A stretch of DNA of 64,000 nucleotides from Pelagibius marinus. GTDB lineage: Bacteria > Pseudomonadota > Alphaproteobacteria > Kiloniellales > Kiloniellaceae. Where the stretch lies: contig NZ_JACSDK010000014.1 in NCBI RefSeq assembly GCF_014925385.1, positions 124,001 to 188,000 on the forward strand, given 5' to 3'. A model generated the notes under the pieces. That model searched no databases and was not told the DNA's origin. It saw nothing but the letters and a program-made list of their open reading frames with translations. The stretch's first letter is position 1; each line of letters starts with the position of its first letter. A program made the position numbers and the translations under genes. Positions 1 to 64,000 of this stretch are shown here, in pieces.

Positions 1-1
1 G

Positions 2-352
2 ACCGACGGTCACAAGATCGTCCAGGAGAACAAGGTCGAGGCCCTGGACCTCTGGTCCCGCTTCCGGCGGGTGATGATCACCCACCGCTTCGGCCTTCGC
101 CACGCCAAGCCGTCGACCTATTGTTTCGAGCGGATCCGCGCCGCCGAGGGCTGCGGCTGGGGTGACATGGTCTACGTGGCCGACAACCCCGCCAAGGACT
201 TCGTGAACCTGAACAGGCAGGGTATGCCGACGGTGCGGGTCCTGACCGGCCTGCACCGCGACGTTGAGGCCAGGCCCGGCTACGAGGCGCGCTTCCGCAT
301 CGCCGATCTCGACGCGCTGCCGGGCGTGCTGGAAAAGGTGTTCAAGGACTAG
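2..352 (+). CDS. HAD-family hydrolase, C-terminal part (5' end outside window)
   Basis: Open from the left edge in frame 2 and ends at TAG 350-352, so only the last 116 residues are present. Two HAD motifs can be seen: the motif III lysine in HAKPSTYCF and the motif IV acidic loop in VYVADNPAKDF. The nucleophile aspartate of motif I must lie upstream of the window. HAD proteins with this type of motif IV act on small phosphorylated metabolites, and some occur in nucleotide-sugar or surface-polysaccharide clusters; no substrate can be named here. The stop codon overlaps the stop of the convergent cbbZ in the shared palindrome CTAG at 349-352. Confidence 0.75.
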   Translation, partial: TDGHKIVQENKVEALDLWSRFRRVMITHRFGLRHAKPSTYCFERIRAAEGCGWGDMVYVADNPAKDFVNLNRQGMPTVRVLTGLHRDVEARPGYEARFRIADLDALPGVLEKVFKD

Positions 353-1074
353 ACCGCTTTCCTGGCCGGCTTCGGAAACGGCAGAACGGTTGCGGGCCCC
401 TGGCCCTCTTGCAGACACCTTGCGGCCAAGGCCTGGACCACCTGGGGCAGCAGCGCGAAGTGTGCGAAGGCGGCGTCGTGGGGCAGGCTCGCCAGCGGCG
501 CGCTGCGGTAGCCCCCGCTGTAGAGCAGGAAGGGCACGCCGGCGTGGTGGGCGGTGTGGGCGTCGGTCTCGCTGTCGCCGACGTAGACCGCCTCGTCAGG
601 TTTCGCGCCACAGGTCGAGATGCAGGCCAGCAGCGGCGCCGGGTCCGGCTTCTTGGCCAGGCCGCTGTCGCCGCCGACCACCGCCTGGAACAGCCCCTCG
701 ATCCGCAAATGACGCAGAATCTCCAGGGCCGGGCCGCTGTCCTTGTTGGTGCAGAGCCCCAGCGCCACGCCGCTGCCGGCCAGGCGGCGCAGGGCCGCGT
801 CGGCGCCGGGCATGAAGCGGGTGCGGCGGTGGCCCTCTTCGGCGTAGAACTGCTTGAAGCGGGCGACCTGTGCGGGCAGATCTTCCGGCAAGGCGCCGTG
901 GCGGGCAAAGCAGCGCTCGACCAGCCGGGCCATGCCGTTGCCGATGAAGCTGGTGACGGTGGCCAGGTCCAGCTCCGGACGGCCGTTCTGGCGCATCAGC
1001 CGGTTGGCGGCGGCCTGCAGGTCCGGCGCGCTGTCCACCAGGGTGCCGTCCAGATCGAAGATCACCGCCTTCAT
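349..1074 (-). CDS. cbbZ: Phosphoglycolate phosphatase (CbbZ/Gph)
   Basis: 241 residues, HAD subfamily IA. Hydrolyses 2-phosphoglycolate, the by-product of RuBisCO oxygenation, to glycolate and phosphate in the cytoplasm. The N-terminus carries motif I with D7 and D9 ([10 protein letters not shown]), followed by a helical cap and motif IV in VYVGDSETD. It is the last gene of the cbb operon. Its ATG overlaps the cbbX stop in an ATGA arrangement (1071-1074), which suggests translational coupling. Position in a cbb operon supports CbbZ rather than a generic Gph. The glycolate it makes could feed the gcl-hyi-glxR pathway at 52811-56536 in this window, after oxidation by an enzyme not seen here. 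Confidence 0.93.
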
Positions 1075-2027
1075 GCGCTACCGCCTTCTTCGCCGCCCTT
1101 TGCGCCGTTCAGGCCGCCGGTAAAGACGCGGCTGGCGCGGATGTCGGTCTCGTCGATGGCCGAGAGGGCGGCGGCGTCCAGCGGCCCCTCGGCGTTCTCG
1201 AAAAGCCTGTTGGCCTGGCGCAGCCGCGCACGGTCCAGCGCATTGCGGATCGAACGCGCGTTGGCGAAGTGCGGCTGCCGGCGGCGGGCCTCGATGTAGT
1301 CCTTCAGCGCCGCTTCGGCCGCCGGGGTCAGGCTGTAGTTCTGCTCGTCCAGCATGTGCTCGGCGATGTGGAGCAGCTCGTCGTCGCTATAGTCGGGGAA
1401 ATCGATGTGGTGGGCAATGCGCGAGCGAAAGCCCGGGTTGCTCTCGAAGAAGCGGTCCATGCGGTCGGCGTAGCCGGCCAGGATCACCACCAGGTCGTCG
1501 CGCTGGTTCTCCATGACCTGCAGCAGGATCTCGATGGCTTCCTGGCCGTAGTCGCGCTCGTTCTCCGGGCGGTAGAGGTAGTAGGCCTCGTCGATGAACA
1601 GCACGCCGCCCATGGCCTTCTTCAGGATCTCCTTGGTCTTGGGCGCGGTGTGTCCGATGTACTGGCCGACCAGGTCGTCGCGCGTGACGGTCACCAGGTG
1701 GCCCTTGCGCACATAGCCCAGGCGGTGCAACAGGTCGGCCATCTTCATGGCCACGGTGGTCTTGCCGGTGCCGGGGTTGCCGGTGAAGGACATGTGCAGG
1801 GTCGGTGTCTGGTGGGCGAGGCCCAGGCGCTTGCGGGCGCGCTCGACCAGCAGCAGCGCCGCGGTCTCGCGGATGCGCTTCTTCACCGGCGCCAGGCCGA
1901 TGAGGTCGCGGTCGAGTTCCTCCAGCACCTCTTTCACGCCGGAGGACTCGTACTCCGCCCTGAGGTCGATTGCCGTTTCGGCAGTTTCCTCTTCAACTTC
2001 CGGCGTTGCGGCTTCGGCGCTGCTCAT
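1071..2027 (-). CDS. cbbX: Red-type RuBisCO activase CbbX (AAA+ ATPase)
   Basis: 318 residues. Uses ATP hydrolysis to release inhibitory sugar phosphates from form IC RuBisCO by pulling on the C-terminus of the large subunit; the family works as a hexamer activated by RuBP. Walker A is GNPGTGKTT (K89) and Walker B is VLFIDEAYY; the AAA+ lid follows in the C-terminal third. The first 25 or so residues are acidic and low in complexity. It lies downstream of cbbS after a 98-base gap holding a stem-loop, and overlaps cbbZ by 4 bases. Length and context match CbbX of other red-type operons. Confidence 0.97.
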
Positions 2028-2058
2028 CGCGTTCTCCTAGAACCTTAAGCGGGGAAGC

Positions 2059-2095
2059 GGCGGGCGGCGGCAGCAGGGTATCGCCACCGCCCGCC
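2059..2095 (-). promoter_or_regulatory. Stem-loop between cbbS and cbbX
   Basis: GGCGGGCGG (2059-2067) pairs with CCGCCCGCC (2087-2095), a 9-bp perfect stem with a 19-base loop. No run of U follows on either strand, so it is a poor intrinsic terminator. An intercistronic hairpin here could stabilise the abundant cbbLS message or reduce read-through into cbbX; that role is inference. Confidence 0.4.
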
Positions 2096-2125
2096 TTTGT
2101 CCTACGCCCCACGGACTTGGGGTCC

Positions 2126-2551
2126 TCAGGTGTAGCGCTCACCTTCGGGTTTGCGTGTGGCGTAGGGATGGGTGGTGTAGCGGATGTTGCGGCCCTGGCC
2201 CTCGCTGCGCTGCAGCCAGAAGCCGGCTTCCTCCGCCTTGGGGCGGTTGACGATGAAGGACAGCTTCACCGACTCCCAGCCGTGACTGGCGTCGAAGGCC
2301 GAGAGGCGGATGTAGTGGCTGTCACCGTAGACCTTGCGGCACTCGTTCAGCTCGTAGAGCACGCCGGCGGCATCGGCCACGTCGAACATCGGGTGGCCCC
2401 ACATGTCCCAGTAGGTGTTGCGGGGGTGGGGGTCGTCGGTGAACTCCAGGTTCACCGCCCAGCCGTTGTCGATGCAGTATTGCACCTGCCTGGTGATCTG
2501 CTCGTCGGTCAGGTCCGGCAGAAAGGAAAAGGCGCCTTGGGTGATACGCAT
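2126..2551 (-). CDS. cbbS: RuBisCO small subunit, red-type
   Basis: 141 residues, forms the L8S8 holoenzyme with CbbL. It begins [19 protein letters not shown], typical of red-type (form IC/ID) small subunits, and is longer than green-type ones because of the C-terminal extension that lines the central solvent channel. The family signature region near [11 protein letters not shown] is present. It starts 11 bases after the cbbL stop and must be co-transcribed with it. Confidence 0.97.
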
Positions 2552-2562
2552 GTCGATGCTCC

Positions 2563-5134
<2,572 letters not shown>

Positions 5135-5168
5135 CGAAGGTCTCCTTTGTGTCTTAAGCGCGCGGCGC

Positions 5169-7187
5169 CTACTGGATGAGGCCGCGCGCCGCGGCGGCCA
5201 CGGCGTCGGCGGTGATGCCGAAGTGCTGGTAAAGTTGTTCGGCCGGGGCGGAGGCGCCGAAGCCGGACATGCCGACGAAGGCGCCTTCCGGTGTGATCCA
5301 CTGGTCCCAGTCGTTGCGCAGGGCCGCCTCGACGCCGACGCGCGGGGCGTTGCCCAGCACCTGGGCGCGGTAGGCGGCGGGCTGGCGCTTGAAGAGCTCC
5401 CAGCAGGGCAGGGAGACCACGGCGGCCTCGATGCCCTCGGCGGCCAGGGTCTCGGCGGCCTCCATCGCCAGAGCGACTTCGGAGCCGGTGGCCAGCAGGG
5501 TGACGTCGCGCGGGCCTTCGCTCTCGCGCAGCACGTAGCCGCCGCGCGCGACCACGTTTTCCTCGCTGTGTTCGCTCCGCTGGGTCGGCAGGCCCTGGCG
5601 GGTGAGGCAAAGCATCGAGGGCCCGGTGTCGTTCTTCAGCGCGCAGGCCCAGGCCTCCGCCGTTTCCACCGCGTCGCAGGGGCGGAAGACCAGCAGGTTG
5701 GGAATGGCGCGCAGGCTGGCCAGGTGCTCGACCGGCTGATGCGTGGGCCCGTCCTCGCCCAGGCCGATAGAATCGTGGGTCATGACGTGGACGACCCTTG
5801 TGCCCATCAGCGCGCCGAGTCGGATCGCCGGGCGGGAATAGTCGGCGAAGACCAGGAAGGTGCCGCCGAAGGGGATGAAGCCGCCGTGCAGCGCCAGGCC
5901 GTTCATGGCCGCGGCCATGCCGTGCTCGCGCACGCCGTAGTGGATGTAGCCGCCGCCGTAGTCCTCGGGCGTCACCGGCTTGTAGGTCGCGGTCCTGGTG
6001 CCGACCGAGCCGGTCAGGTCGGCGGAGCCGCCGACGAGGCCGGGCACGGCGGGAACCAGCGCCTCCAGCACCTTCTGTGAGGACTGGCGGGTGGCCAGCT
6101 TGGGCCGCTCGGCCGCGAAGCCGCGCTTCACCTGGTCGACCAGCTTGTCCAGGTCGGCCGGCAGGTCGCCGGCGACGCGCGCCACGAAGGCGCCGCGCTG
6201 CGCGCTGGCCTCCAGGCGCTGGCTCCAGGCCTCGCGTTCGAGCCGGCCGCGCGCTCCGGCCTCGCGCCAGGCCTGGCGGATTTCCTCCGGGATCTCGAAG
6301 GGCGGGTGGCACCAGCCGAGTTCCTTGCGGGCGGCGGCGATCTCCTCCTCGCCCAGGGGTGCGCCGTGGGTGGCGGCGCTGCCCTGCTTGTGGGGCGCGC
6401 CGTAGCCGATCACCGTCTTGCAGGCGATGAGGCTGGGCTTGTCGCTGCGCCTGGCGGCGGCGATGGCGTCGTAGATCGCGCCCGGCTCGTGGCCGTCGAC
6501 GGAGAAGACGGACCAGCCCGCCGCCGCGAAGCGGGCGAGCTGGTCCATAGACGTGGCCAGGGAGGTGGGCCCGTCAATCGAGATGGAGTTGTCGTCGAAG
6601 AGGACGATCAGCTTGTCCAGCTTCAGGTGGCCGGCCAGGTCGATGGCCTCGTGGCTGATGCCCTCCATCAAACAGCCGTCGCCGGCCAGCACGTAGGTGT
6701 GGTGGTCGACCAGCTCCTCGCCGAACTCGGCGGCCAGCTTGCGCTCGGCCAGCGCCAGGCCGACGGCGGTGGCGATGCCCTGGCCCAGCGGGCCGGTGGT
6801 CACCTCGATGCCCGCGGCGTGGCCGTATTCCGGATGGCCGGCGGTGCGCGCGCCCAGCTGGCGGAAGTTCTTCAGCTCCTCCAGCGTCATGTCCTGATAG
6901 CCGGTCAGGTGCAGCAGGGCGTAGAGAAGCATGGAGCCGTGGCCGGCCGACAGCACGAAGCGGTCGCGGTCGGGCCACTGCGGATCGCTGGCGTCGAACT
7001 TCAGGAAATCGGTGAAGAGCACCGTGGCGACGTCGGCCATGCCCATGGGCATACCGGGATGGCCGGAGTTGGCCTTCTGCACGGCGTCCATGGCCAGCGC
7101 GCGGATGGCCTTGGCCATTTGGCCCGCGGCGACGGCGGTGCGCGGTGTTGCCGTGGCGGCGGCCTCAGAGGTTTGGGCGAGGGACAT
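5169..7187 (-). CDS. cbbT: Transketolase (CbbT)
   Basis: 672 residues, the usual length. A thiamine-diphosphate enzyme that moves two-carbon units among sugar phosphates in RuBP regeneration. The N-terminal domain starts with the conserved [12 protein letters not shown] motif; the diphosphate-binding GDGCLMEG motif (about residue 168) and the central pyrimidine domain with REHGMA are present. The ATG at 7187 is preceded on the minus strand by AAGGAG at good spacing. It is third in the cbb operon, 30 bases after cbbP. Confidence 0.97.
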
Positions 7188-7217
7188 AGCGTAGCTCCTT
7201 GATGCTCCTGTGCCGGC

Positions 7218-8093
7218 TCACTTGGCCCGGCGGCCGCGTTCGACGAGGCGGATGATCAACGGCGTCAGGACCAGCTGCATGGCGAGGTCCAGTTTGTCGC
7301 CGGGAATGACGATGGAGTTGGCGCGGCTCATCCAGCTGCCCTGGATCATCGAGACCAGGTAGGGGAAGTCGATGCCGCGCGGGCTCTTGAAGCGGATCAC
7401 CACCAGCGACTCGCCGGCGGTGGGAATCCAGCGGGCGATGAAGGGGTTCGAGGTGTCGACCACCGGCACGCGCTGGAAGTTGATGTCGGTCTCGGTGAAC
7501 TGCGGGCAGATGACGTGGACGTAGGAGTGCATGCGCCTGAGGATGGTGTCGGTCACCGCCTCGGTGGTGTAGCCGCGAGAGGCGTAGTCGCGGTGGATCT
7601 TCTGGATCCATTCCAGATTGATCACCGGCACCACGCCGATCTTCAGGTCCGCCTGGCCGGCGATGTCGATCTCCGGGGTCTTAACCGCGCCGTGAAGCCC
7701 TTCGTAGAACAGCAGGTCGGAGCCCTCGCCGAAGTCGTGCCAGTCGGTGAAGTGGCCGGGCGGCACGCCGTAGCGGTCGGATTCTTCGTCGTCGTGCACG
7801 TAGTGGCGGGTGCGCCCCTTGCCGGTTTCGCCGTAGGTGCGGAAGGTGTTCTCCAGCTCGTCGAGGATGTTGGCCTCGAGGGAGAAGTGGCTGAAGGTGT
7901 GGTCACCCTCCTCGGTGCGTCGCGCCAGCTCGGCCTTCATGTCGGCGCGGTTGTAGCGGTGGAAGGCGTCGCCTTCGATGGCGGCGGCGTTAATCTCCTC
8001 GCGGCGGAAGATCTGCTCGAAGGTGTGCTTCACCGTGGAGGTGCCGGCCCCGGAGGAGCCGACGACGGAGATGATCGGATGCTTGACGGACAT
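7218..8093 (-). CDS. cbbP: Phosphoribulokinase (CbbP)
   Basis: 291 residues from the ATG at 8093; the reading frame stays open upstream to 8528, but that part overlaps cbbF and is not the gene. Phosphorylates ribulose-5-phosphate to RuBP with ATP. The P-loop GSSGAGTS is at residues 12-19, and the length fits the octameric, NADH-regulated proteobacterial class rather than the plant/cyanobacterial class. It follows cbbF after 17 bases. Together with RuBisCO it is one of the two enzymes unique to the Calvin cycle. Confidence 0.97.
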   Translation of the reverse strand: MSVKHPIISVVGSSGAGTSTVKHTFEQIFRREEINAAAIEGDAFHRYNRADMKAELARRTEEGDHTFSHFSLEANILDELENTFRTYGETGKGRTRHYVHDDEESDRYGVPPGHFTDWHDFGEGSDLLFYEGLHGAVKTPEIDIAGQADLKIGVVPVINLEWIQKIHRDYASRGYTTEAVTDTILRRMHSYVHVICPQFTETDINFQRVPVVDTSNPFIARWIPTAGESLVVIRFKSPRGIDFPYLVSMIQGSWMSRANSIVIPGDKLDLAMQLVLTPLIIRLVERGRRAK

Positions 8094-8110
8094 GGCTATC
8101 GACTGCTCTC

Positions 8111-9178
8111 TCAGGAACTGAACAGGCCGCGCTCGCGGAACAGCGGCGGGGTATCGCGGACCAGGGTGGGCTCGACGTGGTAACCGACGATGAGGTGCAC
8201 CCTCTCGGCGCAGCCGAAGACCAGCGGCGTGCGCTGGTGCAGCTCGCCCGGCACCTTCAGGAGGATGCGCTCGATGCCGTCGGTGGCCGCGCCGCCGGCC
8301 TGCTCGGCCAGGAAGGCGATGGGCGCGGCCTCGTAGATCAGGCGCAGTCGGCCCTTCTCGTAGCCGGGGCGCCGGTCGGCGGGGTAGAGGAAGACGCCGC
8401 CGCGCGAGAAAATGCGGTGCGTCTCGGCGACCAGCGAGGCGACCCAGCGCATGTTGAAGTTCTTGCCGCGTGGCCCCTCGGCGCCCTCCAGGCAGTCGTC
8501 GATGAAGGTGCGGATCGGGGGAAACCAATGCCGGGAATTGGAGGCGTTGATGGCGAACTCCGTCGCCGCGGCAGGGATGGTCAGGCCGCTGCGGGCGAGG
8601 CGGAACTCGTGGTCGTCCGGGTCCAGCACGAAAAGGTCGACGCCCTGGCCCAGGGTCAGCACCAGGGCTGTGTGGGGGCCATAGACGAAGTAGCCGGCGG
8701 CGAGCTGCTCTTCGCCCGGGCGGAAGAAGGAGGCGGTGGCGCCCTCCGGGTTGGTCGGGAAGATCGAGAAGATGGTGCCGATGGAGACGTTGACGTCGAT
8801 GTTGGAGGAGCCGTCGAGCGGATCAACGGCTACAGCCACCGGCGCGTCCGGCGCCAGGGTGAGGATGGCGTCTTCCTCCTCGGAAGCGAAGTAGGCAACC
8901 GGCGCATCGTGCAGGGCCGACAGCACCAGCTCGTTGGCCTGGACGTCCAGCGCCTTCTGCACGTCGCCGTCGGCGTTGGCGGCGCCGGTGGCCTCGCCCA
9001 GGGCGCCGGCAAGCGGGCCCTTCGCGGTCAGCTTGGCGATTTCGACCGCGGCCGTCGCCAGGGCCGCCACGGTCTCCGCCGCGGCCTGCAGCCGGGGCGC
9101 GGCGGCGCCGGTCTCGGCAAGGTAGGCCGGGAGGGACATGCCGACAGGGGATGCGTTTCGCTGTGCGACAGCGACCAT
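8111..9178 (-). CDS. cbbF: Class I fructose-1,6-bisphosphatase (CbbF)
   Basis: 355 residues. Removes the C1 phosphate from fructose-1,6-bisphosphate (and in many bacteria from sedoheptulose-1,7-bisphosphate) in RuBP regeneration. The metal-binding signature VDPLDGSSNIDVN is near residues 118-130, and an EEEDAI acidic pair lies just before it. The ATG at 9178 is chosen because GGAGGAAGGAAA lies directly upstream; an internal ATG at 9139 has no such site. First gene of the cbb operon, divergent from cbbR. Confidence 0.96.
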   Translation of the reverse strand: MVAVAQRNASPVGMSLPAYLAETGAAAPRLQAAAETVAALATAAVEIAKLTAKGPLAGALGEATGAANADGDVQKALDVQANELVLSALHDAPVAYFASEEEDAILTLAPDAPVAVAVDPLDGSSNIDVNVSIGTIFSIFPTNPEGATASFFRPGEEQLAAGYFVYGPHTALVLTLGQGVDLFVLDPDDHEFRLARSGLTIPAAATEFAINASNSRHWFPPIRTFIDDCLEGAEGPRGKNFNMRWVASLVAETHRIFSRGGVFLYPADRRPGYEKGRLRLIYEAAPIAFLAEQAGGAATDGIERILLKVPGELHQRTPLVFGCAERVHLIVGYHVEPTLVRDTPPLFRERGLFSS

Positions 9179-9336
9179 TTTCCTTCCTCCCGAGCGGCCT
9201 TTCGGGCGCTCTTGCGGCCGCCTTGGGCGGTCCTTTGTTTCGAGGCTCCCCGGGAAGGGCCTCCCGGGGCAGTGGACTTTTTTGTTGTCCGGAGCCGCAT
9301 GCTCGGGGAAAATCGACGAAAAGAAAATTTAAAAAA
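9179..9336. promoter_or_regulatory. cbbR-cbbF divergent control region with inverted repeat
   Basis: 158 bases between the two divergent starts; it must carry the cbb operon promoter and the CbbR site. A perfect inverted repeat CCCCGGGA (9248-9255) / TCCCGGGG (9262-9269) with a 6-base spacer sits near its middle. The 40 bases nearest cbbR are A-rich. LysR regulators such as CbbR bind T-N11-A type sites; I could not settle on a single convincing one. Confidence 0.5.
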
Positions 9337-10275
9337 ATGGAAAGAGGATTAAGAAAAACTTTGGTCGATTTCCGCAGTCTCTCCCTGAAGCAGCTCCGCG
9401 CCTTCGCCGCGACGATCCGCAGCGGCTCGGTCACCCAGGCCGCGGCGGAGCTCTTCGTGACTCCGCCGGCCGTGACCACACACCTGAAATCATTGGAGAA
9501 AGTTGTCGGCCAGCCGGTCTACGAGCGCAACGCCGAGGGGCCGGAGCCGACCGAGGTGGGCCGCGAGCTGCTGGAGGCCGCCGACGAGATCGAGAAGGTG
9601 ATCGAACGCTGCGGCCAGCGCATCGACGCCCTGAAGTCCGGGGCCACGGGGTCGGTGACCCTGGGCGTGGTCAGCACCGGCAAGTACTTCGCCCCCAGCA
9701 TCGTCGCCCGATTCCGCCAGTTGCACCCGGAAATCCGCGTCCAGCTGGCGATCGGCAACCGCACGGAGATCATCAAGGGTCTGGAGCGGCGCGAATACGA
9801 CCTGCTGATCATGGGCCGGCCGCCGGCCCATGTGGCGGTGGAGCGCGAGGTCCTGGGCGACCATCCCCACGTGCTGGTGGCCGCGCCCGACCACCGCCTG
9901 GTCGGCGACCCTGACATCCTGCCGGAAGACCTGCTGAGCGAGACCTTCCTGGCCCGCGAGGAGGGCTCCGGCACGCGCTTGCTGATGACCCGCTTCCTCG
10001 ACCGCATCGGCGGCGGGCGGACCTTCAACATGGTCGAGATGGGCACCAACGAGACCATCAAGCAGGCGGTCATGGCCGGGCTCGGCATCGCCATCATCTC
10101 GGCGCACACCTGTCACAGCGAGGTGGCGGAGGGCAAGCTGGCGGTGCTGCAGGCCGAGGGCCTGCCGCTGGTGCGACAGTGGTTCCTCATCTACCGCAGC
10201 GACCGCCCGCTGACCCGCGCGGCCGAGGTGCTGCACCACTTCATCATCGACCACAAGGGCGACATCCTGCCTTGA
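9337..10275 (+). CDS. cbbR: LysR-type regulator of CO2 fixation (CbbR)
   Basis: 312 residues from ATG 9337; an open frame upstream to 9151 overlaps cbbF and is unlikely to be used. The N-terminal winged helix-turn-helix covers residues of about 10-70 (LKQLRAFAATIRSGSVTQAA), then a two-lobe effector domain in which the family senses metabolites such as RuBP, phosphoenolpyruvate or NADPH. Divergent placement from cbbF is the classic arrangement for CbbR, which activates the cbb operon. There is no strong ribosome site before the ATG, only an A-rich stretch, so a start a few codons later is possible. Confidence 0.93.
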   Translation: MERGLRKTLVDFRSLSLKQLRAFAATIRSGSVTQAAAELFVTPPAVTTHLKSLEKVVGQPVYERNAEGPEPTEVGRELLEAADEIEKVIERCGQRIDALKSGATGSVTLGVVSTGKYFAPSIVARFRQLHPEIRVQLAIGNRTEIIKGLERREYDLLIMGRPPAHVAVEREVLGDHPHVLVAAPDHRLVGDPDILPEDLLSETFLAREEGSGTRLLMTRFLDRIGGGRTFNMVEMGTNETIKQAVMAGLGIAIISAHTCHSEVAEGKLAVLQAEGLPLVRQWFLIYRSDRPLTRAAEVLHHFIIDHKGDILP

Positions 10276-10515
10276 GGCCGCCGGCGGGCGGGCGGCGTCG
10301 CTGGTGTGGCAAAAGGCCGCGCCGCGCAGAGCCCCGACTTGCGCAGGCCCGACCGCCGGCTCCGGCCTTCTTTCGGGAACGCATTGCTGCGCTGCGGCGA
10401 GCCGCGTTGCGGCGGGGTGGGAGGCATTGTAGGTTCGGCCTGTCAGGCGCTCGGTCGAGCGGGCTCTTCCTGTGACGCCGCCGAAAGCCCGCCTTGCCGG
10501 TCGGAAAGGTCCTGG

Positions 10516-11508
10516 ATGAGCAAACGTACTTTCCTTGTTCTGGTCGTGGTCGCGCTGCTGGCCGCCGCCGCCGGCTATCTCTGGTGGCGCGACAACCACG
10601 ACCAGCTTCCCGACTACATCGCCAGCGGCAACGGCCGCATCGAGGCGGAAGAGGTGCAGGTCGCCACCAAATACGCCGGGCGCGTGGCCGAGGTGCTGGT
10701 GAACGAGGGCGACATGGTTGCGGCGGGCCAGGTGCTGGCCCGCATGGACACGGCCGAACTGCGCGCCTCCCTGGCCGCCGCCAAGGCGAGCATCGCCCAG
10801 GCTCAGGAGAACGTCATCGAGGCGCGCGCCCAGATCGTGCAGCGGCAGAGCGAGCTGAAGTACGCCGAGGAGGAGCTGGCGCGCGCGGAAACGCTGGTCG
10901 CCAAGGGCCACATCTCCAAGCAGCTCGCCGACCAGCGGCGCACCGACCGCGATACCGCCAGGGCGGCGCTGGAGGCGGCGCGGGCGCGCCTGGCCAGCAC
11001 CCAGCGCGCCGTCGAGGCGGCCGAGGCGCAGGCCGAGCTCATCCAGACCCAGATCGACGACTCGACGCTCACCGCGCCGCGCGACGGGCGGGTGCAGTAC
11101 CGCCTGGCGGAGCCGGGCGAGGTGCTGGCCAGCGGCGGGCGCGTGATCACCCTGCTGGACCTCACCGACGTCTACATGACGATCTTCCTGCCGACGGCGC
11201 AGATCGGGCGCCTGCTGGTCGGCAGCGAGGCGCGCATCATCCTGGACGCCGTGCCGCAGTTCGTGATTCCGGCCCAGGTCTCCTTCATCTCCGCCGAGGC
11301 CCAGTTCACGCCGCGCGAGGTGGAGACGCGCAGCGAGCGCGAGAAGCTGATGTTCCGTATCAAGGTCAAGATCGCACCGGAGCTGCTGCGCGAGCACATC
11401 GAAAAGGTGCGCAGCGGCCTGCCCGGCGAGGCCTACGTCATGCTCGGCGGCGGCAACACCTGGCCGGAGCGTTTCGCCGTCAACCTGCCGCCGGCTGACG
11501 GGCAGTGA
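10516..11508 (+). CDS. HlyD-family periplasmic adaptor of an ABC exporter (YhiI-like)
   Basis: 330 residues. Membrane fusion protein expected to link the inner-membrane ABC transporter to an outer-membrane channel. One N-terminal transmembrane anchor (about residues 4-22), a lipoyl/biotinyl-like half ([18 protein letters not shown]), a long helical hairpin (about 75-165), the second lipoyl half ([13 protein letters not shown]), then a beta barrel. The open frame reaches back to 10306 but the hydrophobic anchor starts at ATG 10516. Its TGA overlaps the GTG start of the next gene by 4 bases. The gene order matches yhiI-rbbA-yhhJ of enterobacteria. Substrate unknown. Confidence 0.9.
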
Positions 11509-14246
11509 CCGGGATGGGGGCGCTGGCTGCAAAGCTGGAGGCCGTCTCCCATCGCTACGGCAAGACGGTGGCGCTGCAGGCGGTGTCGCTGGACCTGCCG
11601 GCCGGCGGCGTGACCGGCTTCATCGGCCCCGACGGCGTGGGCAAGTCGACCCTGCTGGCGCTCATCGCCGGGGCCCGCAGGATCCAGGAGGGCCGGGTCG
11701 AGGTGCTGGGCGGTGACATGGCCGCGCGCCGCCACCGCGAGGCGACGCAGCCGCGCATCGCCTACATGCCCGAGGGGCTGGGCAAGAACCTCTACATGGA
11801 CCTCACGGTGGCCGAAAACCTGCAGTTCTTCGGCCGCCTCTTCGGCCAGGGCCCGAAGGAACGGCGCCGGCGCATCGACACGCTGCTGAGGAGCACCGGG
11901 CTCGACCCCTTTCCCGACCGCCGCGCCGGCAAGCTTTCCGGCGGTATGAAGCAGAAGCTCGGACTCTGCTGCGCGTTGATCCATGATCCGGACCTGCTGA
12001 TCCTCGACGAGCCGACAACAGGCGTCGACCCGCTGTCGCGCCGCCAGTTCTGGGAGCTGATCGAGCGCATCCGCGGCGAGCGACCGGAAATGGCGGTGCT
12101 GGTCGCCACCGCCTACATGAACGAGGCCGAGGCCTTCGACAACCTGGTGGTGATCAACGACGGCAAGGTGCTGGCGGCCGGCAGCCCGGCGGAGATCAAG
12201 CAGGCCCAGGGCGTCGAGACCCTGGAGGAGGCCTATATCGCCCTGCTGCCGGAGGAGAAGCGCCGCGGCCACCGCAAGCTGGAGATTCCGCCGCGCCGCG
12301 ACCACGATGGCGCGCCGGCCATCGTCGCCGAGGGCCTTACCCGGCGCTTCGGCAATTTTACCGCCGTCGACGACGTCAGCTTCCAGATCGAGCGCGGGGA
12401 AATCTTCGGCTTTCTCGGCTCAAACGGCTGCGGCAAGACCACGACCATGAAGATGCTGACCGGCCTGCTGCCGCCCAGCGAGGGCGAGGCCTGGCTGTTC
12501 GGCGAGAGGACCCGCTCCCACGACATCGCCTCACGCAAGCGCGTCGGCTACATGTCGCAGTCTTTTTCACTCTACGGCGAGCTGTCGGTGGAGCAGAACC
12601 TGCTGCTGCACGCCCGCCTCTTCCACCTGCCGGCCGAGCGCGTCGCGCCGCGCGTCGCGGAGCTGATGAAGCGTTTCGATCTGGCGCACTACGCCGAGGC
12701 CCTCTCCGGCGACCTGCCGCTGGGCGTGCGCCAGCGCCTGTCCCTGGCCGTGGCGGTGATCCACGAGCCGGAAGTCCTGATCCTCGACGAGCCGACCTCC
12801 GGCGTCGATCCCCTGGCCCGCGACGGCTTCTGGGAACTGCTGATCGACCTGTCGCGAAACCAGGGGGTCACTATCTTCATCTCCACCCACTTCATGACCG
12901 AGGCCCAGCGCTGCGACCGCATTTCCCTGATGCACGCGGGCAAGGTGCTGGCCAGCGATGCGCCCGCAGCCCTGGCCGCGGCGCGCGGCGTCGAGACTCT
13001 GAAGGAAGCCTTCATCGCCTACCTCGAAGAAGCGACCGGGGAAGAGGCGGCGCCGGCGGCAGCGGCCGAGGCGCCGCTGGTGCGGGAAAACAATAGGGGC
13101 GCGCGGCGCGGAGCCTTCGGATTCAGCCCGCGCCGCCTGCTGGCCTATAGCCTGCGCGAGGGCCGCGAGCTGCTGCGCGATCCGATCCGCCTCACCTTCG
13201 CGCTGGCCGGCACCGCCCTGCTGCTGTTGGTGTTCGGCTATGGCATCACCTTCGACGTGGAGAACCTGACCTACGCCGCCTTCGACCGCGACAAGACGCC
13301 GGAAAGCCGGCGCTACCTGGAGAATTTCGCGGGTTCGCGCTATTTCGAGGAGCGTCCGCCGATCGACAGCTACGAGGCTATGGACCGCCGGCTGAAATCG
13401 GGAGAGGTCACCCTGGCGATCGAGATTCCGCCGAACTTCGGCAGGGACCTGCTGCAGGCGCGCCGGCCGCAGGTCGCGGGCTGGATCGACGGCGCCATGC
13501 CGTTCCGCGCCGAGACCGTGCGCGGCTACCTGGAAGGCCTGCATCGCGGCTACCTCGCCGACCTGGCCCGCGAAACGCCGGACCTGGCCCTGCCGGAGCT
13601 GCCGGCGGAAATCGAATCCCGCTACCGCTACAACCAGAACTTCGAAAGCGTCAACGCCATGGTGCCGGCGAACATCGCCATCATGCTGATCTTCATTCCC
13701 GCCATCCTCATGGCGCTGGGCGTGGTGCGGGAAAAGGAGCTGGGCTCGATCACCAACCTCTACGTGACGCCGGTCAGCCGCTTCGAGTTTCTGATCGGCA
13801 AGCAGCTTCCCTACATCGCCGTCGGCCTGGTGAACTTCCTGGTGATGACGGCGATGGCCGTCTTCCTCTTCGGCGTGCCGGTCAAGGGCAGCTTCCTGGC
13901 GCTCAGCTTCGGCGCGCTGCTGTACGTCGTCGCAACCACGGGGATCGGCCTGCTGGTCTCCTCCTTCACCCGCACCCAGATCGCCGCGCTGTTCGGCACC
14001 GCCATCTTCACCATGGTGCCGGCGGTGCTGTTCTCGGGGATGATGCAGCCGGTGTCCTCGCTGGAGGGCGGCGCGGCGGTCTTCGGCAAGACCTTCCCCA
14101 CCGGTTACTTCATGAACATCTGCGTGGGTACCTTCACCAAGGCTTTGGGCTTTGCCGAACTGAAAGAGGATTTCCTGGCGCTGGCCCTGTTTTTCCCCGT
14201 CCTGACGGCGATCAGCCTGGCGTTGCTGAAGAAGCAGGAGCGCTGA
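11505..14246 (+). CDS. rbbA: ABC exporter with two ATPase domains fused to a permease (RbbA-type)
   Basis: 913 residues, close to the length of E. coli RbbA. Two ABC ATPase domains in tandem: the first has Walker [10 protein letters not shown], signature LSGGMKQK and Walker [14 protein letters not shown]; the second has GSNGCGKTT, a degenerate signature ([12 protein letters not shown]) and [13 protein letters not shown]. The C-terminal 380 residues form an ABC-2 permease with one early and about five late transmembrane helices. RbbA was first described as a ribosome-associated ATPase, but the permease and neighbours point to an export role. GTG start at 11505 overlaps the adaptor stop (GTGA). 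Confidence 0.9.
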
Positions 14247-14248
14247 GC

Positions 14249-15373
14249 ATGGGAAGTCTCGCCAACATCTATAACCTGGGCGTCAAGGAGCTCTTCAGCC
14301 TGCGCCGCGACGTGGTGCTGCTGGCCCTCGTGGTCTGGGCCTTCTCGCTGTCGATCTATACCGCCGCGACAGGCATGAGCCACGACCTGCGCAACGCCTC
14401 CATCGCCATTGTCGACGAGGACCGCTCGCAGCTCTCCAGGCGGATCGGCGAAGCTTTCCTGCCGCCCTTCTTTCAGGAGCCGCAGATGATCACCTTCGCC
14501 GAGATCGATCCCGGCATGGATTTCGGCGTCTACACCTTCGTCATCGTGATCCCGCCGGACTTCGAGGCCGATGTGCTGGCCGGGCGCGACCCGGCGCTAC
14601 AGGTCAACATCGACGCGACGGCGATGATGCAGGCGGGCATCGGCGACGGCTACATCCAGTCGATCATCGGGCAGGAGGTGCGGACCTTCCTGCATGGTAC
14701 CGCGCCGCCCGAGACCGCGGTCGAGCTGGAAGCGCGCTACGCCTTCAACCCCAATATCGAAAGCTCGTGGTTCACCAGCGTCATGCAGGTGATCAACAAC
14801 GTGACCATGCTGTCCATCGTGCTGACCGGCGCCGCGCTGATCCGCGAGCGCGAGCACGGCACCATCGAGCACCTGCTGGTCATGCCGCTGACGCCCTTCG
14901 AGATCATGATGGCCAAGGTCTGGGCCAACGGTCTGGTGATCCTGGTCGCCGTCGCCCTCTGCCTGCTGCTGGTGGTGGAGACGCTGCTGCAGGTGCCGGT
15001 GGCGGGCTCGCGCAGCCTGTTCTTCATGGGATTGATCTTCTATCTCTTCTTCGCCACGGCGCTGGGCATCTTCCTCGCCACCGTGGCGCGCTCCATGCCG
15101 CAGTTCGGCCTGCTGTTCATGCTGGTGGCGCTGCCCATGAACCTGCTGTCCGGTGGCCAGACGCCCATCGAAAGCCAGCCGGAGTGGCTGCAGACTTTGA
15201 TGGAGGGAGTTCCCTCCAAGCACTTCGTGGGCTTCGCCCAGGCGATCCTCTTCCGTGACGCGGGCCTGGACGTTGTCTGGCCGCAGTTCGCCCTGGTGGC
15301 GGCCATCGGCGGGCTGTTCTTCGCCTTCGCCGCCTTTCGCTTTCGCAAGAGCATCGCCGAGATGCAGGGCTGA
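14249..15373 (+). CDS. ABC-2 type permease (YhhJ-like)
   Basis: 374 residues, second permease half of the preceding exporter, starting 2 bases after the rbbA stop. One transmembrane helix at about residues 25-45, a large extracytoplasmic domain (about 46-175), then five helices in the C-terminal half, the standard ABC-2 layout. It likely pairs with the permease domain of the RbbA protein as a heterodimer. Substrate cannot be read from sequence; related systems export drugs, lipids or small metabolites. Confidence 0.9.
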   Translation: MGSLANIYNLGVKELFSLRRDVVLLALVVWAFSLSIYTAATGMSHDLRNASIAIVDEDRSQLSRRIGEAFLPPFFQEPQMITFAEIDPGMDFGVYTFVIVIPPDFEADVLAGRDPALQVNIDATAMMQAGIGDGYIQSIIGQEVRTFLHGTAPPETAVELEARYAFNPNIESSWFTSVMQVINNVTMLSIVLTGAALIREREHGTIEHLLVMPLTPFEIMMAKVWANGLVILVAVALCLLLVVETLLQVPVAGSRSLFFMGLIFYLFFATALGIFLATVARSMPQFGLLFMLVALPMNLLSGGQTPIESQPEWLQTLMEGVPSKHFVGFAQAILFRDAGLDVVWPQFALVAAIGGLFFAFAAFRFRKSIAEMQG

Positions 15374-15449
15374 TCCGGCCGCGAATTTCCGGAACTCGGC
15401 TTGCGGCGGCGCGCGTGGCGTTCTATGTGGGGAGGGCAGGGAGTAACTG

Positions 15450-16481
<1,032 letters not shown>

Positions 16482-16579
16482 GCGGCCTTTCAGCTATAGA
16501 ACGCGAGGCCCATTTTGAACCCAACGGTCCCCGGGGCCGACCAAAGGGCAGCAACACGCTTTTCGGGGTGGAGACGAGA

Positions 16580-17257
16580 ATGAGAAAAGCAGTGCAGAGA
16601 GCGCCCCTCCTGGGGTCGCTGGGATGTGTCCTGGCGGTGTTCCTGTGCCTGGGCGGCCCGCAGAGTGCCGCCGCACAAGATGCCGAAAGCATCGTCCGCC
16701 AGCTCGAGGAGAGCTGCGGCAAGCCGCGGGCCTGCCTGCGCGAGGCCTTCGTCTACGAAGGCAAGGCCATTCATCCGCTGATCGTCAAGGCCCTGGCCGG
16801 CCTGCCCGCCGACGGGCGGGCGGTGGTGACTGCCGTCGACCTGCTGGCCGCCCAGGGCGCCAACCAGTTCTGCTGCGGTGACAGCTTCGAGGTGTCGCTC
16901 GACGAAGCGGGGCGCATCGGCGCCAGCATCGACCTGGTTGAGACCTTCTCCGCCGCGCAGCAACCCAAGGAAGACTGCCCGGAAGGCTGCTGGTTCAGCT
17001 ACCGCTTCATCGGCAGCACCAGGAACGATGTGCAGGTGGTCGTCACCTGGGAGAAGAGCGGCGGCGGCAGCACCTTCTCGGCGCTGCTGTTCCTCAAGCC
17101 CCGCAAGGCGCTGATCTTTGATGGCGAGCGCTGGTCCACGCGCCTGCAGCTGACCGCCATCGGCAAGATGAACCTGGTCGCCGAGGCCGAAACGCCGGTG
17201 ACCATCGACGGCGGCACCGTGCATGTCGGCGACCGCGAGATCCCGGTCGCGAACTAG
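16580..17257 (+). CDS. Secreted protein of unknown function
   Basis: 225 residues from ATG 16580 (GGAG upstream); the open frame extends back to 16478 but a signal peptide begins here: a basic start (MRKAVQR), a hydrophobic core and a likely cleavage after AAAQ at about residue 33. The mature part has cysteines in pairs (CGKPRAC, FCCGD, DCPEGC), which fits disulfide formation in the periplasm. I do not recognise the family. It is followed by another secreted unknown at 17336, also beginning its mature region with cysteine, so the two may be related in function. Confidence 0.75.
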   Translation: MRKAVQRAPLLGSLGCVLAVFLCLGGPQSAAAQDAESIVRQLEESCGKPRACLREAFVYEGKAIHPLIVKALAGLPADGRAVVTAVDLLAAQGANQFCCGDSFEVSLDEAGRIGASIDLVETFSAAQQPKEDCPEGCWFSYRFIGSTRNDVQVVVTWEKSGGGSTFSALLFLKPRKALIFDGERWSTRLQLTAIGKMNLVAEAETPVTIDGGTVHVGDREIPVAN

Positions 17258-17335
17258 CCGCGCTACTCTCTATCGAGCCGGGCCCGTGGTCCGGGCTGCG
17301 CCTCTGGCGCGGCGGCACAGAAGGAGACTTTTTCC

Positions 17336-18142
17336 ATGCTTATAAAACTTCGACCGCTTTGCATCGTCTTGAGTGCCGTCGGAACCCTGGGAGCCTTGTT
17401 CATGGCCGCCCCGGCTTCCGCCCAGGCCTGCAAGGAGATCATCGCCGTCGCCTACAAGGGCAGCGATCAAGGCAGGCTGACCCTGCGCGTCAACGAGGTC
17501 ACCCTGCTGCGCGACCACAGCAGCGACATGGCGAACTTCGTGCCGCCGAACCTGCTGCTGGAAGGGGAGAACACCCTGACCATCGAACTGGCCGCCCAGG
17601 ACGGCGGCACGCCCAGCGCGAAGGCCGAGGTCTTCAAGGGCTGCTGGGGTGAGATGCCGAAGGATCCGGGCCAGAACGACAACGTGCTGGGCACGGTCGT
17701 CCTGGACGCGCCGGGCAGCGACAGCGTCGCCTTTACGGTCAGCGGCCTGCCGGCCTACAGCTACCTCGCGGCCGGGCCGAGTGATGACGCGGGCCTGCGG
17801 GAGGCGGTTGCCGATCTCATCGAGACCACCCGCAACAAGGATATGGAAGGCTATTTCGCCTACCTGGAGCCGATGGTCCGGGACTTTACGCTGGACGACC
17901 CCCAGGCGCCTGAGATGCTGCGCCAGATGACCGACTATCTGTTCGGCCAGCCCTCGGAGGTCGTCGATCCCGGCGAACTGACCGTGACGCCGGTGCTCGG
18001 CGGCCGCGCCTTCCAGGTGCAGGACGCCGCGGGCAATGCGCCGCTGCAGTTCGCCATGTCGGTCGACAACGGCAAGGAAACGCTTTGGCAGGCCGGCATC
18101 TGGATGAAGACCGCCGGGGGCTGGAAGGTGCTGCGCCACTGA
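17336..18142 (+). CDS. Secreted protein of unknown function
   Basis: 268 residues with a clear signal peptide (MLIKLRPLCIVL, cleavage after ASAQA near residue 31). AAGGAG stands upstream of the ATG. The mature protein is acidic and seems to have two parts: a beta-rich first half (about 32-140, two cysteines) and a helical second half with a SnoaL/nuclear-transport-factor-like feel (about 150-268, ending GGWKVLRH). That last comparison is a guess from pattern only. A probable terminator follows at 18169-18202. Confidence 0.75.
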   Translation: MLIKLRPLCIVLSAVGTLGALFMAAPASAQACKEIIAVAYKGSDQGRLTLRVNEVTLLRDHSSDMANFVPPNLLLEGENTLTIELAAQDGGTPSAKAEVFKGCWGEMPKDPGQNDNVLGTVVLDAPGSDSVAFTVSGLPAYSYLAAGPSDDAGLREAVADLIETTRNKDMEGYFAYLEPMVRDFTLDDPQAPEMLRQMTDYLFGQPSEVVDPGELTVTPVLGGRAFQVQDAAGNAPLQFAMSVDNGKETLWQAGIWMKTAGGWKVLRH

Positions 18143-18168
18143 ACCGCCCCGCGATGCGGTGGTCCGGG

Positions 18169-18202
18169 GGGGCCGGCGGATGACGCCGGGCCCTTCCTTT
18201 TT
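18169..18202 (+). terminator. Probable intrinsic terminator
   Basis: GGGGCCGGCG (18169-18178) pairs with CGCCGGGCCC (18184-18193) with one mismatch and a 5-base loop, followed by TTCCTTTTT. It closes the group of genes ending at 18142. Confidence 0.65.
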
Positions 18203-18412
18203 CACAGCTTTTTCACCCTGTCCGGCGACTTCTGCGAATGGCTTTTTGACAGCGCGTCGTCAACAATGCTTATCCTGTGGAGGAGCAGCGAAGCTTCGTA
18301 TGGGTACGACTGGGGACAGGTGAATTGGGTCAGGGCTTGTGTTGAACGCCGCGGGGAGCGTCGGTTCGAAGCTTCGCCCGGATGGCTGTCCGTCATCCGC
18401 CGGGGGGGTATC

Positions 18413-18955
18413 GTGAAACGCGTAAAGAGGCCTAAGGCGGTCATCGGTTGGCGCGAGTGGGTCGGCCTGCCGGGCCTTGGCGTCGACAGGATCAAGGCCA
18501 AGATCGACACGGGGGCCCGTACGTCCGCGATTCATGCCTTCAAGATCCGCCCTTTCGATCGTGACGGCGAGCGCTGCGTCAGCTTTTCTCTGCACCCGGT
18601 GCAGCGTCGCGGCACACCGGTCGTCGATTGCGAGGCCAGGGTGGTCGATGAAAGAACCGTGACATCGTCGAACGGTGAGCGCGAACAGCGCTATGTTATC
18701 GAGACTCAGATCAAGCTCGGCGAAGAGTCCTGGCCCATCGAGATGACCCTGACCAATCGTGATGAGATGGGGTTTCGCATGCTGCTGGGCCGCCGCGCCG
18801 TGCGCCGGCGCTTCGTGGTGGACCCCGGAGGCTCCTTCAAGTTGTCCGGCAAGCCGAAAGCCAAGCTCTCCGGCAAGTCGAAGAAAAAACTCAAGGCCAA
18901 AGCGTCCGAAAAGACGGGCCGAAAGAAACTCAAACCGAAAGCGAGGCCGGCATGA
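18413..18955 (+). CDS. RimK-associated retropepsin-like protease (RimB-type)
   Basis: 180 residues from a GTG at 18413; an ATG-started frame reaches back to 18266 but adds 49 residues with no family match that I recognise. The core is a retropepsin-like aspartic protease domain with the catalytic motif [13 protein letters not shown] (about residue 27) and a second loop LLGRRAVRR. Proteins of this family (COG4067, first called ATP-dependent zinc proteases) accompany RimK, and in Pseudomonas RimB counteracts glutamate-tail addition. The last 40 residues are a lysine-rich, disordered tail. The stop overlaps the rimK ATG (ATGA, 18952-18955). Confidence 0.85.
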
Positions 18956-19857
18956 AAATCGCCCTTATGGCGCGCAACGCAAACCTCTATTCGCACCAGC
19001 GATTGATCGAAGCCGCCGAGGACCGCGGCCATGAGATCGATGTGATCGACACCATGCGGGTCTACATCCACATCGCCTCGCACCGGCCGGAGATGTATTA
19101 CCGCGGCGAGAAGGTCGAGGGCTATGACGCGGTAATTCCGCGTATCGGCGCCTCGGTGACCTTCTTCGGCACCGCCGTGCTGCGGCAGTTTGAGATGATG
19201 GGGGTCTATCCCCTGAACGAATCCGTCGCCATCAGCCGTTCGCGCGACAAGCTGCGCAGCCACCAGCTGCTGGCGCGCCGCGGCATCGGCCTGCCGGTCA
19301 CCGTCTTCGCCCATTCGACAAGCCGCGCCGACGACATCGTCGAGATGCTGGGCGGCGCGCCGGTGGTCATCAAGCTGCTGGAAGGGACCCAGGGCATCGG
19401 CGTGGTGCTGGGCGAAACACCGGGCGCGGCCAAGAGTATGATCCAGGCCTTCGGCGGACTGAAGGCCAACATCCTGGTGCAGGAGTTCATCAAGGAATCC
19501 GGCGGCTCCGACATCCGCTGCCTGGTGGTGGGCGAAAAGGTCGTCGCCTCGATGATGCGCAAAGGGGCGGAGGGAGACTTCCGCTCCAACCTGCACCGCG
19601 GCGGCTCGGCGGCCTCGGTGAAGATCACGCCGGAGGAGCGCTCCACGGCGGTGCGCGCGGCCAAGATCATGGGCCTCAACGTCTGCGGCGTGGACATGCT
19701 GCGCTCCAACCACGGCCCGGTGGTGATGGAGGTCAACTCCTCGCCGGGGCTGGAAGGCGTCGAGAAGGCCACCGGCAAGGACGTCGCCGGGGCGATCATC
19801 GCCTTCCTGGAAAAGAACGCCAAGCCGAACAAGACCCGTACCCGCGGGCGCGGCTAG
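18952..19857 (+). CDS. rimK: RimK-family alpha-L-glutamate ligase
   Basis: 301 residues, ATP-grasp ligase. In known cases it adds glutamates to the C-terminus of ribosomal protein S6 (RpsF) or makes poly-alpha-glutamate. N-terminal domain about 1-95, then the ATP-grasp fold with [29 protein letters not shown] and the metal-binding [13 protein letters not shown] near the C-terminus. Overlaps the retropepsin gene by 4 bases, so the pair is translationally coupled. The actual target protein in this organism is not shown by the sequence. Confidence 0.93.
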
Positions 19858-19979
19858 AAGCTGGGGCCGCCGCGCAGGCACGCAAGCTAGTTGATGTCGC
19901 CGCCGCAAAAGGCGAGACTCCGGGTCAGGGGACGGGGACCGCAGGGGGCGGCCCTGCGGGCGCCACTGGCAGCGACAGC

Positions 19980-21134
19980 ATGACCCACAGCAAGAAGAAG
20001 GCCGGGCCCAAGGGCGGCACCAAGGCGAAGGCTCAGGCCCGGACCGAGGCGCCGAGCCAGGAGGCCCCGGCGCGCAAGGCGCGCCAGAAGCCGATGGTCA
20101 TCGGCGGCGTGGAGATTCTGCCCGGGCAGCGGCGCACCATCGACCTGCCTGTCACCGACCTCTCGACCCATACGCCCATCACCATGCCGATTCACGTGGT
20201 GCGCGGACGCCGCGCGGGCCCCTGCCTCTTCGTCTGCGCGGCCCTGCACGGCGACGAGATCAATGGCGTCGAGGTCATCCGCCGGCTGCTGCGCCTGACC
20301 GCGCTGAAGCGCCTGCAGGGCACGCTGATCGCCGTGCCCATCGTGAACGTGCTAGGCTTTCTCTCGCAGTCGCGCTACCTGCCGGACCGCCGCGACCTCA
20401 ACCGCAGCTTCCCGGGCTCGGCGCAGGGCTCCCTGGCCGGGCGCCTGGCGCGGATCTTCCTGGACGAGATCGTGGCCAACGCCACCCACGGCATCGACCT
20501 GCACACCGCCGCCATCCACCGTGACAATTTCCCGCAGATCCGCGCCAACCTGGACGACACTGAAAGCGAGCGGCTGGCCCAGGCTTTCGGCGTGCCCTTC
20601 GTTATCAACACCGGCTTTCGCGAAGGCAGCCTGCGCGAGGCAGCCTCGGGGTTCTCGGTGCCGGTCATCGTCTACGAGGCCGGCGAGGCCCTGCGTTTCG
20701 ACGAGAGCTGCATCCGCGCCGGCGTGAAGGGCGTGGTGCGGGTCATGCGCGCGCTGGAGATGCTGGCGCCCTCGCGCCGCAGGACGCAGCGTACCAGCCC
20801 CCTGGTCATCCGCTCCAGCAAGTGGGTGCGCGCGCCACACAGCGGGCTGCTGCGCTCGGCCGCGGCGCTGGGCAGCGCGGTGAAGGAAGGCCAGATATTG
20901 GGTGTCGTTTCCGACCCCTTCGGCGAGAACGAGGTGGAGGTGCGCGCCAGCGTCGGCGGTGTGATCATCGGGCGCAGCAACATTCCCTTGGTGCACGAAG
21001 GCGACGCGCTGTTCCACATCGCGCGCCACGAAGGCACCCAGGTCATCGCCAGGTCGCTGGACGACTTCGAGCCCGAAGCGGCCTACGAGAGCGGCCTGAC
21101 CTCGGAACTGGCCGGCGAGGCGCCGATCGTCTAG
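19980..21134 (+). CDS. Succinylglutamate desuccinylase/aspartoacylase-family hydrolase
   Basis: 384 residues, M14-like zinc hydrolase. Zinc ligands can be placed in AALHGDEINGVEV (His, Glu) and GIDLHTAA (His); the RRDLNRSFPG substrate loop is also present. The first 38 residues are basic and disordered, rich in Lys and Ala, unlike most members. Lies 122 bases after rimK on the same strand, so it probably belongs to the same module; as family members cleave amide bonds next to acidic amino acids, it could remove or process glutamyl additions. That role is inference. No strong ribosome site is seen before ATG 19980. Confidence 0.85.
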   Translation: MTHSKKKAGPKGGTKAKAQARTEAPSQEAPARKARQKPMVIGGVEILPGQRRTIDLPVTDLSTHTPITMPIHVVRGRRAGPCLFVCAALHGDEINGVEVIRRLLRLTALKRLQGTLIAVPIVNVLGFLSQSRYLPDRRDLNRSFPGSAQGSLAGRLARIFLDEIVANATHGIDLHTAAIHRDNFPQIRANLDDTESERLAQAFGVPFVINTGFREGSLREAASGFSVPVIVYEAGEALRFDESCIRAGVKGVVRVMRALEMLAPSRRRTQRTSPLVIRSSKWVRAPHSGLLRSAAALGSAVKEGQILGVVSDPFGENEVEVRASVGGVIIGRSNIPLVHEGDALFHIARHEGTQVIARSLDDFEPEAAYESGLTSELAGEAPIV

Positions 21135-21144
21135 CCGCCAGCCG

Positions 21145-21921
21145 TCAGGCGGAGGGCGCTTGAGATTTCCTCGGTTCGGCGACGTTCAGGTAGTGCAGGG
21201 CGGGGTTGGCCTCGCAGATACCGACCAGGCGCTTGACCATGTCCTCGCTCAGTTCCAGCCCGGCGGCGACGATCAGCCGCCCGCCGCTGCTGTAGAGGTT
21301 GTTTTTCAGGATCATGCCCGGCCGGACGCGGCTGTAGTGCGTTTCGCCTTCCTGAGCGGCGCGGACGGCGGCGCTGGCCCGGCGCGCCATCTCCGCCGCG
21401 GTGACGTAGGGCGCTTTCGGCGGGAAGATCTCTTCCTTCAGGATCCAGGCGTTGCTTGTGGTGCGCGGCGCGGGCACGTACTCGGCCCGGTTCACGTCGA
21501 CGATGCCGTAGGTTTGCGCAGACCTCAGCGAGAGGGGCGTCTTCGCGACCATGTCCAGGCGCGCCTTCATCTGCGTCTTGGAGACCGGCTTCGACAGGAA
21601 GGCCGAGACGTCCAGCTCGCCGGCGATGCGCACGATGTCCTCGTCGGCGTGGCCGGTCAGCAGCAGCACCGGAAGGTCACGTGGCTGCCCGGTCCGTCCG
21701 CAGCGGATTTCCTGCAGGATCTCCAGGCCCGTTACGTTGGCCATACGGTGGTCCAGGATCACCATGTCCGGGCGCGCGGCAAGCTGCTGCAAAGCCGTGT
21801 GGCCGTCCGGGGCGTCCAGGGTGCGGTAGCCCAGCTCACGCAGCATGGATACCAGGAGGGAGCGGATGAAGCCTTGGTCATCCGCGATAAGGATGAGTTT
21901 AGGCGCTTCGGCGGTTTTCAT
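21145..21921 (-). CDS. Response regulator with REC domain and C-terminal PilZ-like/unknown domain
   Basis: 258 residues from ATG 21921 (GGGAG upstream); a TTG two codons earlier is possible. Receiver domain about residues 8-130 with acidic pocket (IADDQG), phosphorylation site in MVILDHRMANVTG, Thr in LLLTGHAD and Lys in FLSKPVSK. The C-terminal part has no DNA-binding helix-turn-helix; its segment RPGMILKNNLYSSGGRL resembles the small domain found at the end of some HD-GYP and chemotaxis-type regulators. It overlaps the end of the hybrid kinase gene by 23 bases, so it is probably its partner. Convergent with 19980-21134, 10 bases apart. Confidence 0.85.
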   Translation of the reverse strand: MKTAEAPKLILIADDQGFIRSLLVSMLRELGYRTLDAPDGHTALQQLAARPDMVILDHRMANVTGLEILQEIRCGRTGQPRDLPVLLLTGHADEDIVRIAGELDVSAFLSKPVSKTQMKARLDMVAKTPLSLRSAQTYGIVDVNRAEYVPAPRTTSNAWILKEEIFPPKAPYVTAAEMARRASAAVRAAQEGETHYSRVRPGMILKNNLYSSGGRLIVAAGLELSEDMVKRLVGICEANPALHYLNVAEPRKSQAPSA

Positions 21922-23662
21922 AACCAATCACTCCCGTATCGGTCAGATATGTTTGCAGTCGGTAGGTTTCGGTCTGCAGGTCTTCCAGGGCGGCGGCGCA
22001 GTCGGCCCGACGGCCGTCGTGCGCCAGCGCCTCCAGGCGGGCGCAGCCGGCGGCCAGGCGGTGGGCGGCGCCGTAGCGCGCCGTGCCCTTGGCGGCATGA
22101 GCGGCTTCGGCGAGCCCCTCGGCATCCGCTTCCGCGTAGCGCCGGACGATGTCGGCAAGGGATTCCTGCCAGCACTCAAAGAAATCGCGGGCCAGCCTGT
22201 CGATCGAGGGCGCGTCGTCGCGGCCGATAAGCTCCGCCAGGACGCCACGGTCGATGGGCGCGGCTGCCGCGTCCTTGTGGTGTGGCGCGGCGGCGGGCTC
22301 CTCCGGACGCTCCTGCGTCAGGAAAGCGGAGAGTGCCGTGAGCTTCAGCGGCTTGGCGAGGAAGGCGTCGGCGCCGGCCTCGCGGCAGTCCTCCGCCAGG
22401 CCCTTGATGGCGTTGGCGGTGAGTACGACGATGCGGGCGCGCGGACGGCGGGCAATCTCTTCTTCGGTGCGGATCCGGCGGATCAGTTCCAGCCCGTCCA
22501 TGCCCGGCATGGCGCAGTCGGTGATGATCACGTCGTAGTGGCGGTGGTCCAGCAGGGTCAGGGCCTCGAGTCCATCGGCCGCCATGTCGCAGTCGATGCC
22601 CAGGCGCCGCAGCTGGCGCGCCAGGATATTGCGGTTCATCGGCTGGTCCTCGACGACCAGCAGGCTGGGCGCCGCGCCGGGCGCGAAACGGTGCAGCGGC
22701 GCGGCGCGGTCGCTCGGCGGGGCAGGGGGCGCCGCCGCGGCGCGTTCTTCGGTGTCCCATGCGGAGGCCGGCACGGTGAGGCTTACCTTGAAGCTGGCGC
22801 CGGCGCCGGGCTCGGCCGTGCAGGTGATCTCGCCGCCGTGCAGCGCCACCAGGCGCTGGGTGATGGCCAGGCCCAGCCCGCTGCCGCCGAAGTCGCGCAC
22901 CACGGTGCTGTCCGCCTGGCGGAAAGGTTCGAAGAGCGTCGCCGCCGCTTCTGCCGGAAAGCCGATGCCGGTGTCTTCCACGGTGAAGTGCAGGCGTGCC
23001 GAGCCGGCGTCGATGCGCTCGGCCCGGACCGCCAGGCAGATGCGGCCGGCCTCGGTGAACTTCACGGCGTTGCCGAGCAGGTTGCAGAGGACCTGACGCA
23101 GCCGCATCTCGTCGGCGACGATGCGCCGGGGCGCCGTGCCGCGGACGGCGGTGGACAGCTCGGTCTGCTTGTTCAGGGCCGCGCTGCGGTAGATCGAGGC
23201 CACGCTGTCGAGCATCTCCCGCAGGTCGAACTCGGCGGGGGCGAGCGTCAGCTTGCCGGCCTCGATCCTGGAAAGGTCGAGGCTGTTGCCGATGACGCCC
23301 AGCAGGCCCTTGCCGGCGTTCATGCAGCCGTCGACCAGGTCGCGCTGATCGCGGGTCAGCTCGCTAGCGCGCAGCAGCTCCAGGTTGGCGATGACGCCCG
23401 ACAGCGGGGTGCGCAGCTCGTGGTTCATCTGCGCCAGGAAAGCCGACTTCACCGCGGAGGCGCGCCGGGCCGCCGCCTGCTGGCGGTAGAGCCGCAGCAG
23501 CAGGACCGTCAGGGCGGCGGAGGCCAGGGCCACGCCCGCCGCCAGGGCCTCCACGTTCAGCCGCCCGGCCACGGCCAGCCAGGCCAGGCCCGCGAAGAGC
23601 GCGGCCTGGGTGGCGGAGAGGCAGAACAGGGCTGCCGGTCTTGAAAGCGTCATTGCAGTCAT
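21899..23662 (-). CDS. Hybrid sensor histidine kinase (HisKA-HATPase-REC-Hpt)
   Basis: About 587 residues from ATG 23662; a closer ATG (23653) and a TTG (23698) are alternatives. Two transmembrane helices near the N-terminus with almost no loop, so it has no sizeable periplasmic sensor. Then a dimerisation/phosphoacceptor helix with MNHELRTPLSG (His about 81), an ATPase domain (NLLGNAVKFTE, VEDTGIGFP, FGGSGLGLAI), a receiver domain (VEDQPMNRN, TDCAMPGMDG, FLAKPLKL) and a C-terminal Hpt domain with the motif AHAAKGTARYGA. All four phosphorelay steps thus lie in this protein, and the next acceptor is probably the overlapping response regulator. Confidence 0.92.
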   Translation of the reverse strand: MTAMTLSRPAALFCLSATQAALFAGLAWLAVAGRLNVEALAAGVALASAALTVLLLRLYRQQAAARRASAVKSAFLAQMNHELRTPLSGVIANLELLRASELTRDQRDLVDGCMNAGKGLLGVIGNSLDLSRIEAGKLTLAPAEFDLREMLDSVASIYRSAALNKQTELSTAVRGTAPRRIVADEMRLRQVLCNLLGNAVKFTEAGRICLAVRAERIDAGSARLHFTVEDTGIGFPAEAAATLFEPFRQADSTVVRDFGGSGLGLAITQRLVALHGGEITCTAEPGAGASFKVSLTVPASAWDTEERAAAAPPAPPSDRAAPLHRFAPGAAPSLLVVEDQPMNRNILARQLRRLGIDCDMAADGLEALTLLDHRHYDVIITDCAMPGMDGLELIRRIRTEEEIARRPRARIVVLTANAIKGLAEDCREAGADAFLAKPLKLTALSAFLTQERPEEPAAAPHHKDAAAAPIDRGVLAELIGRDDAPSIDRLARDFFECWQESLADIVRRYAEADAEGLAEAAHAAKGTARYGAAHRLAAGCARLEALAHDGRRADCAAALEDLQTETYRLQTYLTDTGVIGYENRRSA

Positions 23663-23700
23663 GCCTGCAAGGTTACCGAAGTCTTTACAGCGTTGCAATG

Positions 23701-23720
23701 TAGAATTATTTCAAATTCTA
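23701..23720. promoter_or_regulatory. AT-rich inverted repeat upstream of the histidine kinase
   Basis: TAGAATT (23701-23707) and AATTCTA (23714-23720) form a perfect inverted repeat with a 6-base spacer. It lies about 40 bases upstream of the kinase start in an AT-rich stretch of roughly 70 bases (23700-23770) that stands out in this GC-rich window. It could be an operator next to the divergent promoters of the kinase and the MscS gene. Confidence 0.4.
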
Positions 23721-23942
23721 AGTAATATTAAGCAAAGATCGTTAATAGATAAAATTTGTACTTTATTTTTCCGACGAAGGCGCCCGAAAACAAAGATTTT
23801 TGGGGGCTGGGGACTATGAACGCCGCGAAGCCTTCGGAAGAATCTTTTTCGGCGGCTCAAGGCCATGGCTTTGATATTTCGGGAAATCCCGAATCCGCAT
23901 TAGCATGAAAGCCTGGAACAGGCGGGAGCGCGGCGCGCGGCG

Positions 23943-25286
23943 ATGGACGACCTGCTGAACGACAACCTTCTAAGCAGCGAGAAGGTGACGGCGGCCCTTC
24001 AGGGGGCCGGCGACTGGCTGGTGCAGCACGTCGCCAACGTCTGGACCCTGGGACAGCTGGTGCTGCTGGTGCTGCTGTTCGGCCTGTCGCTGCTGGCGGG
24101 ACGGCGCCTGCGGCCGCGCCTGGAGGCCTGGATCGGCCGCAGCGCCCTCTCGGCGCGCTTTACCGCTCAGGTGCGCGCCCTGCCGGACCTCGTCACGCCT
24201 TTCATCTATCTGCTGCTGCTGTGGCTGGCGATCGCCGTCATGCAGCGGAGCACCTGGCCCAGCCGCAGCTACCTGCTGAGCACCATCGCCAGCCTGCTGA
24301 CCGCCTGGGTGGTGATCCGCCTGGTCACCACCTTCGTGCGCAACCCGGCCCTGGCCCGCATGCTGGCCTTCAGCGCCTGGACCATTGCCGCCCTCAACAT
24401 CACGGGGCTGCTGGACCCGACGGTGGCGCTGCTCGATTCCCTGGCGGTTTCCTTCGGTGATCTGCGCATTTCCCTGCTGACGGTGGTCAAGGGCGTGCTG
24501 ACCCTGGCGGTGCTGCTGTGGGCCGCCTCGTCCCTGTCACGCTTCCTGGAGCGGCGCATCAGCGGCATTCCCGACCTCACGCCCTCGGTGCAGGTGCTGC
24601 TCGGCAAGCTCTTGAAGATCACGCTGATCACCCTGGCCGTGGTCATGGCCCTCAACAGCGTCGGCATCGACCTGACGGCGCTGGCGCTGTTCTCCGGCGC
24701 CGTGGGCGTGGGCATCGGCTTCGGCCTGCAGAAGGTGGTCTCCAACCTCATCAGCGGCGTCATCCTGCTGCTCGACAAGTCGATCAAGCCGGGTGACGTC
24801 ATCGAACTGGGCGAGACCTACGGCTGGATTTCCTCGCTGGGCGCGCGCTACGTCTCCGTGGTCACCCGCGACGGCAAGGAGTACCTGATCCCCAACGAGG
24901 ACCTGATCACCCACCGCGTGGTCAACTGGTCCTTCACCAACCAGCTGGTGCGCATGGAGATCACCTTCGGGGTCTCCTACGACAGCGACCCGCATGAGGT
25001 GCGGCGCATCGCCTGCGAGGCGGCGAGCAAGCCGGAGCGGGTGGATCCGTCCACCCCGCCGGTCTGCCACCTGACGGGCTTCGGCGACTCTTCGCTGGAT
25101 TTCGTGCTGCGCTTCTGGATCCGCGATCCGCAGGACGGCGTCGCCAACGTGAAGGGGCAGGTGCTGCTGGCGATCTGGGACGCCTTCAAGGAGCACGGTA
25201 TCCAGATCCCCTACCCGCACCGCCACCTGCTGGTGACCGAACCGATCCCGGTGGAAACGCGCGGGCGACCTGCGGAAGGAACCTAG
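23943..25286 (+). CDS. MscS-family mechanosensitive ion channel
   Basis: 447 residues. About five transmembrane helices: one at residues 35-55, two near 80-120, one near 175-200 and the pore helix region near 220-270. The MscS signature is clear: GVGIGFGLQKVVSNLISGVILLLD in two parts around residue 255, then the beta domain with KPGDVIELG and a C-terminal alpha/beta domain. Acts in the inner membrane as a valve against osmotic down-shock. The start lies 13 bases after a purine-rich stretch (GGCGGGAGCG). Its stop shares CTAG (25283-25286) with the convergent tamB stop. Confidence 0.92.
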   Translation: MDDLLNDNLLSSEKVTAALQGAGDWLVQHVANVWTLGQLVLLVLLFGLSLLAGRRLRPRLEAWIGRSALSARFTAQVRALPDLVTPFIYLLLLWLAIAVMQRSTWPSRSYLLSTIASLLTAWVVIRLVTTFVRNPALARMLAFSAWTIAALNITGLLDPTVALLDSLAVSFGDLRISLLTVVKGVLTLAVLLWAASSLSRFLERRISGIPDLTPSVQVLLGKLLKITLITLAVVMALNSVGIDLTALALFSGAVGVGIGFGLQKVVSNLISGVILLLDKSIKPGDVIELGETYGWISSLGARYVSVVTRDGKEYLIPNEDLITHRVVNWSFTNQLVRMEITFGVSYDSDPHEVRRIACEAASKPERVDPSTPPVCHLTGFGDSSLDFVLRFWIRDPQDGVANVKGQVLLAIWDAFKEHGIQIPYPHRHLLVTEPIPVETRGRPAEGT

Positions 25287-28200
25287 TAGTCCAGCTGGAA
25301 GCGCACGCCGGACTTGTTGTCACCTTCGCCGGTGGTCTCGGTCTCGACGGTGATGTTGGGCGTCAGCTCCACTTCGACCCCGACGCCGCTGTCCTCCGGC
25401 TTGGCGCCCTGCTTGACGCCGACATAGACGTCTTCCGTCACATATTTGCCCGCTTCCACCGCGGCCTTGCCCTCGGCGGTGGTGTCGACGCGCAGCACGT
25501 CGACACCCAGCGTCCTGCGGGCGAAGCCCATGACGTCGGTGCCGCCGCCTCGCCCGGTCAGGTCGCGCAGGGCGAGGGCAAGCTGCGCGGCCTCCGCTCC
25601 CGAGAGCTGCGAGGCGGACTTGTTGAACAGCACCCGCGAAATGATCTCGTCCTGCGGCACCTCTGGAACGGAGGTGAGTTCCAGCGACGGCTCGCTAAGG
25701 GGCCCAATCATGTGCGCGGTGACTTCCAGCTCCTTGCCCTCATGGAGGGCGCTGACGTCGATCGTGGCTTCGCCGCCGCCGTCCTGCGGCAAAGTCACCT
25801 TGCCGTCCTGCAGCACGAACGTCTTGCCGACAACAGACATCACGCCGCGGACCAGATTCACCTCGCCGCTGATCGACGGTTCGGCGGTGGTACCGGTCAC
25901 GACAATGCGCCCGGCCCAGTCGGAATCGAGCCCGCGGCCGCGTACGAAGACCCGCCCCGGCATGTCGACGATGATATCCAGCTCGGCGTTCACCGGCGGA
26001 GCCGCCTGCTCTTCCGCGACGGGTTCCTGCACCACCCCGTCCTTCACTTCGATCACGTCCAGCTTCACCACGTTGGGCGGCAATTGCGCGGCCAGGCTGA
26101 TCTCCACGGTCTCCGTGGTGAAGCGCCCCTTGATGCGCGGCGTCTGCGCGTCGCCCGACAGCTCGACGGTGCCGCCGGCCACCGCGGTGACGTCGTCGCG
26201 GCGCAGGGCGCGGAACTTGTCAAACTGGATCTCGACGTCGAAGGGGAAATCCCGCGTGGGATCGATGTCCAGCTCGCCCTTGCCGCTCAGCTTGCCGCCG
26301 GCGCCGTCGTTGGCGGTGAGGCTGGCCAGCGTCACCCTGTCTCCCGCCAGCTCCGCGCGCAGCGCCAGGTCGCGCAGGACCGTGCCGTGCTCCAGGCTCT
26401 CGTAGCGGCCCTGGGCCAGGGCGAGGCTGCCGTCGAACTGCGGCGCGCCGACGGTGCCGCGGAGCGTGACGGCGATCTCGGCGTCGCCGCTGAGCCGGTG
26501 CTGCGGCAAGGGGGCGAAGAGCAGCAGGGTGTTGAGGCCGCCGCGCCAGTCGAGGGCGCCGGTCAGCGCGCCGCTTTCCGGCATCTCCAGCCCGCCCCCG
26601 GCGGTGAAGCGCAGCGGCGCCGTGGCGTTGAAGCTGGCGGCGGTCACCTGCGCGCCGCCGAGACGGCCGTCCAGCATCACCTGTCCGTCGCGCCATTCGG
26701 CGGTGCTGGTGAGCTCCAGCGCCGGCAGGTCCTTGTCGCCGCGCGGACGCAGGCCGGCGACGGTCAGGCCGGCGCTGCCGCGGGGGGCACCGGTCGGACC
26801 CTGCAGGTCCAGCGTCGCCGAGACGCTACCCTCCAGGCCGCTTTCCCAGAAAGCATCGACGGTGGCCAGGGGCAGAGCCTCCAGGAGCGCCGTGGCGGTG
26901 ACGTTCTCGCCATCCAGGCGGCCCTCGGCGGTAAGGCGGGTGTCGCCGGAGGCGAGGTCGAGGCCCTCCAGCCGGGTCACGCCGGGTGCGAGGGTGAGGG
27001 TCGCGGTCTCGCGCAGCGCCAGCGGCTGTCCGAAGGCCGAGCCCTTCGCCTCGCCGAGGGTGACGGTGAGGGTTTCGCCCGCCTGCGCGACGCGCCCCGC
27101 GGCCTGCAGCTCCAGCGGTTCGACCCAGGCACCCGCGGCGGCCAGCCGCAGGTCGAGCGCATCGAGGGTGCCGTTGCCGTCGAGATCCAGGCGCGCCAGT
27201 TTCAGGCGCTGCCAGGTCAGGGTCTCGGCCTTGGCGGCGAAGGTTGCCGGCTGCGCCAGGTCCGGCCCCTGGGCCTGCAGTTCCAGGCGCAGGCGATCGA
27301 TCTTCACGGCCTCGGCGTCGGGCTCGGGCCGCAGGGTCAGCGCGGCGAGATCGGCCGTCGCCAGCAGCGGCGCGGCGGCGCCGGCCCGGTTCCATTGCAG
27401 CGTCACCTTGCCCTTGCCGCTGCCCTCCAACCCCGCGGTGGCCAGCCAGACGCCGAGGTCCGCGATCTCTCCGTTCAGTTCGGCCTGCGGGTCGCCGCCG
27501 TCCAGCGGCAGCACGACCTCGCCCGCGACCCTGGTCTCGGGCAGGCGGGCGCTCAGCGCCGCCAGGGTCACGGCATCGTCGCGGACCCGCAGCTCGGCGT
27601 CCGCCTCGGCACGGCCATAGGGGCTGGCGAGGGCAAGGCTGACCGGGCCGTCGACCTCCGCGCCCTTGAGGCGCAGGTCGTAGCGGCCGGTGAGGTCGCT
27701 CAGCTTCTGCTCGGCGAGGGTGAGGCCCGCGGCCTGCACCTCGCCGGCCAGGGCGAGTGCGTCGAAGGGGCCGGAGAGGGTGCCTTGCACCTGCGCCGGG
27801 CCGGCGAAATCCGCGCCCAGCTCCGCCGCCAGGACCGCCGCATCCTTTAGCGTCAGGCTGTAGCGGCCGTCGCGCAGTTCGTCGCCGGCGACGATGAGGG
27901 CGAGGGAGAGGTCGGTGGTGGGCGAGCGGGCCGTCGCCTGCTCGATGCGCACTTCGCTGTCGGCGACGGCCAAGCGGGCGGTGATGTCGAGGCCCTGGCC
28001 GGCGGCGGCGGTGATGAGCCCGATGTCGCTGGAGGGGGTATCCCAGCGCCCGGCCAGATCGGCCCGCAGATCGCTGCCGTAGTTCTGCAGGGTGAGGGGA
28101 CCGGCCAGGCGCGCCTGGCCGCCGAGGGTGATCTCGGTCAGCGGCTGCAGCCTGGCGAGGTCGGGCACCACGAGGGTGGCCTGGAGGTCCGCCGTGCCGG

Positions 28201-29650
28201 CGTCCAGATTGAAGGGCCCGCTGCCTGAAAGCTGCGCGGCGTCGATGCCGGCCTCCAGCGCGGCGATGTCGAGCACCAGGCTGTCGAGGTCCAGCTTGGC
28301 TCGCAGCGTGAAGGGCAGTTCGGCGCCGAGCACCTGATTGACGGCGTCCTCGCCCGGCAGCCGCGGCCCGTCGATGCGCCCGGCCAGGTCGAGGGCCAGC
28401 ACTTGCGCGGCGCCGGTGATGTTTCCCGTGACGCTGGCTCCCGCAGCCGCCACGTCCGGGCCGGCCAGGCCCTCGCCGTGCAGGGCAATCTCGGCCTGGG
28501 GTGCGTCGAAACTGCCGCTCAGCGCCACTTCGGCGGAGAGCTTGTCCAGGCGGTCGAAGTCGATCAGGCGGGCCAGGGCCTGCCCCTGGTCCACGGCCAG
28601 GTTCAGCGTCAGGTCCAGCGCGCCGCTTTCCGGCTCCACCGTGCCTTGGGCGCCGAGGCGCAGCCGATCGTTGGCGATTGTCAGCTCCGCAAGGTCGAGG
28701 CGCCGCGCGTCCTGCCAGACGCCCTGGAGGGTCAGCGCCGTGTCTCCCGCGGCCAGGGCCCAGAGGTCGCTTTGCGAAGGCGGCGCGATGGTGGCCTGGC
28801 CCCGGAGGCTGAATCCGAGATCGCCGCCGGCATCGCGCTGCAGGCCGATCGTCGCCCCTGCCTGCGCGACCGTGCCCAGCGACAGCGCGAAGTCACCCTT
28901 CCAGTCGCGCAAGGGGCCGCTGCCGTTCAGCTTCATCTCGGCGCGCGGCAGGTCCGGAATTTCCAGCAGCGTGGCGAGGAGTCCGCCGGGGGCCTCTGCG
29001 GCATCAATTGCGGCTGTCAGGGCGTCGCCGGCGGGATCGTAGTCCAGCTCGGCGCGCAGCTTGGCCTCCACGCCGTCCAGTCGCTCCAGGTCGAAGCCGA
29101 CTTCGAGGCTGCCGTCTTCGCGGCTGCCGGCCACGCCGGCCAGGGTGAAGCGGGCGGCCTGGCCCAGCACCGGCGCCCCCAGGGCGATCTCGTCGGCTGC
29201 AAGGCGGGCGATACGGATCTTCACCGGAAGCTGCGGCAGGCCGCTGCCGCTTTCGTCCTCCGCTTCAGGCGTTTCCGCCGGCGCCGCCGGCAGGCGCGCC
29301 AGCTCGACGCCCGAAAGAGACAGGGAGTCCACCTCGAGGGTCCTGCTGAGCAGGGCCCAGGGCCGCCAGGCGAGGTCCAGCCCCGCGATGGTCAGCCAGG
29401 CACCCTCGGTATCGCGCAGCACCACGTCGCGGGCCTGCAGCTGCGCGGGCAGGGCGCCTTCCAGGCGGCCGATGCTCAGTTCCATCTCGCCGGGCGTGCT
29501 CGCCGCGTCCTCGATCTGGCGCGCCAGCCAGGCGCGGCCGCCCTCGCTGTTGAGCCAGGCATAGCCGAGCGCCAGGGCGGCGGCGCCGAGCAGCAGCAGG
29601 CCGCCGAGGCCAATCAGCCCCCACTTCGCAATGGACTTCGCCCGGCGCAT
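25283..29650 (-). CDS. tamB: Translocation and assembly module protein TamB
   Basis: 1455 residues. Inner-membrane anchored, mostly periplasmic AsmA-like beta-groove protein that bridges to TamA and moves phospholipids or assists outer-membrane protein assembly. One N-terminal signal anchor (about residues 8-28: WGLIGLGGLLLLGAAALALG), a very long run of beta-strand repeats, and the conserved C-terminal DUF490/TamB domain (about 1080-1455) ending in a beta-signal-like RFQLDY. Follows tamA with 1 base between stop and start, so the two are one operon. Confidence 0.95.
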   Translation of the reverse strand: MRRAKSIAKWGLIGLGGLLLLGAAALALGYAWLNSEGGRAWLARQIEDAASTPGEMELSIGRLEGALPAQLQARDVVLRDTEGAWLTIAGLDLAWRPWALLSRTLEVDSLSLSGVELARLPAAPAETPEAEDESGSGLPQLPVKIRIARLAADEIALGAPVLGQAARFTLAGVAGSREDGSLEVGFDLERLDGVEAKLRAELDYDPAGDALTAAIDAAEAPGGLLATLLEIPDLPRAEMKLNGSGPLRDWKGDFALSLGTVAQAGATIGLQRDAGGDLGFSLRGQATIAPPSQSDLWALAAGDTALTLQGVWQDARRLDLAELTIANDRLRLGAQGTVEPESGALDLTLNLAVDQGQALARLIDFDRLDKLSAEVALSGSFDAPQAEIALHGEGLAGPDVAAAGASVTGNITGAAQVLALDLAGRIDGPRLPGEDAVNQVLGAELPFTLRAKLDLDSLVLDIAALEAGIDAAQLSGSGPFNLDAGTADLQATLVVPDLARLQPLTEITLGGQARLAGPLTLQNYGSDLRADLAGRWDTPSSDIGLITAAAGQGLDITARLAVADSEVRIEQATARSPTTDLSLALIVAGDELRDGRYSLTLKDAAVLAAELGADFAGPAQVQGTLSGPFDALALAGEVQAAGLTLAEQKLSDLTGRYDLRLKGAEVDGPVSLALASPYGRAEADAELRVRDDAVTLAALSARLPETRVAGEVVLPLDGGDPQAELNGEIADLGVWLATAGLEGSGKGKVTLQWNRAGAAAPLLATADLAALTLRPEPDAEAVKIDRLRLELQAQGPDLAQPATFAAKAETLTWQRLKLARLDLDGNGTLDALDLRLAAAGAWVEPLELQAAGRVAQAGETLTVTLGEAKGSAFGQPLALRETATLTLAPGVTRLEGLDLASGDTRLTAEGRLDGENVTATALLEALPLATVDAFWESGLEGSVSATLDLQGPTGAPRGSAGLTVAGLRPRGDKDLPALELTSTAEWRDGQVMLDGRLGGAQVTAASFNATAPLRFTAGGGLEMPESGALTGALDWRGGLNTLLLFAPLPQHRLSGDAEIAVTLRGTVGAPQFDGSLALAQGRYESLEHGTVLRDLALRAELAGDRVTLASLTANDGAGGKLSGKGELDIDPTRDFPFDVEIQFDKFRALRRDDVTAVAGGTVELSGDAQTPRIKGRFTTETVEISLAAQLPPNVVKLDVIEVKDGVVQEPVAEEQAAPPVNAELDIIVDMPGRVFVRGRGLDSDWAGRIVVTGTTAEPSISGEVNLVRGVMSVVGKTFVLQDGKVTLPQDGGGEATIDVSALHEGKELEVTAHMIGPLSEPSLELTSVPEVPQDEIISRVLFNKSASQLSGAEAAQLALALRDLTGRGGGTDVMGFARRTLGVDVLRVDTTAEGKAAVEAGKYVTEDVYVGVKQGAKPEDSGVGVEVELTPNITVETETTGEGDNKSGVRFQLDY

Positions 29651-29651
29651 T

Positions 29652-31550
29652 TCAGAATGCCTGTCCGAAGCTGACGTAGAACTGGAACGCTTCGTCGACG
29701 CCGTCGCGCGGGTTCAGCGGGAAGGCGACGTCCAGCCGCAGCGGGCCGAAGCCCGTGAAGTATCTGAAGCCCAGACCGGCGGCCCAACGCAGGGTTTCGC
29801 CGCTGTTGAAATAGGGCTCGTCGTAAACCGTGCCGCCGTCGACGAAAGGCACGATACCAATATCCTCGGTGACGCGCACGCGCAGTTCGCCGCCCAGCTC
29901 CAGCAGCGAGGTGCCGCCGAAGGGGTCCTGGTCATCATCCAAGGGGCCGACGAGCTGATACTCGTAGCCGCGGATCGACCCGCCACCGCCGGCGTAAAAG
30001 CGGCTGGAGGCGGGCAGGACATCATTCTTCTCACCAAGAATGATGCCGACGCGCGCGCGGCCGGCGAGAATGAAGCGCTCGTCCGCGTCGAGGGCATAGT
30101 AGGCCGAGCCGCCGGCCACGGCGGTGAAGAACAGCAGCGAGTCGTCGCCGACGCCGGTGTAAGGCGTGAGCAACAGCTGCAGGCGGCTCCCGGAAGCCGG
30201 GTCCAACAGGTCGTCCCGGGTGTCGCGGGCCGCGGTCAGGGGCAGGCCCAGCAGCGTGAACTGGCGCTCGCCTTCGCCGGTGTCGGCGCCGTCATCCTCG
30301 ATCTCGAACCCCAGGGAAACGCCGGCCGAAGCCCGCCAGTTCTCGAAGAGGGGCCGCTCCAGGGCGAGCAGGCCGTCGACGGCCTGGCGCTGATAGGCGT
30401 CGTTGTCCTCAAAGCCGCCGGAGAGGGCGGGCAGCCGATCCTGGTCGGGTCGCAAGAAGGCCGGCTTGCGGAAACCGATCTCCGCGGTCTGCTCGATCTC
30501 GGAACCCGTGGCGCTGAGCCGCAGCTTTTCGTTCTGACCCAGGAGGTTGCGGTGTTCCCAAAAGATCTCGGCGCCGGGCCCGACATCGCTGGAGTAGTTG
30601 ACGGTCCCGCCGATGGACCGCTGCTCGCGCTCCACCAGTGTCACGGTGACGGGCAGGGTGCCGTCGGGCGCGGGCTCCGCTGCGGTCTCGGCGTTGGCCG
30701 AGGAGAACAGCCCGGTGGCTGCGAGGCGGCGCTGCAGGTCGCGGACCACCCGACGGTTGTAAGGCTCGCCTTCGGGCCAGTCGGCGATGCGGTACAGGTA
30801 GTCCGCCTCGACCTCCTCCTGACCGGTGAAGGAGAGAGGACCGAAGACGGCGCCCGTTCCGGCGTCGACGGCCAGTTGCACCGTCATCTCGGTCTTCTCG
30901 TGATTGACGAAGGTCTTGCGCTCGCGCACCCGGGCAAAGGGGTAACTGCGCTGTTGCAGCAGGGTCACCAGTTCCTGCTCTGCGCTCACCACGGCGGGCG
31001 CGCGCGCCGGCATGCCGAGCTCGATGCCGATCTCGGCCAGGGTGGGCTGATCGACCTCGGCGGGCGGCGGGTTGCCGTCAAAGGTGATGTCGTAGGCCTG
31101 GAGCTTGTAGCGCGGCCCGGGGGTTATGCGCAGCGTCACCTCGGCCGGGGCGGCTTCGCTGTCGATCTCCAGATCGACCTCCGGCTGGTAGTAGCCTTCG
31201 GAGCGCAGCGCCGTGCCCAACCGCTCGATATCGCCCTCCGCCCGCCGGCGCAGGCCGACGACTGTAGCCGGTGGCTTTTCGCCGAGGGCGATCAGCTGCG
31301 AGGAACCTTCGAGAATCGCGCGCAGATCGGCGTCTTCCACGCCCTCCAGGACCGTCCGGTAGGAGACCACCCCCTCTTCCGTCGCGGCCGGCACCGGTTC
31401 CGAGGGACCGACGAACTCAGGGGCCTGCCCTGCCAGCGCCGGAGGACCCGCCAGGATCTGGCCGACGCTGAGGAGGCAGAGCGCAAGGGCGCCAGGACTC
31501 CGCCGAAAACGCTCGAGACCGCTCCGCAGGGAAATGGCCTTGGTTCTCAA
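29652..31550 (-). CDS. tamA: Outer-membrane BamA/TamA-family protein TamA
   Basis: 632 residues if the TTG at 31550 is used. That start has AGGAG seven bases upstream and gives a normal signal peptide (MRTKAISLRSG, core ALALCLLSVGQILAG, cleavage near PPALAG). An in-frame ATG at 31622 would add 24 Arg-rich residues and has no good ribosome site. The mature protein has POTRA domains (about residues 50-260) and a 16-strand Omp85 barrel with the L6 motif in the GGGGSIRGYEY region; it ends with Phe (FGQAF), as outer-membrane barrels do. Works with TamB encoded just downstream. Confidence 0.93.
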   Translation of the reverse strand: MRTKAISLRSGLERFRRSPGALALCLLSVGQILAGPPALAGQAPEFVGPSEPVPAATEEGVVSYRTVLEGVEDADLRAILEGSSQLIALGEKPPATVVGLRRRAEGDIERLGTALRSEGYYQPEVDLEIDSEAAPAEVTLRITPGPRYKLQAYDITFDGNPPPAEVDQPTLAEIGIELGMPARAPAVVSAEQELVTLLQQRSYPFARVRERKTFVNHEKTEMTVQLAVDAGTGAVFGPLSFTGQEEVEADYLYRIADWPEGEPYNRRVVRDLQRRLAATGLFSSANAETAAEPAPDGTLPVTVTLVEREQRSIGGTVNYSSDVGPGAEIFWEHRNLLGQNEKLRLSATGSEIEQTAEIGFRKPAFLRPDQDRLPALSGGFEDNDAYQRQAVDGLLALERPLFENWRASAGVSLGFEIEDDGADTGEGERQFTLLGLPLTAARDTRDDLLDPASGSRLQLLLTPYTGVGDDSLLFFTAVAGGSAYYALDADERFILAGRARVGIILGEKNDVLPASSRFYAGGGGSIRGYEYQLVGPLDDDQDPFGGTSLLELGGELRVRVTEDIGIVPFVDGGTVYDEPYFNSGETLRWAAGLGFRYFTGFGPLRLDVAFPLNPRDGVDEAFQFYVSFGQAF

Positions 31551-32014
31551 AGAGCGACTCCTGCCCCTACCGTCATAGCGCCAGCGCCGCCGGCGGCCGC
31601 CGGACGGTCTGTCTGATTGCATCGAAGAGGCAAGGTCCTGTTTCTTTGCCCATCATGAAGCCCTGCAGATCAATATAGGGATCAGCCCCGGTTTTGCCAC
31701 GCCGCAGCAGACCGGCGGTTGCGGGAATCCCGCGCCGGCGGCCCTTCTAGCACGCCCGGAAGCCGCGGAAGAGGCGGCATTTGCGGGGGACAGCCCTGCC
31801 GGTTTCGCGGGGCCGGGACGGTGACGCCGCCGGGCGAAGCCTACTACTTCCGATTGTTCGGGGCCGCCGCCGCTTCGGCTGTGCGGTGTTTCAATTCTGT
31901 TGCGCCGCCGCGGCCCTTTGTTTCCGCGCCGGGACATCATGCAGAAATAGTGAAGGCGTAGGGTCCTCCGCCATTGCCGGCCCGAACGGCTGCAATCGAG
32001 TGAGGAGACTCTCA
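31551..32014. other. Non-coding gap between tamA and the homocysteine methyltransferase gene
   Basis: 464 bases between two divergent genes, so it should hold both promoters. I looked for a SAM-II, SAH or cobalamin riboswitch because a methionine-metabolism gene follows, and found none that I could support. Short open frames on both strands have no ribosome site. A purine-rich TGAGGAGA lies just before ATG 32015 and serves as its ribosome site. Nothing else can be named. Confidence 0.5.
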
Positions 32015-32968
32015 ATGGCCAAGTATCGAGACAACCTGCCGCAACTTTCCGGCGGTCTTTTCCTGACCGACGGCGGGATCGAAACCACCCTGATTTTCCA
32101 CGACGGGCTCGACCTGCCCTACTTCGCCGCCTTTGACCTGCTGAAGGATCAATCGGGTCAGGCGGCGCTCAGGCGCTATTTCACCACCCACGCCACGATC
32201 GCCCGCGACAACGGGCGCGGCTTCATCCTGGAGAGCCCGACCTGGCGCGCCTCCTCCGACTGGGGCGCCAAGCTGGGCTACACCAAGGCCGACATGGCCG
32301 AGGTCAACAAGCAGTCCATCGCGATGCTGGCGGATCTGCGCCGCACCCTCGAGACCGAACAGTCGCCGATGGTGATCAGCGGCTGCATCGGTCCGCGCGG
32401 CGACGGCTACAACCCGGGCGAGGTGATGACCGCCGAGGAGGCCCAGGCCTACCACGCCGACCAGATCAACGCCTTCGCCGAGACCGAGGCCGACATGGTC
32501 ACCGCCATCACCACGACCAACGTGCCCGAGGCCATCGGCGTCACCCGCGCCGCCCAGGCCGCCGCCATGCCGGTCGTGATCTCCTTCACCGTGGAGACCG
32601 ACGGGCGTCTGCCGTCCGGCGAGACCCTGAAGGAAGCTGTCGAAGCGGTCGACACGGCGACGGACAACGGCCCGGTTTACTTCATGATCAACTGCGCCCA
32701 TCCGGACCACTTCGGCCAGGCGTTGGCCACCGGCGAAAGCTGGGTGAAGCGGATCAGGGGGCTGCGCGCCAACGCCTCGCGCCTCAGCCACGCCGAACTC
32801 GACGAGGCCGAGGAACTGGACGACGGCAACCCTCAGGAGTTCGGCGAGCAGCACAGCGACCTGCACCGCCTGCTCAATCACCTCGTCGTCATGGGCGGCT
32901 GCTGCGGCACCGATCATCGACACATCGAGGCGATCTGCCACGCCTGCACGACCGCCAAGGCGGCCTAG
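32015..32968 (+). CDS. Homocysteine S-methyltransferase family protein
   Basis: 317 residues from ATG 32015 (TGAGGAGA upstream); the longer open frame to 31781 has no family match. A TIM-barrel enzyme that moves a methyl group from a donor such as S-methylmethionine to homocysteine, making methionine. The zinc-binding cysteines are visible in FMINCAHPDHF and the C-terminal MGGCCGTDHRHI. The N-terminal LTDGGIETTLIFHDG motif is typical. It is followed by an alpha/beta hydrolase and a sulfhydrylase gene on the same strand, a likely sulfur amino-acid operon. Could act on other thiols, as several paralogues do. Confidence 0.9.
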   Translation: MAKYRDNLPQLSGGLFLTDGGIETTLIFHDGLDLPYFAAFDLLKDQSGQAALRRYFTTHATIARDNGRGFILESPTWRASSDWGAKLGYTKADMAEVNKQSIAMLADLRRTLETEQSPMVISGCIGPRGDGYNPGEVMTAEEAQAYHADQINAFAETEADMVTAITTTNVPEAIGVTRAAQAAAMPVVISFTVETDGRLPSGETLKEAVEAVDTATDNGPVYFMINCAHPDHFGQALATGESWVKRIRGLRANASRLSHAELDEAEELDDGNPQEFGEQHSDLHRLLNHLVVMGGCCGTDHRHIEAICHACTTAKAA

Positions 32969-33000
32969 GCGGCAGGGCGAGACCGAGGACATAGCGAAGA

Positions 33001-33884
33001 TGTCGAACGGGACCCGAACCCATCTGTTCCCCGCCAGGCAGGCCTCTGCCTGTCGAAGCGGGAACAACCTGCCGGTGGTGGCGCTGCATTCCTCCGCCTC
33101 CACCGGCGGCCAGTGGCGCTCCCTTGTGGAGTGTTTCGCCGGCAAGCGCCAGGTGGTGACGCCCGACCTGCCGGGCTACGGCTTCGCCGCGGCGCCGGAT
33201 CATCACGACCGTGCCGACAGCCTGGCCGCCGAGGCGGCGGCGGTGCTGCGGGCGGTCGGGCCGTCGGCCCCGGCCTTTCACCTGGTCGGGCATTCCTACG
33301 GCGGCGCCGTCGCCCTGAAGATCGCGCTCGCCTATCCCTGGCGGGTGCGCAGCCTGACGCTCATCGAACCGGTGGTCTTCCACCTGCTGGCCCGGGACGC
33401 CCGGGGGAGCGGCGGTGACGCGGACATGCGGCTCTACCGCGGCATCCTGGGGGTGCGGGACCGGCTGCGCGGTGCCGTGGCGGCCGGCTGGCCGGCCTAC
33501 GGCATGGCGGCCTTCGTCGACTTCTGGAACGGCGCCGGTACCTGGGACAGGGCCGAGGCGGCCCAGCGTCAGCGCCTCGCGGCCCAGGCCCGGGCGGTGA
33601 CGCGCAATTTCGCCAGCGTGCTGGGCGAGTCCTGGCCGCTGTCCGACCTCACCCGCCTTGCCGTGCCGCTGCTGGCCATCACCGGCGAGACTTCGCCTGA
33701 GGTCGCCCGGCGGGTGACCGACAAGCTGGTCGACACTGCTCCCGACGCGACGGCGGCCCGGATCTTCGGCGCCGGCCACATGGCGCCGCTGACCCACGCG
33801 GCGGCGGTCAACACCCTGATCGAGCGGCACGTTCATCTGGCCGAGATGCCGGCCGCGGCGCCGCGCCGTGCCTCGGCTGCCTGA
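33001..33884 (+). CDS. Alpha/beta hydrolase
   Basis: 294 residues from ATG 33001. The alpha/beta hydrolase fold is clear: oxyanion segment ALHSSAS, DLPGYG, the nucleophile elbow LVGHSYGG (Ser about 98), and a late His in GAGHMAPLTHA. At 294 residues and with a GHSYGG elbow it is not MetX, the homoserine acetyltransferase that would make the substrate of the next gene. The first 25 or so residues before PVVALHS look odd and coincide with a long hairpin in the DNA (33026-33065); a later GTG near 33076 could be the real start. Lies 32 bases after the methyltransferase gene. Substrate unknown. Confidence 0.82.
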
Positions 33885-33918
33885 TTGCTTAAACCCTTTT
33901 TATCTCAAGGATACAAAG

Positions 33919-35235
33919 ATGGATTTCACCAAGAACCCCGAAACCGCCGTCCTGCACAGCGGCTACCGCGCCGATCCGACGACCAACGCGGTGGCGGTGC
34001 CGATCTACCAGACCACCTCCTATCAGTTCGAGGACACGGGCCACGCCCGCCGGCTCTTCGCACTGGAGGAGATCGGCAACATCTATACCCGCGTGATGAA
34101 CCCGACCAATGACGCCTTCGAGCAGCGCATGGCGGCGCTGGAAGGCGGCGTGGCGGCGCTCGCGGTCAGCTCCGGCCAGGCGGCGACCACGCTATCGATC
34201 CTCAACATCGCCGGGACCGGCGACAACATCGTCAGCGCCACCGGCCTCTACGGCGGCACCTGGAACCTCTTCGCCAACACGCTGAAGACTTTCGGTATCG
34301 AAGTGCGCTTCGTCGACGCCTCCGATCCGGAGAACTTCCGCCGGGCGACCGACGAGCGCACCCGCGCCTACTACGCCGAGACCTTGCCGAACCCGATGCT
34401 GAAGGTCTTCCCGATCAGCGAGGTTGCGGCGATCGGTGAGGAACTGGGCGTGCCCCTGATCCTCGACAACACCGCCTCGCCGGTGATCTGCCGTCCCTTC
34501 GACCACGGCGCCCACATCGTCGTCTATTCCTGCACCAAGTACATCGGCGGGCACGGCAACTCCATCGGCGGCGTCATCGTCGACGGCGGCCGCTTCGACT
34601 GGGAAAAGCACGCCGGGCGCTTCCCGATGCTGAACCAGCCGGACCCGAGCTACCACGGCGCGGTCTGGACCGAGGCGACGAAGCCCATGGGCCCCGTAGC
34701 CTACATCATGAAGGCCCGCTGCACCCTGCAGCGTGACCTCGGCATGGCGCTCAGCCCCTTCAACACCTTCAACTTCATCCAGGGCCTGGAGACGCTGCCC
34801 CTGCGTATGCGCGAGCATTGCGCGAACGCTCAGGCCGTGGCCGACTATCTGGCGGGCCATCCGCTGGTCGCGAAGGTGATCTATCCGGGCATGAGTGCGT
34901 CGGAACCTCAGGAGCGCGTCGAGCGCTACCTGACCGGCGGGCGCGGCGGCCTGGTCGGCTTCGAGTTGAAGAACGACGATCCCGAGGCCGGCGCCCGCTT
35001 CATCGATGCGCTGCAGATGATCTACCACGTGGCCAACATCGGCGACACGCGCACCCTGGCCATCCACCCGGCCAGTTCGACGCACCAGCAGCTCAGCGCC
35101 GAGGACCAGCTGGCCACCGGCGTGACCCCGGGCTACCTGCGTCTTTCGGTCGGCATCGAGAATATCGAGGACATCCTGGCCGACATCGGCCAGGCGCTCG
35201 ACGCCAGCGCCGACGCCAAGGCGGTGGCGGCGTAA
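33919..35235 (+). CDS. metY: O-acetylhomoserine sulfhydrylase (MetY-type)
   Basis: 438 residues from ATG 33919. PLP-dependent Cys/Met metabolism family; makes homocysteine from O-acetylhomoserine and sulfide. The PLP lysine is in YSCTKYIGGHGNSIGG (about residue 213) and the fold continues to HPASSTHQQL near the C-terminus, both typical of MetY. The length exceeds that of cystathionine synthases/lyases (about 390), which favours this assignment. The homocysteine it makes is the substrate of the methyltransferase two genes upstream. Starts 34 bases after the hydrolase; followed by a strong terminator at 35342-35373. Confidence 0.93.
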   Translation: MDFTKNPETAVLHSGYRADPTTNAVAVPIYQTTSYQFEDTGHARRLFALEEIGNIYTRVMNPTNDAFEQRMAALEGGVAALAVSSGQAATTLSILNIAGTGDNIVSATGLYGGTWNLFANTLKTFGIEVRFVDASDPENFRRATDERTRAYYAETLPNPMLKVFPISEVAAIGEELGVPLILDNTASPVICRPFDHGAHIVVYSCTKYIGGHGNSIGGVIVDGGRFDWEKHAGRFPMLNQPDPSYHGAVWTEATKPMGPVAYIMKARCTLQRDLGMALSPFNTFNFIQGLETLPLRMREHCANAQAVADYLAGHPLVAKVIYPGMSASEPQERVERYLTGGRGGLVGFELKNDDPEAGARFIDALQMIYHVANIGDTRTLAIHPASSTHQQLSAEDQLATGVTPGYLRLSVGIENIEDILADIGQALDASADAKAVAA

Positions 35236-35341
35236 CGAATTCGGCGCCGCTTCGTCAGACAGGGCGGCGCCGGATAAAGCAAGGGACGGCTCCCATTTCT
35301 TGGAAAGGGTCCCGCCGTCCCCCTGCTTTCCTCCCCTCAAG

Positions 35342-35373
35342 GGCGGCCTCCGAAAGGAGGCCGCCTTTTCTTT
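35342..35373 (+). terminator. Intrinsic terminator after metY
   Basis: GGCGGCCTCC (35342-35351), GAAA loop, GGAGGCCGCC (35356-35365), then TTTTCTTT: a perfect 10-bp stem. A second hairpin with an 8-bp outer stem, GGGACGGC (35283-35290) and GCCGTCCC (35314-35321), precedes it and could protect the 3' end of the transcript. Confidence 0.92.
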
Positions 35374-35468
35374 CGGCAGTCGCCGACTTCGTGAACCCTT
35401 TTGGGGCGCAAGGCGACTTACCCTGCGATAAGGTCAGGGCCAAGAGGGCAGAAAGAGGTCTTCGCTTC

Positions 35469-35942
35469 ATGTCTGGGAAATCGATCTTCGGCGGTTCGGT
35501 CGTCATTGCAGCGGCCGTGGTCGCCTATCTCGCTGTGGCGCTGCATTTCGGCTCGTTCGACCCGCGCGCCTTCTTCGTCGCGGAGCCGGGTCTGAAGCAG
35601 CTTGCAATGCTGTCGCGGGACAATCCCCGGGTCGACCTGGAGAGTCTCCTGGAAGGAGACTGGGACGCTGCCTGTTTCCTGTCTCCCTACCTTGACTTGG
35701 CGGCCGACCCGGCGCTGGCCGGCGTTGAAGTGCCCTGGATCGACAATGACGGCTTCAACACCGTGGTGCTGAAACGAGGCGCGGAATACGAGCTCCAGAA
35801 ATTCAGCCGTGGCGAGATCTCGATTTTCGAACTGACGGGCCTGCCGGACGGCCGGCTATGCTACGACGGCACCGCCTTGGTGATCGAGGTCGTCCCAGGC
35901 GGTGGCGAGCCCTTCAAGACCCTGCGCGTGGCGCCGCGGTAA
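35469..35942 (+). CDS. Small membrane-anchored protein of unknown function
   Basis: 157 residues from ATG 35469; AGAAAGAGG about 10 bases upstream may be the ribosome site. One N-terminal hydrophobic helix (about residues 8-26: GGSVVIAAAVVAYLAVALHF in part) anchors a periplasmic domain of about 130 residues. Two cysteines (AACFLSP and RLCYDG) could form a disulfide. No family recognised. It stands alone between the metY terminator and the ytoQ-like gene. Confidence 0.65.
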   Translation: MSGKSIFGGSVVIAAAVVAYLAVALHFGSFDPRAFFVAEPGLKQLAMLSRDNPRVDLESLLEGDWDAACFLSPYLDLAADPALAGVEVPWIDNDGFNTVVLKRGAEYELQKFSRGEISIFELTGLPDGRLCYDGTALVIEVVPGGGEPFKTLRVAPR

Positions 35943-36074
35943 GCCTGCGATCCGGCGCCAGAGGAGTGCGCTTCATACCAATTTCTCACGGGGGAGGGGC
36001 TGTCGCGGCCGGGGCTTTGTGCTAGAACAGCGCCCAACACATTCCCCAATAGCCAATACCCGAGGATCAGCAAG

Positions 36075-36563
36075 ATGAGCGAACGGCTCTGGAAGGTTTA
36101 TCTTTCCGGCGAAATCCATTCCGACTGGCGCGAGCAGATCGCCGAGGGCGTGGCCGAGGCCGGCCTGCCGGTGCGCCTCGACGCGCCGATCACCGTGCAC
36201 GAGGACAGCGACGACTGCGGTGCGGTCATCCTGGGCGAGGAGGAGAGCCCCTTCTGGCGTGACCAGAAGGGCTCGCGCATGAACGCCATCCGCACCCGCA
36301 CCCTGATCGGCGAGGCCGACATCGTGGTGGTGCGCTTCGGCGACAAGTACAAGCAGTGGAACGCGGCCTTCGATGCGGGCACGGCGGCGGCGCTGGGCAA
36401 GTCGCTCATCACCCTGCACGACCCGGCGCTGACCCACGCGCTGAAGGAAGTCGACGGCGCCGCCCTTGCGGTCTGCGAGACGCCGCAGCAGGTGGTGCAG
36501 ACCCTGGCCTACGTCATCCGCGGCGCGCTGCCTGGCCGCAGTTCCTCCTTGGCGGCGGAATAG
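36075..36563 (+). CDS. YtoQ family protein
   Basis: 162 residues. Matches the YtoQ family, which resembles nucleoside 2-deoxyribosyltransferases: WKVYLSGEIHSDWR at the start, a nucleotide-like pocket with ADIVVVRFGDKYKQWNAAFD, and GTAAALGKSLITLHD. Characteristic residues of the deoxyribosyltransferase fold are present but the biological reaction of YtoQ proteins is not established to my knowledge. Cytoplasmic, single gene. A bidirectional terminator at 36604-36632 separates it from the convergent gene that follows. Confidence 0.82.
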   Translation: MSERLWKVYLSGEIHSDWREQIAEGVAEAGLPVRLDAPITVHEDSDDCGAVILGEEESPFWRDQKGSRMNAIRTRTLIGEADIVVVRFGDKYKQWNAAFDAGTAAALGKSLITLHDPALTHALKEVDGAALAVCETPQQVVQTLAYVIRGALPGRSSSLAAE

Positions 36564-36603
36564 ACGGCGCCCGGCTGGCGGCTTCGACCGTCTGTAAAGG
36601 AAG

Positions 36604-36639
36604 AGCCCGCTCTGCAGTCTGCAGAGCGGGCTTGCTTTT
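36604..36639. terminator. Bidirectional intrinsic terminator
   Basis: AGCCCGCTCTGCA (36604-36616) pairs perfectly with TGCAGAGCGGGCT (36620-36632) around a 3-base loop; TGCTTTT follows on the plus strand. It lies between two convergent genes and can serve both. Confidence 0.85.
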
Positions 36640-36660
36640 GGGGTCGTCCGTGCCGGGGAT

Positions 36661-37101
36661 CTAGTTCCGCGGGCAGTTGTCCCCGTTGCACTCGTGGCAG
36701 CCGAAATCCGCCTCGCCTGTGTTGGACAGGGAGACGTAGCAAGTCTTACCGCCGTGCCAGCAGCCGAACTGGTACGGCTCGGCCCCGGTGGAATTCCAGC
36801 CGCAGCCGAAGCCGACCGTCCCGCCGGGCCCTGCGTCGAGCTTCTTGCTCACCTGCGGCTGCTGCCCTTCGGCTTTCTTCAGGGCGGCGAGCACCTGATC
36901 CATATGGCGCTTTTCCCTCGGACCGAGCTGGGAGTAGTGAAGCGTGGTCGTACCCTGATCGGTCTTCTTGACGATCGGGATGGCATTCTTGTTCGTAGGG
37001 AAACTCTTGGTGCCCTCAGCCGTGGCGCCGGCCACGGAAGCACCGAGCAGAGCCAGGGCCAGCAGGGCCGCGCGGCAAGCTCTCGCAAATTTACCGGGCA
37101 T
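36661..37101 (-). CDS. Small cysteine-rich secreted protein of unknown function
   Basis: 146 residues from ATG 37101, which has AGGA at better spacing than the ATG two codons upstream (37107). A signal peptide is clear (MPGKFARACRAALLALALLG, cleavage near GATAEG). The middle (about 50-80) is helical and charged; the last 50 residues hold six cysteines (in GFGCGW, QFGCWH, KTCYV, DFGCHEC and DNCPRN) together with many Gly, Asn and aromatic residues, so up to three disulfides are likely. No family recognised. Confidence 0.7.
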   Translation of the reverse strand: MPGKFARACRAALLALALLGASVAGATAEGTKSFPTNKNAIPIVKKTDQGTTTLHYSQLGPREKRHMDQVLAALKKAEGQQPQVSKKLDAGPGGTVGFGCGWNSTGAEPYQFGCWHGGKTCYVSLSNTGEADFGCHECNGDNCPRN

Positions 37102-37205
37102 GATCATTTCCTATCCTTGCAGTTGAACACCTCCATCTGTCGTCGTGTGACAGGGAAGGGTTCACAACTCAAAGTAGGTATTGCGTGGCGTCAAACTTGG
37201 CGGTT

Positions 37206-38111
37206 CTAGGCCGCCTTGGCTTCCTGCGTCCAGGCGGCGACCTCGGCGACGAGGCGGCGCAGGTCGGCCTTCAGCCTGGCGTAGCCCGCGGTGGCGGTGA
37301 TGGTCGCCTCGTCCATGTAGAGGGCGCGGCTCATCTCGATCTGCAGGGAGTGGCGGTTCTCCGCCGGGCGGCCGCAGGTGCGGATGATCTCCGCGCCCTT
37401 GTAGGGATCGTTGACGGCGACGCTGTAGCCCATGGCGATGAGCCGCTCGGCCACGAAGGCGGTGAAGGCGGGATCGCAGCTCTCACCCTCCAGGTCGCCG
37501 ATCACCATGTCGGGGCGGCGCACGCCCGGCCCGTCCGGCGTGATCTCCGTGCCCACGGACTTCATGGAATGCATGTCGATGTGCCAGACCGCGCCGTGGC
37601 GCGCGTGCAGGCGGTCGAGGGTGTCGTTCAGCGTGCGGCGGTAGGGCCACCAGCAGCGCTCGATGCGCGCCTGCAGGCCTTCCACCGACAGCGGGCCGGC
37701 GAGCAGCGGCTTGCCGTCGTTGGTCTTGGCGCGGAACAGGCCGATGCCCAGCGCCGTCTTGGGGCCCGGGTTCAGCGGCTCGCGCCAGGTGCCGTCGATC
37801 AGGGCAGGGTCGATGTCGTCGAGGCGCCGGTTGGGGTCGATGTAGGCGCGCGGGAAGCGGGCGGCCAGCAGGGTGGCGCCTTCCAGCGGCGCTTCGCCGA
37901 CCAGGTCGTCGACCATCCAGTCTTCGGCACCGCGCAGCACCAGCGCCGTCACCCGGGTCTGGAAGTCGGCGGGATAGACGCGGCCGGAATGAGGCGAGTC
38001 GATGAGCAGCGGCGCTTCCTCGCCCTGGGGCTCGAAGAGGTCGTAGGCCCAGCTGTCGAAGGGCGCGGCGTCGGCGCCCGTGATGTCCGAAGTCGGGTCC
38101 TTGGGGTTCAT
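37206..38111 (-). CDS. N-formylglutamate amidohydrolase
   Basis: 301 residues, zinc-dependent FGase family (HutG-like). Splits N-formyl-glutamate into formate and glutamate, the last step of one histidine degradation route, or acts on similar N-acyl amino acids. Family motifs: LLIDSPHSGRVYP, RAYIDPNR, and VWHIDMHSMKS with metal-binding residues. It begins 2 bases after the end of the transporter ATPase gene and so is the last gene of the peptide ABC operon; no hut genes are nearby. This context suggests that imported N-blocked amino acids or peptides are its substrate; that is inference. Confidence 0.9.
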   Translation of the reverse strand: MNPKDPTSDITGADAAPFDSWAYDLFEPQGEEAPLLIDSPHSGRVYPADFQTRVTALVLRGAEDWMVDDLVGEAPLEGATLLAARFPRAYIDPNRRLDDIDPALIDGTWREPLNPGPKTALGIGLFRAKTNDGKPLLAGPLSVEGLQARIERCWWPYRRTLNDTLDRLHARHGAVWHIDMHSMKSVGTEITPDGPGVRRPDMVIGDLEGESCDPAFTAFVAERLIAMGYSVAVNDPYKGAEIIRTCGRPAENRHSLQIEMSRALYMDEATITATAGYARLKADLRRLVAEVAAWTQEAKAA

Positions 38112-38113
38112 GG

Positions 38114-39148
38114 TCAGTCGTTGAGGTGACAGGCGGACAAGCGTCCGGGGGCAATCTCCCGCAGGGCCGGGCGCTCGGCGCGGCAGCGCTCCGTCGCGTG
38201 TGGGCAGCGGGGGTGGAAGTGGCAGCCCGACGGCGGATCGAGCGGCGAGGGGATCTCGCCCTTGACCGGCTGGTAGTCACGTCGGCGCAGCTCGATGCGC
38301 GGCACCTCCGACAGCAGCGCCTGAGTGTAGGGGTGGTTCGGGTCATCGAAGATGTCTTCGGTTGTGGCGATCTCCACCACCCGGCCCAGGTACATGATGA
38401 CGACGCGGTCGGCGATGTGCTCCACCACCGAAAGGTCGTGGCTGATGAAGAGATAGGTGAGGTCCAGGTCCGCGCGCAGGTCCATGAAGAGGTTGATGAC
38501 CTGCGCCTGGATCGAGACGTCCAGGGCGGCGATGGCCTCGTCGCAGACCAGGAAGCGCGGCTTCACCGCCAGGGCGCGGGCGATGCCGATGCGCTGGCGC
38601 TGGCCGCCGGAGAACTGGTGCGGGTAGCGGCGGCGGAAGTCCGGGTCCAGGCCGACGCGCAGCATCACTTCCGCCACGTAGTCGCCGATCTCCTTGCGCG
38701 GCACCATGCCGTGCACGACGGGCGCCTCGCCGACGATGTCCTGCACCCGCATGCGCGGGTCGAGGGAGGCGAAGGGGTCCTGGAAGATCATCTGGACCGC
38801 CAGGGCCGTTTCCCGCGCCGTCACCCTGCCGCCGTTCCAGATCGGCTTGCCGTCGAAACTCAAGGTGCCCTCGCTGGGCGGCAGGATGCCGGCCACCATG
38901 CGCCCGAAGGTCGACTTGCCACAGCCGGACTCGCCGACTAGGCCCAGAACTTCGCCCTCGCCGACCGAAAGGCTGACGCCGTCGACCGCATGCACGGTTT
39001 CCTCGCGGATCGAGGAGCCGAGGCGCCGGGCGATCTTGCCGGCCAGGTCGAGACGCTTGACGAAGCGCTTGCTGACGTCCCGGGCCTCCAGAATCCGGCG
39101 CCGGGCCACAGGCGATCCCGCCGTCTCTGTCGGGTGCGGCGCGTTCAC
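38114..39148 (-). CDS. Peptide ABC transporter ATP-binding protein (DppF/OppF)
   Basis: 344 residues. Walker A GESGCGKST, signature FSGGQRQRIGIARAL, Walker B FLVCDEAIAALDVS, and the oligopeptide-type C-terminal extension with a four-cysteine-like iron-sulfur or zinc region (CHFHPRCPHATERC). Energises import by the permease pair encoded upstream. Its ATG overlaps the stop of the DppD gene (ATGA). Confidence 0.94.
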   Translation of the reverse strand: MNAPHPTETAGSPVARRRILEARDVSKRFVKRLDLAGKIARRLGSSIREETVHAVDGVSLSVGEGEVLGLVGESGCGKSTFGRMVAGILPPSEGTLSFDGKPIWNGGRVTARETALAVQMIFQDPFASLDPRMRVQDIVGEAPVVHGMVPRKEIGDYVAEVMLRVGLDPDFRRRYPHQFSGGQRQRIGIARALAVKPRFLVCDEAIAALDVSIQAQVINLFMDLRADLDLTYLFISHDLSVVEHIADRVVIMYLGRVVEIATTEDIFDDPNHPYTQALLSEVPRIELRRRDYQPVKGEIPSPLDPPSGCHFHPRCPHATERCRAERPALREIAPGRLSACHLND

Positions 39149-40149
39149 GACAGCATCTCCTCCAAGGGTTCGTCATGGGGATGCACGCAGCGCACCTGGC
39201 GGCCCTCGGTGGCGGTGTGCACCGGCGGCTCCTCCAAGCAGGCGATGTCGGCGCGCGGGCAGCGGCTGCGAAAGGCGCAGCCCTCCGGCAGGTTCAACAG
39301 TGAGGGCGTCATGCCGGGGATCTGGAACAGCCTGCCGCCGCGCCGGTTGCGGCTGGGCACCGAGCCGATGAGGCCGACGGTATAGGGATGCGCCGGACGG
39401 TCCAGCACCGCGTCGATGGGTCCCTGCTCGACCATCCGGCCCGCGTACATGACGCAGATGTGGTCGGCCAGGCCGGCGACCACCGCCAGGTCGTGGGTGA
39501 TCCAGATCATCGCCGTGCCGGTCTCGCGGCACAGCGCCTGGGCCTCGTGCAGGATCTGGCCCTGGATGGTGACGTCCAGGGCGGTGGTCGGCTCGTCGGC
39601 GATGATCAGCTCGGGCTCGTTCAGGAAGGCGGTGGCGATGGCGACGCGCTGGCGCATGCCGCCGGAGAACTGGTGCGGATAGGACGCAAGGCGCTCGTCC
39701 GGCGAGGCGATGCCCACCTTCACCAGGGCCTCGCGGCAGATCTCCAGGGCGCGTGCCTTCGAGACGTCGCGGTGGGCCAGCACCGCCTCGGTCATCTGGG
39801 TGTCGATGCGCAGCACCGGGTTCAGGGTCATCATGGGGTCCTGGAAGATCATGGCGATCTTGGAGCCGCGCAGCTTGCGGCGCTCGCTCTCGGGCAGCGG
39901 CACCAGGTCGCGGCCCTGGAACAGGATCTGCCCGCCGGCGATGCGCCCCGGCGCGTCGACCAGGCCCAGAATGGAGAAGCCGGTGATCGACTTGCCGCTG
40001 CCGGACTCGCCGACCAGGCCCAGCACCTCACCGGGCGCGACCTGAAAGCTCACCCCGTCGACCGCCTTGATCACGCCCTCCCGGGTGAAGAAGTGGGTCT
40101 TGAGGTCCCTCACTTCCAAGGTGGGAGCTTCCGGTGTCGGCGCGCTCAT
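39145..40149 (-). CDS. Peptide ABC transporter ATP-binding protein (DppD/OppD)
   Basis: 334 residues. Walker A GESGSGKS, signature FSGGMRQRVAIATAF, Walker B LIIADEPTTALDVT; C-terminal cysteine cluster (CAFRSRCPRADIAC) as in DppD/OppD. Pairs with DppF as the ATPase heterodimer. Starts 13 bases after the DppC stop. Confidence 0.94.
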   Translation of the reverse strand: MSAPTPEAPTLEVRDLKTHFFTREGVIKAVDGVSFQVAPGEVLGLVGESGSGKSITGFSILGLVDAPGRIAGGQILFQGRDLVPLPESERRKLRGSKIAMIFQDPMMTLNPVLRIDTQMTEAVLAHRDVSKARALEICREALVKVGIASPDERLASYPHQFSGGMRQRVAIATAFLNEPELIIADEPTTALDVTIQGQILHEAQALCRETGTAMIWITHDLAVVAGLADHICVMYAGRMVEQGPIDAVLDRPAHPYTVGLIGSVPSRNRRGGRLFQIPGMTPSLLNLPEGCAFRSRCPRADIACLEEPPVHTATEGRQVRCVHPHDEPLEEMLS

Positions 40150-40162
40150 CGCTGGAGCCCTT

Positions 40163-41095
40163 TCATCGCTTCAGCCGGGGATTGAGGACGTCGCGCAGCT
40201 GGTCGCCGACCAGGTTGATGGCGACGATGGTGGCCACCAGCGCCACGCCGGGGAAGAAGGCGACCCAGTACTTGCCCGACAGCATGTAGTCGTAGCCGTT
40301 GGCGATCAGCAGGCCCAGGGAGGGCTCGGTGATCGGCACGCCGACGCCGAGGAAGGAGAGGGTGGCCTCCAGGGCGATGGCGTTGGCGACCTGCACCGTG
40401 GCCACCACGATCAGCGGCGGCAGGCAGTTGGGCAGCAGGTGGCGGAAGACGATGCGCCGGTGCGACAGGGCCAGGCAGGTCGCCGCTTCGACGTACTCCT
40501 TGCGGCGCTCCACCAGGGCGGTGCCGCGCACGGTGCGCGCGTAGTAGGCCCACTGCACGGTGATGAGGGCGATGATCACCTTGTCGACGCCCTTGCCGAG
40601 GACCGCCAGCAGGATCAGGGCGATGAGGATCGCCGGGAAGGAAAGCTGCAGGTCGACGATGCGCATGATCACGGCATCGACCTTTCCGCCGAAGTAGGCG
40701 GCCAGCACGCCGATGCACATGCCGAGGGAGAGGGCGATGACGGTGCTCATGGCGCCGACGCCGAGACTGAGGCGCAGGCCGAAGATGATGGCCGAGAGCA
40801 TGTCGCGGCCCTGGTCGTCGGTGCCGAGGTGAAAGGTCATCTCGCCGTCGAAGGTGGTCTCTCCCGGCGCCAGCATGTTGTTCATGATGTCGAGCTGCAT
40901 CAGGTCGTAGGGATTCTGCGGCGTGATGAAGTCGGCGAAGAGCGCCAGCAGCGCCAGCAGCAGCGTCACCAGCAGTGCAGCCACGGCGACGGGGCTTTCG
41001 GCGAACTCGGCGCCGAAGCGCAGCAGGGGCGAGGCGCGCCAATGCGGCCGCGCCGTCGTGTCCCGGGTTTCCGTGTCTTTCAGCACGTCGGTCAT
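40163..41095 (-). CDS. Peptide ABC transporter permease (DppC/OppC)
   Basis: 310 residues from ATG 41095. The open frame runs on to 42121, but that part is out-of-frame with and antisense to nothing real: it overlaps the DppB gene and is rejected. N-terminal OppC-type domain with one helix (about 37-57), the TDDQGRDMLSAIIFGLRLSL segment (split here for length), five further helices, and the EAA motif region around EAATCLALSHRRIVFRH. Overlaps the DppB stop by 4 bases. Confidence 0.93.
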   Translation of the reverse strand: MTDVLKDTETRDTTARPHWRASPLLRFGAEFAESPVAVAALLVTLLLALLALFADFITPQNPYDLMQLDIMNNMLAPGETTFDGEMTFHLGTDDQGRDMLSAIIFGLRLSLGVGAMSTVIALSLGMCIGVLAAYFGGKVDAVIMRIVDLQLSFPAILIALILLAVLGKGVDKVIIALITVQWAYYARTVRGTALVERRKEYVEAATCLALSHRRIVFRHLLPNCLPPLIVVATVQVANAIALEATLSFLGVGVPITEPSLGLLIANGYDYMLSGKYWVAFFPGVALVATIVAINLVGDQLRDVLNPRLKR

Positions 41096-42069
41096 GCTTT
41101 GGCCTCCGAGAGGCGCACCCGCGGGTCGAGCACGCAGTAGAGCATGTCGACGATGAAGTTGATGATGATGAACATGAAGACGGTCAGCATCAGATAGGCG
41201 ACGACCACGGGGCGGTCGAGCAGGTTGATCGAGTCGATCAGCAGCTTGCCCATGCCGGGCCAGGCGAAGACCGATTCGGTGACCACGGCGAAGGCGATCA
41301 TGCTGCCCAGTTCCAGGCCCAGGATGGTGACCACCGGGATCATGATGTTCTTGGCGATGTGCACCAGGACGATGCGTTGGGACGAGAGGCCCTTGGCGCG
41401 CGCGAACTTCACGTAATCCTGCAGGGCCGCCTCGCGGGTGCCGGCGCGCGCCAGGCGGATCACCAGGGATGTCTTGAAGAGCGCCAGGTTGATCGCCGGC
41501 AGCAGCATGTGCGACAGACCGTCGAGGGTGAGGAAGCTGAAGGGGATGCCGAAGAGCTCGGCCGTCTCGCCGCGCCCGCCCGAAGGCAGCCACTTCAGGA
41601 GGACCGCGAAGAGCAGGATCAGCATCATGCCCTGCCAGAAGTTCGGCAGGCTGAAGCCCAGGATGGAGCCGGCCATGATGGACTTGCCGGCGAGGGAGTG
41701 GGGCCTGAGGCCGGCGATCATGCCCAGCGGCACGCCGATGAAGACGGCGAAGACCAGCGCCAGCATGGCCAGTTCCATGGTGGCCGGCAGCTTGGCGAGG
41801 ATGATGGAGACGGCGTCGGTGGAGTAGACGAAGCTCTTGCCCAGGTCGCCCTGCAGGGCGTTGCCGACGAAGATGAAGAACTGCTCCCACAGCGGCTTGT
41901 CGAGGCCCAGGCGGGCGATGGCCGCCTCCATCTCCGCCTGGTCGGCATCCGGGCTGATCATGATGTCGATCGGGTTGCCGATCGCGTAGACGCCGACGAA
42001 GACCAGCACCGCCATGGCGGCGACCACGAAGAGGCTCTGGCCCAGGCGGCGCAGAAGGTAGACGAGCAT
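41092..42069 (-). CDS. Peptide ABC transporter permease (DppB/OppB)
   Basis: 325 residues, six transmembrane helices. Typical start MLVYLLRRLGQSLFVV and the EAA loop region ARAKGLSSQRIVLVHIAKN. Forms the inner-membrane channel with DppC. It follows the binding-protein gene after 98 bases, a common gap at which the highly expressed binding protein is separated from the membrane parts. Confidence 0.94.
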   Translation of the reverse strand: MLVYLLRRLGQSLFVVAAMAVLVFVGVYAIGNPIDIMISPDADQAEMEAAIARLGLDKPLWEQFFIFVGNALQGDLGKSFVYSTDAVSIILAKLPATMELAMLALVFAVFIGVPLGMIAGLRPHSLAGKSIMAGSILGFSLPNFWQGMMLILLFAVLLKWLPSGGRGETAELFGIPFSFLTLDGLSHMLLPAINLALFKTSLVIRLARAGTREAALQDYVKFARAKGLSSQRIVLVHIAKNIMIPVVTILGLELGSMIAFAVVTESVFAWPGMGKLLIDSINLLDRPVVVAYLMLTVFMFIIINFIVDMLYCVLDPRVRLSEAKA

Positions 42070-42167
42070 CGGCTGTGCCCTGCCGCTGTTGGCGGTTCGT
42101 CGAACCTTGGAAAGATACCACTGCGAGGCGGAGAATCCTCTCCGCCCCGCGTGGGTAAATCAGGCCG

Positions 42168-43784
42168 TCAGTTGGCCGGCTTCACGCCGAGGGCCAGGGT
42201 GTACTGGTCCGTCCGCGGCGCGTAGCTGATGCCCTTGCGGAAGGCCCAGGGCGTCACCTCGAAGTGCAGTGGCAGGATGCCGTAGTCGGCCATCACCAGG
42301 CCGCTGGCCTGCTGCAGGATCTTCTCCCGCTTGTCGTCGTCGACCGTGGCCAGGGCTTGGTCGATCAGCGAGTCCAGCTCCGGGTTGGAATAACGGCCGC
42401 GGTTTGTGCCGCCGTAGCCCTTGTCCTTGTTGCGGGTGGCCACCAGCGCGCGCAGCGGCGAGGACATTTCGCCGGTGCCCGAGCCCCAGCCGGCCAGGTA
42501 CATGGAGAACTCGTACTGGTTCCGGCGCTTGAAGAAGGTGCTGGCGGTGACCGCGTCGACCTGGGTCTCGATGCCGATGCGGGTCAGCATCTGCGCGACC
42601 GCCTGGGCGACCTGGGCATCGTTGATGTAGCGGTCATTGGGCGAGCCGATGGTCAGGCCGAAGCCCTCGGGGTAGCCCGCCTCGGCGAGCAGCTTCTTGG
42701 CGGCGTCGGGATTGTACTCCTCCGCCGCGGCGCCCGGGGTCGAGCCGAACATGCCCGGCGGCAGCAGCTCGCCGGCCGGCACGGCGACGCCGCCCATGAT
42801 GCGCTCCTTGATGGCCTCGCGGTTGATCGCCATGGAGACGGCCTTGCGCACGCGGACATCCTTGAAGGGGTTCTTCTCGGTGCCGGTGACGCCCGGGGTC
42901 GGCTCCTGCTCCTGGTCCATGTGCAGGTAGATGACGCGGTTGGAGAGGCCCTGGGCAACCTGGAAGCCTTCGCTCTTGATGCGCTCGAGGTCCTGCAGCG
43001 GCGGCTTGTCGATCATATCCACGTCGCCGGCCAGCAGGGCGGCCACGCGCGGGCCGTCACTGGTGATCGGCCGGAAGGTGACCGTGGCCCAGTCGGCCTT
43101 GCCGCCCCAGTAGTTGTCGTTGCGCTCGAAGACGATTTTGTCGCCGCGGCTGTACTCCTTGAACTTGTACATGCCGGTGCCGACGGCGGCCTTGCCGGTG
43201 TTGAAGTCGTCGGTCTTCGGGTAGTCGCCGGTGCCGCTGCAGCCCTCGCGGCTGAAGCCGATGTCGCCGGTCACGCCGTTGGCGGCGGCCGAGAGCACGC
43301 CCCAGGTGGAGACCTCGACCGGCAGCAGCGGGTAAGGCGTGTCGGTCTTGATGATCAGGGTGTGCGGATCCGGGATCTGCATGTCCGCGATGGCCTTGGT
43401 GTAGACCGTGAAGGAAGAGGGGCTGTTTTCCACGTTGGGGATGCGGCAGACGGTGTAGACCACGTCCTTGGCGGTGAAGGGCGAGCCGTCGTGGAAGGTC
43501 ACGCCGTCGCGCAGCTTGAATTCCCAGGTGGTGTCGTCCAGCGGCTTCCAGGAGGTTGCCAGGCCCGGCTGCAGCCGTTGCTTTTCGTCCTGCAGCACCA
43601 TCGACTCGAAGATGTGACGCCGCATGGCGTTGTTCGGGCCGAGGTTGTGATAGTGCGGATCCAGGGCCGAGGGCTCGGCCGAGACGGCGATGGTCAGATC
43701 CTGCGCGGCGGCAGGTGACGCCAGTGCCGGTGACACCAAGACGGCGGCCAGCGAGGCCGCGCAAAGCAGAGTGCTCTTTCGCAT
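42168..43784 (-). CDS. Periplasmic peptide-binding protein (DppA/OppA, SBP family 5)
   Basis: 538 residues with a signal peptide (MRKSTLLCAASLAAVLVSPALA, split by cleavage near ASPAAAQ). Family-5 features include LTIAVSAEPSALDPHYHN at the mature start and a WEFKLRDGVTFHDG motif near residue 90. No lipobox cysteine, so it is a free periplasmic protein. First gene of the operon dppABCDF-FGase, which is read from the promoter at 43903-43931. Ligand is not shown by the sequence: family members bind di- or oligopeptides, but also opines or other small molecules. Confidence 0.94.
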   Translation of the reverse strand: MRKSTLLCAASLAAVLVSPALASPAAAQDLTIAVSAEPSALDPHYHNLGPNNAMRRHIFESMVLQDEKQRLQPGLATSWKPLDDTTWEFKLRDGVTFHDGSPFTAKDVVYTVCRIPNVENSPSSFTVYTKAIADMQIPDPHTLIIKTDTPYPLLPVEVSTWGVLSAAANGVTGDIGFSREGCSGTGDYPKTDDFNTGKAAVGTGMYKFKEYSRGDKIVFERNDNYWGGKADWATVTFRPITSDGPRVAALLAGDVDMIDKPPLQDLERIKSEGFQVAQGLSNRVIYLHMDQEQEPTPGVTGTEKNPFKDVRVRKAVSMAINREAIKERIMGGVAVPAGELLPPGMFGSTPGAAAEEYNPDAAKKLLAEAGYPEGFGLTIGSPNDRYINDAQVAQAVAQMLTRIGIETQVDAVTASTFFKRRNQYEFSMYLAGWGSGTGEMSSPLRALVATRNKDKGYGGTNRGRYSNPELDSLIDQALATVDDDKREKILQQASGLVMADYGILPLHFEVTPWAFRKGISYAPRTDQYTLALGVKPAN

Positions 43785-43902
43785 GAGTTCGTTCCCCGTA
43801 AGACGTTGATGCGCCTGTTCCTGTGTCCCGTGGCGGGGCGCCGCCCACCCGGAATCTGCTTATTGGTCCTTCCCATCTCTCGACGGCGGGACCTTCCTGG
43901 GT

Positions 43903-43931
43903 ATAATGCGAGTGTCTAGAGAAGCTGTCAA
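43903..43931 (-). promoter_or_regulatory. Sigma-70 type promoter of the peptide transporter operon
   Basis: On the minus strand a consensus -35 TTGACA (43926-43931) is followed by 17 bases and CATTAT (43903-43908), a 4 of 6 match to the -10. It gives a leader of about 110 bases before the binding-protein start. On the plus strand TATAAT at 43902-43907 could serve the divergent lysR gene, with a weaker TCGACG (43880-43885) 16 bases upstream; the two promoters would overlap, as is usual for a LysR regulator and its target. Confidence 0.6.
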
Positions 43932-44013
43932 AGTGAAATGCCCATTCGGGGCCTAATCGTATTCCCACAGGCAAAACCTGCCATTAGGATCATAGAGGCT
44001 ATAACAAATTGTT

Positions 44014-44973
44014 ATGAGCTACAGTCTCGATCCCCAGATTGACCCGGAAGGCCGGCGTCTGCCGACGCCGCGAATGATGGAGGCTTTCCAGGCGGTTATG
44101 GAGGCGGGCTCGGTGAGCGCCGCGGCGCGCTACCTGGGCGTGTCGCAGCCGGCGGTAAGCCGCCTGCTGAAGCAGTTCGAGGAGGAACTCGGCTTCTCCC
44201 TGTTCCACCGCGCCAAGGGCAAGCTCACCCCGACGCCGGAGGCGCACCGCCTGGCCATCGACGTCGGCCAGGCGCTGGACGGCATCGACCGCGTGCGCCG
44301 CTCCGCCGAAGACGTGCGGCGCCACGGCACCGGGCGCCTGCGCATCGGCGTTACGCCGATGCTCTACGAGGCGGTGCTGCACCGCCTGCTCGACGGCTTC
44401 CTCAGCGAGCATCCGCACCTTGTGCTGACCATGGAGACCGGCCTCACCGAGATGATGATCGACTGGCTGCTGCGCGATCAGGTGGAACTGGCCTTCGCCT
44501 CGCTGCTGGAAAGCCATCCGGGCATCGACGCCATTCCCTTGATCGAGACGCACTCGGTCGTCCTCATGCCGCCGGATCATCCCTTGACCGCCAAGCACGC
44601 CATCGGCGTCGAGGACCTGGCCGAGGTGCCGCTCATCACCATGACCCGGCGCTATCCCTCGCGCCACCGCATCGAGCAGATGTTCCGCCGCGCCGGCGTG
44701 CCCATGCGGCTGCGCGCCGAGACCAACCTTTCCGGCACCATCTGCGATCTGGTGCGCCTGGGTCAGGGCGTGGCCATCCTGAACGCGCTCTCCTGGGGCG
44801 GTGCGGGGCGTGGTGACCTGGCGGCGCGGCCGCTGACGCCGCGCCTGGTCAACCGCTACGGCGTGCTGCACCTAGCCGACCGCGGCTTTTCGCGCCCGGC
44901 CCAGCAGCTCATCGCGGCGCTGCGCGCCCATCTGGGCCAGGCCATGGGCAACGTCTACCTGGGCGAGGGATAG
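44014..44973 (+). CDS. LysR-family transcriptional regulator
   Basis: 319 residues. N-terminal winged helix-turn-helix (about residues 22-80: MMEAFQAVMEAGSVSAAARYL with recognition helix at QPAVSRLLKQFEEE), then a periplasmic-binding-protein-like effector domain. Divergent from the peptide transporter operon (229 bases between starts) and 4 bases ahead of the M81 peptidase gene, so it most likely controls both. The inducer is probably a peptide or a product of its breakdown; inference. Confidence 0.92.
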   Translation: MSYSLDPQIDPEGRRLPTPRMMEAFQAVMEAGSVSAAARYLGVSQPAVSRLLKQFEEELGFSLFHRAKGKLTPTPEAHRLAIDVGQALDGIDRVRRSAEDVRRHGTGRLRIGVTPMLYEAVLHRLLDGFLSEHPHLVLTMETGLTEMMIDWLLRDQVELAFASLLESHPGIDAIPLIETHSVVLMPPDHPLTAKHAIGVEDLAEVPLITMTRRYPSRHRIEQMFRRAGVPMRLRAETNLSGTICDLVRLGQGVAILNALSWGGAGRGDLAARPLTPRLVNRYGVLHLADRGFSRPAQQLIAALRAHLGQAMGNVYLGEG

Positions 44974-44977
44974 CCTT

Positions 44978-46552
44978 ATGACGGCGGGGAGGTCGCAGGG
45001 CTTGCGCGTCGCCGTGGGCGGCTTCGCGCTGGAATCGGTCTCCTTCCTGCCTTTGGAGACGGACCTCGCCGACTTCGAACGCGAGGCGCGGCGCGGCCGC
45101 GGCCTCACCGAAGGCCTGGCCGGCACCGCGACCGTGGCCGGGGGCTTCCTCGACGTGCTCGCCGCGGCGGGAGCGGAAGCGGTGCCGCTGGTCTATACCG
45201 ACTGCTCGGCGGCGGGCCACGCCGGCGACGCGGCCTTCGACCATTTCCGCGACGAGTTGATCGGCCGTGTGACGAAAGCAGGCCCGCTGGACGGCCTGCT
45301 GCTGTTCCTGCACGGCGCCATGACCACGCCGCAGCGCCCCGACCCGGAAGGTGACCTGCTGCAGGCACTGCGTGACGCCGTCGGTGTCGATCTGCCGGTC
45401 ATGGTGGCTTTCGACCTGCACGCCAACCTCTCGCCGCGCACGGCCGGGCTCTGCGACGCGCTCTTCGGCTTTCATTTCTCTCCGCACGTCGACATGGCGG
45501 AGACCGGCGCCCGCGCGGCGCGCTGGCTGCTGGCCAGGCTGAACGGCGCCGCCGATCCGCAACTGGCCCTGGTGAAGCCGCCGGTGGTGCTGCCCTCCAT
45601 CTTCACCGCCACGGCGCTGGCGCCGCTGAAGGACATCGTCGCCGCGTCCCTGACGCTGCCGGAGCGGGTGCCGGGCATCCTCGACGCCTCGGTGTTCTGC
45701 GGCTTCGCCTATGCCGACACCCCGGACCTGGGCTTCTCCGTTGCCGTGGTGGCCGACGGCGACCGCGCCCTGGCGCAGCGCGAAGCCGAACGCCTGGCCG
45801 GGCGTGTCTGGGCCGCGCGCGAGGCCCTGCTGCACGAAGAACTGGTCGACGACCTCGACGGCGGCCTCGCCAAGGCCAAGCAGATCGCGCGGGACGCGGC
45901 GCGGCCCGTGGTGCTGCTGGAACACGCCGACCGCATGAACGATTCGACCTGGGCGCTGAAGCGTCTGATCGCGGAGAGTGCCAGTTCGGAAGGTGGGGGC
46001 CTCTCGGTGTACTGCCCCTATCTCTGGGATCCGGAGACCGCCGCCGCCGCGGTGGCGGCGGGGGCGGGCGCGCGGCTCACCGTGGCCCTGGGCGGTAAGT
46101 CCTCCGACCGTACCGGCGGGCCCATCGCGGCCGAAGCGGAGGTGCTCTGGGCCGGCGACAAGGTTTTCACCGGCACGGGGCCCATGCGCAAGGGACGGCG
46201 CATCGACCTCGGCCCCTCGGCGCTGCTGCGCTTCGGCGGCGTGACGGTCAGCGTGGTCTCCGTCTGCACCTCCGCCATCGACCTGGACGCCCTGGAACAG
46301 TTCGGCATCGACTTTGCCGCCCAGGACATCGTGCTGCTGCGCTCCAAGACGCATTTCCGCGCGGTCTATGAGCCGCTGGCCGCGGCCATCGTCATCGTCG
46401 ACACGCCGGACTGGGGCACCGCCGACCTCAAGCGGCTGCCCTACCGCCACGCGCCCGCGGGAATCTTTCCCCTGGCGCGGGACGCCACCTGGCCGCGCGC
46501 GGCGGATACATCCGAAATCATGAAGCAAAGTTCTGGTCAGGGAGACGACTGA
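44978..46552 (+). CDS. M81-family metallopeptidase (MlrC-like)
   Basis: 524 residues. The family is named after microcystinase C, a zinc enzyme that splits short linear peptides; most members in non-degrading bacteria have unknown substrates. N-terminal DUF1485-type domain starts RVAVGGFALESVSF; likely metal ligands lie in FLHGAMTT (about residue 108) and FDLHANLS (about 147). The C-terminal domain (about 380-500) contains the conserved SKTHFRAVYEPLA region. Between the LysR gene (4 bases) and the desuccinylase-like gene (1-base overlap, TGATG). Confidence 0.88.
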   Translation: MTAGRSQGLRVAVGGFALESVSFLPLETDLADFEREARRGRGLTEGLAGTATVAGGFLDVLAAAGAEAVPLVYTDCSAAGHAGDAAFDHFRDELIGRVTKAGPLDGLLLFLHGAMTTPQRPDPEGDLLQALRDAVGVDLPVMVAFDLHANLSPRTAGLCDALFGFHFSPHVDMAETGARAARWLLARLNGAADPQLALVKPPVVLPSIFTATALAPLKDIVAASLTLPERVPGILDASVFCGFAYADTPDLGFSVAVVADGDRALAQREAERLAGRVWAAREALLHEELVDDLDGGLAKAKQIARDAARPVVLLEHADRMNDSTWALKRLIAESASSEGGGLSVYCPYLWDPETAAAAVAAGAGARLTVALGGKSSDRTGGPIAAEAEVLWAGDKVFTGTGPMRKGRRIDLGPSALLRFGGVTVSVVSVCTSAIDLDALEQFGIDFAAQDIVLLRSKTHFRAVYEPLAAAIVIVDTPDWGTADLKRLPYRHAPAGIFPLARDATWPRAADTSEIMKQSSGQGDD

Positions 46553-47523
46553 TGCCATCGCCGATCGTAGAGAACGAGTACCCCATCGAACTGACACCGC
46601 CGGATATCGCGCCCTACAAGGCCGGCAACACCGGCATCGACTACATCACCCGCTTCGACAGCGGCCAGCCCGGTCCGCACGTGATGATCACCGCGGTGGT
46701 GCACGGCAACGAACTCTGCGGCGCCATTGCCCTGGACTGGCTTTTCAAGCATGACGTGAAGCCGCTGCGCGGAAGGCTCTCCCTCGGATTCATGAACGTC
46801 GACGCTTTCCTCAGCTTCGATCCGGCGACACCGACCGCCTCGCGCTTCGTCGACGAGGACTTCAACCGCCTCTGGACCGCCGAGGTGCTGGGTGGCCCGC
46901 GCCAGTCCGTGGAACTGACCCGGGCGCGCGCGGTGCGCCCCTTCATCAACACCGTGGACATACTGCTCGACATTCACTCCATGCAGCGCAAGCAGCCGGC
47001 GATGATGATGGCCGGGCCTCTGGCCAAGGGCCGCGAACTGGCGAAAGCGGTGGGCCTGCCGGAGATCGTGGTGACCGATGCGGGCCACGCCGCCGGCAAG
47101 CGCATGCGCGACTACGAGGGCTTCGCCGATCCCGCCAGCGCGAAGAACGCCCTGCTGATGGAATGCGGCCAGCACTGGGAGGCGGCGGCGGGGCCGCTGG
47201 CGATCCACACTGCCCTGCGCTTCCTGCTGGTGACCGAAATGGTCGATGCGGATTGGGCCGCCGAGGGCCTGGCCGGCGTCGAGCTGCCGCAGCAGCGCTT
47301 CATCGAGGTGACCGGCCCCGTGACCATCGAGAGCGAGAACTTCCGCTTTGTCGAGAACTACACGGGCCTGGAGGTGATCCCCAAGGCCGGCAGCGTCATC
47401 GGCTATGACGGCGACAAGCCCGTCACCACACCCTACGACGACTGCGTGCTGATCATGCCGTCACGCCGCCTCAGCCCCGGCGCCTCGGCGGTTCGCCTGG
47501 GCCGCTACGTGGACGTGGACTGA
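46552..47523 (+). CDS. Succinylglutamate desuccinylase/aspartoacylase-family hydrolase
   Basis: 323 residues, M14-like zinc hydrolase. Zinc ligands in VVHGNELCGAI (His, Glu) and DIHSMQ (His), with the substrate loop DEDFNRLW. Members remove acyl groups from N-acyl amino acids. Overlaps the M81 stop by 1 base and is followed after 31 bases by a HAD phosphatase gene. Next to a peptide importer, an FGase and an M81 peptidase, it fits a chain of enzymes that cut and unblock imported N-acyl amino acids or peptides. It is only distantly like the other family member at 19980. Confidence 0.9.
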   Translation: MPSPIVENEYPIELTPPDIAPYKAGNTGIDYITRFDSGQPGPHVMITAVVHGNELCGAIALDWLFKHDVKPLRGRLSLGFMNVDAFLSFDPATPTASRFVDEDFNRLWTAEVLGGPRQSVELTRARAVRPFINTVDILLDIHSMQRKQPAMMMAGPLAKGRELAKAVGLPEIVVTDAGHAAGKRMRDYEGFADPASAKNALLMECGQHWEAAAGPLAIHTALRFLLVTEMVDADWAAEGLAGVELPQQRFIEVTGPVTIESENFRFVENYTGLEVIPKAGSVIGYDGDKPVTTPYDDCVLIMPSRRLSPGASAVRLGRYVDVD

Positions 47524-47554
47524 AAAGAGATCGGCTGAGACGAAGGACAGGAGA

Positions 47555-48163
47555 GTGATGGACCACGCCGACTGCATTATCTTTGACATGGACGACGTGC
47601 TCTGCCGCTACGATTTCACCCGGCGCATGGACATCATGGCCGAGGGACTCGGCATTCAGGCGGAGACCATCGTCGCCCGTATCTATGACTCGGGCCTGGA
47701 CGAGCGCGCGGACGCCGGTGAGTTCACTGCCGAGACCTACCTGGCCGCCTTGACCCGTGAGCTCAAAGTCGAGGTGCCGCTTGAGCTTTGGCTCCGGGCG
47801 CGGCGGGAGTCCATGCGCGCGATCCCCGAGGTTTTGGAGCTCGCCCGGCGCCTTGGCCGGAAGCATACGGTTGCCATGCTCACCAACAATGGCGACCTGC
47901 TGCGCCGTCACATCGCGATGGTGTTCCCCGAAGCGCTGGAGGTTTTCGGTGAGCGGGCCTACTTCTCCTGTCAGTTCGGCGCCGCCAAGCCGCAGCCGGA
48001 GGTCTTCCTCTCCCTGCTGGGGCGTCTGGGCCACGCGCCCCGGGATGCCCTCTTCATCGATGATACGTCGGAGTACGTTGCCGGGGCCCGTGAGGCCGGC
48101 TTGCAGGCTCATCTCTTTACCGGCTATGAGGCTCTGCCTTCCTGGCTGAAGGAAATGGCCTGA
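47555..48163 (+). CDS. HAD-superfamily hydrolase, subfamily IA
   Basis: 202 residues, with GGAG before the ATG. Motif I is FDMDDVLCRYD, motif II Thr/Ser in MLTNNGD, motif III Lys in GAAKPQPEVF, motif IV LFIDDTSEY; a small helical cap (about 20-75) identifies subfamily IA. Likely a phosphatase or beta-phosphoglucomutase/epoxide-hydrolase-like enzyme on a small metabolite; no substrate can be named. Follows the desuccinylase-like gene by 31 bases and may belong to that operon. Confidence 0.88.
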   Translation: MMDHADCIIFDMDDVLCRYDFTRRMDIMAEGLGIQAETIVARIYDSGLDERADAGEFTAETYLAALTRELKVEVPLELWLRARRESMRAIPEVLELARRLGRKHTVAMLTNNGDLLRRHIAMVFPEALEVFGERAYFSCQFGAAKPQPEVFLSLLGRLGHAPRDALFIDDTSEYVAGAREAGLQAHLFTGYEALPSWLKEMA

Positions 48164-48235
48164 ATGCCGAGGGGCTGACGCAAGCGTGACCGACTGACCC
48201 CTGGCGCGGAAGCGCCGGGCGGGGTATGGGAAAGC

Positions 48236-48841
48236 ATGCTGGACGCCCGCCTGCGTAAGATCATCGATCCACCGCTCGACCGAGTGGGGCGGCGGCTCGC
48301 GCGGCTGGGCGTCACCGCCAACAGCGTCACCTGGACCGGCTTCTTCGTCGGCACGGGCGCTTGGGCGCTGCTGGCGCTGGAAAGCTATCTTCTGGCGCTC
48401 GCCTGCATCCTGCTGAACCGCCTGGCCGACGGCCTGGACGGCGCGGTGGCGCGCCACGGGCGTATCAGCGACCTGGGCGGCTATCTCGACATCGTTCTCG
48501 ATTTCCTCTTCTACTCGGGCGTGGCCTTCTTCTTCGCCGTGGGCCGGCCCGAGCAGGCCCTGCCGGCGGCCTTCCTGATCTTCAGCTTCGTGGGTACCGG
48601 CGCTTCTTTCCTCGCCTTCGCCGCCCTGGCGGCCAAGCGCGGCATCACCACGGCGGCGCGCGGCGCCAAGTCGATCTACTACCTGGGCGGCCTGACGGAG
48701 GGCACGGAGACCATCGCCCTCTTCGTCGCGATCTGCCTCTTCCCCGATCTCTTCGCCTGGTTCGCCTGGATCTTCGGCGGTCTTTGCTGGCTCACCACCG
48801 CCGTGCGCATCTTCATGGCGACGGAGACCTTCCGGCACTAG
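48236..48841 (+). CDS. CDP-alcohol phosphatidyltransferase family protein
   Basis: 201 residues, about six transmembrane helices. The catalytic motif is present as DGLDGAVARHG followed by GGYLDIVLD; the spacer between AR and the Gly-x3-Asp-x3-Asp part is one residue shorter than in PgsA, as in several uncharacterised members. Such enzymes transfer a phosphatidyl or similar group from a CDP-activated lipid to an alcohol in the inner membrane. The acceptor is unknown. It stands 72 bases after the HAD gene and faces the convergent cyclase gene. Confidence 0.87.
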   Translation: MLDARLRKIIDPPLDRVGRRLARLGVTANSVTWTGFFVGTGAWALLALESYLLALACILLNRLADGLDGAVARHGRISDLGGYLDIVLDFLFYSGVAFFFAVGRPEQALPAAFLIFSFVGTGASFLAFAALAAKRGITTAARGAKSIYYLGGLTEGTETIALFVAICLFPDLFAWFAWIFGGLCWLTTAVRIFMATETFRH

Positions 48842-48893
48842 CCCCTCAGGGACCGCGAGGGTGGCGGAGGCACGGTCCCGCGCCTGCTGCTTC

Positions 48894-50198
48894 TCAAGAG
48901 CGTGTCCCTCCTGCGTCCCGCTGACCTTCCGCGAACTGCACTTCGAATTCCTCCTGAATGCGGCGCAGTTCCTCGATGGCGGCGCGGATGTCCGAGCTGT
49001 CGATGACATTGACCTCGACCCGCTCGCCGACGCGTGAGAGGCGGCGGCGTAGATTGCGGTGTTCCTCGGAGAGGAAGTCGTCGACCTGGTAAACCTGGAT
49101 GGGGCGGGCGAAGCCCTTCGGCGTGATGCGCTCGACCTTCGTGCAGTGAACATGGCCCTGGATCAGGCTGTGGGTATTCTCGTCGACCAGTATGGCGTCC
49201 GGCTTGGCCGCCACCTCCAGGCGCGAGGCCAGATTCACCGGGCTGCCCAGGACGGTGTAGTCGAGGCGCTGCTCGGAGCCGAAGTTCCCCACCGTGCAGA
49301 AACCGGTGGCAATCCCCATGCGGACGTGCAGACCCTGCGACACGCCGAGCTTCTGCCAGTACTTCTGCAGCTCCGCCGCCCGCGCGCGCATTCGCAGCGC
49401 CATCTCCACGCAGCGCAGCGCGTCCTCGGTTTCGCCCTCGCTTTCCGGGTCGCCGAAGAAGACGAGGATGGCGTCGCCGATGAACTTGTCGATGGTGCCG
49501 CCGCAGTCGAGCGCGATGGAGGCCATTTCGGAGAGGTAGGAGTTCACCACCTTGGCCAGGCGTTCCGGTTCCAGGCTGTCGCTCAGATCGGTGAACTGGA
49601 CGATGTCGGAGAGGAAGATCGTCAGGTTCTTGCGACTATAGGCGCTGGCCTGTTCGTCGGTGTGGGAGAAGATGGTCTGATAGATCTGCGGCGAAAGGTA
49701 CTTGGCCAGCCGGGTGGCGAGGCTCTCGAGTTGGCGGCTTTTCTCCTCGATGATCTCGCGGTCGCGGATCTTCTGCTCCAGAAGCTCCTCCCGATCCCGC
49801 TTCAACTTCCACTCGGCGGTGCGGTCGACGAACTGGCCCTGGACGCCGTTCAGGTAGGAAAAGACATCGTCCGTTGTCCGCGTGGACAGCAGGGAAAACA
49901 CCTTGTCCTCGCCGTCCAGGTTGATGTGGATCTCGGGAATGAGGACCGAACCCTTGCCGTTCAAGCTGACGACAAAGTTCTCGATCTGTGCACCGGGGAC
50001 TCCAAGCTGCTCCAGCACGTCGGGAAAGTAGACGTTGGTGACGTTGCCGAGGACCGGAAAGAAGCTCTTGAAGTTGTCGTTCACCTTCAGGACCTGCAGT
50101 TCCTTGTTGGCGAAGTAGCACGCCGTAATCGCGTTGCGGAAGTTGAAGAAGCTCAGGTCGACGATGTTGTGCTGATTGAAAAAATCTTCCAGTTTCAT
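48894..50198 (-). CDS. Class III adenylate/guanylate cyclase with N-terminal PAS-like sensor
   Basis: 434 residues. N-terminal PAS-like domain (about 1-125), a coiled coil (about 130-170, rich in Glu, Lys and Arg), then a class III cyclase domain (about 185-360). Metal-binding aspartates are in TIFLSDIVQFT and FIGDAILVFFG; the purine lysine is in TIDKFIGDA and the transition-state Asn/Arg in SPVNLASRLE, so it should be active. A short C-terminal coiled segment follows. No transmembrane helix, so it is a cytoplasmic sensor making cAMP or cGMP in response to an unknown signal. Confidence 0.92.
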   Translation of the reverse strand: MKLEDFFNQHNIVDLSFFNFRNAITACYFANKELQVLKVNDNFKSFFPVLGNVTNVYFPDVLEQLGVPGAQIENFVVSLNGKGSVLIPEIHINLDGEDKVFSLLSTRTTDDVFSYLNGVQGQFVDRTAEWKLKRDREELLEQKIRDREIIEEKSRQLESLATRLAKYLSPQIYQTIFSHTDEQASAYSRKNLTIFLSDIVQFTDLSDSLEPERLAKVVNSYLSEMASIALDCGGTIDKFIGDAILVFFGDPESEGETEDALRCVEMALRMRARAAELQKYWQKLGVSQGLHVRMGIATGFCTVGNFGSEQRLDYTVLGSPVNLASRLEVAAKPDAILVDENTHSLIQGHVHCTKVERITPKGFARPIQVYQVDDFLSEEHRNLRRRLSRVGERVEVNVIDSSDIRAAIEELRRIQEEFEVQFAEGQRDAGGTRS

Positions 50199-50374
50199 CG
50201 GCTCTCCCCTCCTGGCCGGTCGCGGGAAGGCTCAGGTTGCGCAGCGCAGCGCCATAGGCACCGGCGGCACTCGCAGGCGAAGCGGAAGCCCGATTTCCGC
50301 TTTTGCGCGAGCAGCGCAACTCAGCTGTAATACTGCAACAGCTTGAGCCTTTACCGCTTCGGCGGCAAGGCCGC

Positions 50375-51193
50375 TCAGGGGCGGGCTACGATCATCGCCG
50401 CAGGGACCGGCACGACGTAGCCGCCGTCCGCTGCAAAGTCAGCCTCCACCTTGGCCGTCATCTCGCCGCGTATGCGATCGACGATCTCTGCAGACTGGCT
50501 CTTCAGCAGCATGGAGACTGCGACTGTCGCATTTGCATAGATGTCGAAGAGGTCACCCGGCGCGTCGAGCCGCCAGGTGAAATGGAGGATGTCGTGAGCG
50601 GCGAGCCGGAAGCCGGCAGCCTGGAGCAGCGTCTCGGCGGTTTCCCGGTGCGCGAACTGAAAGAAATCCGGCTGCGGCGGCGCACTCGACAGGTCCGCGT
50701 GGGTCTTGATGGCACGCAAGGCGGTGCCGAATGCGGGATTTGCTTCCGGTGCGGCCCAGCAGGTGAAGGCGAAGGTGCCGCCCGGGCGCAGGACACGCCG
50801 AACTTCGGAGAGCACGCGATTGTAGTCCGGCACATGCGGGATGCCGAAGTTGCAGGTGACGGCATCAAAGCTGGCCTCGCCATAGGGGAGGTTCTGGGCG
50901 TCGCCCTGCCGGAGGCTCGCCGCAGGTGCGGCACGGGCAGCCTTCTCCAGCATCGTCGGGGAAAAGTCGAGCCCCTCCACCTTCGCGCCGCTCTCGGTCA
51001 ACCTGGCGGTCAGATTGCCCTGTCCACAACAGAGGTCCAGGATGTCGCGGCCAGGTCCGGGCGCGACGACGGAAACGAGCTGCTCTGCAATCCGGTCGGT
51101 AATGGGGCCGAAGCGCGTAACATAGTTCTCGGCGACGCTGTCGTCGGCCCAGCCCTTGCGTTCTCTTTCGCCGAATACGGAATAGTCGTCCAT
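50375..51193 (-). CDS. Class I SAM-dependent methyltransferase
   Basis: 272 residues from ATG 51193, which has GGAGAGG upstream; the longer frame to 51376 overlaps the divergent decarboxylase start. UbiE/COQ5-like fold: motif I DILDLCCGQGNLTARL (about residue 53), an acidic residue in VEGLDFSP, and motif II/III in FDAVTCNFGIPHVPD and LRPGGTFAF. Probably methylates a small molecule. Divergent from the PLP decarboxylase gene, 169 bases between starts. Confidence 0.88.
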   Translation of the reverse strand: MDDYSVFGERERKGWADDSVAENYVTRFGPITDRIAEQLVSVVAPGPGRDILDLCCGQGNLTARLTESGAKVEGLDFSPTMLEKAARAAPAASLRQGDAQNLPYGEASFDAVTCNFGIPHVPDYNRVLSEVRRVLRPGGTFAFTCWAAPEANPAFGTALRAIKTHADLSSAPPQPDFFQFAHRETAETLLQAAGFRLAAHDILHFTWRLDAPGDLFDIYANATVAVSMLLKSQSAEIVDRIRGEMTAKVEADFAADGGYVVPVPAAMIVARP

Positions 51194-51362
51194 CAAGACC
51201 TCTCCTCCGTTTTCTTCTACGGAATCAGGGTAGCCGCTTTCGGTCCCGATGCCATTGCGTGTATTCCGAAAGTATAGCGGCTGCCGGCGATCTTCGGTTG
51301 CGGCAGCAGGCGTAAGCGGCACGCAATTGCCGTCCCTGCGGCGCGGGGCTAGGCTGCCCGTC

Positions 51363-52730
51363 ATGATGGACAGCACCAGCTTGCAAAATCTCCTCAGCGA
51401 AGCGGCGTCGCGGGCGGCCGCCTATCTCGACGGGCTGCCGTCGCGGGAGGCAGGTCCCCTTCCGGGCTCGGTCGAGCGACTGATCCGGGCGCTCGAGGGT
51501 CCCTTGCCGGGCGGGCCGAGCGTGGCGGAGGATGTCCTCGCTTTTCTGGATGACTACGGGTCGCCGGCCACCGTGGCCAGCGCCGGTGGACGATATTTCG
51601 GCTTCGTCACGGGAGGTGCCCTGCCGGCGACGCTGGCCGCCCAGTATCTCGCCGCGGCCTGGGACCAGAACAGCTTCAGCTTCGTCAGCTCTCCGGCGGT
51701 TGCCTGCTTCGAGGCGGCGGCCCTGCGCTGGGTGAAGGAGGCGCTGGGGTTGCCGGCCGTTGCCGAGGGCGCTCTGGTGACCGGCGCGACCATGGCGAAC
51801 TTCACCTGCCTTGCGGCGGCGCGGAACCACGTGCTGGCGCGCGCCGGCTGGGACGTGGACCGGCAGGGCCTCTTCGGCGCGCCGGAGCCGACCGTCGTCG
51901 TCGGCGGCGAGGCGCACGCCTCCCTCTTCAAGGTGCTTTCCCTGCTGGGGCTGGGACGCGACCGGGTGCTGCGCGTGGAAGCGGATGGGCAGGGGCGGCT
52001 GCGCGCCGACCGGCTGCCGCCGGTCGACGGGCCCGTCATCGTCTGCATCCAGGCGGGCAACGTGAACTCCGGCGCCTTCGATCCGGCCGAGGAGGTCGTC
52101 GCCTGGGCGCGGCAGCGCGATGCCTGGGTCCATGTGGACGGCGCCTTCGGGCTCTGGGCCCTGGCCTCGAGCGAACTGGCGCCGCTGGCCCAGGGATTCC
52201 GCGAGGCCGACTCCTGGGCGACCGATGCGCACAAGTGGCTGAACGTGCCCTACGACTCCGGGATCGCCCTGGTCCGGGATGCGGAAGTGCTGGCGAAGGC
52301 CATGTCGATCAGCGGGTCGTACCTGCTGCCCAGCACACACCGCGACGCCATGAACGTCACGCCCGACAGCTCACGCCGCGCCAGGGCCATTGAGGTCTGG
52401 GCGGCGCTCAAGGCGCTAGGGCGATCCGGTTTGGCCGACATGATCGAGCGCAACTGCCGCCAGGCGCGGCGGCTGGCCGAAGGCCTGCGTGACGGCGGCG
52501 TCGAGATCCTGAACGAGGTGGTGCTGAACCAGGTCGTCGCTTGCTTCGGGGACGACGCCCGGACGCAGCGCGTCATCGCCGCGGTTCAGGACGACGGCAC
52601 CTGCTGGTGCGGTGGCACCAGCTGGAAAGGGCGCGCGGCCATGCGGATCAGCGTCTCTTCCTGGGCCACCAGCGACGACGATATCGAGCGTTCCCTGGCG
52701 GCGATCCTCGCCGCGCATCGCGAGGCCTGA
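51363..52730 (+). CDS. PLP-dependent group II amino acid decarboxylase
   Basis: 455 residues from ATG 51363 (next codon is also ATG); the open frame further upstream is not supported. Fold type I PLP enzyme of the aromatic-amino-acid/glutamate decarboxylase family. The PLP-stacking His is in GGEAHASLFK, the Asp in WVHVDGAFG and the PLP lysine in TDAHKWLN (about residue 296). Substrate may be an aromatic amino acid, glutamate, aspartate or 2,4-diaminobutyrate; the sequence does not decide. A terminator at 52738-52765 follows. Confidence 0.9.
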   Translation: MMDSTSLQNLLSEAASRAAAYLDGLPSREAGPLPGSVERLIRALEGPLPGGPSVAEDVLAFLDDYGSPATVASAGGRYFGFVTGGALPATLAAQYLAAAWDQNSFSFVSSPAVACFEAAALRWVKEALGLPAVAEGALVTGATMANFTCLAAARNHVLARAGWDVDRQGLFGAPEPTVVVGGEAHASLFKVLSLLGLGRDRVLRVEADGQGRLRADRLPPVDGPVIVCIQAGNVNSGAFDPAEEVVAWARQRDAWVHVDGAFGLWALASSELAPLAQGFREADSWATDAHKWLNVPYDSGIALVRDAEVLAKAMSISGSYLLPSTHRDAMNVTPDSSRRARAIEVWAALKALGRSGLADMIERNCRQARRLAEGLRDGGVEILNEVVLNQVVACFGDDARTQRVIAAVQDDGTCWCGGTSWKGRAAMRISVSSWATSDDDIERSLAAILAAHREA

Positions 52731-52737
52731 AAGAAAA

Positions 52738-52765
52738 AAGCCCGCCGGTGGGCACCGGCGGGCTT
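52738..52765. terminator. Bidirectional intrinsic terminator
   Basis: AAGCCCGCCGGTG (52738-52750), 2-base loop, CACCGGCGGGCTT (52753-52765): a perfect 13-bp stem. Upstream AAAGAAAA on the plus strand becomes a U-rich tail for the minus strand, so it is the terminator of gcl-hyi-glxR; with a short T run it may also stop the decarboxylase transcript. Confidence 0.9.
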
Positions 52766-52810
52766 CAGTCGAAGGCACAGGGAAAGACTACTTCGGAAGA
52801 AGTCCCCCTA

Positions 52811-53725
52811 TTATTCCGCAGCCGCGGAGGCGGCGGAATCTTCTGCGACCGGGTGAGCGGCCATGAGTTCGAGCGCCTTGACCATGGCGGAGTGGTCCCA
52901 GGCGGCCCCGCCGTTGGCGGCGCAGGCGTTGAACAGCTCCTGCGCGGTCGCCGTGTTGGGCAGGCTGACGCCCAGCGCCTTGGCGCCCTGCAGGGCGAGA
53001 TTGAGATCCTTCTGGTGCAGCTCGATGCGGAAACCCGGATCGAAGGTGCGCTTGATCATACGCTCGCCGTGGATCTCCAGGATGCGCGAGGTGGCAAGGC
53101 CGCCCATCAGCGCCTGGCGCACCTTGGCCGGGTCGGCGCCGGCCTTGGAGGCGAAGACCAGGGCCTCGCCCACCGCCTCGATGGTCAGGGCGACGACGAT
53201 CTGGTTGGCGACCTTGGTGGTCTGGCCCACACCGTTCGGGCCGACCAGGGTGATGTTCTTGCCCATCAGCTCGAAGATCGGCTTGGCCTTCTCGAAGGCC
53301 GCGTCGCTGCCGCCGACCATGATGGTGAGGGAGGCCGACTTGGCGCCGACCTCGCCGCCGGAGACCGGCGCGTCCAGGTAGTCGCAGCCCGCCTCGTTGA
53401 TCTTCTGGGCGAAGACCTTGGTCTCGATGGGCGAGATCGAGCTCATGTCGATCACCAGCTTGCCCTTGGAGAGACCTTCGGCGACGCCGTTCTCGCCGAA
53501 CAGCACGGCCTCGACCTGCGGGGTGTCGGGCACCATGGTGATGATGATGTCGCTGGCCGCGGCCACGTCCTTGGCGCTGTCGACCAGCTTCAGGCCCTTG
53601 CCCTTCAGCTCGTCCGGCGCCGGGGTGCGGTGCACGGTGCTGGTGACCTCGTGCCCGCCGTCCAGCAGGTGGCCGACCATGGGCGCGCCCATGATGCCGA
53701 GGCCGATGAATCCGATCTTTGCCAT
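52811..53725 (-). CDS. glxR: 2-hydroxy-3-oxopropionate (tartronate semialdehyde) reductase
   Basis: 304 residues, beta-hydroxyacid dehydrogenase family. Reduces tartronate semialdehyde to D-glycerate with NAD(P)H. The Rossmann motif GFIGLGIMGAPMV is at the N-terminus, the substrate-binding DAPVSGGEVGA near residue 118, and the catalytic Lys in QTTKVANQIVV near residue 170. A tail of about 15 Ala/Glu-rich residues ends the protein. Last gene of the gcl-hyi-glxR operon, 44 bases after hyi. Confidence 0.95.
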   Translation of the reverse strand: MAKIGFIGLGIMGAPMVGHLLDGGHEVTSTVHRTPAPDELKGKGLKLVDSAKDVAAASDIIITMVPDTPQVEAVLFGENGVAEGLSKGKLVIDMSSISPIETKVFAQKINEAGCDYLDAPVSGGEVGAKSASLTIMVGGSDAAFEKAKPIFELMGKNITLVGPNGVGQTTKVANQIVVALTIEAVGEALVFASKAGADPAKVRQALMGGLATSRILEIHGERMIKRTFDPGFRIELHQKDLNLALQGAKALGVSLPNTATAQELFNACAANGGAAWDHSAMVKALELMAAHPVAEDSAASAAAE

Positions 53726-53769
53726 GACTTTCCGTTCCTTTCGCTCAAATCTTTTTATGCAGGCGCGGC

Positions 53770-54567
53770 TTATTCCGCCGCGGCGCTGGCGGAGAGATAG
53801 GGGCGCAGCCAGCCGAGGCCTTCCGAGGTGCCGGCCTTGGGCTTGTACTCGCAGCCGATCCAGCCCTTGTAGCCCATCTTGTCGATGGCATCGAAGAGGA
53901 AGGTGTAGTTGATCTCGCCGGTGCCCGGCTCGTGGCGGCCCGGGTTGTCGGCCAGCTGCATGTGCGGGATCTTCGCCAGGTTCTTCTCGATGGTGCGCGT
54001 CAGATCGCCTTCCATGACCTGCATGTGATAGATGTCGTACTGGAAGAAGAGGTTGTCCGAGCCCACCGTCTCGATGGTCATCATCGCCTGGGCGGAGGTG
54101 TCCAGGTAGTAGCCGGGGATGTCGATGGTGTTGATCGCCTCGATCAGCAGCTTGATGCCCGCTTCCCCGGTCTTCTTCGCGGCGAAGCGCAGGTTCTCGA
54201 TGTAGGTCTCCGCCACCTTGTCCGGATCGGCGTGCTCGGGGCGGATGCCGGCCATGGCGTGCAACTGGGTGCAGCCCAGGGCTTTGGCGTAGTCGATGGC
54301 GGTGCCGACGCCGTCCTGGAACTCGCTCACCCGGTCCGGTAAACAGGCCAGTCCGCGCTCGCCGGCATCCCAGTCGCCCGCCGGCATGTTGTGCAGCACC
54401 TGGACCAGGCCGTTGGCTTTCAGCGCCTCGGCCAGGACTTCCTTCTCGAAGGCGTAGGGGAAGAGGTACTCGACGCCCTGGAAGCCGTCTTTCGCGGCCG
54501 CGGCAAAGCGGTCGAGGAAGTCGTGCTCGTTGTAGAGCATCGACAGGTTGGCGGCGAACTTAGGCAT
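53770..54567 (-). CDS. hyi: Hydroxypyruvate isomerase
   Basis: 265 residues from ATG 54567, which has AGGAGG upstream; the frame is open to 54594 with another ATG but no ribosome site. TIM-barrel xylose isomerase-like fold. Interconverts hydroxypyruvate and tartronate semialdehyde. Metal/substrate residues include the Glu in LLIEAIN, the His in YDIYHMQ and the Glu of IGCEYKP. Its place between gcl and glxR is the usual one for Hyi. Confidence 0.95.
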   Translation of the reverse strand: MPKFAANLSMLYNEHDFLDRFAAAAKDGFQGVEYLFPYAFEKEVLAEALKANGLVQVLHNMPAGDWDAGERGLACLPDRVSEFQDGVGTAIDYAKALGCTQLHAMAGIRPEHADPDKVAETYIENLRFAAKKTGEAGIKLLIEAINTIDIPGYYLDTSAQAMMTIETVGSDNLFFQYDIYHMQVMEGDLTRTIEKNLAKIPHMQLADNPGRHEPGTGEINYTFLFDAIDKMGYKGWIGCEYKPKAGTSEGLGWLRPYLSASAAAE

Positions 54568-54620
54568 TCTGGGGATCCTCCTGAATTTTTCCACAGCTTA
54601 CAGGGTGGGGCGGCCCCTGA

Positions 54621-54678
54621 GTCAACAAGGCCAGTCAACAAGGCCAGTCAACAAGGCCGGTCAACAAGGCCGGTCAAT
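54621..54678. repeat. 13-bp tandem repeat between hyi and gcl
   Basis: GTCAACAAGGCCA is repeated at 54621-54633, 54634-54646, then GTCAACAAGGCCG at 54647-54659 and 54660-54672, and a partial copy GTCAAT starts at 54673. The unit is not a multiple of three and the region lies outside genes. It is the only short tandem array noticed in the window. Confidence 0.95.
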
Positions 54679-54733
54679 GACAGCGGGATGAAGAACCGCT
54701 GCCGCTAAAACGGCAGGGTCCTTTTCGCCGGCG

Positions 54734-56536
<1,803 letters not shown>

Positions 56537-56627
56537 CGTCGTTCCTCCGCCCCGAACTTGATGCTCGGGTGTTGTTCTTGCTGGGGTGGCGAAGATGCCA
56601 CTTGGAATTTCATGAGTCAATAGGAAT

Positions 56628-56652
56628 GGAATGATATTCCGTATCGTGGAAT
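56628..56652. promoter_or_regulatory. Putative IclR-type operator in the gcl-iclR spacer
   Basis: GGAAT-GAT-ATTCC (56628-56640) is a perfect palindrome with the shape of IclR-family sites (TGGAAT...ATTCCA-like), and its right arm is reused with GGAAT at 56648-56652 to form a second, wider repeat. It lies 92 bases upstream of the gcl start and downstream of the candidate gcl -10, a good place for a repressor. Confidence 0.6.
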
Positions 56653-56668
56653 AATGGAAATAAGATCG

Positions 56669-56705
56669 AAATACATAATGTATTTCAAATTGTTATAATG
56701 GACAA
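56669..56705 (-). promoter_or_regulatory. Candidate gcl promoter with overlapping 17-bp palindrome
   Basis: On the minus strand TTGTCC (56700-56705), 17 bases, TACATT (56677-56682) form a plausible promoter for gcl. The -10 region lies inside AAATACATAATGTATTT (56669-56685), a perfect 17-bp palindrome. On the plus strand TATAAT at 56694-56699 could be the -10 for the iclR gene. Confidence 0.5.
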
Positions 56706-56819
56706 TAAAATGGAACTGGCTGCCAAAAGTGGCGTCGGCGGCGTTCTGCGACGTGCCTGCTGACAGCTTCGGGCTTTGCCCTCTATGCTGCGCCTGCCGA
56801 GGGAAGGGAGATTCGCGCC

Positions 56820-57635
56820 ATGCCGAGAACCGCCGCCAAGAGCCGGGGCGCTGCCAAGGGAGACGCCAGCAAGGGAAGCGGGCAGGTCCAGTCGCTCGAC
56901 CGGGCCCTGTCGATTCTGGAGCGCCTGGCCGATGCCGACGGGATGACGCTGACCGACCTGGCCCAGTCCGTCGGCCTTGCGCCCTCGACCACCCACCGCC
57001 TGCTGACCACGCTGCAGCAGCGCCGTTTCGCCGACTTCGACGAGGAATACTCCGTCTGGGTGATCGGCGTCGGCGCCTTCAATGTCGGCAATGCCTTCCT
57101 GCGCAACCGCCGCATCGTCACCCTGGGCCGCCCGGTCATGCGCCGGCTCATGGAGGACGTGGGGGAGACCGTGAACCTGGCGGTGGAAGACCAGAACGAA
57201 CTGGTCTACGTGACCCAGTTCGAGAGCCACGCGCCCATGCGCGCCTTCTTCCGCCCGGGGCGCCGCGCGCCGATGCACGCCTCGGCCGTCGGCAAGGCGA
57301 TGCTGGCGGAGATAGACGACGCGGCGCTGACCGATCTGCTGCACCGCAAGGGCATGCCGCGCTTCACCGACAAGACCATCGTCGATCCCACGGCATTGCG
57401 CGCCGAACTGGAGAAGACGCGCCAGCGCGGTTGGGGCGTCGACGACGAGGAGCACACCGTAGGCATGCGCTGCGTGGCGGCGACCATCCACAACGAGCAC
57501 GGCGAGGTCATCGCCGGGGTGTCGGTCTCCGGCCCCTCGGTGCGCGTCACCGAGACCCGGCTGGGCGAACTGGGCGCGCGGGTGGTCCAGGCGGCCAAGG
57601 AGATCACCGAGCAGATCGGCGGCGTGGCGCCCTAG
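56820..57635 (+). CDS. IclR-family transcriptional regulator
   Basis: 271 residues. A short basic N-terminal tail (1-22), winged helix-turn-helix (about 23-90: SLDRALSILERLADADGMT in part, recognition helix near GLAPSTTHRLL), then the IclR effector domain with the conserved GRRAPMHASAVGKAML loop. Divergent from gcl with palindromes between them, so it is very likely the regulator of the glyoxylate operon, like AllR, responding to glyoxylate or a related acid. It is not known from sequence whether it represses or activates. Confidence 0.9.
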   Translation: MPRTAAKSRGAAKGDASKGSGQVQSLDRALSILERLADADGMTLTDLAQSVGLAPSTTHRLLTTLQQRRFADFDEEYSVWVIGVGAFNVGNAFLRNRRIVTLGRPVMRRLMEDVGETVNLAVEDQNELVYVTQFESHAPMRAFFRPGRRAPMHASAVGKAMLAEIDDAALTDLLHRKGMPRFTDKTIVDPTALRAELEKTRQRGWGVDDEEHTVGMRCVAATIHNEHGEVIAGVSVSGPSVRVTETRLGELGARVVQAAKEITEQIGGVAP

Positions 57636-58000
57636 CGCCGGCGTCGGGCCGCAGCCGGATCGTATAAGTTACTGGAAGCAAATGATTCCCGCTTGGCGCG
57701 TAAGTTCCGTTGCGGGCTCCCGAAGTTGGGCTGCATCGCTTTGTATTCTCTCTAGAATGTGACAGAAAACACGTCGACGGGTTTTCCTGGGGAGTAGTAT
57801 AGATGCTCGAAGGGGGACGCAGGTTTGGGATGCATTCACGTCAGCATTTCCGCCGAGGAGAGAGCCTGCCGGCCGAGCCGGCGGCGGCGGAATTGCCGTG
57901 CCACACGACGGACACAGCTTCTAATCGCGCCGCGGTTTAATCTGCGCGCTGCGGAATGCTGGTCGCGCGGGCGATCCGGGGGCGAGAGAGGGACGCGGCG
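57636..58000. other. Gap before the cyclase-YcaO-TfuA operon
   Basis: 365 bases between iclR and the cyclase start. It should carry the promoter of the operon that follows. A short inverted repeat ATTCT-CTCT-AGAAT lies at 57745-57758. A 45-codon open frame at 57803-57940 is listed separately. No RNA gene is recognised. Confidence 0.5.
57803..57940 (+). CDS. Possible 45-residue small protein upstream of the cyclase gene
   Basis: ATG 57803 has GGGGAG 8-9 bases upstream, a better ribosome site than many genes here. The predicted peptide starts MLEGGRRFGMHSRQ, has an Ala/Pro/Glu-rich middle and ends LPCHTTDTASNRAAV, with Cys, Thr and Ser near the end. No homologue recognised. It lies 60 bases before the cyclase start and could be a leader peptide, a small substrate of the YcaO-TfuA pair downstream, or chance. 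Codon use in a region this GC-rich does not settle the matter. Confidence 0.3.
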   Translation: MLEGGRRFGMHSRQHFRRGESLPAEPAAAELPCHTTDTASNRAAV

Positions 58001-61000
58001 ATGGCCATTCGGCGCTGGTTGACGGCGATCGGCCTGGGCGGATTTGCCGAGGTCTTCGAGGAAAACGACGTCGACCTCGAACTCATTCCGGAGCTGACCG
58101 AAGAGGACCTGCGCCAGCTCGGCCTGACGCTGGGCCAGCGCAAGCGGTTGCTGCGCGCCGCCCAGTCGCTGGCCACCGCCGGTCATACGCCCGCCGTGGC
58201 CGTAGCGCCGCCGGCCGGCGGCGAGCGGGTCCCCGCGGAACGCCGCCACCTGACCGTGATGTTCTGCGACATCGTCGGCTCCACCGTGCTCTCGGAGCGC
58301 CTGGAGGCCGAGGACCTGCTGGACGTGGTGCGACGCTACCAGAATTTCTGCGCCTCCATCATCGGCACTCACGAGGGCTACATCGCCCGCTTCGTCGGCG
58401 ACGGCATCCTGGCCTACTTCGGTTATCCCATGGCCCACGAAGACGCGCCGGTCCACGCGCTGCATGCCGCCCTGGGCATCACCGAGGGCATCGGCCAGCT
58501 GGAGCTGCCGGCGGATACACAGCTGGCGGTGCGCATCGGCATCGCCTCCGGCGTGGTCATCGTCGGTGACCTGATCGGCGCCGGCGCCGCGGTGGAGCAG
58601 CCGGCCATCGGCGTCGCCCCCAATCTCGCCGCCCGGGTCCAGGGCATGGCCGGGCCGAACGAGATCGTGGTGGCCGATGTCACCTATCGCCTGACCCAGG
58701 ACGATTTCGACTTCGAGGATCTCGGCCGGCGGGAGTTCCACGGCATCTCCGAGCCGGTGCGCATCTGGCGCCTGCTGGGCGAGCACCAGGGTGACAGCGA
58801 GGCCGTGACCTTCGGGCGCTGGGCCCAGACCTCCTTTGCCGACCGCAGCGACCAGCTCGACTTGGCGCGCCGCCAGTGGCGCCAGGTGAAGGGCGGCGCC
58901 GGCCGCGTGGTGATGGTCACCGGCGAGCCCGGCATCGGCAAGTCGCGCTTCGTCCACCAGTTCCTGCGCGAGGTGAACGACGAAGCCATGGTGCAGACTT
59001 ATCAGGGCACGCCCTACAACCAGGACAGCCCGCTGCACCCGCTGATCCAGCGCTACCGGCTGCTCGCCAACATCGACCACGGCGACAGTCCGGCGACCAT
59101 CCGGCACAAGCTCGACAAGGTGGTGATGGGCGAGGGGCCGGAGCGCGAGGCGCGCCTCGACATCTTCGCCGACATGCTTTCGCCGGTCTCCATCGACCAG
59201 CCGCAGTCACAGGTCGCCGCCAAGCAGAACCGCGAGCGCACGCTGCAGGCCATCGTCGACAACCTCGTCTCGCGCAGCCGCGAATACCCCATCGTCGTTG
59301 TGGTCGATGATTTCCAATGGCTCGACCCCACCTCGATCGAGCTGCTGGACCGGGTGGTCCATGCCATCCCGAGCGAGCGGATCTACGTCATCGTGACGTC
59401 GCGCGAAGCTTTCTACACGCCCTGGGAGGCGCTGCCGCACGTGACACGGCTGGAGCTTGGCCGCCTGCCGGTGAAGGACGCCCAGGCGCTGATCGCCAGC
59501 CTGGCCCAGGGAACCTCGCTCACCAAGGCCGTGGTCAGCGAGATCGTCGAAAAGACCGACGGCATCCCGCTCTTCGTCGAGGAGCTGACCAAGAGCGTCG
59601 TGGAACTGGATTTCGAGCAATCCGCCAAGGGCCGCAAGCCGCGGCGCCACGCCGGTTCGGCCATCCCGATCTCGCTGCAGGACTCCCTTATGGAGCGCCT
59701 CGACCGGGTCGGCCAGGCGAAGATGGTGGCGCGGGTCGGCTCCGTGCTCGGCCGCTCCTTCACGCGGGACATGATCTCCCAGGTCGGTGATTTCGATGCT
59801 GCCTACCTGGAGGCGGCCCTGGCCACCCTTTCCGATGCCGGCCTGATCTATCGCGAGATCGATCAGCGCGGCAAGGAGACCTTCGTCTTCAAGCATGGCC
59901 TGGTGCAGGAAGCGGCCTATGATTCGCTGCTGCGCGAGGAACGCCAGCGGCTGCATTCCTCGACGGCGCAGGCGCTGAAGGACCTGGTCCCGGAGATCGA
60001 ATCTGATCGTCCGGATCTGCTGGCCAATCACCTCTCCGCCGGCGGCAGCCACGAAGAGGCAGCGAAGCTGTGGCTGCAGGCCGGGCGCATCAGCTTGGCG
60101 CGCTCGGCCATTGTCGAGGCGGTGCATCACCTGCGCCGCGGCCTGGAGGCGCTGGACCAGCTGCGCGAGACACCGGAGATCCAGGCCCTGCGCCTGCAGC
60201 TGCTGATCCGCCTGGGACCGGCGCTCATCTCCCTGCACGGTCCGGGCTCCAGCGAGGTGGAGGAGATCTACGCCAAGGGCTACGAGCTGTGCCGCAGCCT
60301 GCCGGAGTCCGAGGATCATTTCCCGGTCTACTGGGGCTGGTGGCGCCTGTCGCGCGACTTCAACGAGATGAACATGCGCTCCGACGAGCTGCTGACCCGC
60401 GCCGGCGCGCGCAAGGACGAGGCGCTGCTGCTGCAGGCGCATCACTGCCAGTGGGCTTCGCACTTCAACCGCGGCGACTTCCAGGGCTGCCTGGAGCATA
60501 TCGACTGCGGCCTGGATCTTTATGAAAAGGGCGACTACCGCACTCATGCGACGCTCTACGGCAACCACGACGCCAAGGTCTGCGGCCACGGCGAGCGTTC
60601 GCTGGTCTACTGGCTGCTGGGCCGGCCGGAGGAGGCCATGGAGTCCGAGCGCCAGGCGCAGGCCTGGATGGAGGCCCTGGGCCACGGCGGCAGCTGGATG
60701 CACCACAAGGACATCACCATCATGCACCGCCTCTACCGCCGCGACGCGTCGGAGGTGCTGCGCATCGCCGAGGAGATGATTGCCTTCGCCGAGGACCAGG
60801 GCTTCACCGATCACCGCGCCAAGGCACTGGTTTTCGCCGGCTGGGCGCACGCGCGCCTGGGCAATCCCTCCAAAGGGCTGACGGAAATACGCGAGGGCCT
60901 GGAGCGCCAGAAGCTGATCGGCACTCGCGAGGACTTCCCCGTCTACTACGACATGTTCGCCGAGGTGCTGGCGCTGAACGGGCGCATCGACGAGGCGCTG

Positions 61001-61351
61001 GAGGAGACGACCGCGGCCCAGGCCGAGTTCGAGGCCATGGGCCTGCGCATCTGGCTGCCGGAGCTGCGCCGCCGCGTCGGCTACCTGCTCCAGCTGCGCA
61101 TGCCCCACGATCCGGAACCCGCGGTGTCCGCCTACCGCGGCGCGCTGGACCTGGCGAGCGACCAGGGTGCGCGCACCCTCGCGCTGCGCGCGGCCACCAG
61201 CCTGGCGGGCCTGCTGCGCAGCCAGGGCCGCATCGACGACGCCTGCGATACCCTGGAGCCGCGCCTGCAGGGGCTGGAGGGCATGGCGGGGACGCCCGAC
61301 TACGCCGCCGCCGCGGCCATGCTGGCCACCGCGCGGCGCCGGGAAGGGTGA
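58001..61351 (+). CDS. SAM domain-adenylate cyclase-AAA ATPase-TPR signalling protein
   Basis: 1116 residues from ATG 58001 (GAGAGAGGGA upstream). Domains in order: SAM (about 1-65), class III nucleotide cyclase (about 80-260), AAA/NB-ARC-like ATPase (about 295-600), and tetratricopeptide-type helical repeats (about 650-1110). Cyclase metal aspartates are in MFCDIVGST and FVGDGILAYFG and the Asn/Arg pair in APNLAARVQ; the usual purine lysine is replaced by Arg in YIARFVGDG. ATPase motifs: Walker A GEPGIGKSRF, Walker B VVVVDDFQWLD. This layout occurs in large cytoplasmic regulators. The YcaO gene begins 6 bases after its stop, so they are probably co-transcribed. Confidence 0.93.
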   Translation: MAIRRWLTAIGLGGFAEVFEENDVDLELIPELTEEDLRQLGLTLGQRKRLLRAAQSLATAGHTPAVAVAPPAGGERVPAERRHLTVMFCDIVGSTVLSERLEAEDLLDVVRRYQNFCASIIGTHEGYIARFVGDGILAYFGYPMAHEDAPVHALHAALGITEGIGQLELPADTQLAVRIGIASGVVIVGDLIGAGAAVEQPAIGVAPNLAARVQGMAGPNEIVVADVTYRLTQDDFDFEDLGRREFHGISEPVRIWRLLGEHQGDSEAVTFGRWAQTSFADRSDQLDLARRQWRQVKGGAGRVVMVTGEPGIGKSRFVHQFLREVNDEAMVQTYQGTPYNQDSPLHPLIQRYRLLANIDHGDSPATIRHKLDKVVMGEGPEREARLDIFADMLSPVSIDQPQSQVAAKQNRERTLQAIVDNLVSRSREYPIVVVVDDFQWLDPTSIELLDRVVHAIPSERIYVIVTSREAFYTPWEALPHVTRLELGRLPVKDAQALIASLAQGTSLTKAVVSEIVEKTDGIPLFVEELTKSVVELDFEQSAKGRKPRRHAGSAIPISLQDSLMERLDRVGQAKMVARVGSVLGRSFTRDMISQVGDFDAAYLEAALATLSDAGLIYREIDQRGKETFVFKHGLVQEAAYDSLLREERQRLHSSTAQALKDLVPEIESDRPDLLANHLSAGGSHEEAAKLWLQAGRISLARSAIVEAVHHLRRGLEALDQLRETPEIQALRLQLLIRLGPALISLHGPGSSEVEEIYAKGYELCRSLPESEDHFPVYWGWWRLSRDFNEMNMRSDELLTRAGARKDEALLLQAHHCQWASHFNRGDFQGCLEHIDCGLDLYEKGDYRTHATLYGNHDAKVCGHGERSLVYWLLGRPEEAMESERQAQAWMEALGHGGSWMHHKDITIMHRLYRRDASEVLRIAEEMIAFAEDQGFTDHRAKALVFAGWAHARLGNPSKGLTEIREGLERQKLIGTREDFPVYYDMFAEVLALNGRIDEALEETTAAQAEFEAMGLRIWLPELRRRVGYLLQLRMPHDPEPAVSAYRGALDLASDQGARTLALRAATSLAGLLRSQGRIDDACDTLEPRLQGLEGMAGTPDYAAAAAMLATARRREG

Positions 61352-61357
61352 GCGGCC

Positions 61358-62632
61358 ATGGACGCCTCGGCCCCGCAGCGCCGCGCCGGCGCGAAAGCTG
61401 AGACGCGCGGCGATACCGCCAAGGTCTACCGCGGCGGCACGCACCGCTGCCGCAGCCCGGAAGAGACGCTGGAAGCTTTCCTGCCGCTGGCCGAACGCAT
61501 GGGCATCACGCGGCTGGCCAACGTCACCGGCCTGGACAGCATCGGCATCCCCGTCTACATGGCCTGCCGCCCGCTGTCGCGCTCCATCGCGGTCTCCCAG
61601 GGCAAGGGACTGACGCCGCAGGAGGCGAAGGTTTCGGCCTTCATGGAGGCGGCGGAGACCTGGCACGGCGAGACCATCACCGCGCCCTTGAAGATGGTCT
61701 CCTACAACGAGTTGAGCCGCGACCATCGGGTGATCGACGTCGAAGGGCTGCCGCGGTCGCGTCTCGGCGACTTCGATCCGGCGCAGCAGATCCTCTGGAT
61801 CGAGGGCACGCCGCTGGCCGGCGGCGCGCCGCTCTGGGTGCCGCTGGAGCTGGTCTCCACCAACTACACCCTGCCGCAGCCCCAGGGCAGCTTCGCCTTT
61901 CCCGCCAATACCAACGGCCTGGCCTCCGGCAACACCTTTGCCGAGGCGGCGCTGCACGCGCTCTGCGAGCTGATCGAGCGCGACGCCCTCAGCCTCTGGC
62001 GCCTGGGCGGCGACAGCGCCCGCGCGGCGGCGAAGCTGGACCCGGAGAGCATCGGCTCGGTGCGCTGCCGCACCCTGCTGGCGCACTATGCCCGCGCCGG
62101 CCTGGATGTCGGTCTTTGGGACGTGACCTCGGACCTGGGGGTGCCGGTCTTCTGCTGCGCGGTGGCTGAGCGCAGCGACACCGCCGTAGAGGCGGAGCTG
62201 GGCGCCGGCTGCCATCCCGACCGCGAGGTGGCGCTGCTGCGCGCCCTGACCGAGGCGGCGCAGTCGCGCACCACCCGCATCGCCGGCTCGCGCGACGACT
62301 ACGTGCCGGAGTCATACGACAGCGCGGCCAAGCTGGCGCGCAACCGCACGGCCCGCCTGTGGCTGTCCGACCCGCCGCGCCGCCGCTTCAACGACGCCCC
62401 CAACCTCAGCGGCGAGACCATCGCCGGCGACCTGGAAAGGGTGTTGGGGCGCCTGGCCGCCGACGGCGTTACCCAGGTGGTGGCGGTCGACCTCACCAAG
62501 CCGGAGGTCGGCCTGCCGGTGGCCCGCGTCGTGGCGTCCGGCCTGGAAGGCGCCTACCAGGGCGCCGGCAGCGACTACCGCCCCGGCCCGCGCGCCCTTG
62601 CCCGCGGCCTGGGGGAGGGAGACTGGTCATGA
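61358..62632 (+). CDS. YcaO-domain protein (TfuA-partnered)
   Basis: 424 residues. YcaO enzymes use ATP to activate peptide backbone amides; together with TfuA they swap the oxygen for sulfur (thioamidation), as on McrA in methanogens and in some peptide natural products. ATP/Mg motifs can be seen: SQGKGLTPQEAKVSAFMEA (about 85) with the following ETWHGE, the core ALCELIERDA (about 205) and TEAAQSR (about 300). The C-terminus (LARGLGEGDWS) lacks the Pro-rich PxPxP end of azoline-forming YcaO enzymes, which supports a thioamide role. Its TGA overlaps the tfuA ATG (ATGA at 62629-62632). Confidence 0.92.
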   Translation: MDASAPQRRAGAKAETRGDTAKVYRGGTHRCRSPEETLEAFLPLAERMGITRLANVTGLDSIGIPVYMACRPLSRSIAVSQGKGLTPQEAKVSAFMEAAETWHGETITAPLKMVSYNELSRDHRVIDVEGLPRSRLGDFDPAQQILWIEGTPLAGGAPLWVPLELVSTNYTLPQPQGSFAFPANTNGLASGNTFAEAALHALCELIERDALSLWRLGGDSARAAAKLDPESIGSVRCRTLLAHYARAGLDVGLWDVTSDLGVPVFCCAVAERSDTAVEAELGAGCHPDREVALLRALTEAAQSRTTRIAGSRDDYVPESYDSAAKLARNRTARLWLSDPPRRRFNDAPNLSGETIAGDLERVLGRLAADGVTQVVAVDLTKPEVGLPVARVVASGLEGAYQGAGSDYRPGPRALARGLGEGDWS

Positions 62633-63981
62633 CGGCGGTCTTCCTGGGCCCCAGCCTGCCGCGTGCCGAGGCGGAGAAGATCCTGGCGGCGGACTACCAC
62701 CCGCCGGTGCGCCAGGGCGACATCTACCGCCTGGTGCAGCAGCGCCGGCCGCGGGCCATTGCCGTGATCGACGGCTATTTCCAGGAGGTGCCCTCGGTCT
62801 GGCACAAGGAGATTCTCTGGGCGCTTGACCAGGGCATTCCCGTCTACGGCGCCGCCAGCATGGGCGCGCTGCGCGCTGCCGAGCTGCAGCGCCACGGCAT
62901 GATCGGCATCGGCAAGATCTACGAGGCCTACCGGGTCGGGACCTATACGCCTTACGAGAGCGAGCTCTTCGAGGACGACGACGAGGTGGCGGTGATCCAC
63001 GGGCCGGCGGAGCTGTCCTATCCGGCCCTGTCGGACGCCATGGTCGATCTTCGCGAGACCCTGGCCGCGGCGGCGCGTGACGGTCTCATCGACGAAAAGC
63101 TGCGCGACGGCCTCGTCGCCGCCTTCAAGCGCCGCTTCTATCGCGAGCGTAGCTTCGCGGCCCTGCCCGAACTGCTGGCTGAAATGGAGGTGGACACGGC
63201 AACCGCCGAGGCGCTCACGGCCTGGCTGCCGCAGGGGCGCATTTCGCAGAAGCGCGCCGATGCCCGCGCGCTGCTGGAAGCCTTGGCGGAAAGCGAACCG
63301 GAGCCGCCGGCCGAGCACGAGCCCTTCATTTTCGAGCGCACCACCCTCTGGGCGCAGTTCGTCGAGCAGGCCGACGACGCGGCCGCGCCGGTGGGCGCGG
63401 AGGAGGGGTTGGTTCTGGAGGAACTCTACCTCGAGCCGGATCTCTATACGGCTCTGCGCCGCCTGGCCGTGCTGCGCCTGCAGCTCCTGGCGCCGGAGGC
63501 GCCGCCGCCGGGCGACGACGCGGCGCGGCGTGCGGCGCTGGACCAGTTGCGGCGGCGCCACGGGCTGCTGTCGCGCGCCGCGCTGGAGGCCTGGGCCGAG
63601 GACTGCGACCTGGACCGGGAAGGGCTCGATCGTCTGCTTGCTTACGAGGCGGCGGTGGAAAGCCGGGCGCGGAGCGCCGGCGCAGCCCTGGCGGCGGCGC
63701 TGCTCGACGTGCTGCGCAGCGAGGGCCACTACCCGGCGCTGGCCGCGCGCGCCCGCGACAAGCAGGAGCGACTCGAAAGGCTGGGCAAGGGGCGCACTGC
63801 CCCCTCTGCGCTCTCGTCCGAGGCGCTGGTAGACTGGTACTTTGAGAGCCGTCTGGGCCGCGCCGCGCCGTCGGACGTCGCGCAGGGCGCCCGCGAAATG
63901 GGATTTGCCGACGTCGACAGCCTGCGCAACGCCCTGGCGCGCGAGCAGGCCTATCTGGCGCTGGCGGAGGAGTCGCGTTAG
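62629..63981 (+). CDS. TfuA-like protein
   Basis: 450 residues from ATG 62629; the open frame to 62359 lies inside ycaO. The TfuA core (about 1-170) begins VFLGPSLPRAEAEKIL and holds IAVIDGYFQEVPSVWHKEI, GAASMGALRAAEL and GTYTPYESELF, all typical of the family. A long helical C-terminal part (about 180-450) has no clear motif. TfuA is thought to deliver or handle the sulfur for YcaO. The 4-base overlap with ycaO shows strict pairing. Only 19 bases remain after the stop, so downstream genes are not visible. Confidence 0.92.
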   Translation: MTAVFLGPSLPRAEAEKILAADYHPPVRQGDIYRLVQQRRPRAIAVIDGYFQEVPSVWHKEILWALDQGIPVYGAASMGALRAAELQRHGMIGIGKIYEAYRVGTYTPYESELFEDDDEVAVIHGPAELSYPALSDAMVDLRETLAAAARDGLIDEKLRDGLVAAFKRRFYRERSFAALPELLAEMEVDTATAEALTAWLPQGRISQKRADARALLEALAESEPEPPAEHEPFIFERTTLWAQFVEQADDAAAPVGAEEGLVLEELYLEPDLYTALRRLAVLRLQLLAPEAPPPGDDAARRAALDQLRRRHGLLSRAALEAWAEDCDLDREGLDRLLAYEAAVESRARSAGAALAAALLDVLRSEGHYPALAARARDKQERLERLGKGRTAPSALSSEALVDWYFESRLGRAAPSDVAQGAREMGFADVDSLRNALAREQAYLALAEESR

Positions 63982-64000
63982 AAGAACGCGTCGAGTGGGG

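Follow-up and report, generated by a model that had tools for sequence, protein, structure and literature searches.

Gene layout and domain content of the cassette

The window analysed here, a 64,000-nucleotide stretch of the Pelagibius marinus genome, ends inside a five-gene unit with the order cyclase, ycaO, tfuA, protease and tailed protein (Table 1). The three plus-strand genes of the original prediction lie in a row where they had been placed, with a 6-base gap between cyclase and ycaO and a 4-base overlap, reading ATGA, between ycaO and tfuA. For the cyclase, a start at 58001 is likelier than one at 57956. The operon continues beyond the window with the protease gene, 27 bases 3' of tfuA, and then the gene for the tailed protein; both are labelled 'hypothetical protein' or left unannotated in the annotated records examined.

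Table 1 Features of the Pelagibius marinus cassette, in window numbering unless stated.
Feature	Position	Strand	Basis
SAM – class III nucleotide cyclase – AAA_16 protein	58001–61351 (open frame from 57956)	+	Pfam, TIGR03903
YcaO, thioamidation-like	61358–62632	+	PF02624, TIGR03266
TfuA with C-terminal extension, 450 aa	62629–63981	+	PF07812, NF033432
Start of the 27-base gap, tfuA to protease	63982–64000	+	sequence
Thermolysin-type HExxH protease	L002 6210–7637 = 64009–65436, past the window end	+	sequence
Candidate precursor (tailed protein), 201 aa	L002 7780–8385 = 65579–66184, past the window end	+	sequence
Repeat tail of the candidate precursor	about 66071–66160, past the window end	+	repeat detection

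Pfam assigns SAM_1, Guanylate_cyc and AAA_16 domains to the first protein, in agreement with the predicted SAM, cyclase and AAA parts, while the predicted TPR part has no Pfam match and stays unconfirmed in the Pelagibius marinus copy. The NCBIfam model TIGR03903 scores 435.5 bits, below its curated cut-off of 705.75, and is aligned over positions 270–1265 of 1267. This alignment reaches near the protein end, and TPR scores were seen in some related or type B cyclases. Asp occupies both metal-binding positions in every aligned cyclase row that has a letter there. The cyclase domain also matches the PADLOC model PycC with 62 bits, as would suit a Pycsar-like anti-phage system, whose second messenger comes from a class III cyclase. 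A match of some strength is to be expected, however, since PycC belongs to the class III cyclases too; YcaO, TfuA, the protease and the tailed protein have no PADLOC match, and the genes conserved around the cyclase encode a modification pair, a protease and the tailed protein. We consider an anti-phage role highly improbable and rejected a Pycsar assignment, which calls for a PycC cyclase together with a Pycsar effector, a combination that PADLOC did not return.

The protease family carries a HExxH...ExxxD zinc-site pattern, and the site residues H179, E180, H183, E207, D211 and H288 are invariant in 44 homologues. In a predicted model of the Pelagibius litoralis homologue (L014), the best 30 PDB fold matches are thermolysin-type enzymes, several of them from families M4/M36. 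The HExxH motif, the downstream ExxxD and, from this model, the fold are thus those of an M4-type gluzincin. The cassette protease resembles thermolysin-type proteases (M4/M36) in fold and zinc-site pattern but differs in sequence family: none of the 44 homologues matches an NCBIfam family, the Pelagibius marinus protein has no Pfam M4 match (Reprolysin_4 and Ntox14 alone, both below cut-offs), and no convincing sequence relative was found in the PDB (best E 0.092). The original prediction had reasoned that no protease was in view, so that a protein target was possible; with this protease and a precursor-like protein directly downstream, that argument falls, and we no longer take a protein target as the starting assumption.

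Conservation of the gene neighbourhood

Relatives of the protease number 163 in the genome collection, and 124 plasmid records, mostly from Rhizobium, also contain them. On plasmid pRL11 of Rhizobium johnstonii (leguminosarum) 3841 the cassette corresponds to genes RL_RS31025 to RL_RS31045, with RL_RS31025 as the candidate precursor gene. We compared 85 loci, consisting of 80 of the 163, Pelagibius marinus and four found via the tailed protein; L062 is, judged by length and content, the same contig as L011, L083 equals the G071 contig in length and is probably identical to it, and L026 and L027 are near copies. What is conserved beyond tfuA, which the original prediction had proposed to list, is the protease (85 loci, having been the search key for 80) and then the tailed protein (82), along with ycaO (83) and tfuA (84). 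These associations are not circular: in the four other genomes found by the tailed protein alone, tfuA and the protease adjoin in 4/4 and ycaO in 3/4, and among 289 genomes drawn from the class, all seven protease matches over 400 bits adjoin TfuA. The distribution is patchy: neither TfuA nor the protease occurs in the single genome of the same family or in the two of the same order that the class draw included, and on a Nostoc plasmid the protease gene has no ycaO or tfuA near it within the stretch examined.

A domain-verified class III cyclase is present in 74 of the 85 loci. With 32 class III cyclases in the 5.44 Mb Pelagibius marinus genome, chance would supply about 0.12 per 20 kb, so the predicted link of the cyclase to ycaO-tfuA is not chance neighbourhood. 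In the remaining 11 loci no cyclase was verified: seven are cut by a contig end on the relevant side (L019, L037, L040, L042, L065, L083 and L085), and in four the relevant flanks are covered (L009, also without ycaO, L032, L043 and L045). The verified cyclases come in two architectures that are placed differently (45 upstream, type A, and 29 downstream, type B, of 83), the alternative order having a shorter cyclase downstream of the cassette instead of the long upstream one. Linked type A cyclases form a single clade (SH-aLRT 99; tree of L140 and 33 of the 45, after removal of 12 near copies). The distribution of cyclase types follows the YcaO tree, which was built from 79 of 83 rows by omitting L062 and three fragments of at most 300 aa. 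The original prediction had named the pair without the cyclase and the cyclase without the pair as signs of chance; such cases are a minority, and the unlinked cyclases that do exist (six compared) fall outside the linked clade. Among 13 TfuA loci that lack the protease, five have a verified cyclase (L128, L129, L130, L132 and L133), against a chance expectation of 0.58 (P(≥5) 3e-4, with two genomes of one genus counted separately). Two more, L131 and L134, are not recognised by the cyclase-domain model, and both have a kinase and AAA part (L131 in Pfam, L134 in NCBIfam).

Eight Crp-like regulators were confirmed with Pfam, seven of them encoded no more than about 400 bases from a gene of the cassette. 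Crp-like genes lie near only a minority of loci. GNAT acetyltransferases occur in 19 + 4 of the 85 loci. No dedicated exporter stands out among the neighbours of the 85 loci; the largest neighbour cluster, ABC-transporter ATPases, is found in 26 of them, at positions that appear scattered by eye, and adjoins the cassette in L017.

The tailed protein as a candidate precursor

The Pelagibius marinus tailed protein ends in about five R-A-D-[L/M]-x-x repeats with a period of 6. Significant tandem repeats were detected in 44 of 82 tailed proteins, this one included, with periods of 4, 5, 6, 7, 10 and 12, and all 44 tracts end 0–13 residues from the C-terminus. No repeat was detected in the other 38, of which one is truncated at a contig end; the 22 non-repeat tails that were compared had been chosen with a pattern that partly set their initial letters. 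Structure prediction gives a folded N-terminal domain of about 130 residues, with no PDB fold match (best E 0.38), and a tail predicted to be disordered (pLDDT below 50). The NCBIfam scan of the family covered three members (Pelagibius marinus, L140 and L155).

Neighbouring repeat units differ by 469 silent and 26 non-silent codon changes in 25 of the 44 repeat genes, hand-picked for variety, whereas random change would make 66–82% of the differences non-silent. Because silent differences dominate, the repeated peptide is under purifying selection, and we rejected mere DNA slippage as the origin of the tails. The Pelagibius marinus repeats are less clean, with 9 silent and 6 non-silent differences. 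Judged by sequence, the family thus offers a linked precursor with a conserved leader and a variable core, as in thioamidated RiPP clusters.

The tail could instead be a structural repeat of a normal protein, a pentapeptide-like solenoid or a binding tail, with the thioamidation target elsewhere. Weak Pfam Pentapeptide matches in 10 of 52 tailed proteins (best E 5e-6) and a weak PDB match of the family profile, over the tail, to chains named beta1 (best E 0.001) point this way. Pentapeptide solenoids, however, need a period of five, which neither the Pelagibius marinus tail nor the family range of 4–12 keeps to. The low model confidence in the tail, the relatives without a detected repeat and the protease adjoining the tailed protein in all four other genomes found through it also argue against a structural tail, which we regard as unlikely.

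YcaO matches PF02624 with 288 bits over its full length, a match unique in the genome, and TfuA matches PF07812 with 146.5 bits. The adjacency of their genes is that of YcaO-TfuA thioamidated RiPP clusters, and also that of the pair that thioamidates a glycine of McrA. The best NCBIfam models for both proteins belong to the McrA pair, but both scores are under the cut-offs (TIGR03266, 251 bits against a curated 365; NF033432, 197.7 bits over residues 3–220 against 235.2), and the neighbour here looks like a dedicated peptide substrate. YcaO enzymes are versatile and many repeat units contain Ser, so that azolines or amidines, not thioamides, might be made on the tail. Against this stand the adjoining TfuA, the lower SagD-type score of YcaO (143.5 bits) and its C-terminus, which by eye has no PxPxP-like stretch, as the original prediction had noted. 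Azolines, furthermore, could not form in the unit types GANAR, GMNAR, RGQLVG, RAAMVG and GMNV, which are without Cys, Ser or Thr. Altogether, we judge azoline or amidine formation to be unlikely as well.

A proposed mechanism and its relation to known systems

From these sequence comparisons, we moderately favour a five-gene thioamidated-peptide (RiPP-like) cassette in which the tail is the substrate, the protease frees it, and the cyclase senses or controls the process. The folded N-terminal domain would serve as leader, YcaO with TfuA would introduce backbone thioamides into the C-terminal tail, and the protease would split leader from tail or cut the repeats. The class III cyclase, through its AAA (in some, TPR) part, may sense the product or the state of the cell, coupling the system to cyclic-nucleotide signalling, at some loci via the Crp-like regulator encoded next door.

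Alternatively, the cyclase may be a local transcriptional or metabolic regulator only, without contact with the peptide. Crp-like genes adjoin some loci, and at four others no cyclase accompanies the peptide genes, as a purely local role would allow; the type A clade and the tracking of the YcaO tree fit partners, yet shared inheritance would look alike. We give this alternative a substantial, if less than even, chance. A fuller signalling circuit, in which the protease frees many sulfur-modified peptide copies and the AAA/TPR-like half of the cyclase reads the peptide to make a cyclic-nucleotide signal, is offered more tentatively. If true, rhizobia and marine alphaproteobacteria would possess a peptide pheromone or second-messenger relay of a type for which we know no bacterial precedent.

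The closest parallel is thiovarsolin of Streptomyces varsoviensis. The report on it describes YcaO and TfuA as required, a precursor family with none to five repeated core units, an N-acetylated product, and a cluster with an amidinotransferase, an ATP-grasp ligase and a heme-oxygenase-like enzyme, in which the authors find no specific protease (PMC6511847). The likeness lies in the YcaO-TfuA pair, in the repeating core (here in the 44 repeat-bearing tailed proteins) and, putatively, in an N-acetylated product. The present cassette differs in conserving a cyclase and a protease and in its leader, a predicted folded domain; none of the three thiovarsolin enzyme types was recognised by eye among the 30 most shared neighbour clusters.

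The NCBIfam families TIGR03903 ('TOMM system kinase/cyclase fusion protein') and TIGR04510 ('putative peptide modification system cyclase') are likewise named for peptide-modification systems. The cassette cyclases score below the cut-offs (for TIGR04510, 33–69 bits against 400 in five of six type B cyclases scanned), and the Pelagibius marinus protein is without the kinase part of TIGR03903. The original claim that the link had not been described therefore needs qualifying, since related cyclases already carry such names, and holds for the cassette itself, which is absent from the literature searched, as far as the sources were available and with few subscription journals among them (including PMC8120280, PMC13063428, PMC8939145, PMC6511847, PMC4603692 and PMC2887384). 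The over 500 TfuA clusters that Malit et al. (2021) counted in Rhizobium probably include members; their main text, in the portion available, does not contain 'cyclase', repeat, protease or AAA, and uses the word peptidase a single time, for a different enzyme, in a legend (PMC8120280).

YcaO-TfuA, repeating precursors (thiovarsolin) and cyclases named in NCBIfam for peptide systems are thus already known; new, as far as our searches go, are this cassette, its protease family and its precursor family. The orphan YcaO-TfuA pairs of Alphaproteobacteria gain a candidate substrate, protease and signalling partner, and the repeat units point chemists to short peptides worth looking for. With a cyclase linked to a pair of peptide-modifying enzymes, it also becomes possible to test whether a ribosomal peptide product is under cyclic-nucleotide control or itself controls cyclic nucleotides.

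A five-gene unit and its distribution

The three plus-strand genes of the original prediction, encoding a cyclase, YcaO and TfuA, are present where it placed them, and their junctions were confirmed by sequence. Pfam recognises the claimed SAM, cyclase and AAA domains in the first product; the TPR domains also attributed to it receive no Pfam score in the Pelagibius marinus copy. The YcaO protein is the sole YcaO match in the genome (5.44 Mb), and its top NCBIfam model is that for McrA thioamidation, with a score under that model's cut-off. Past the window end, 27 bases 3' of the tfuA stop on the same contig, begins an HExxH protease of 475 aa, followed by a 201-aa protein with the C-terminus RADMAG RADMSS RADLSA RADLSA RADLAM (the tailed protein). 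Because the next long gene-like open frame lies on the opposite strand, we take the unit to end there. Outside this cassette, the window holds a second class III cyclase and a putative IclR-type regulator, a relative of which lies upstream of the cassette in three fetched loci (L012, L013 and L014, the last from Pelagibius litoralis).

Positions of cassette genes, candidate precursors and neighbouring features (P. marinus in window numbering, each fetched locus in its own)
Feature	Sequence	Position	Strand	Basis or remark
SAM-cyclase-AAA gene	P. marinus	58001 (or 57956)-61351	+	Pfam domains
ycaO	P. marinus	61358-62632	+	Pfam
tfuA	P. marinus	62629-63981	+	Pfam
Second class III cyclase	P. marinus	48894-50198	-	
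Genes resembling glyoxylate cluster and IclR-type regulator	P. marinus	52811-57635		names from reading only
Second-kind candidate precursor	L128	12028-12444		GADGRLY-like motif
Second-kind candidate precursor	L129	11600-12553		GADGRLY-like motif
Second-kind candidate precursor	L130	11650-11829		GADGRLY-like motif
Second-kind candidate precursor	L132	11621-11857		GADGRLY-like motif
Second-kind candidate precursor	L133	8097-8273		GADGRLY-like motif
Kinase-AAA protein	L131	4323-7928		
Kinase-AAA protein	L134	12026-15577		
Repeat-rich frame	L136	11551-11988		
Repeat-rich frames	L139	11879-12556 and 12553-13929		
GNAT gene	L026	13627-14280		
Protease homologue	L156	7995-9257		

Among 289 genomes drawn from the Alphaproteobacteria, TfuA occurs in 16 (20 genes), the tailed protein in 5, P. 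marinus included, and the protease at >400 bits in 7, with TfuA adjoining in all 7; weak protease matches alone (23-69 bits) occur in seven more. TfuA and the protease are both absent from the only same-family genome and from both same-order genomes of this draw. In a phylum-wide draw of 398 genomes the protease (E up to 1e-30) occurs in 7, every one alphaproteobacterial. When the genome collection was scanned using the protease alignment, 163 relatives could be confirmed. The 80 of these that were fetched come from Mesorhizobium, Roseibium/Labrenzia, Roseobacter, Microvirga, Pelagibius and others, including one Competibacteraceae bin (L018). The protease is also found in 124 plasmid records (E up to 1e-20), 115 of them from Rhizobium, and pRL11 of Rhizobium johnstonii 3841 carries all five cassette genes in a row, their identities confirmed by profiles, annotated in gene order as AAA family ATPase, YcaO-like, TfuA-like, hypothetical and hypothetical. 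A Nostoc sp. UHCC 0302 plasmid (L156) has a protease homologue near ferritin-like and radical SAM genes, with ycaO and tfuA both absent from the stretch examined; this is perhaps another peptide system with the same protease.

The tailed protein and the protease

Tandem repeats are significant at the extreme C-terminus of 44 of the 82 tailed proteins, with units including VSGAR, VSGSR, GAKVS, GMNAR, GRSDLV, RAMMQS and YSGGKA, and another group, from Mesorhizobium, Roseibium and others, has instead a single conserved, non-repeating tail, EANLPGKRSPxxYAxxxxxxHRxGRL (22 equal-length tails). Codon differences between adjacent units (469 silent versus 26 non-silent in 25 repeat genes) argue against recent slippage as the source of the repeats; as read from these sequences, the repeat DNA drifts and the peptide is held. 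Pfam returned weak pentapeptide matches in 10 of 52 family members and nothing further, and NCBIfam gave no match for the three members scanned. The modelled P. litoralis protein is folded over residues ~22-150, with its tail (155-184) at pLDDT <50, and a PDB fold search with it gave no match.

Residues H179, E180, H183, E207, D211 and H288 are unchanged throughout 44 protease homologues, none of which matches NCBIfam. The 30 best PDB fold matches of the P. litoralis homologue model (pLDDT 83) are thermolysin-type enzymes, 23 of them at E <=0.001. Since no signal peptide is visible by eye, we infer that the protease is cytoplasmic.

Linkage of the cyclase

Across 85 loci (the 80 fetched via the protease, that of P. 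marinus and 4 found via the tailed protein), ycaO is present in 83, tfuA in 84, the tailed protein in 82 and a cyclase passing the domain model in 74. A >900-aa cyclase lies directly upstream on the same strand in 45 of the 83 ycaO loci (type A), mostly spaced -13 to 30 bases from ycaO, with five outliers (-386, -152, -80, 77 and 354); in 29 it lies just downstream of the tailed protein, mostly convergent (type B), and in 9 in neither place. Cyclase type, as labelled before domain verification, tracks the YcaO tree (8 changes versus 29 in shuffled labels). In a quick tree without bootstrap, one clade (SH-aLRT 99) takes in every one of the 34 linked type A cyclases included and leaves out 6 unlinked paralogues. 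The P. marinus genome encodes 32 class III cyclases, so ~0.12 would be expected per 20 kb. The closest match to its linked cyclase is the ycaO-adjacent copy in two other type A genomes (G211, G037) and lies away from ycaO in two of type B (G148, G154).

A cyclic-nucleotide-binding cluster is found near the cassette in 10 loci, L049 and L090 among them; a Pfam check of members from the other eight (L016, L039, L060, L063, L065, L081, L086, L091) identified a Crp-like gene in each, seven within ~400 bases of some cassette gene, and a second L091 member as a permease with a cyclic-nucleotide-binding domain. GNAT acetyltransferase genes overlap or adjoin type B cyclases in 19 loci (L026 and 18 similar), and 4 loci hold members of a second GNAT family, identity being by Pfam of one member per family (L026, L067). 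Because passages in PMC6511847 propose N-acetylation of thiovarsolins by a host enzyme, GNAT may, by analogy and as a lead only, cap the released peptide. ABC-transporter ATPases are the largest shared neighbour cluster (26 loci); they are mixed and scattered by eye, so no dedicated exporter is apparent by eye among the neighbours.

TfuA loci without the protease and a proposed scheme

Five of the seven protease loci in the class draw carry a cyclase (G000, G037, G148, G154, G211); it is missing from G233, and the contig of G071 is not long enough to decide. A class III cyclase lies within ~10 kb in 5 of 13 protease-free TfuA loci, versus 0.58 expected, giving a cyclase near 10 of 20 TfuA loci. 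Two others (L131, L134) have kinase-AAA proteins near ycaO-tfuA that fail the cyclase-domain model and whose best TIGR03903 match is in the AAA part.

All five protease-free cyclase loci have, between cyclase and ycaO, an open frame (58-317 aa) that carries the motif R-[GA]-[AP]-D-G-x-L-Y, a second kind of candidate precursor, with long repeats in L128 and L129. This pattern, composed after viewing these sequences, occurs in 3 of 12149 open frames in the 85 loci, all three tailed proteins, and in 6 of 2018 in loci L127-L140, namely the five second-kind frames and the L140 tailed protein, which hints at a shared leader signal. Other repeat-rich frames (IAAGQIAGG-like and GGKQRFAAGL-like) adjoin protease-free ycaO-tfuA in L139 and L136.

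YcaO-TfuA thioamidation, repeating precursors and cyclases beside peptide-modification genes are each already known; their combination was not found in the literature searched. A large Ser/Thr kinase alongside Burkholderia TOMM precursors is described in PMC2887384. The tailed protein is most likely the substrate of the cassette: YcaO and TfuA would thioamidate its tail, TfuA being described in passages of PMC13063428 and PMC8939145 as hydrolysing a thiocarboxylated carrier and handing over its sulfur, and the protease would free the tail, as suggested by the conserved order, the repeats under selection and the enzyme families. That the class III cyclase would tie the cassette to cyclic-nucleotide signalling is suggested by its linkage, by the grouping of linked cyclases in a single clade and by the Crp-like genes that adjoin some loci.
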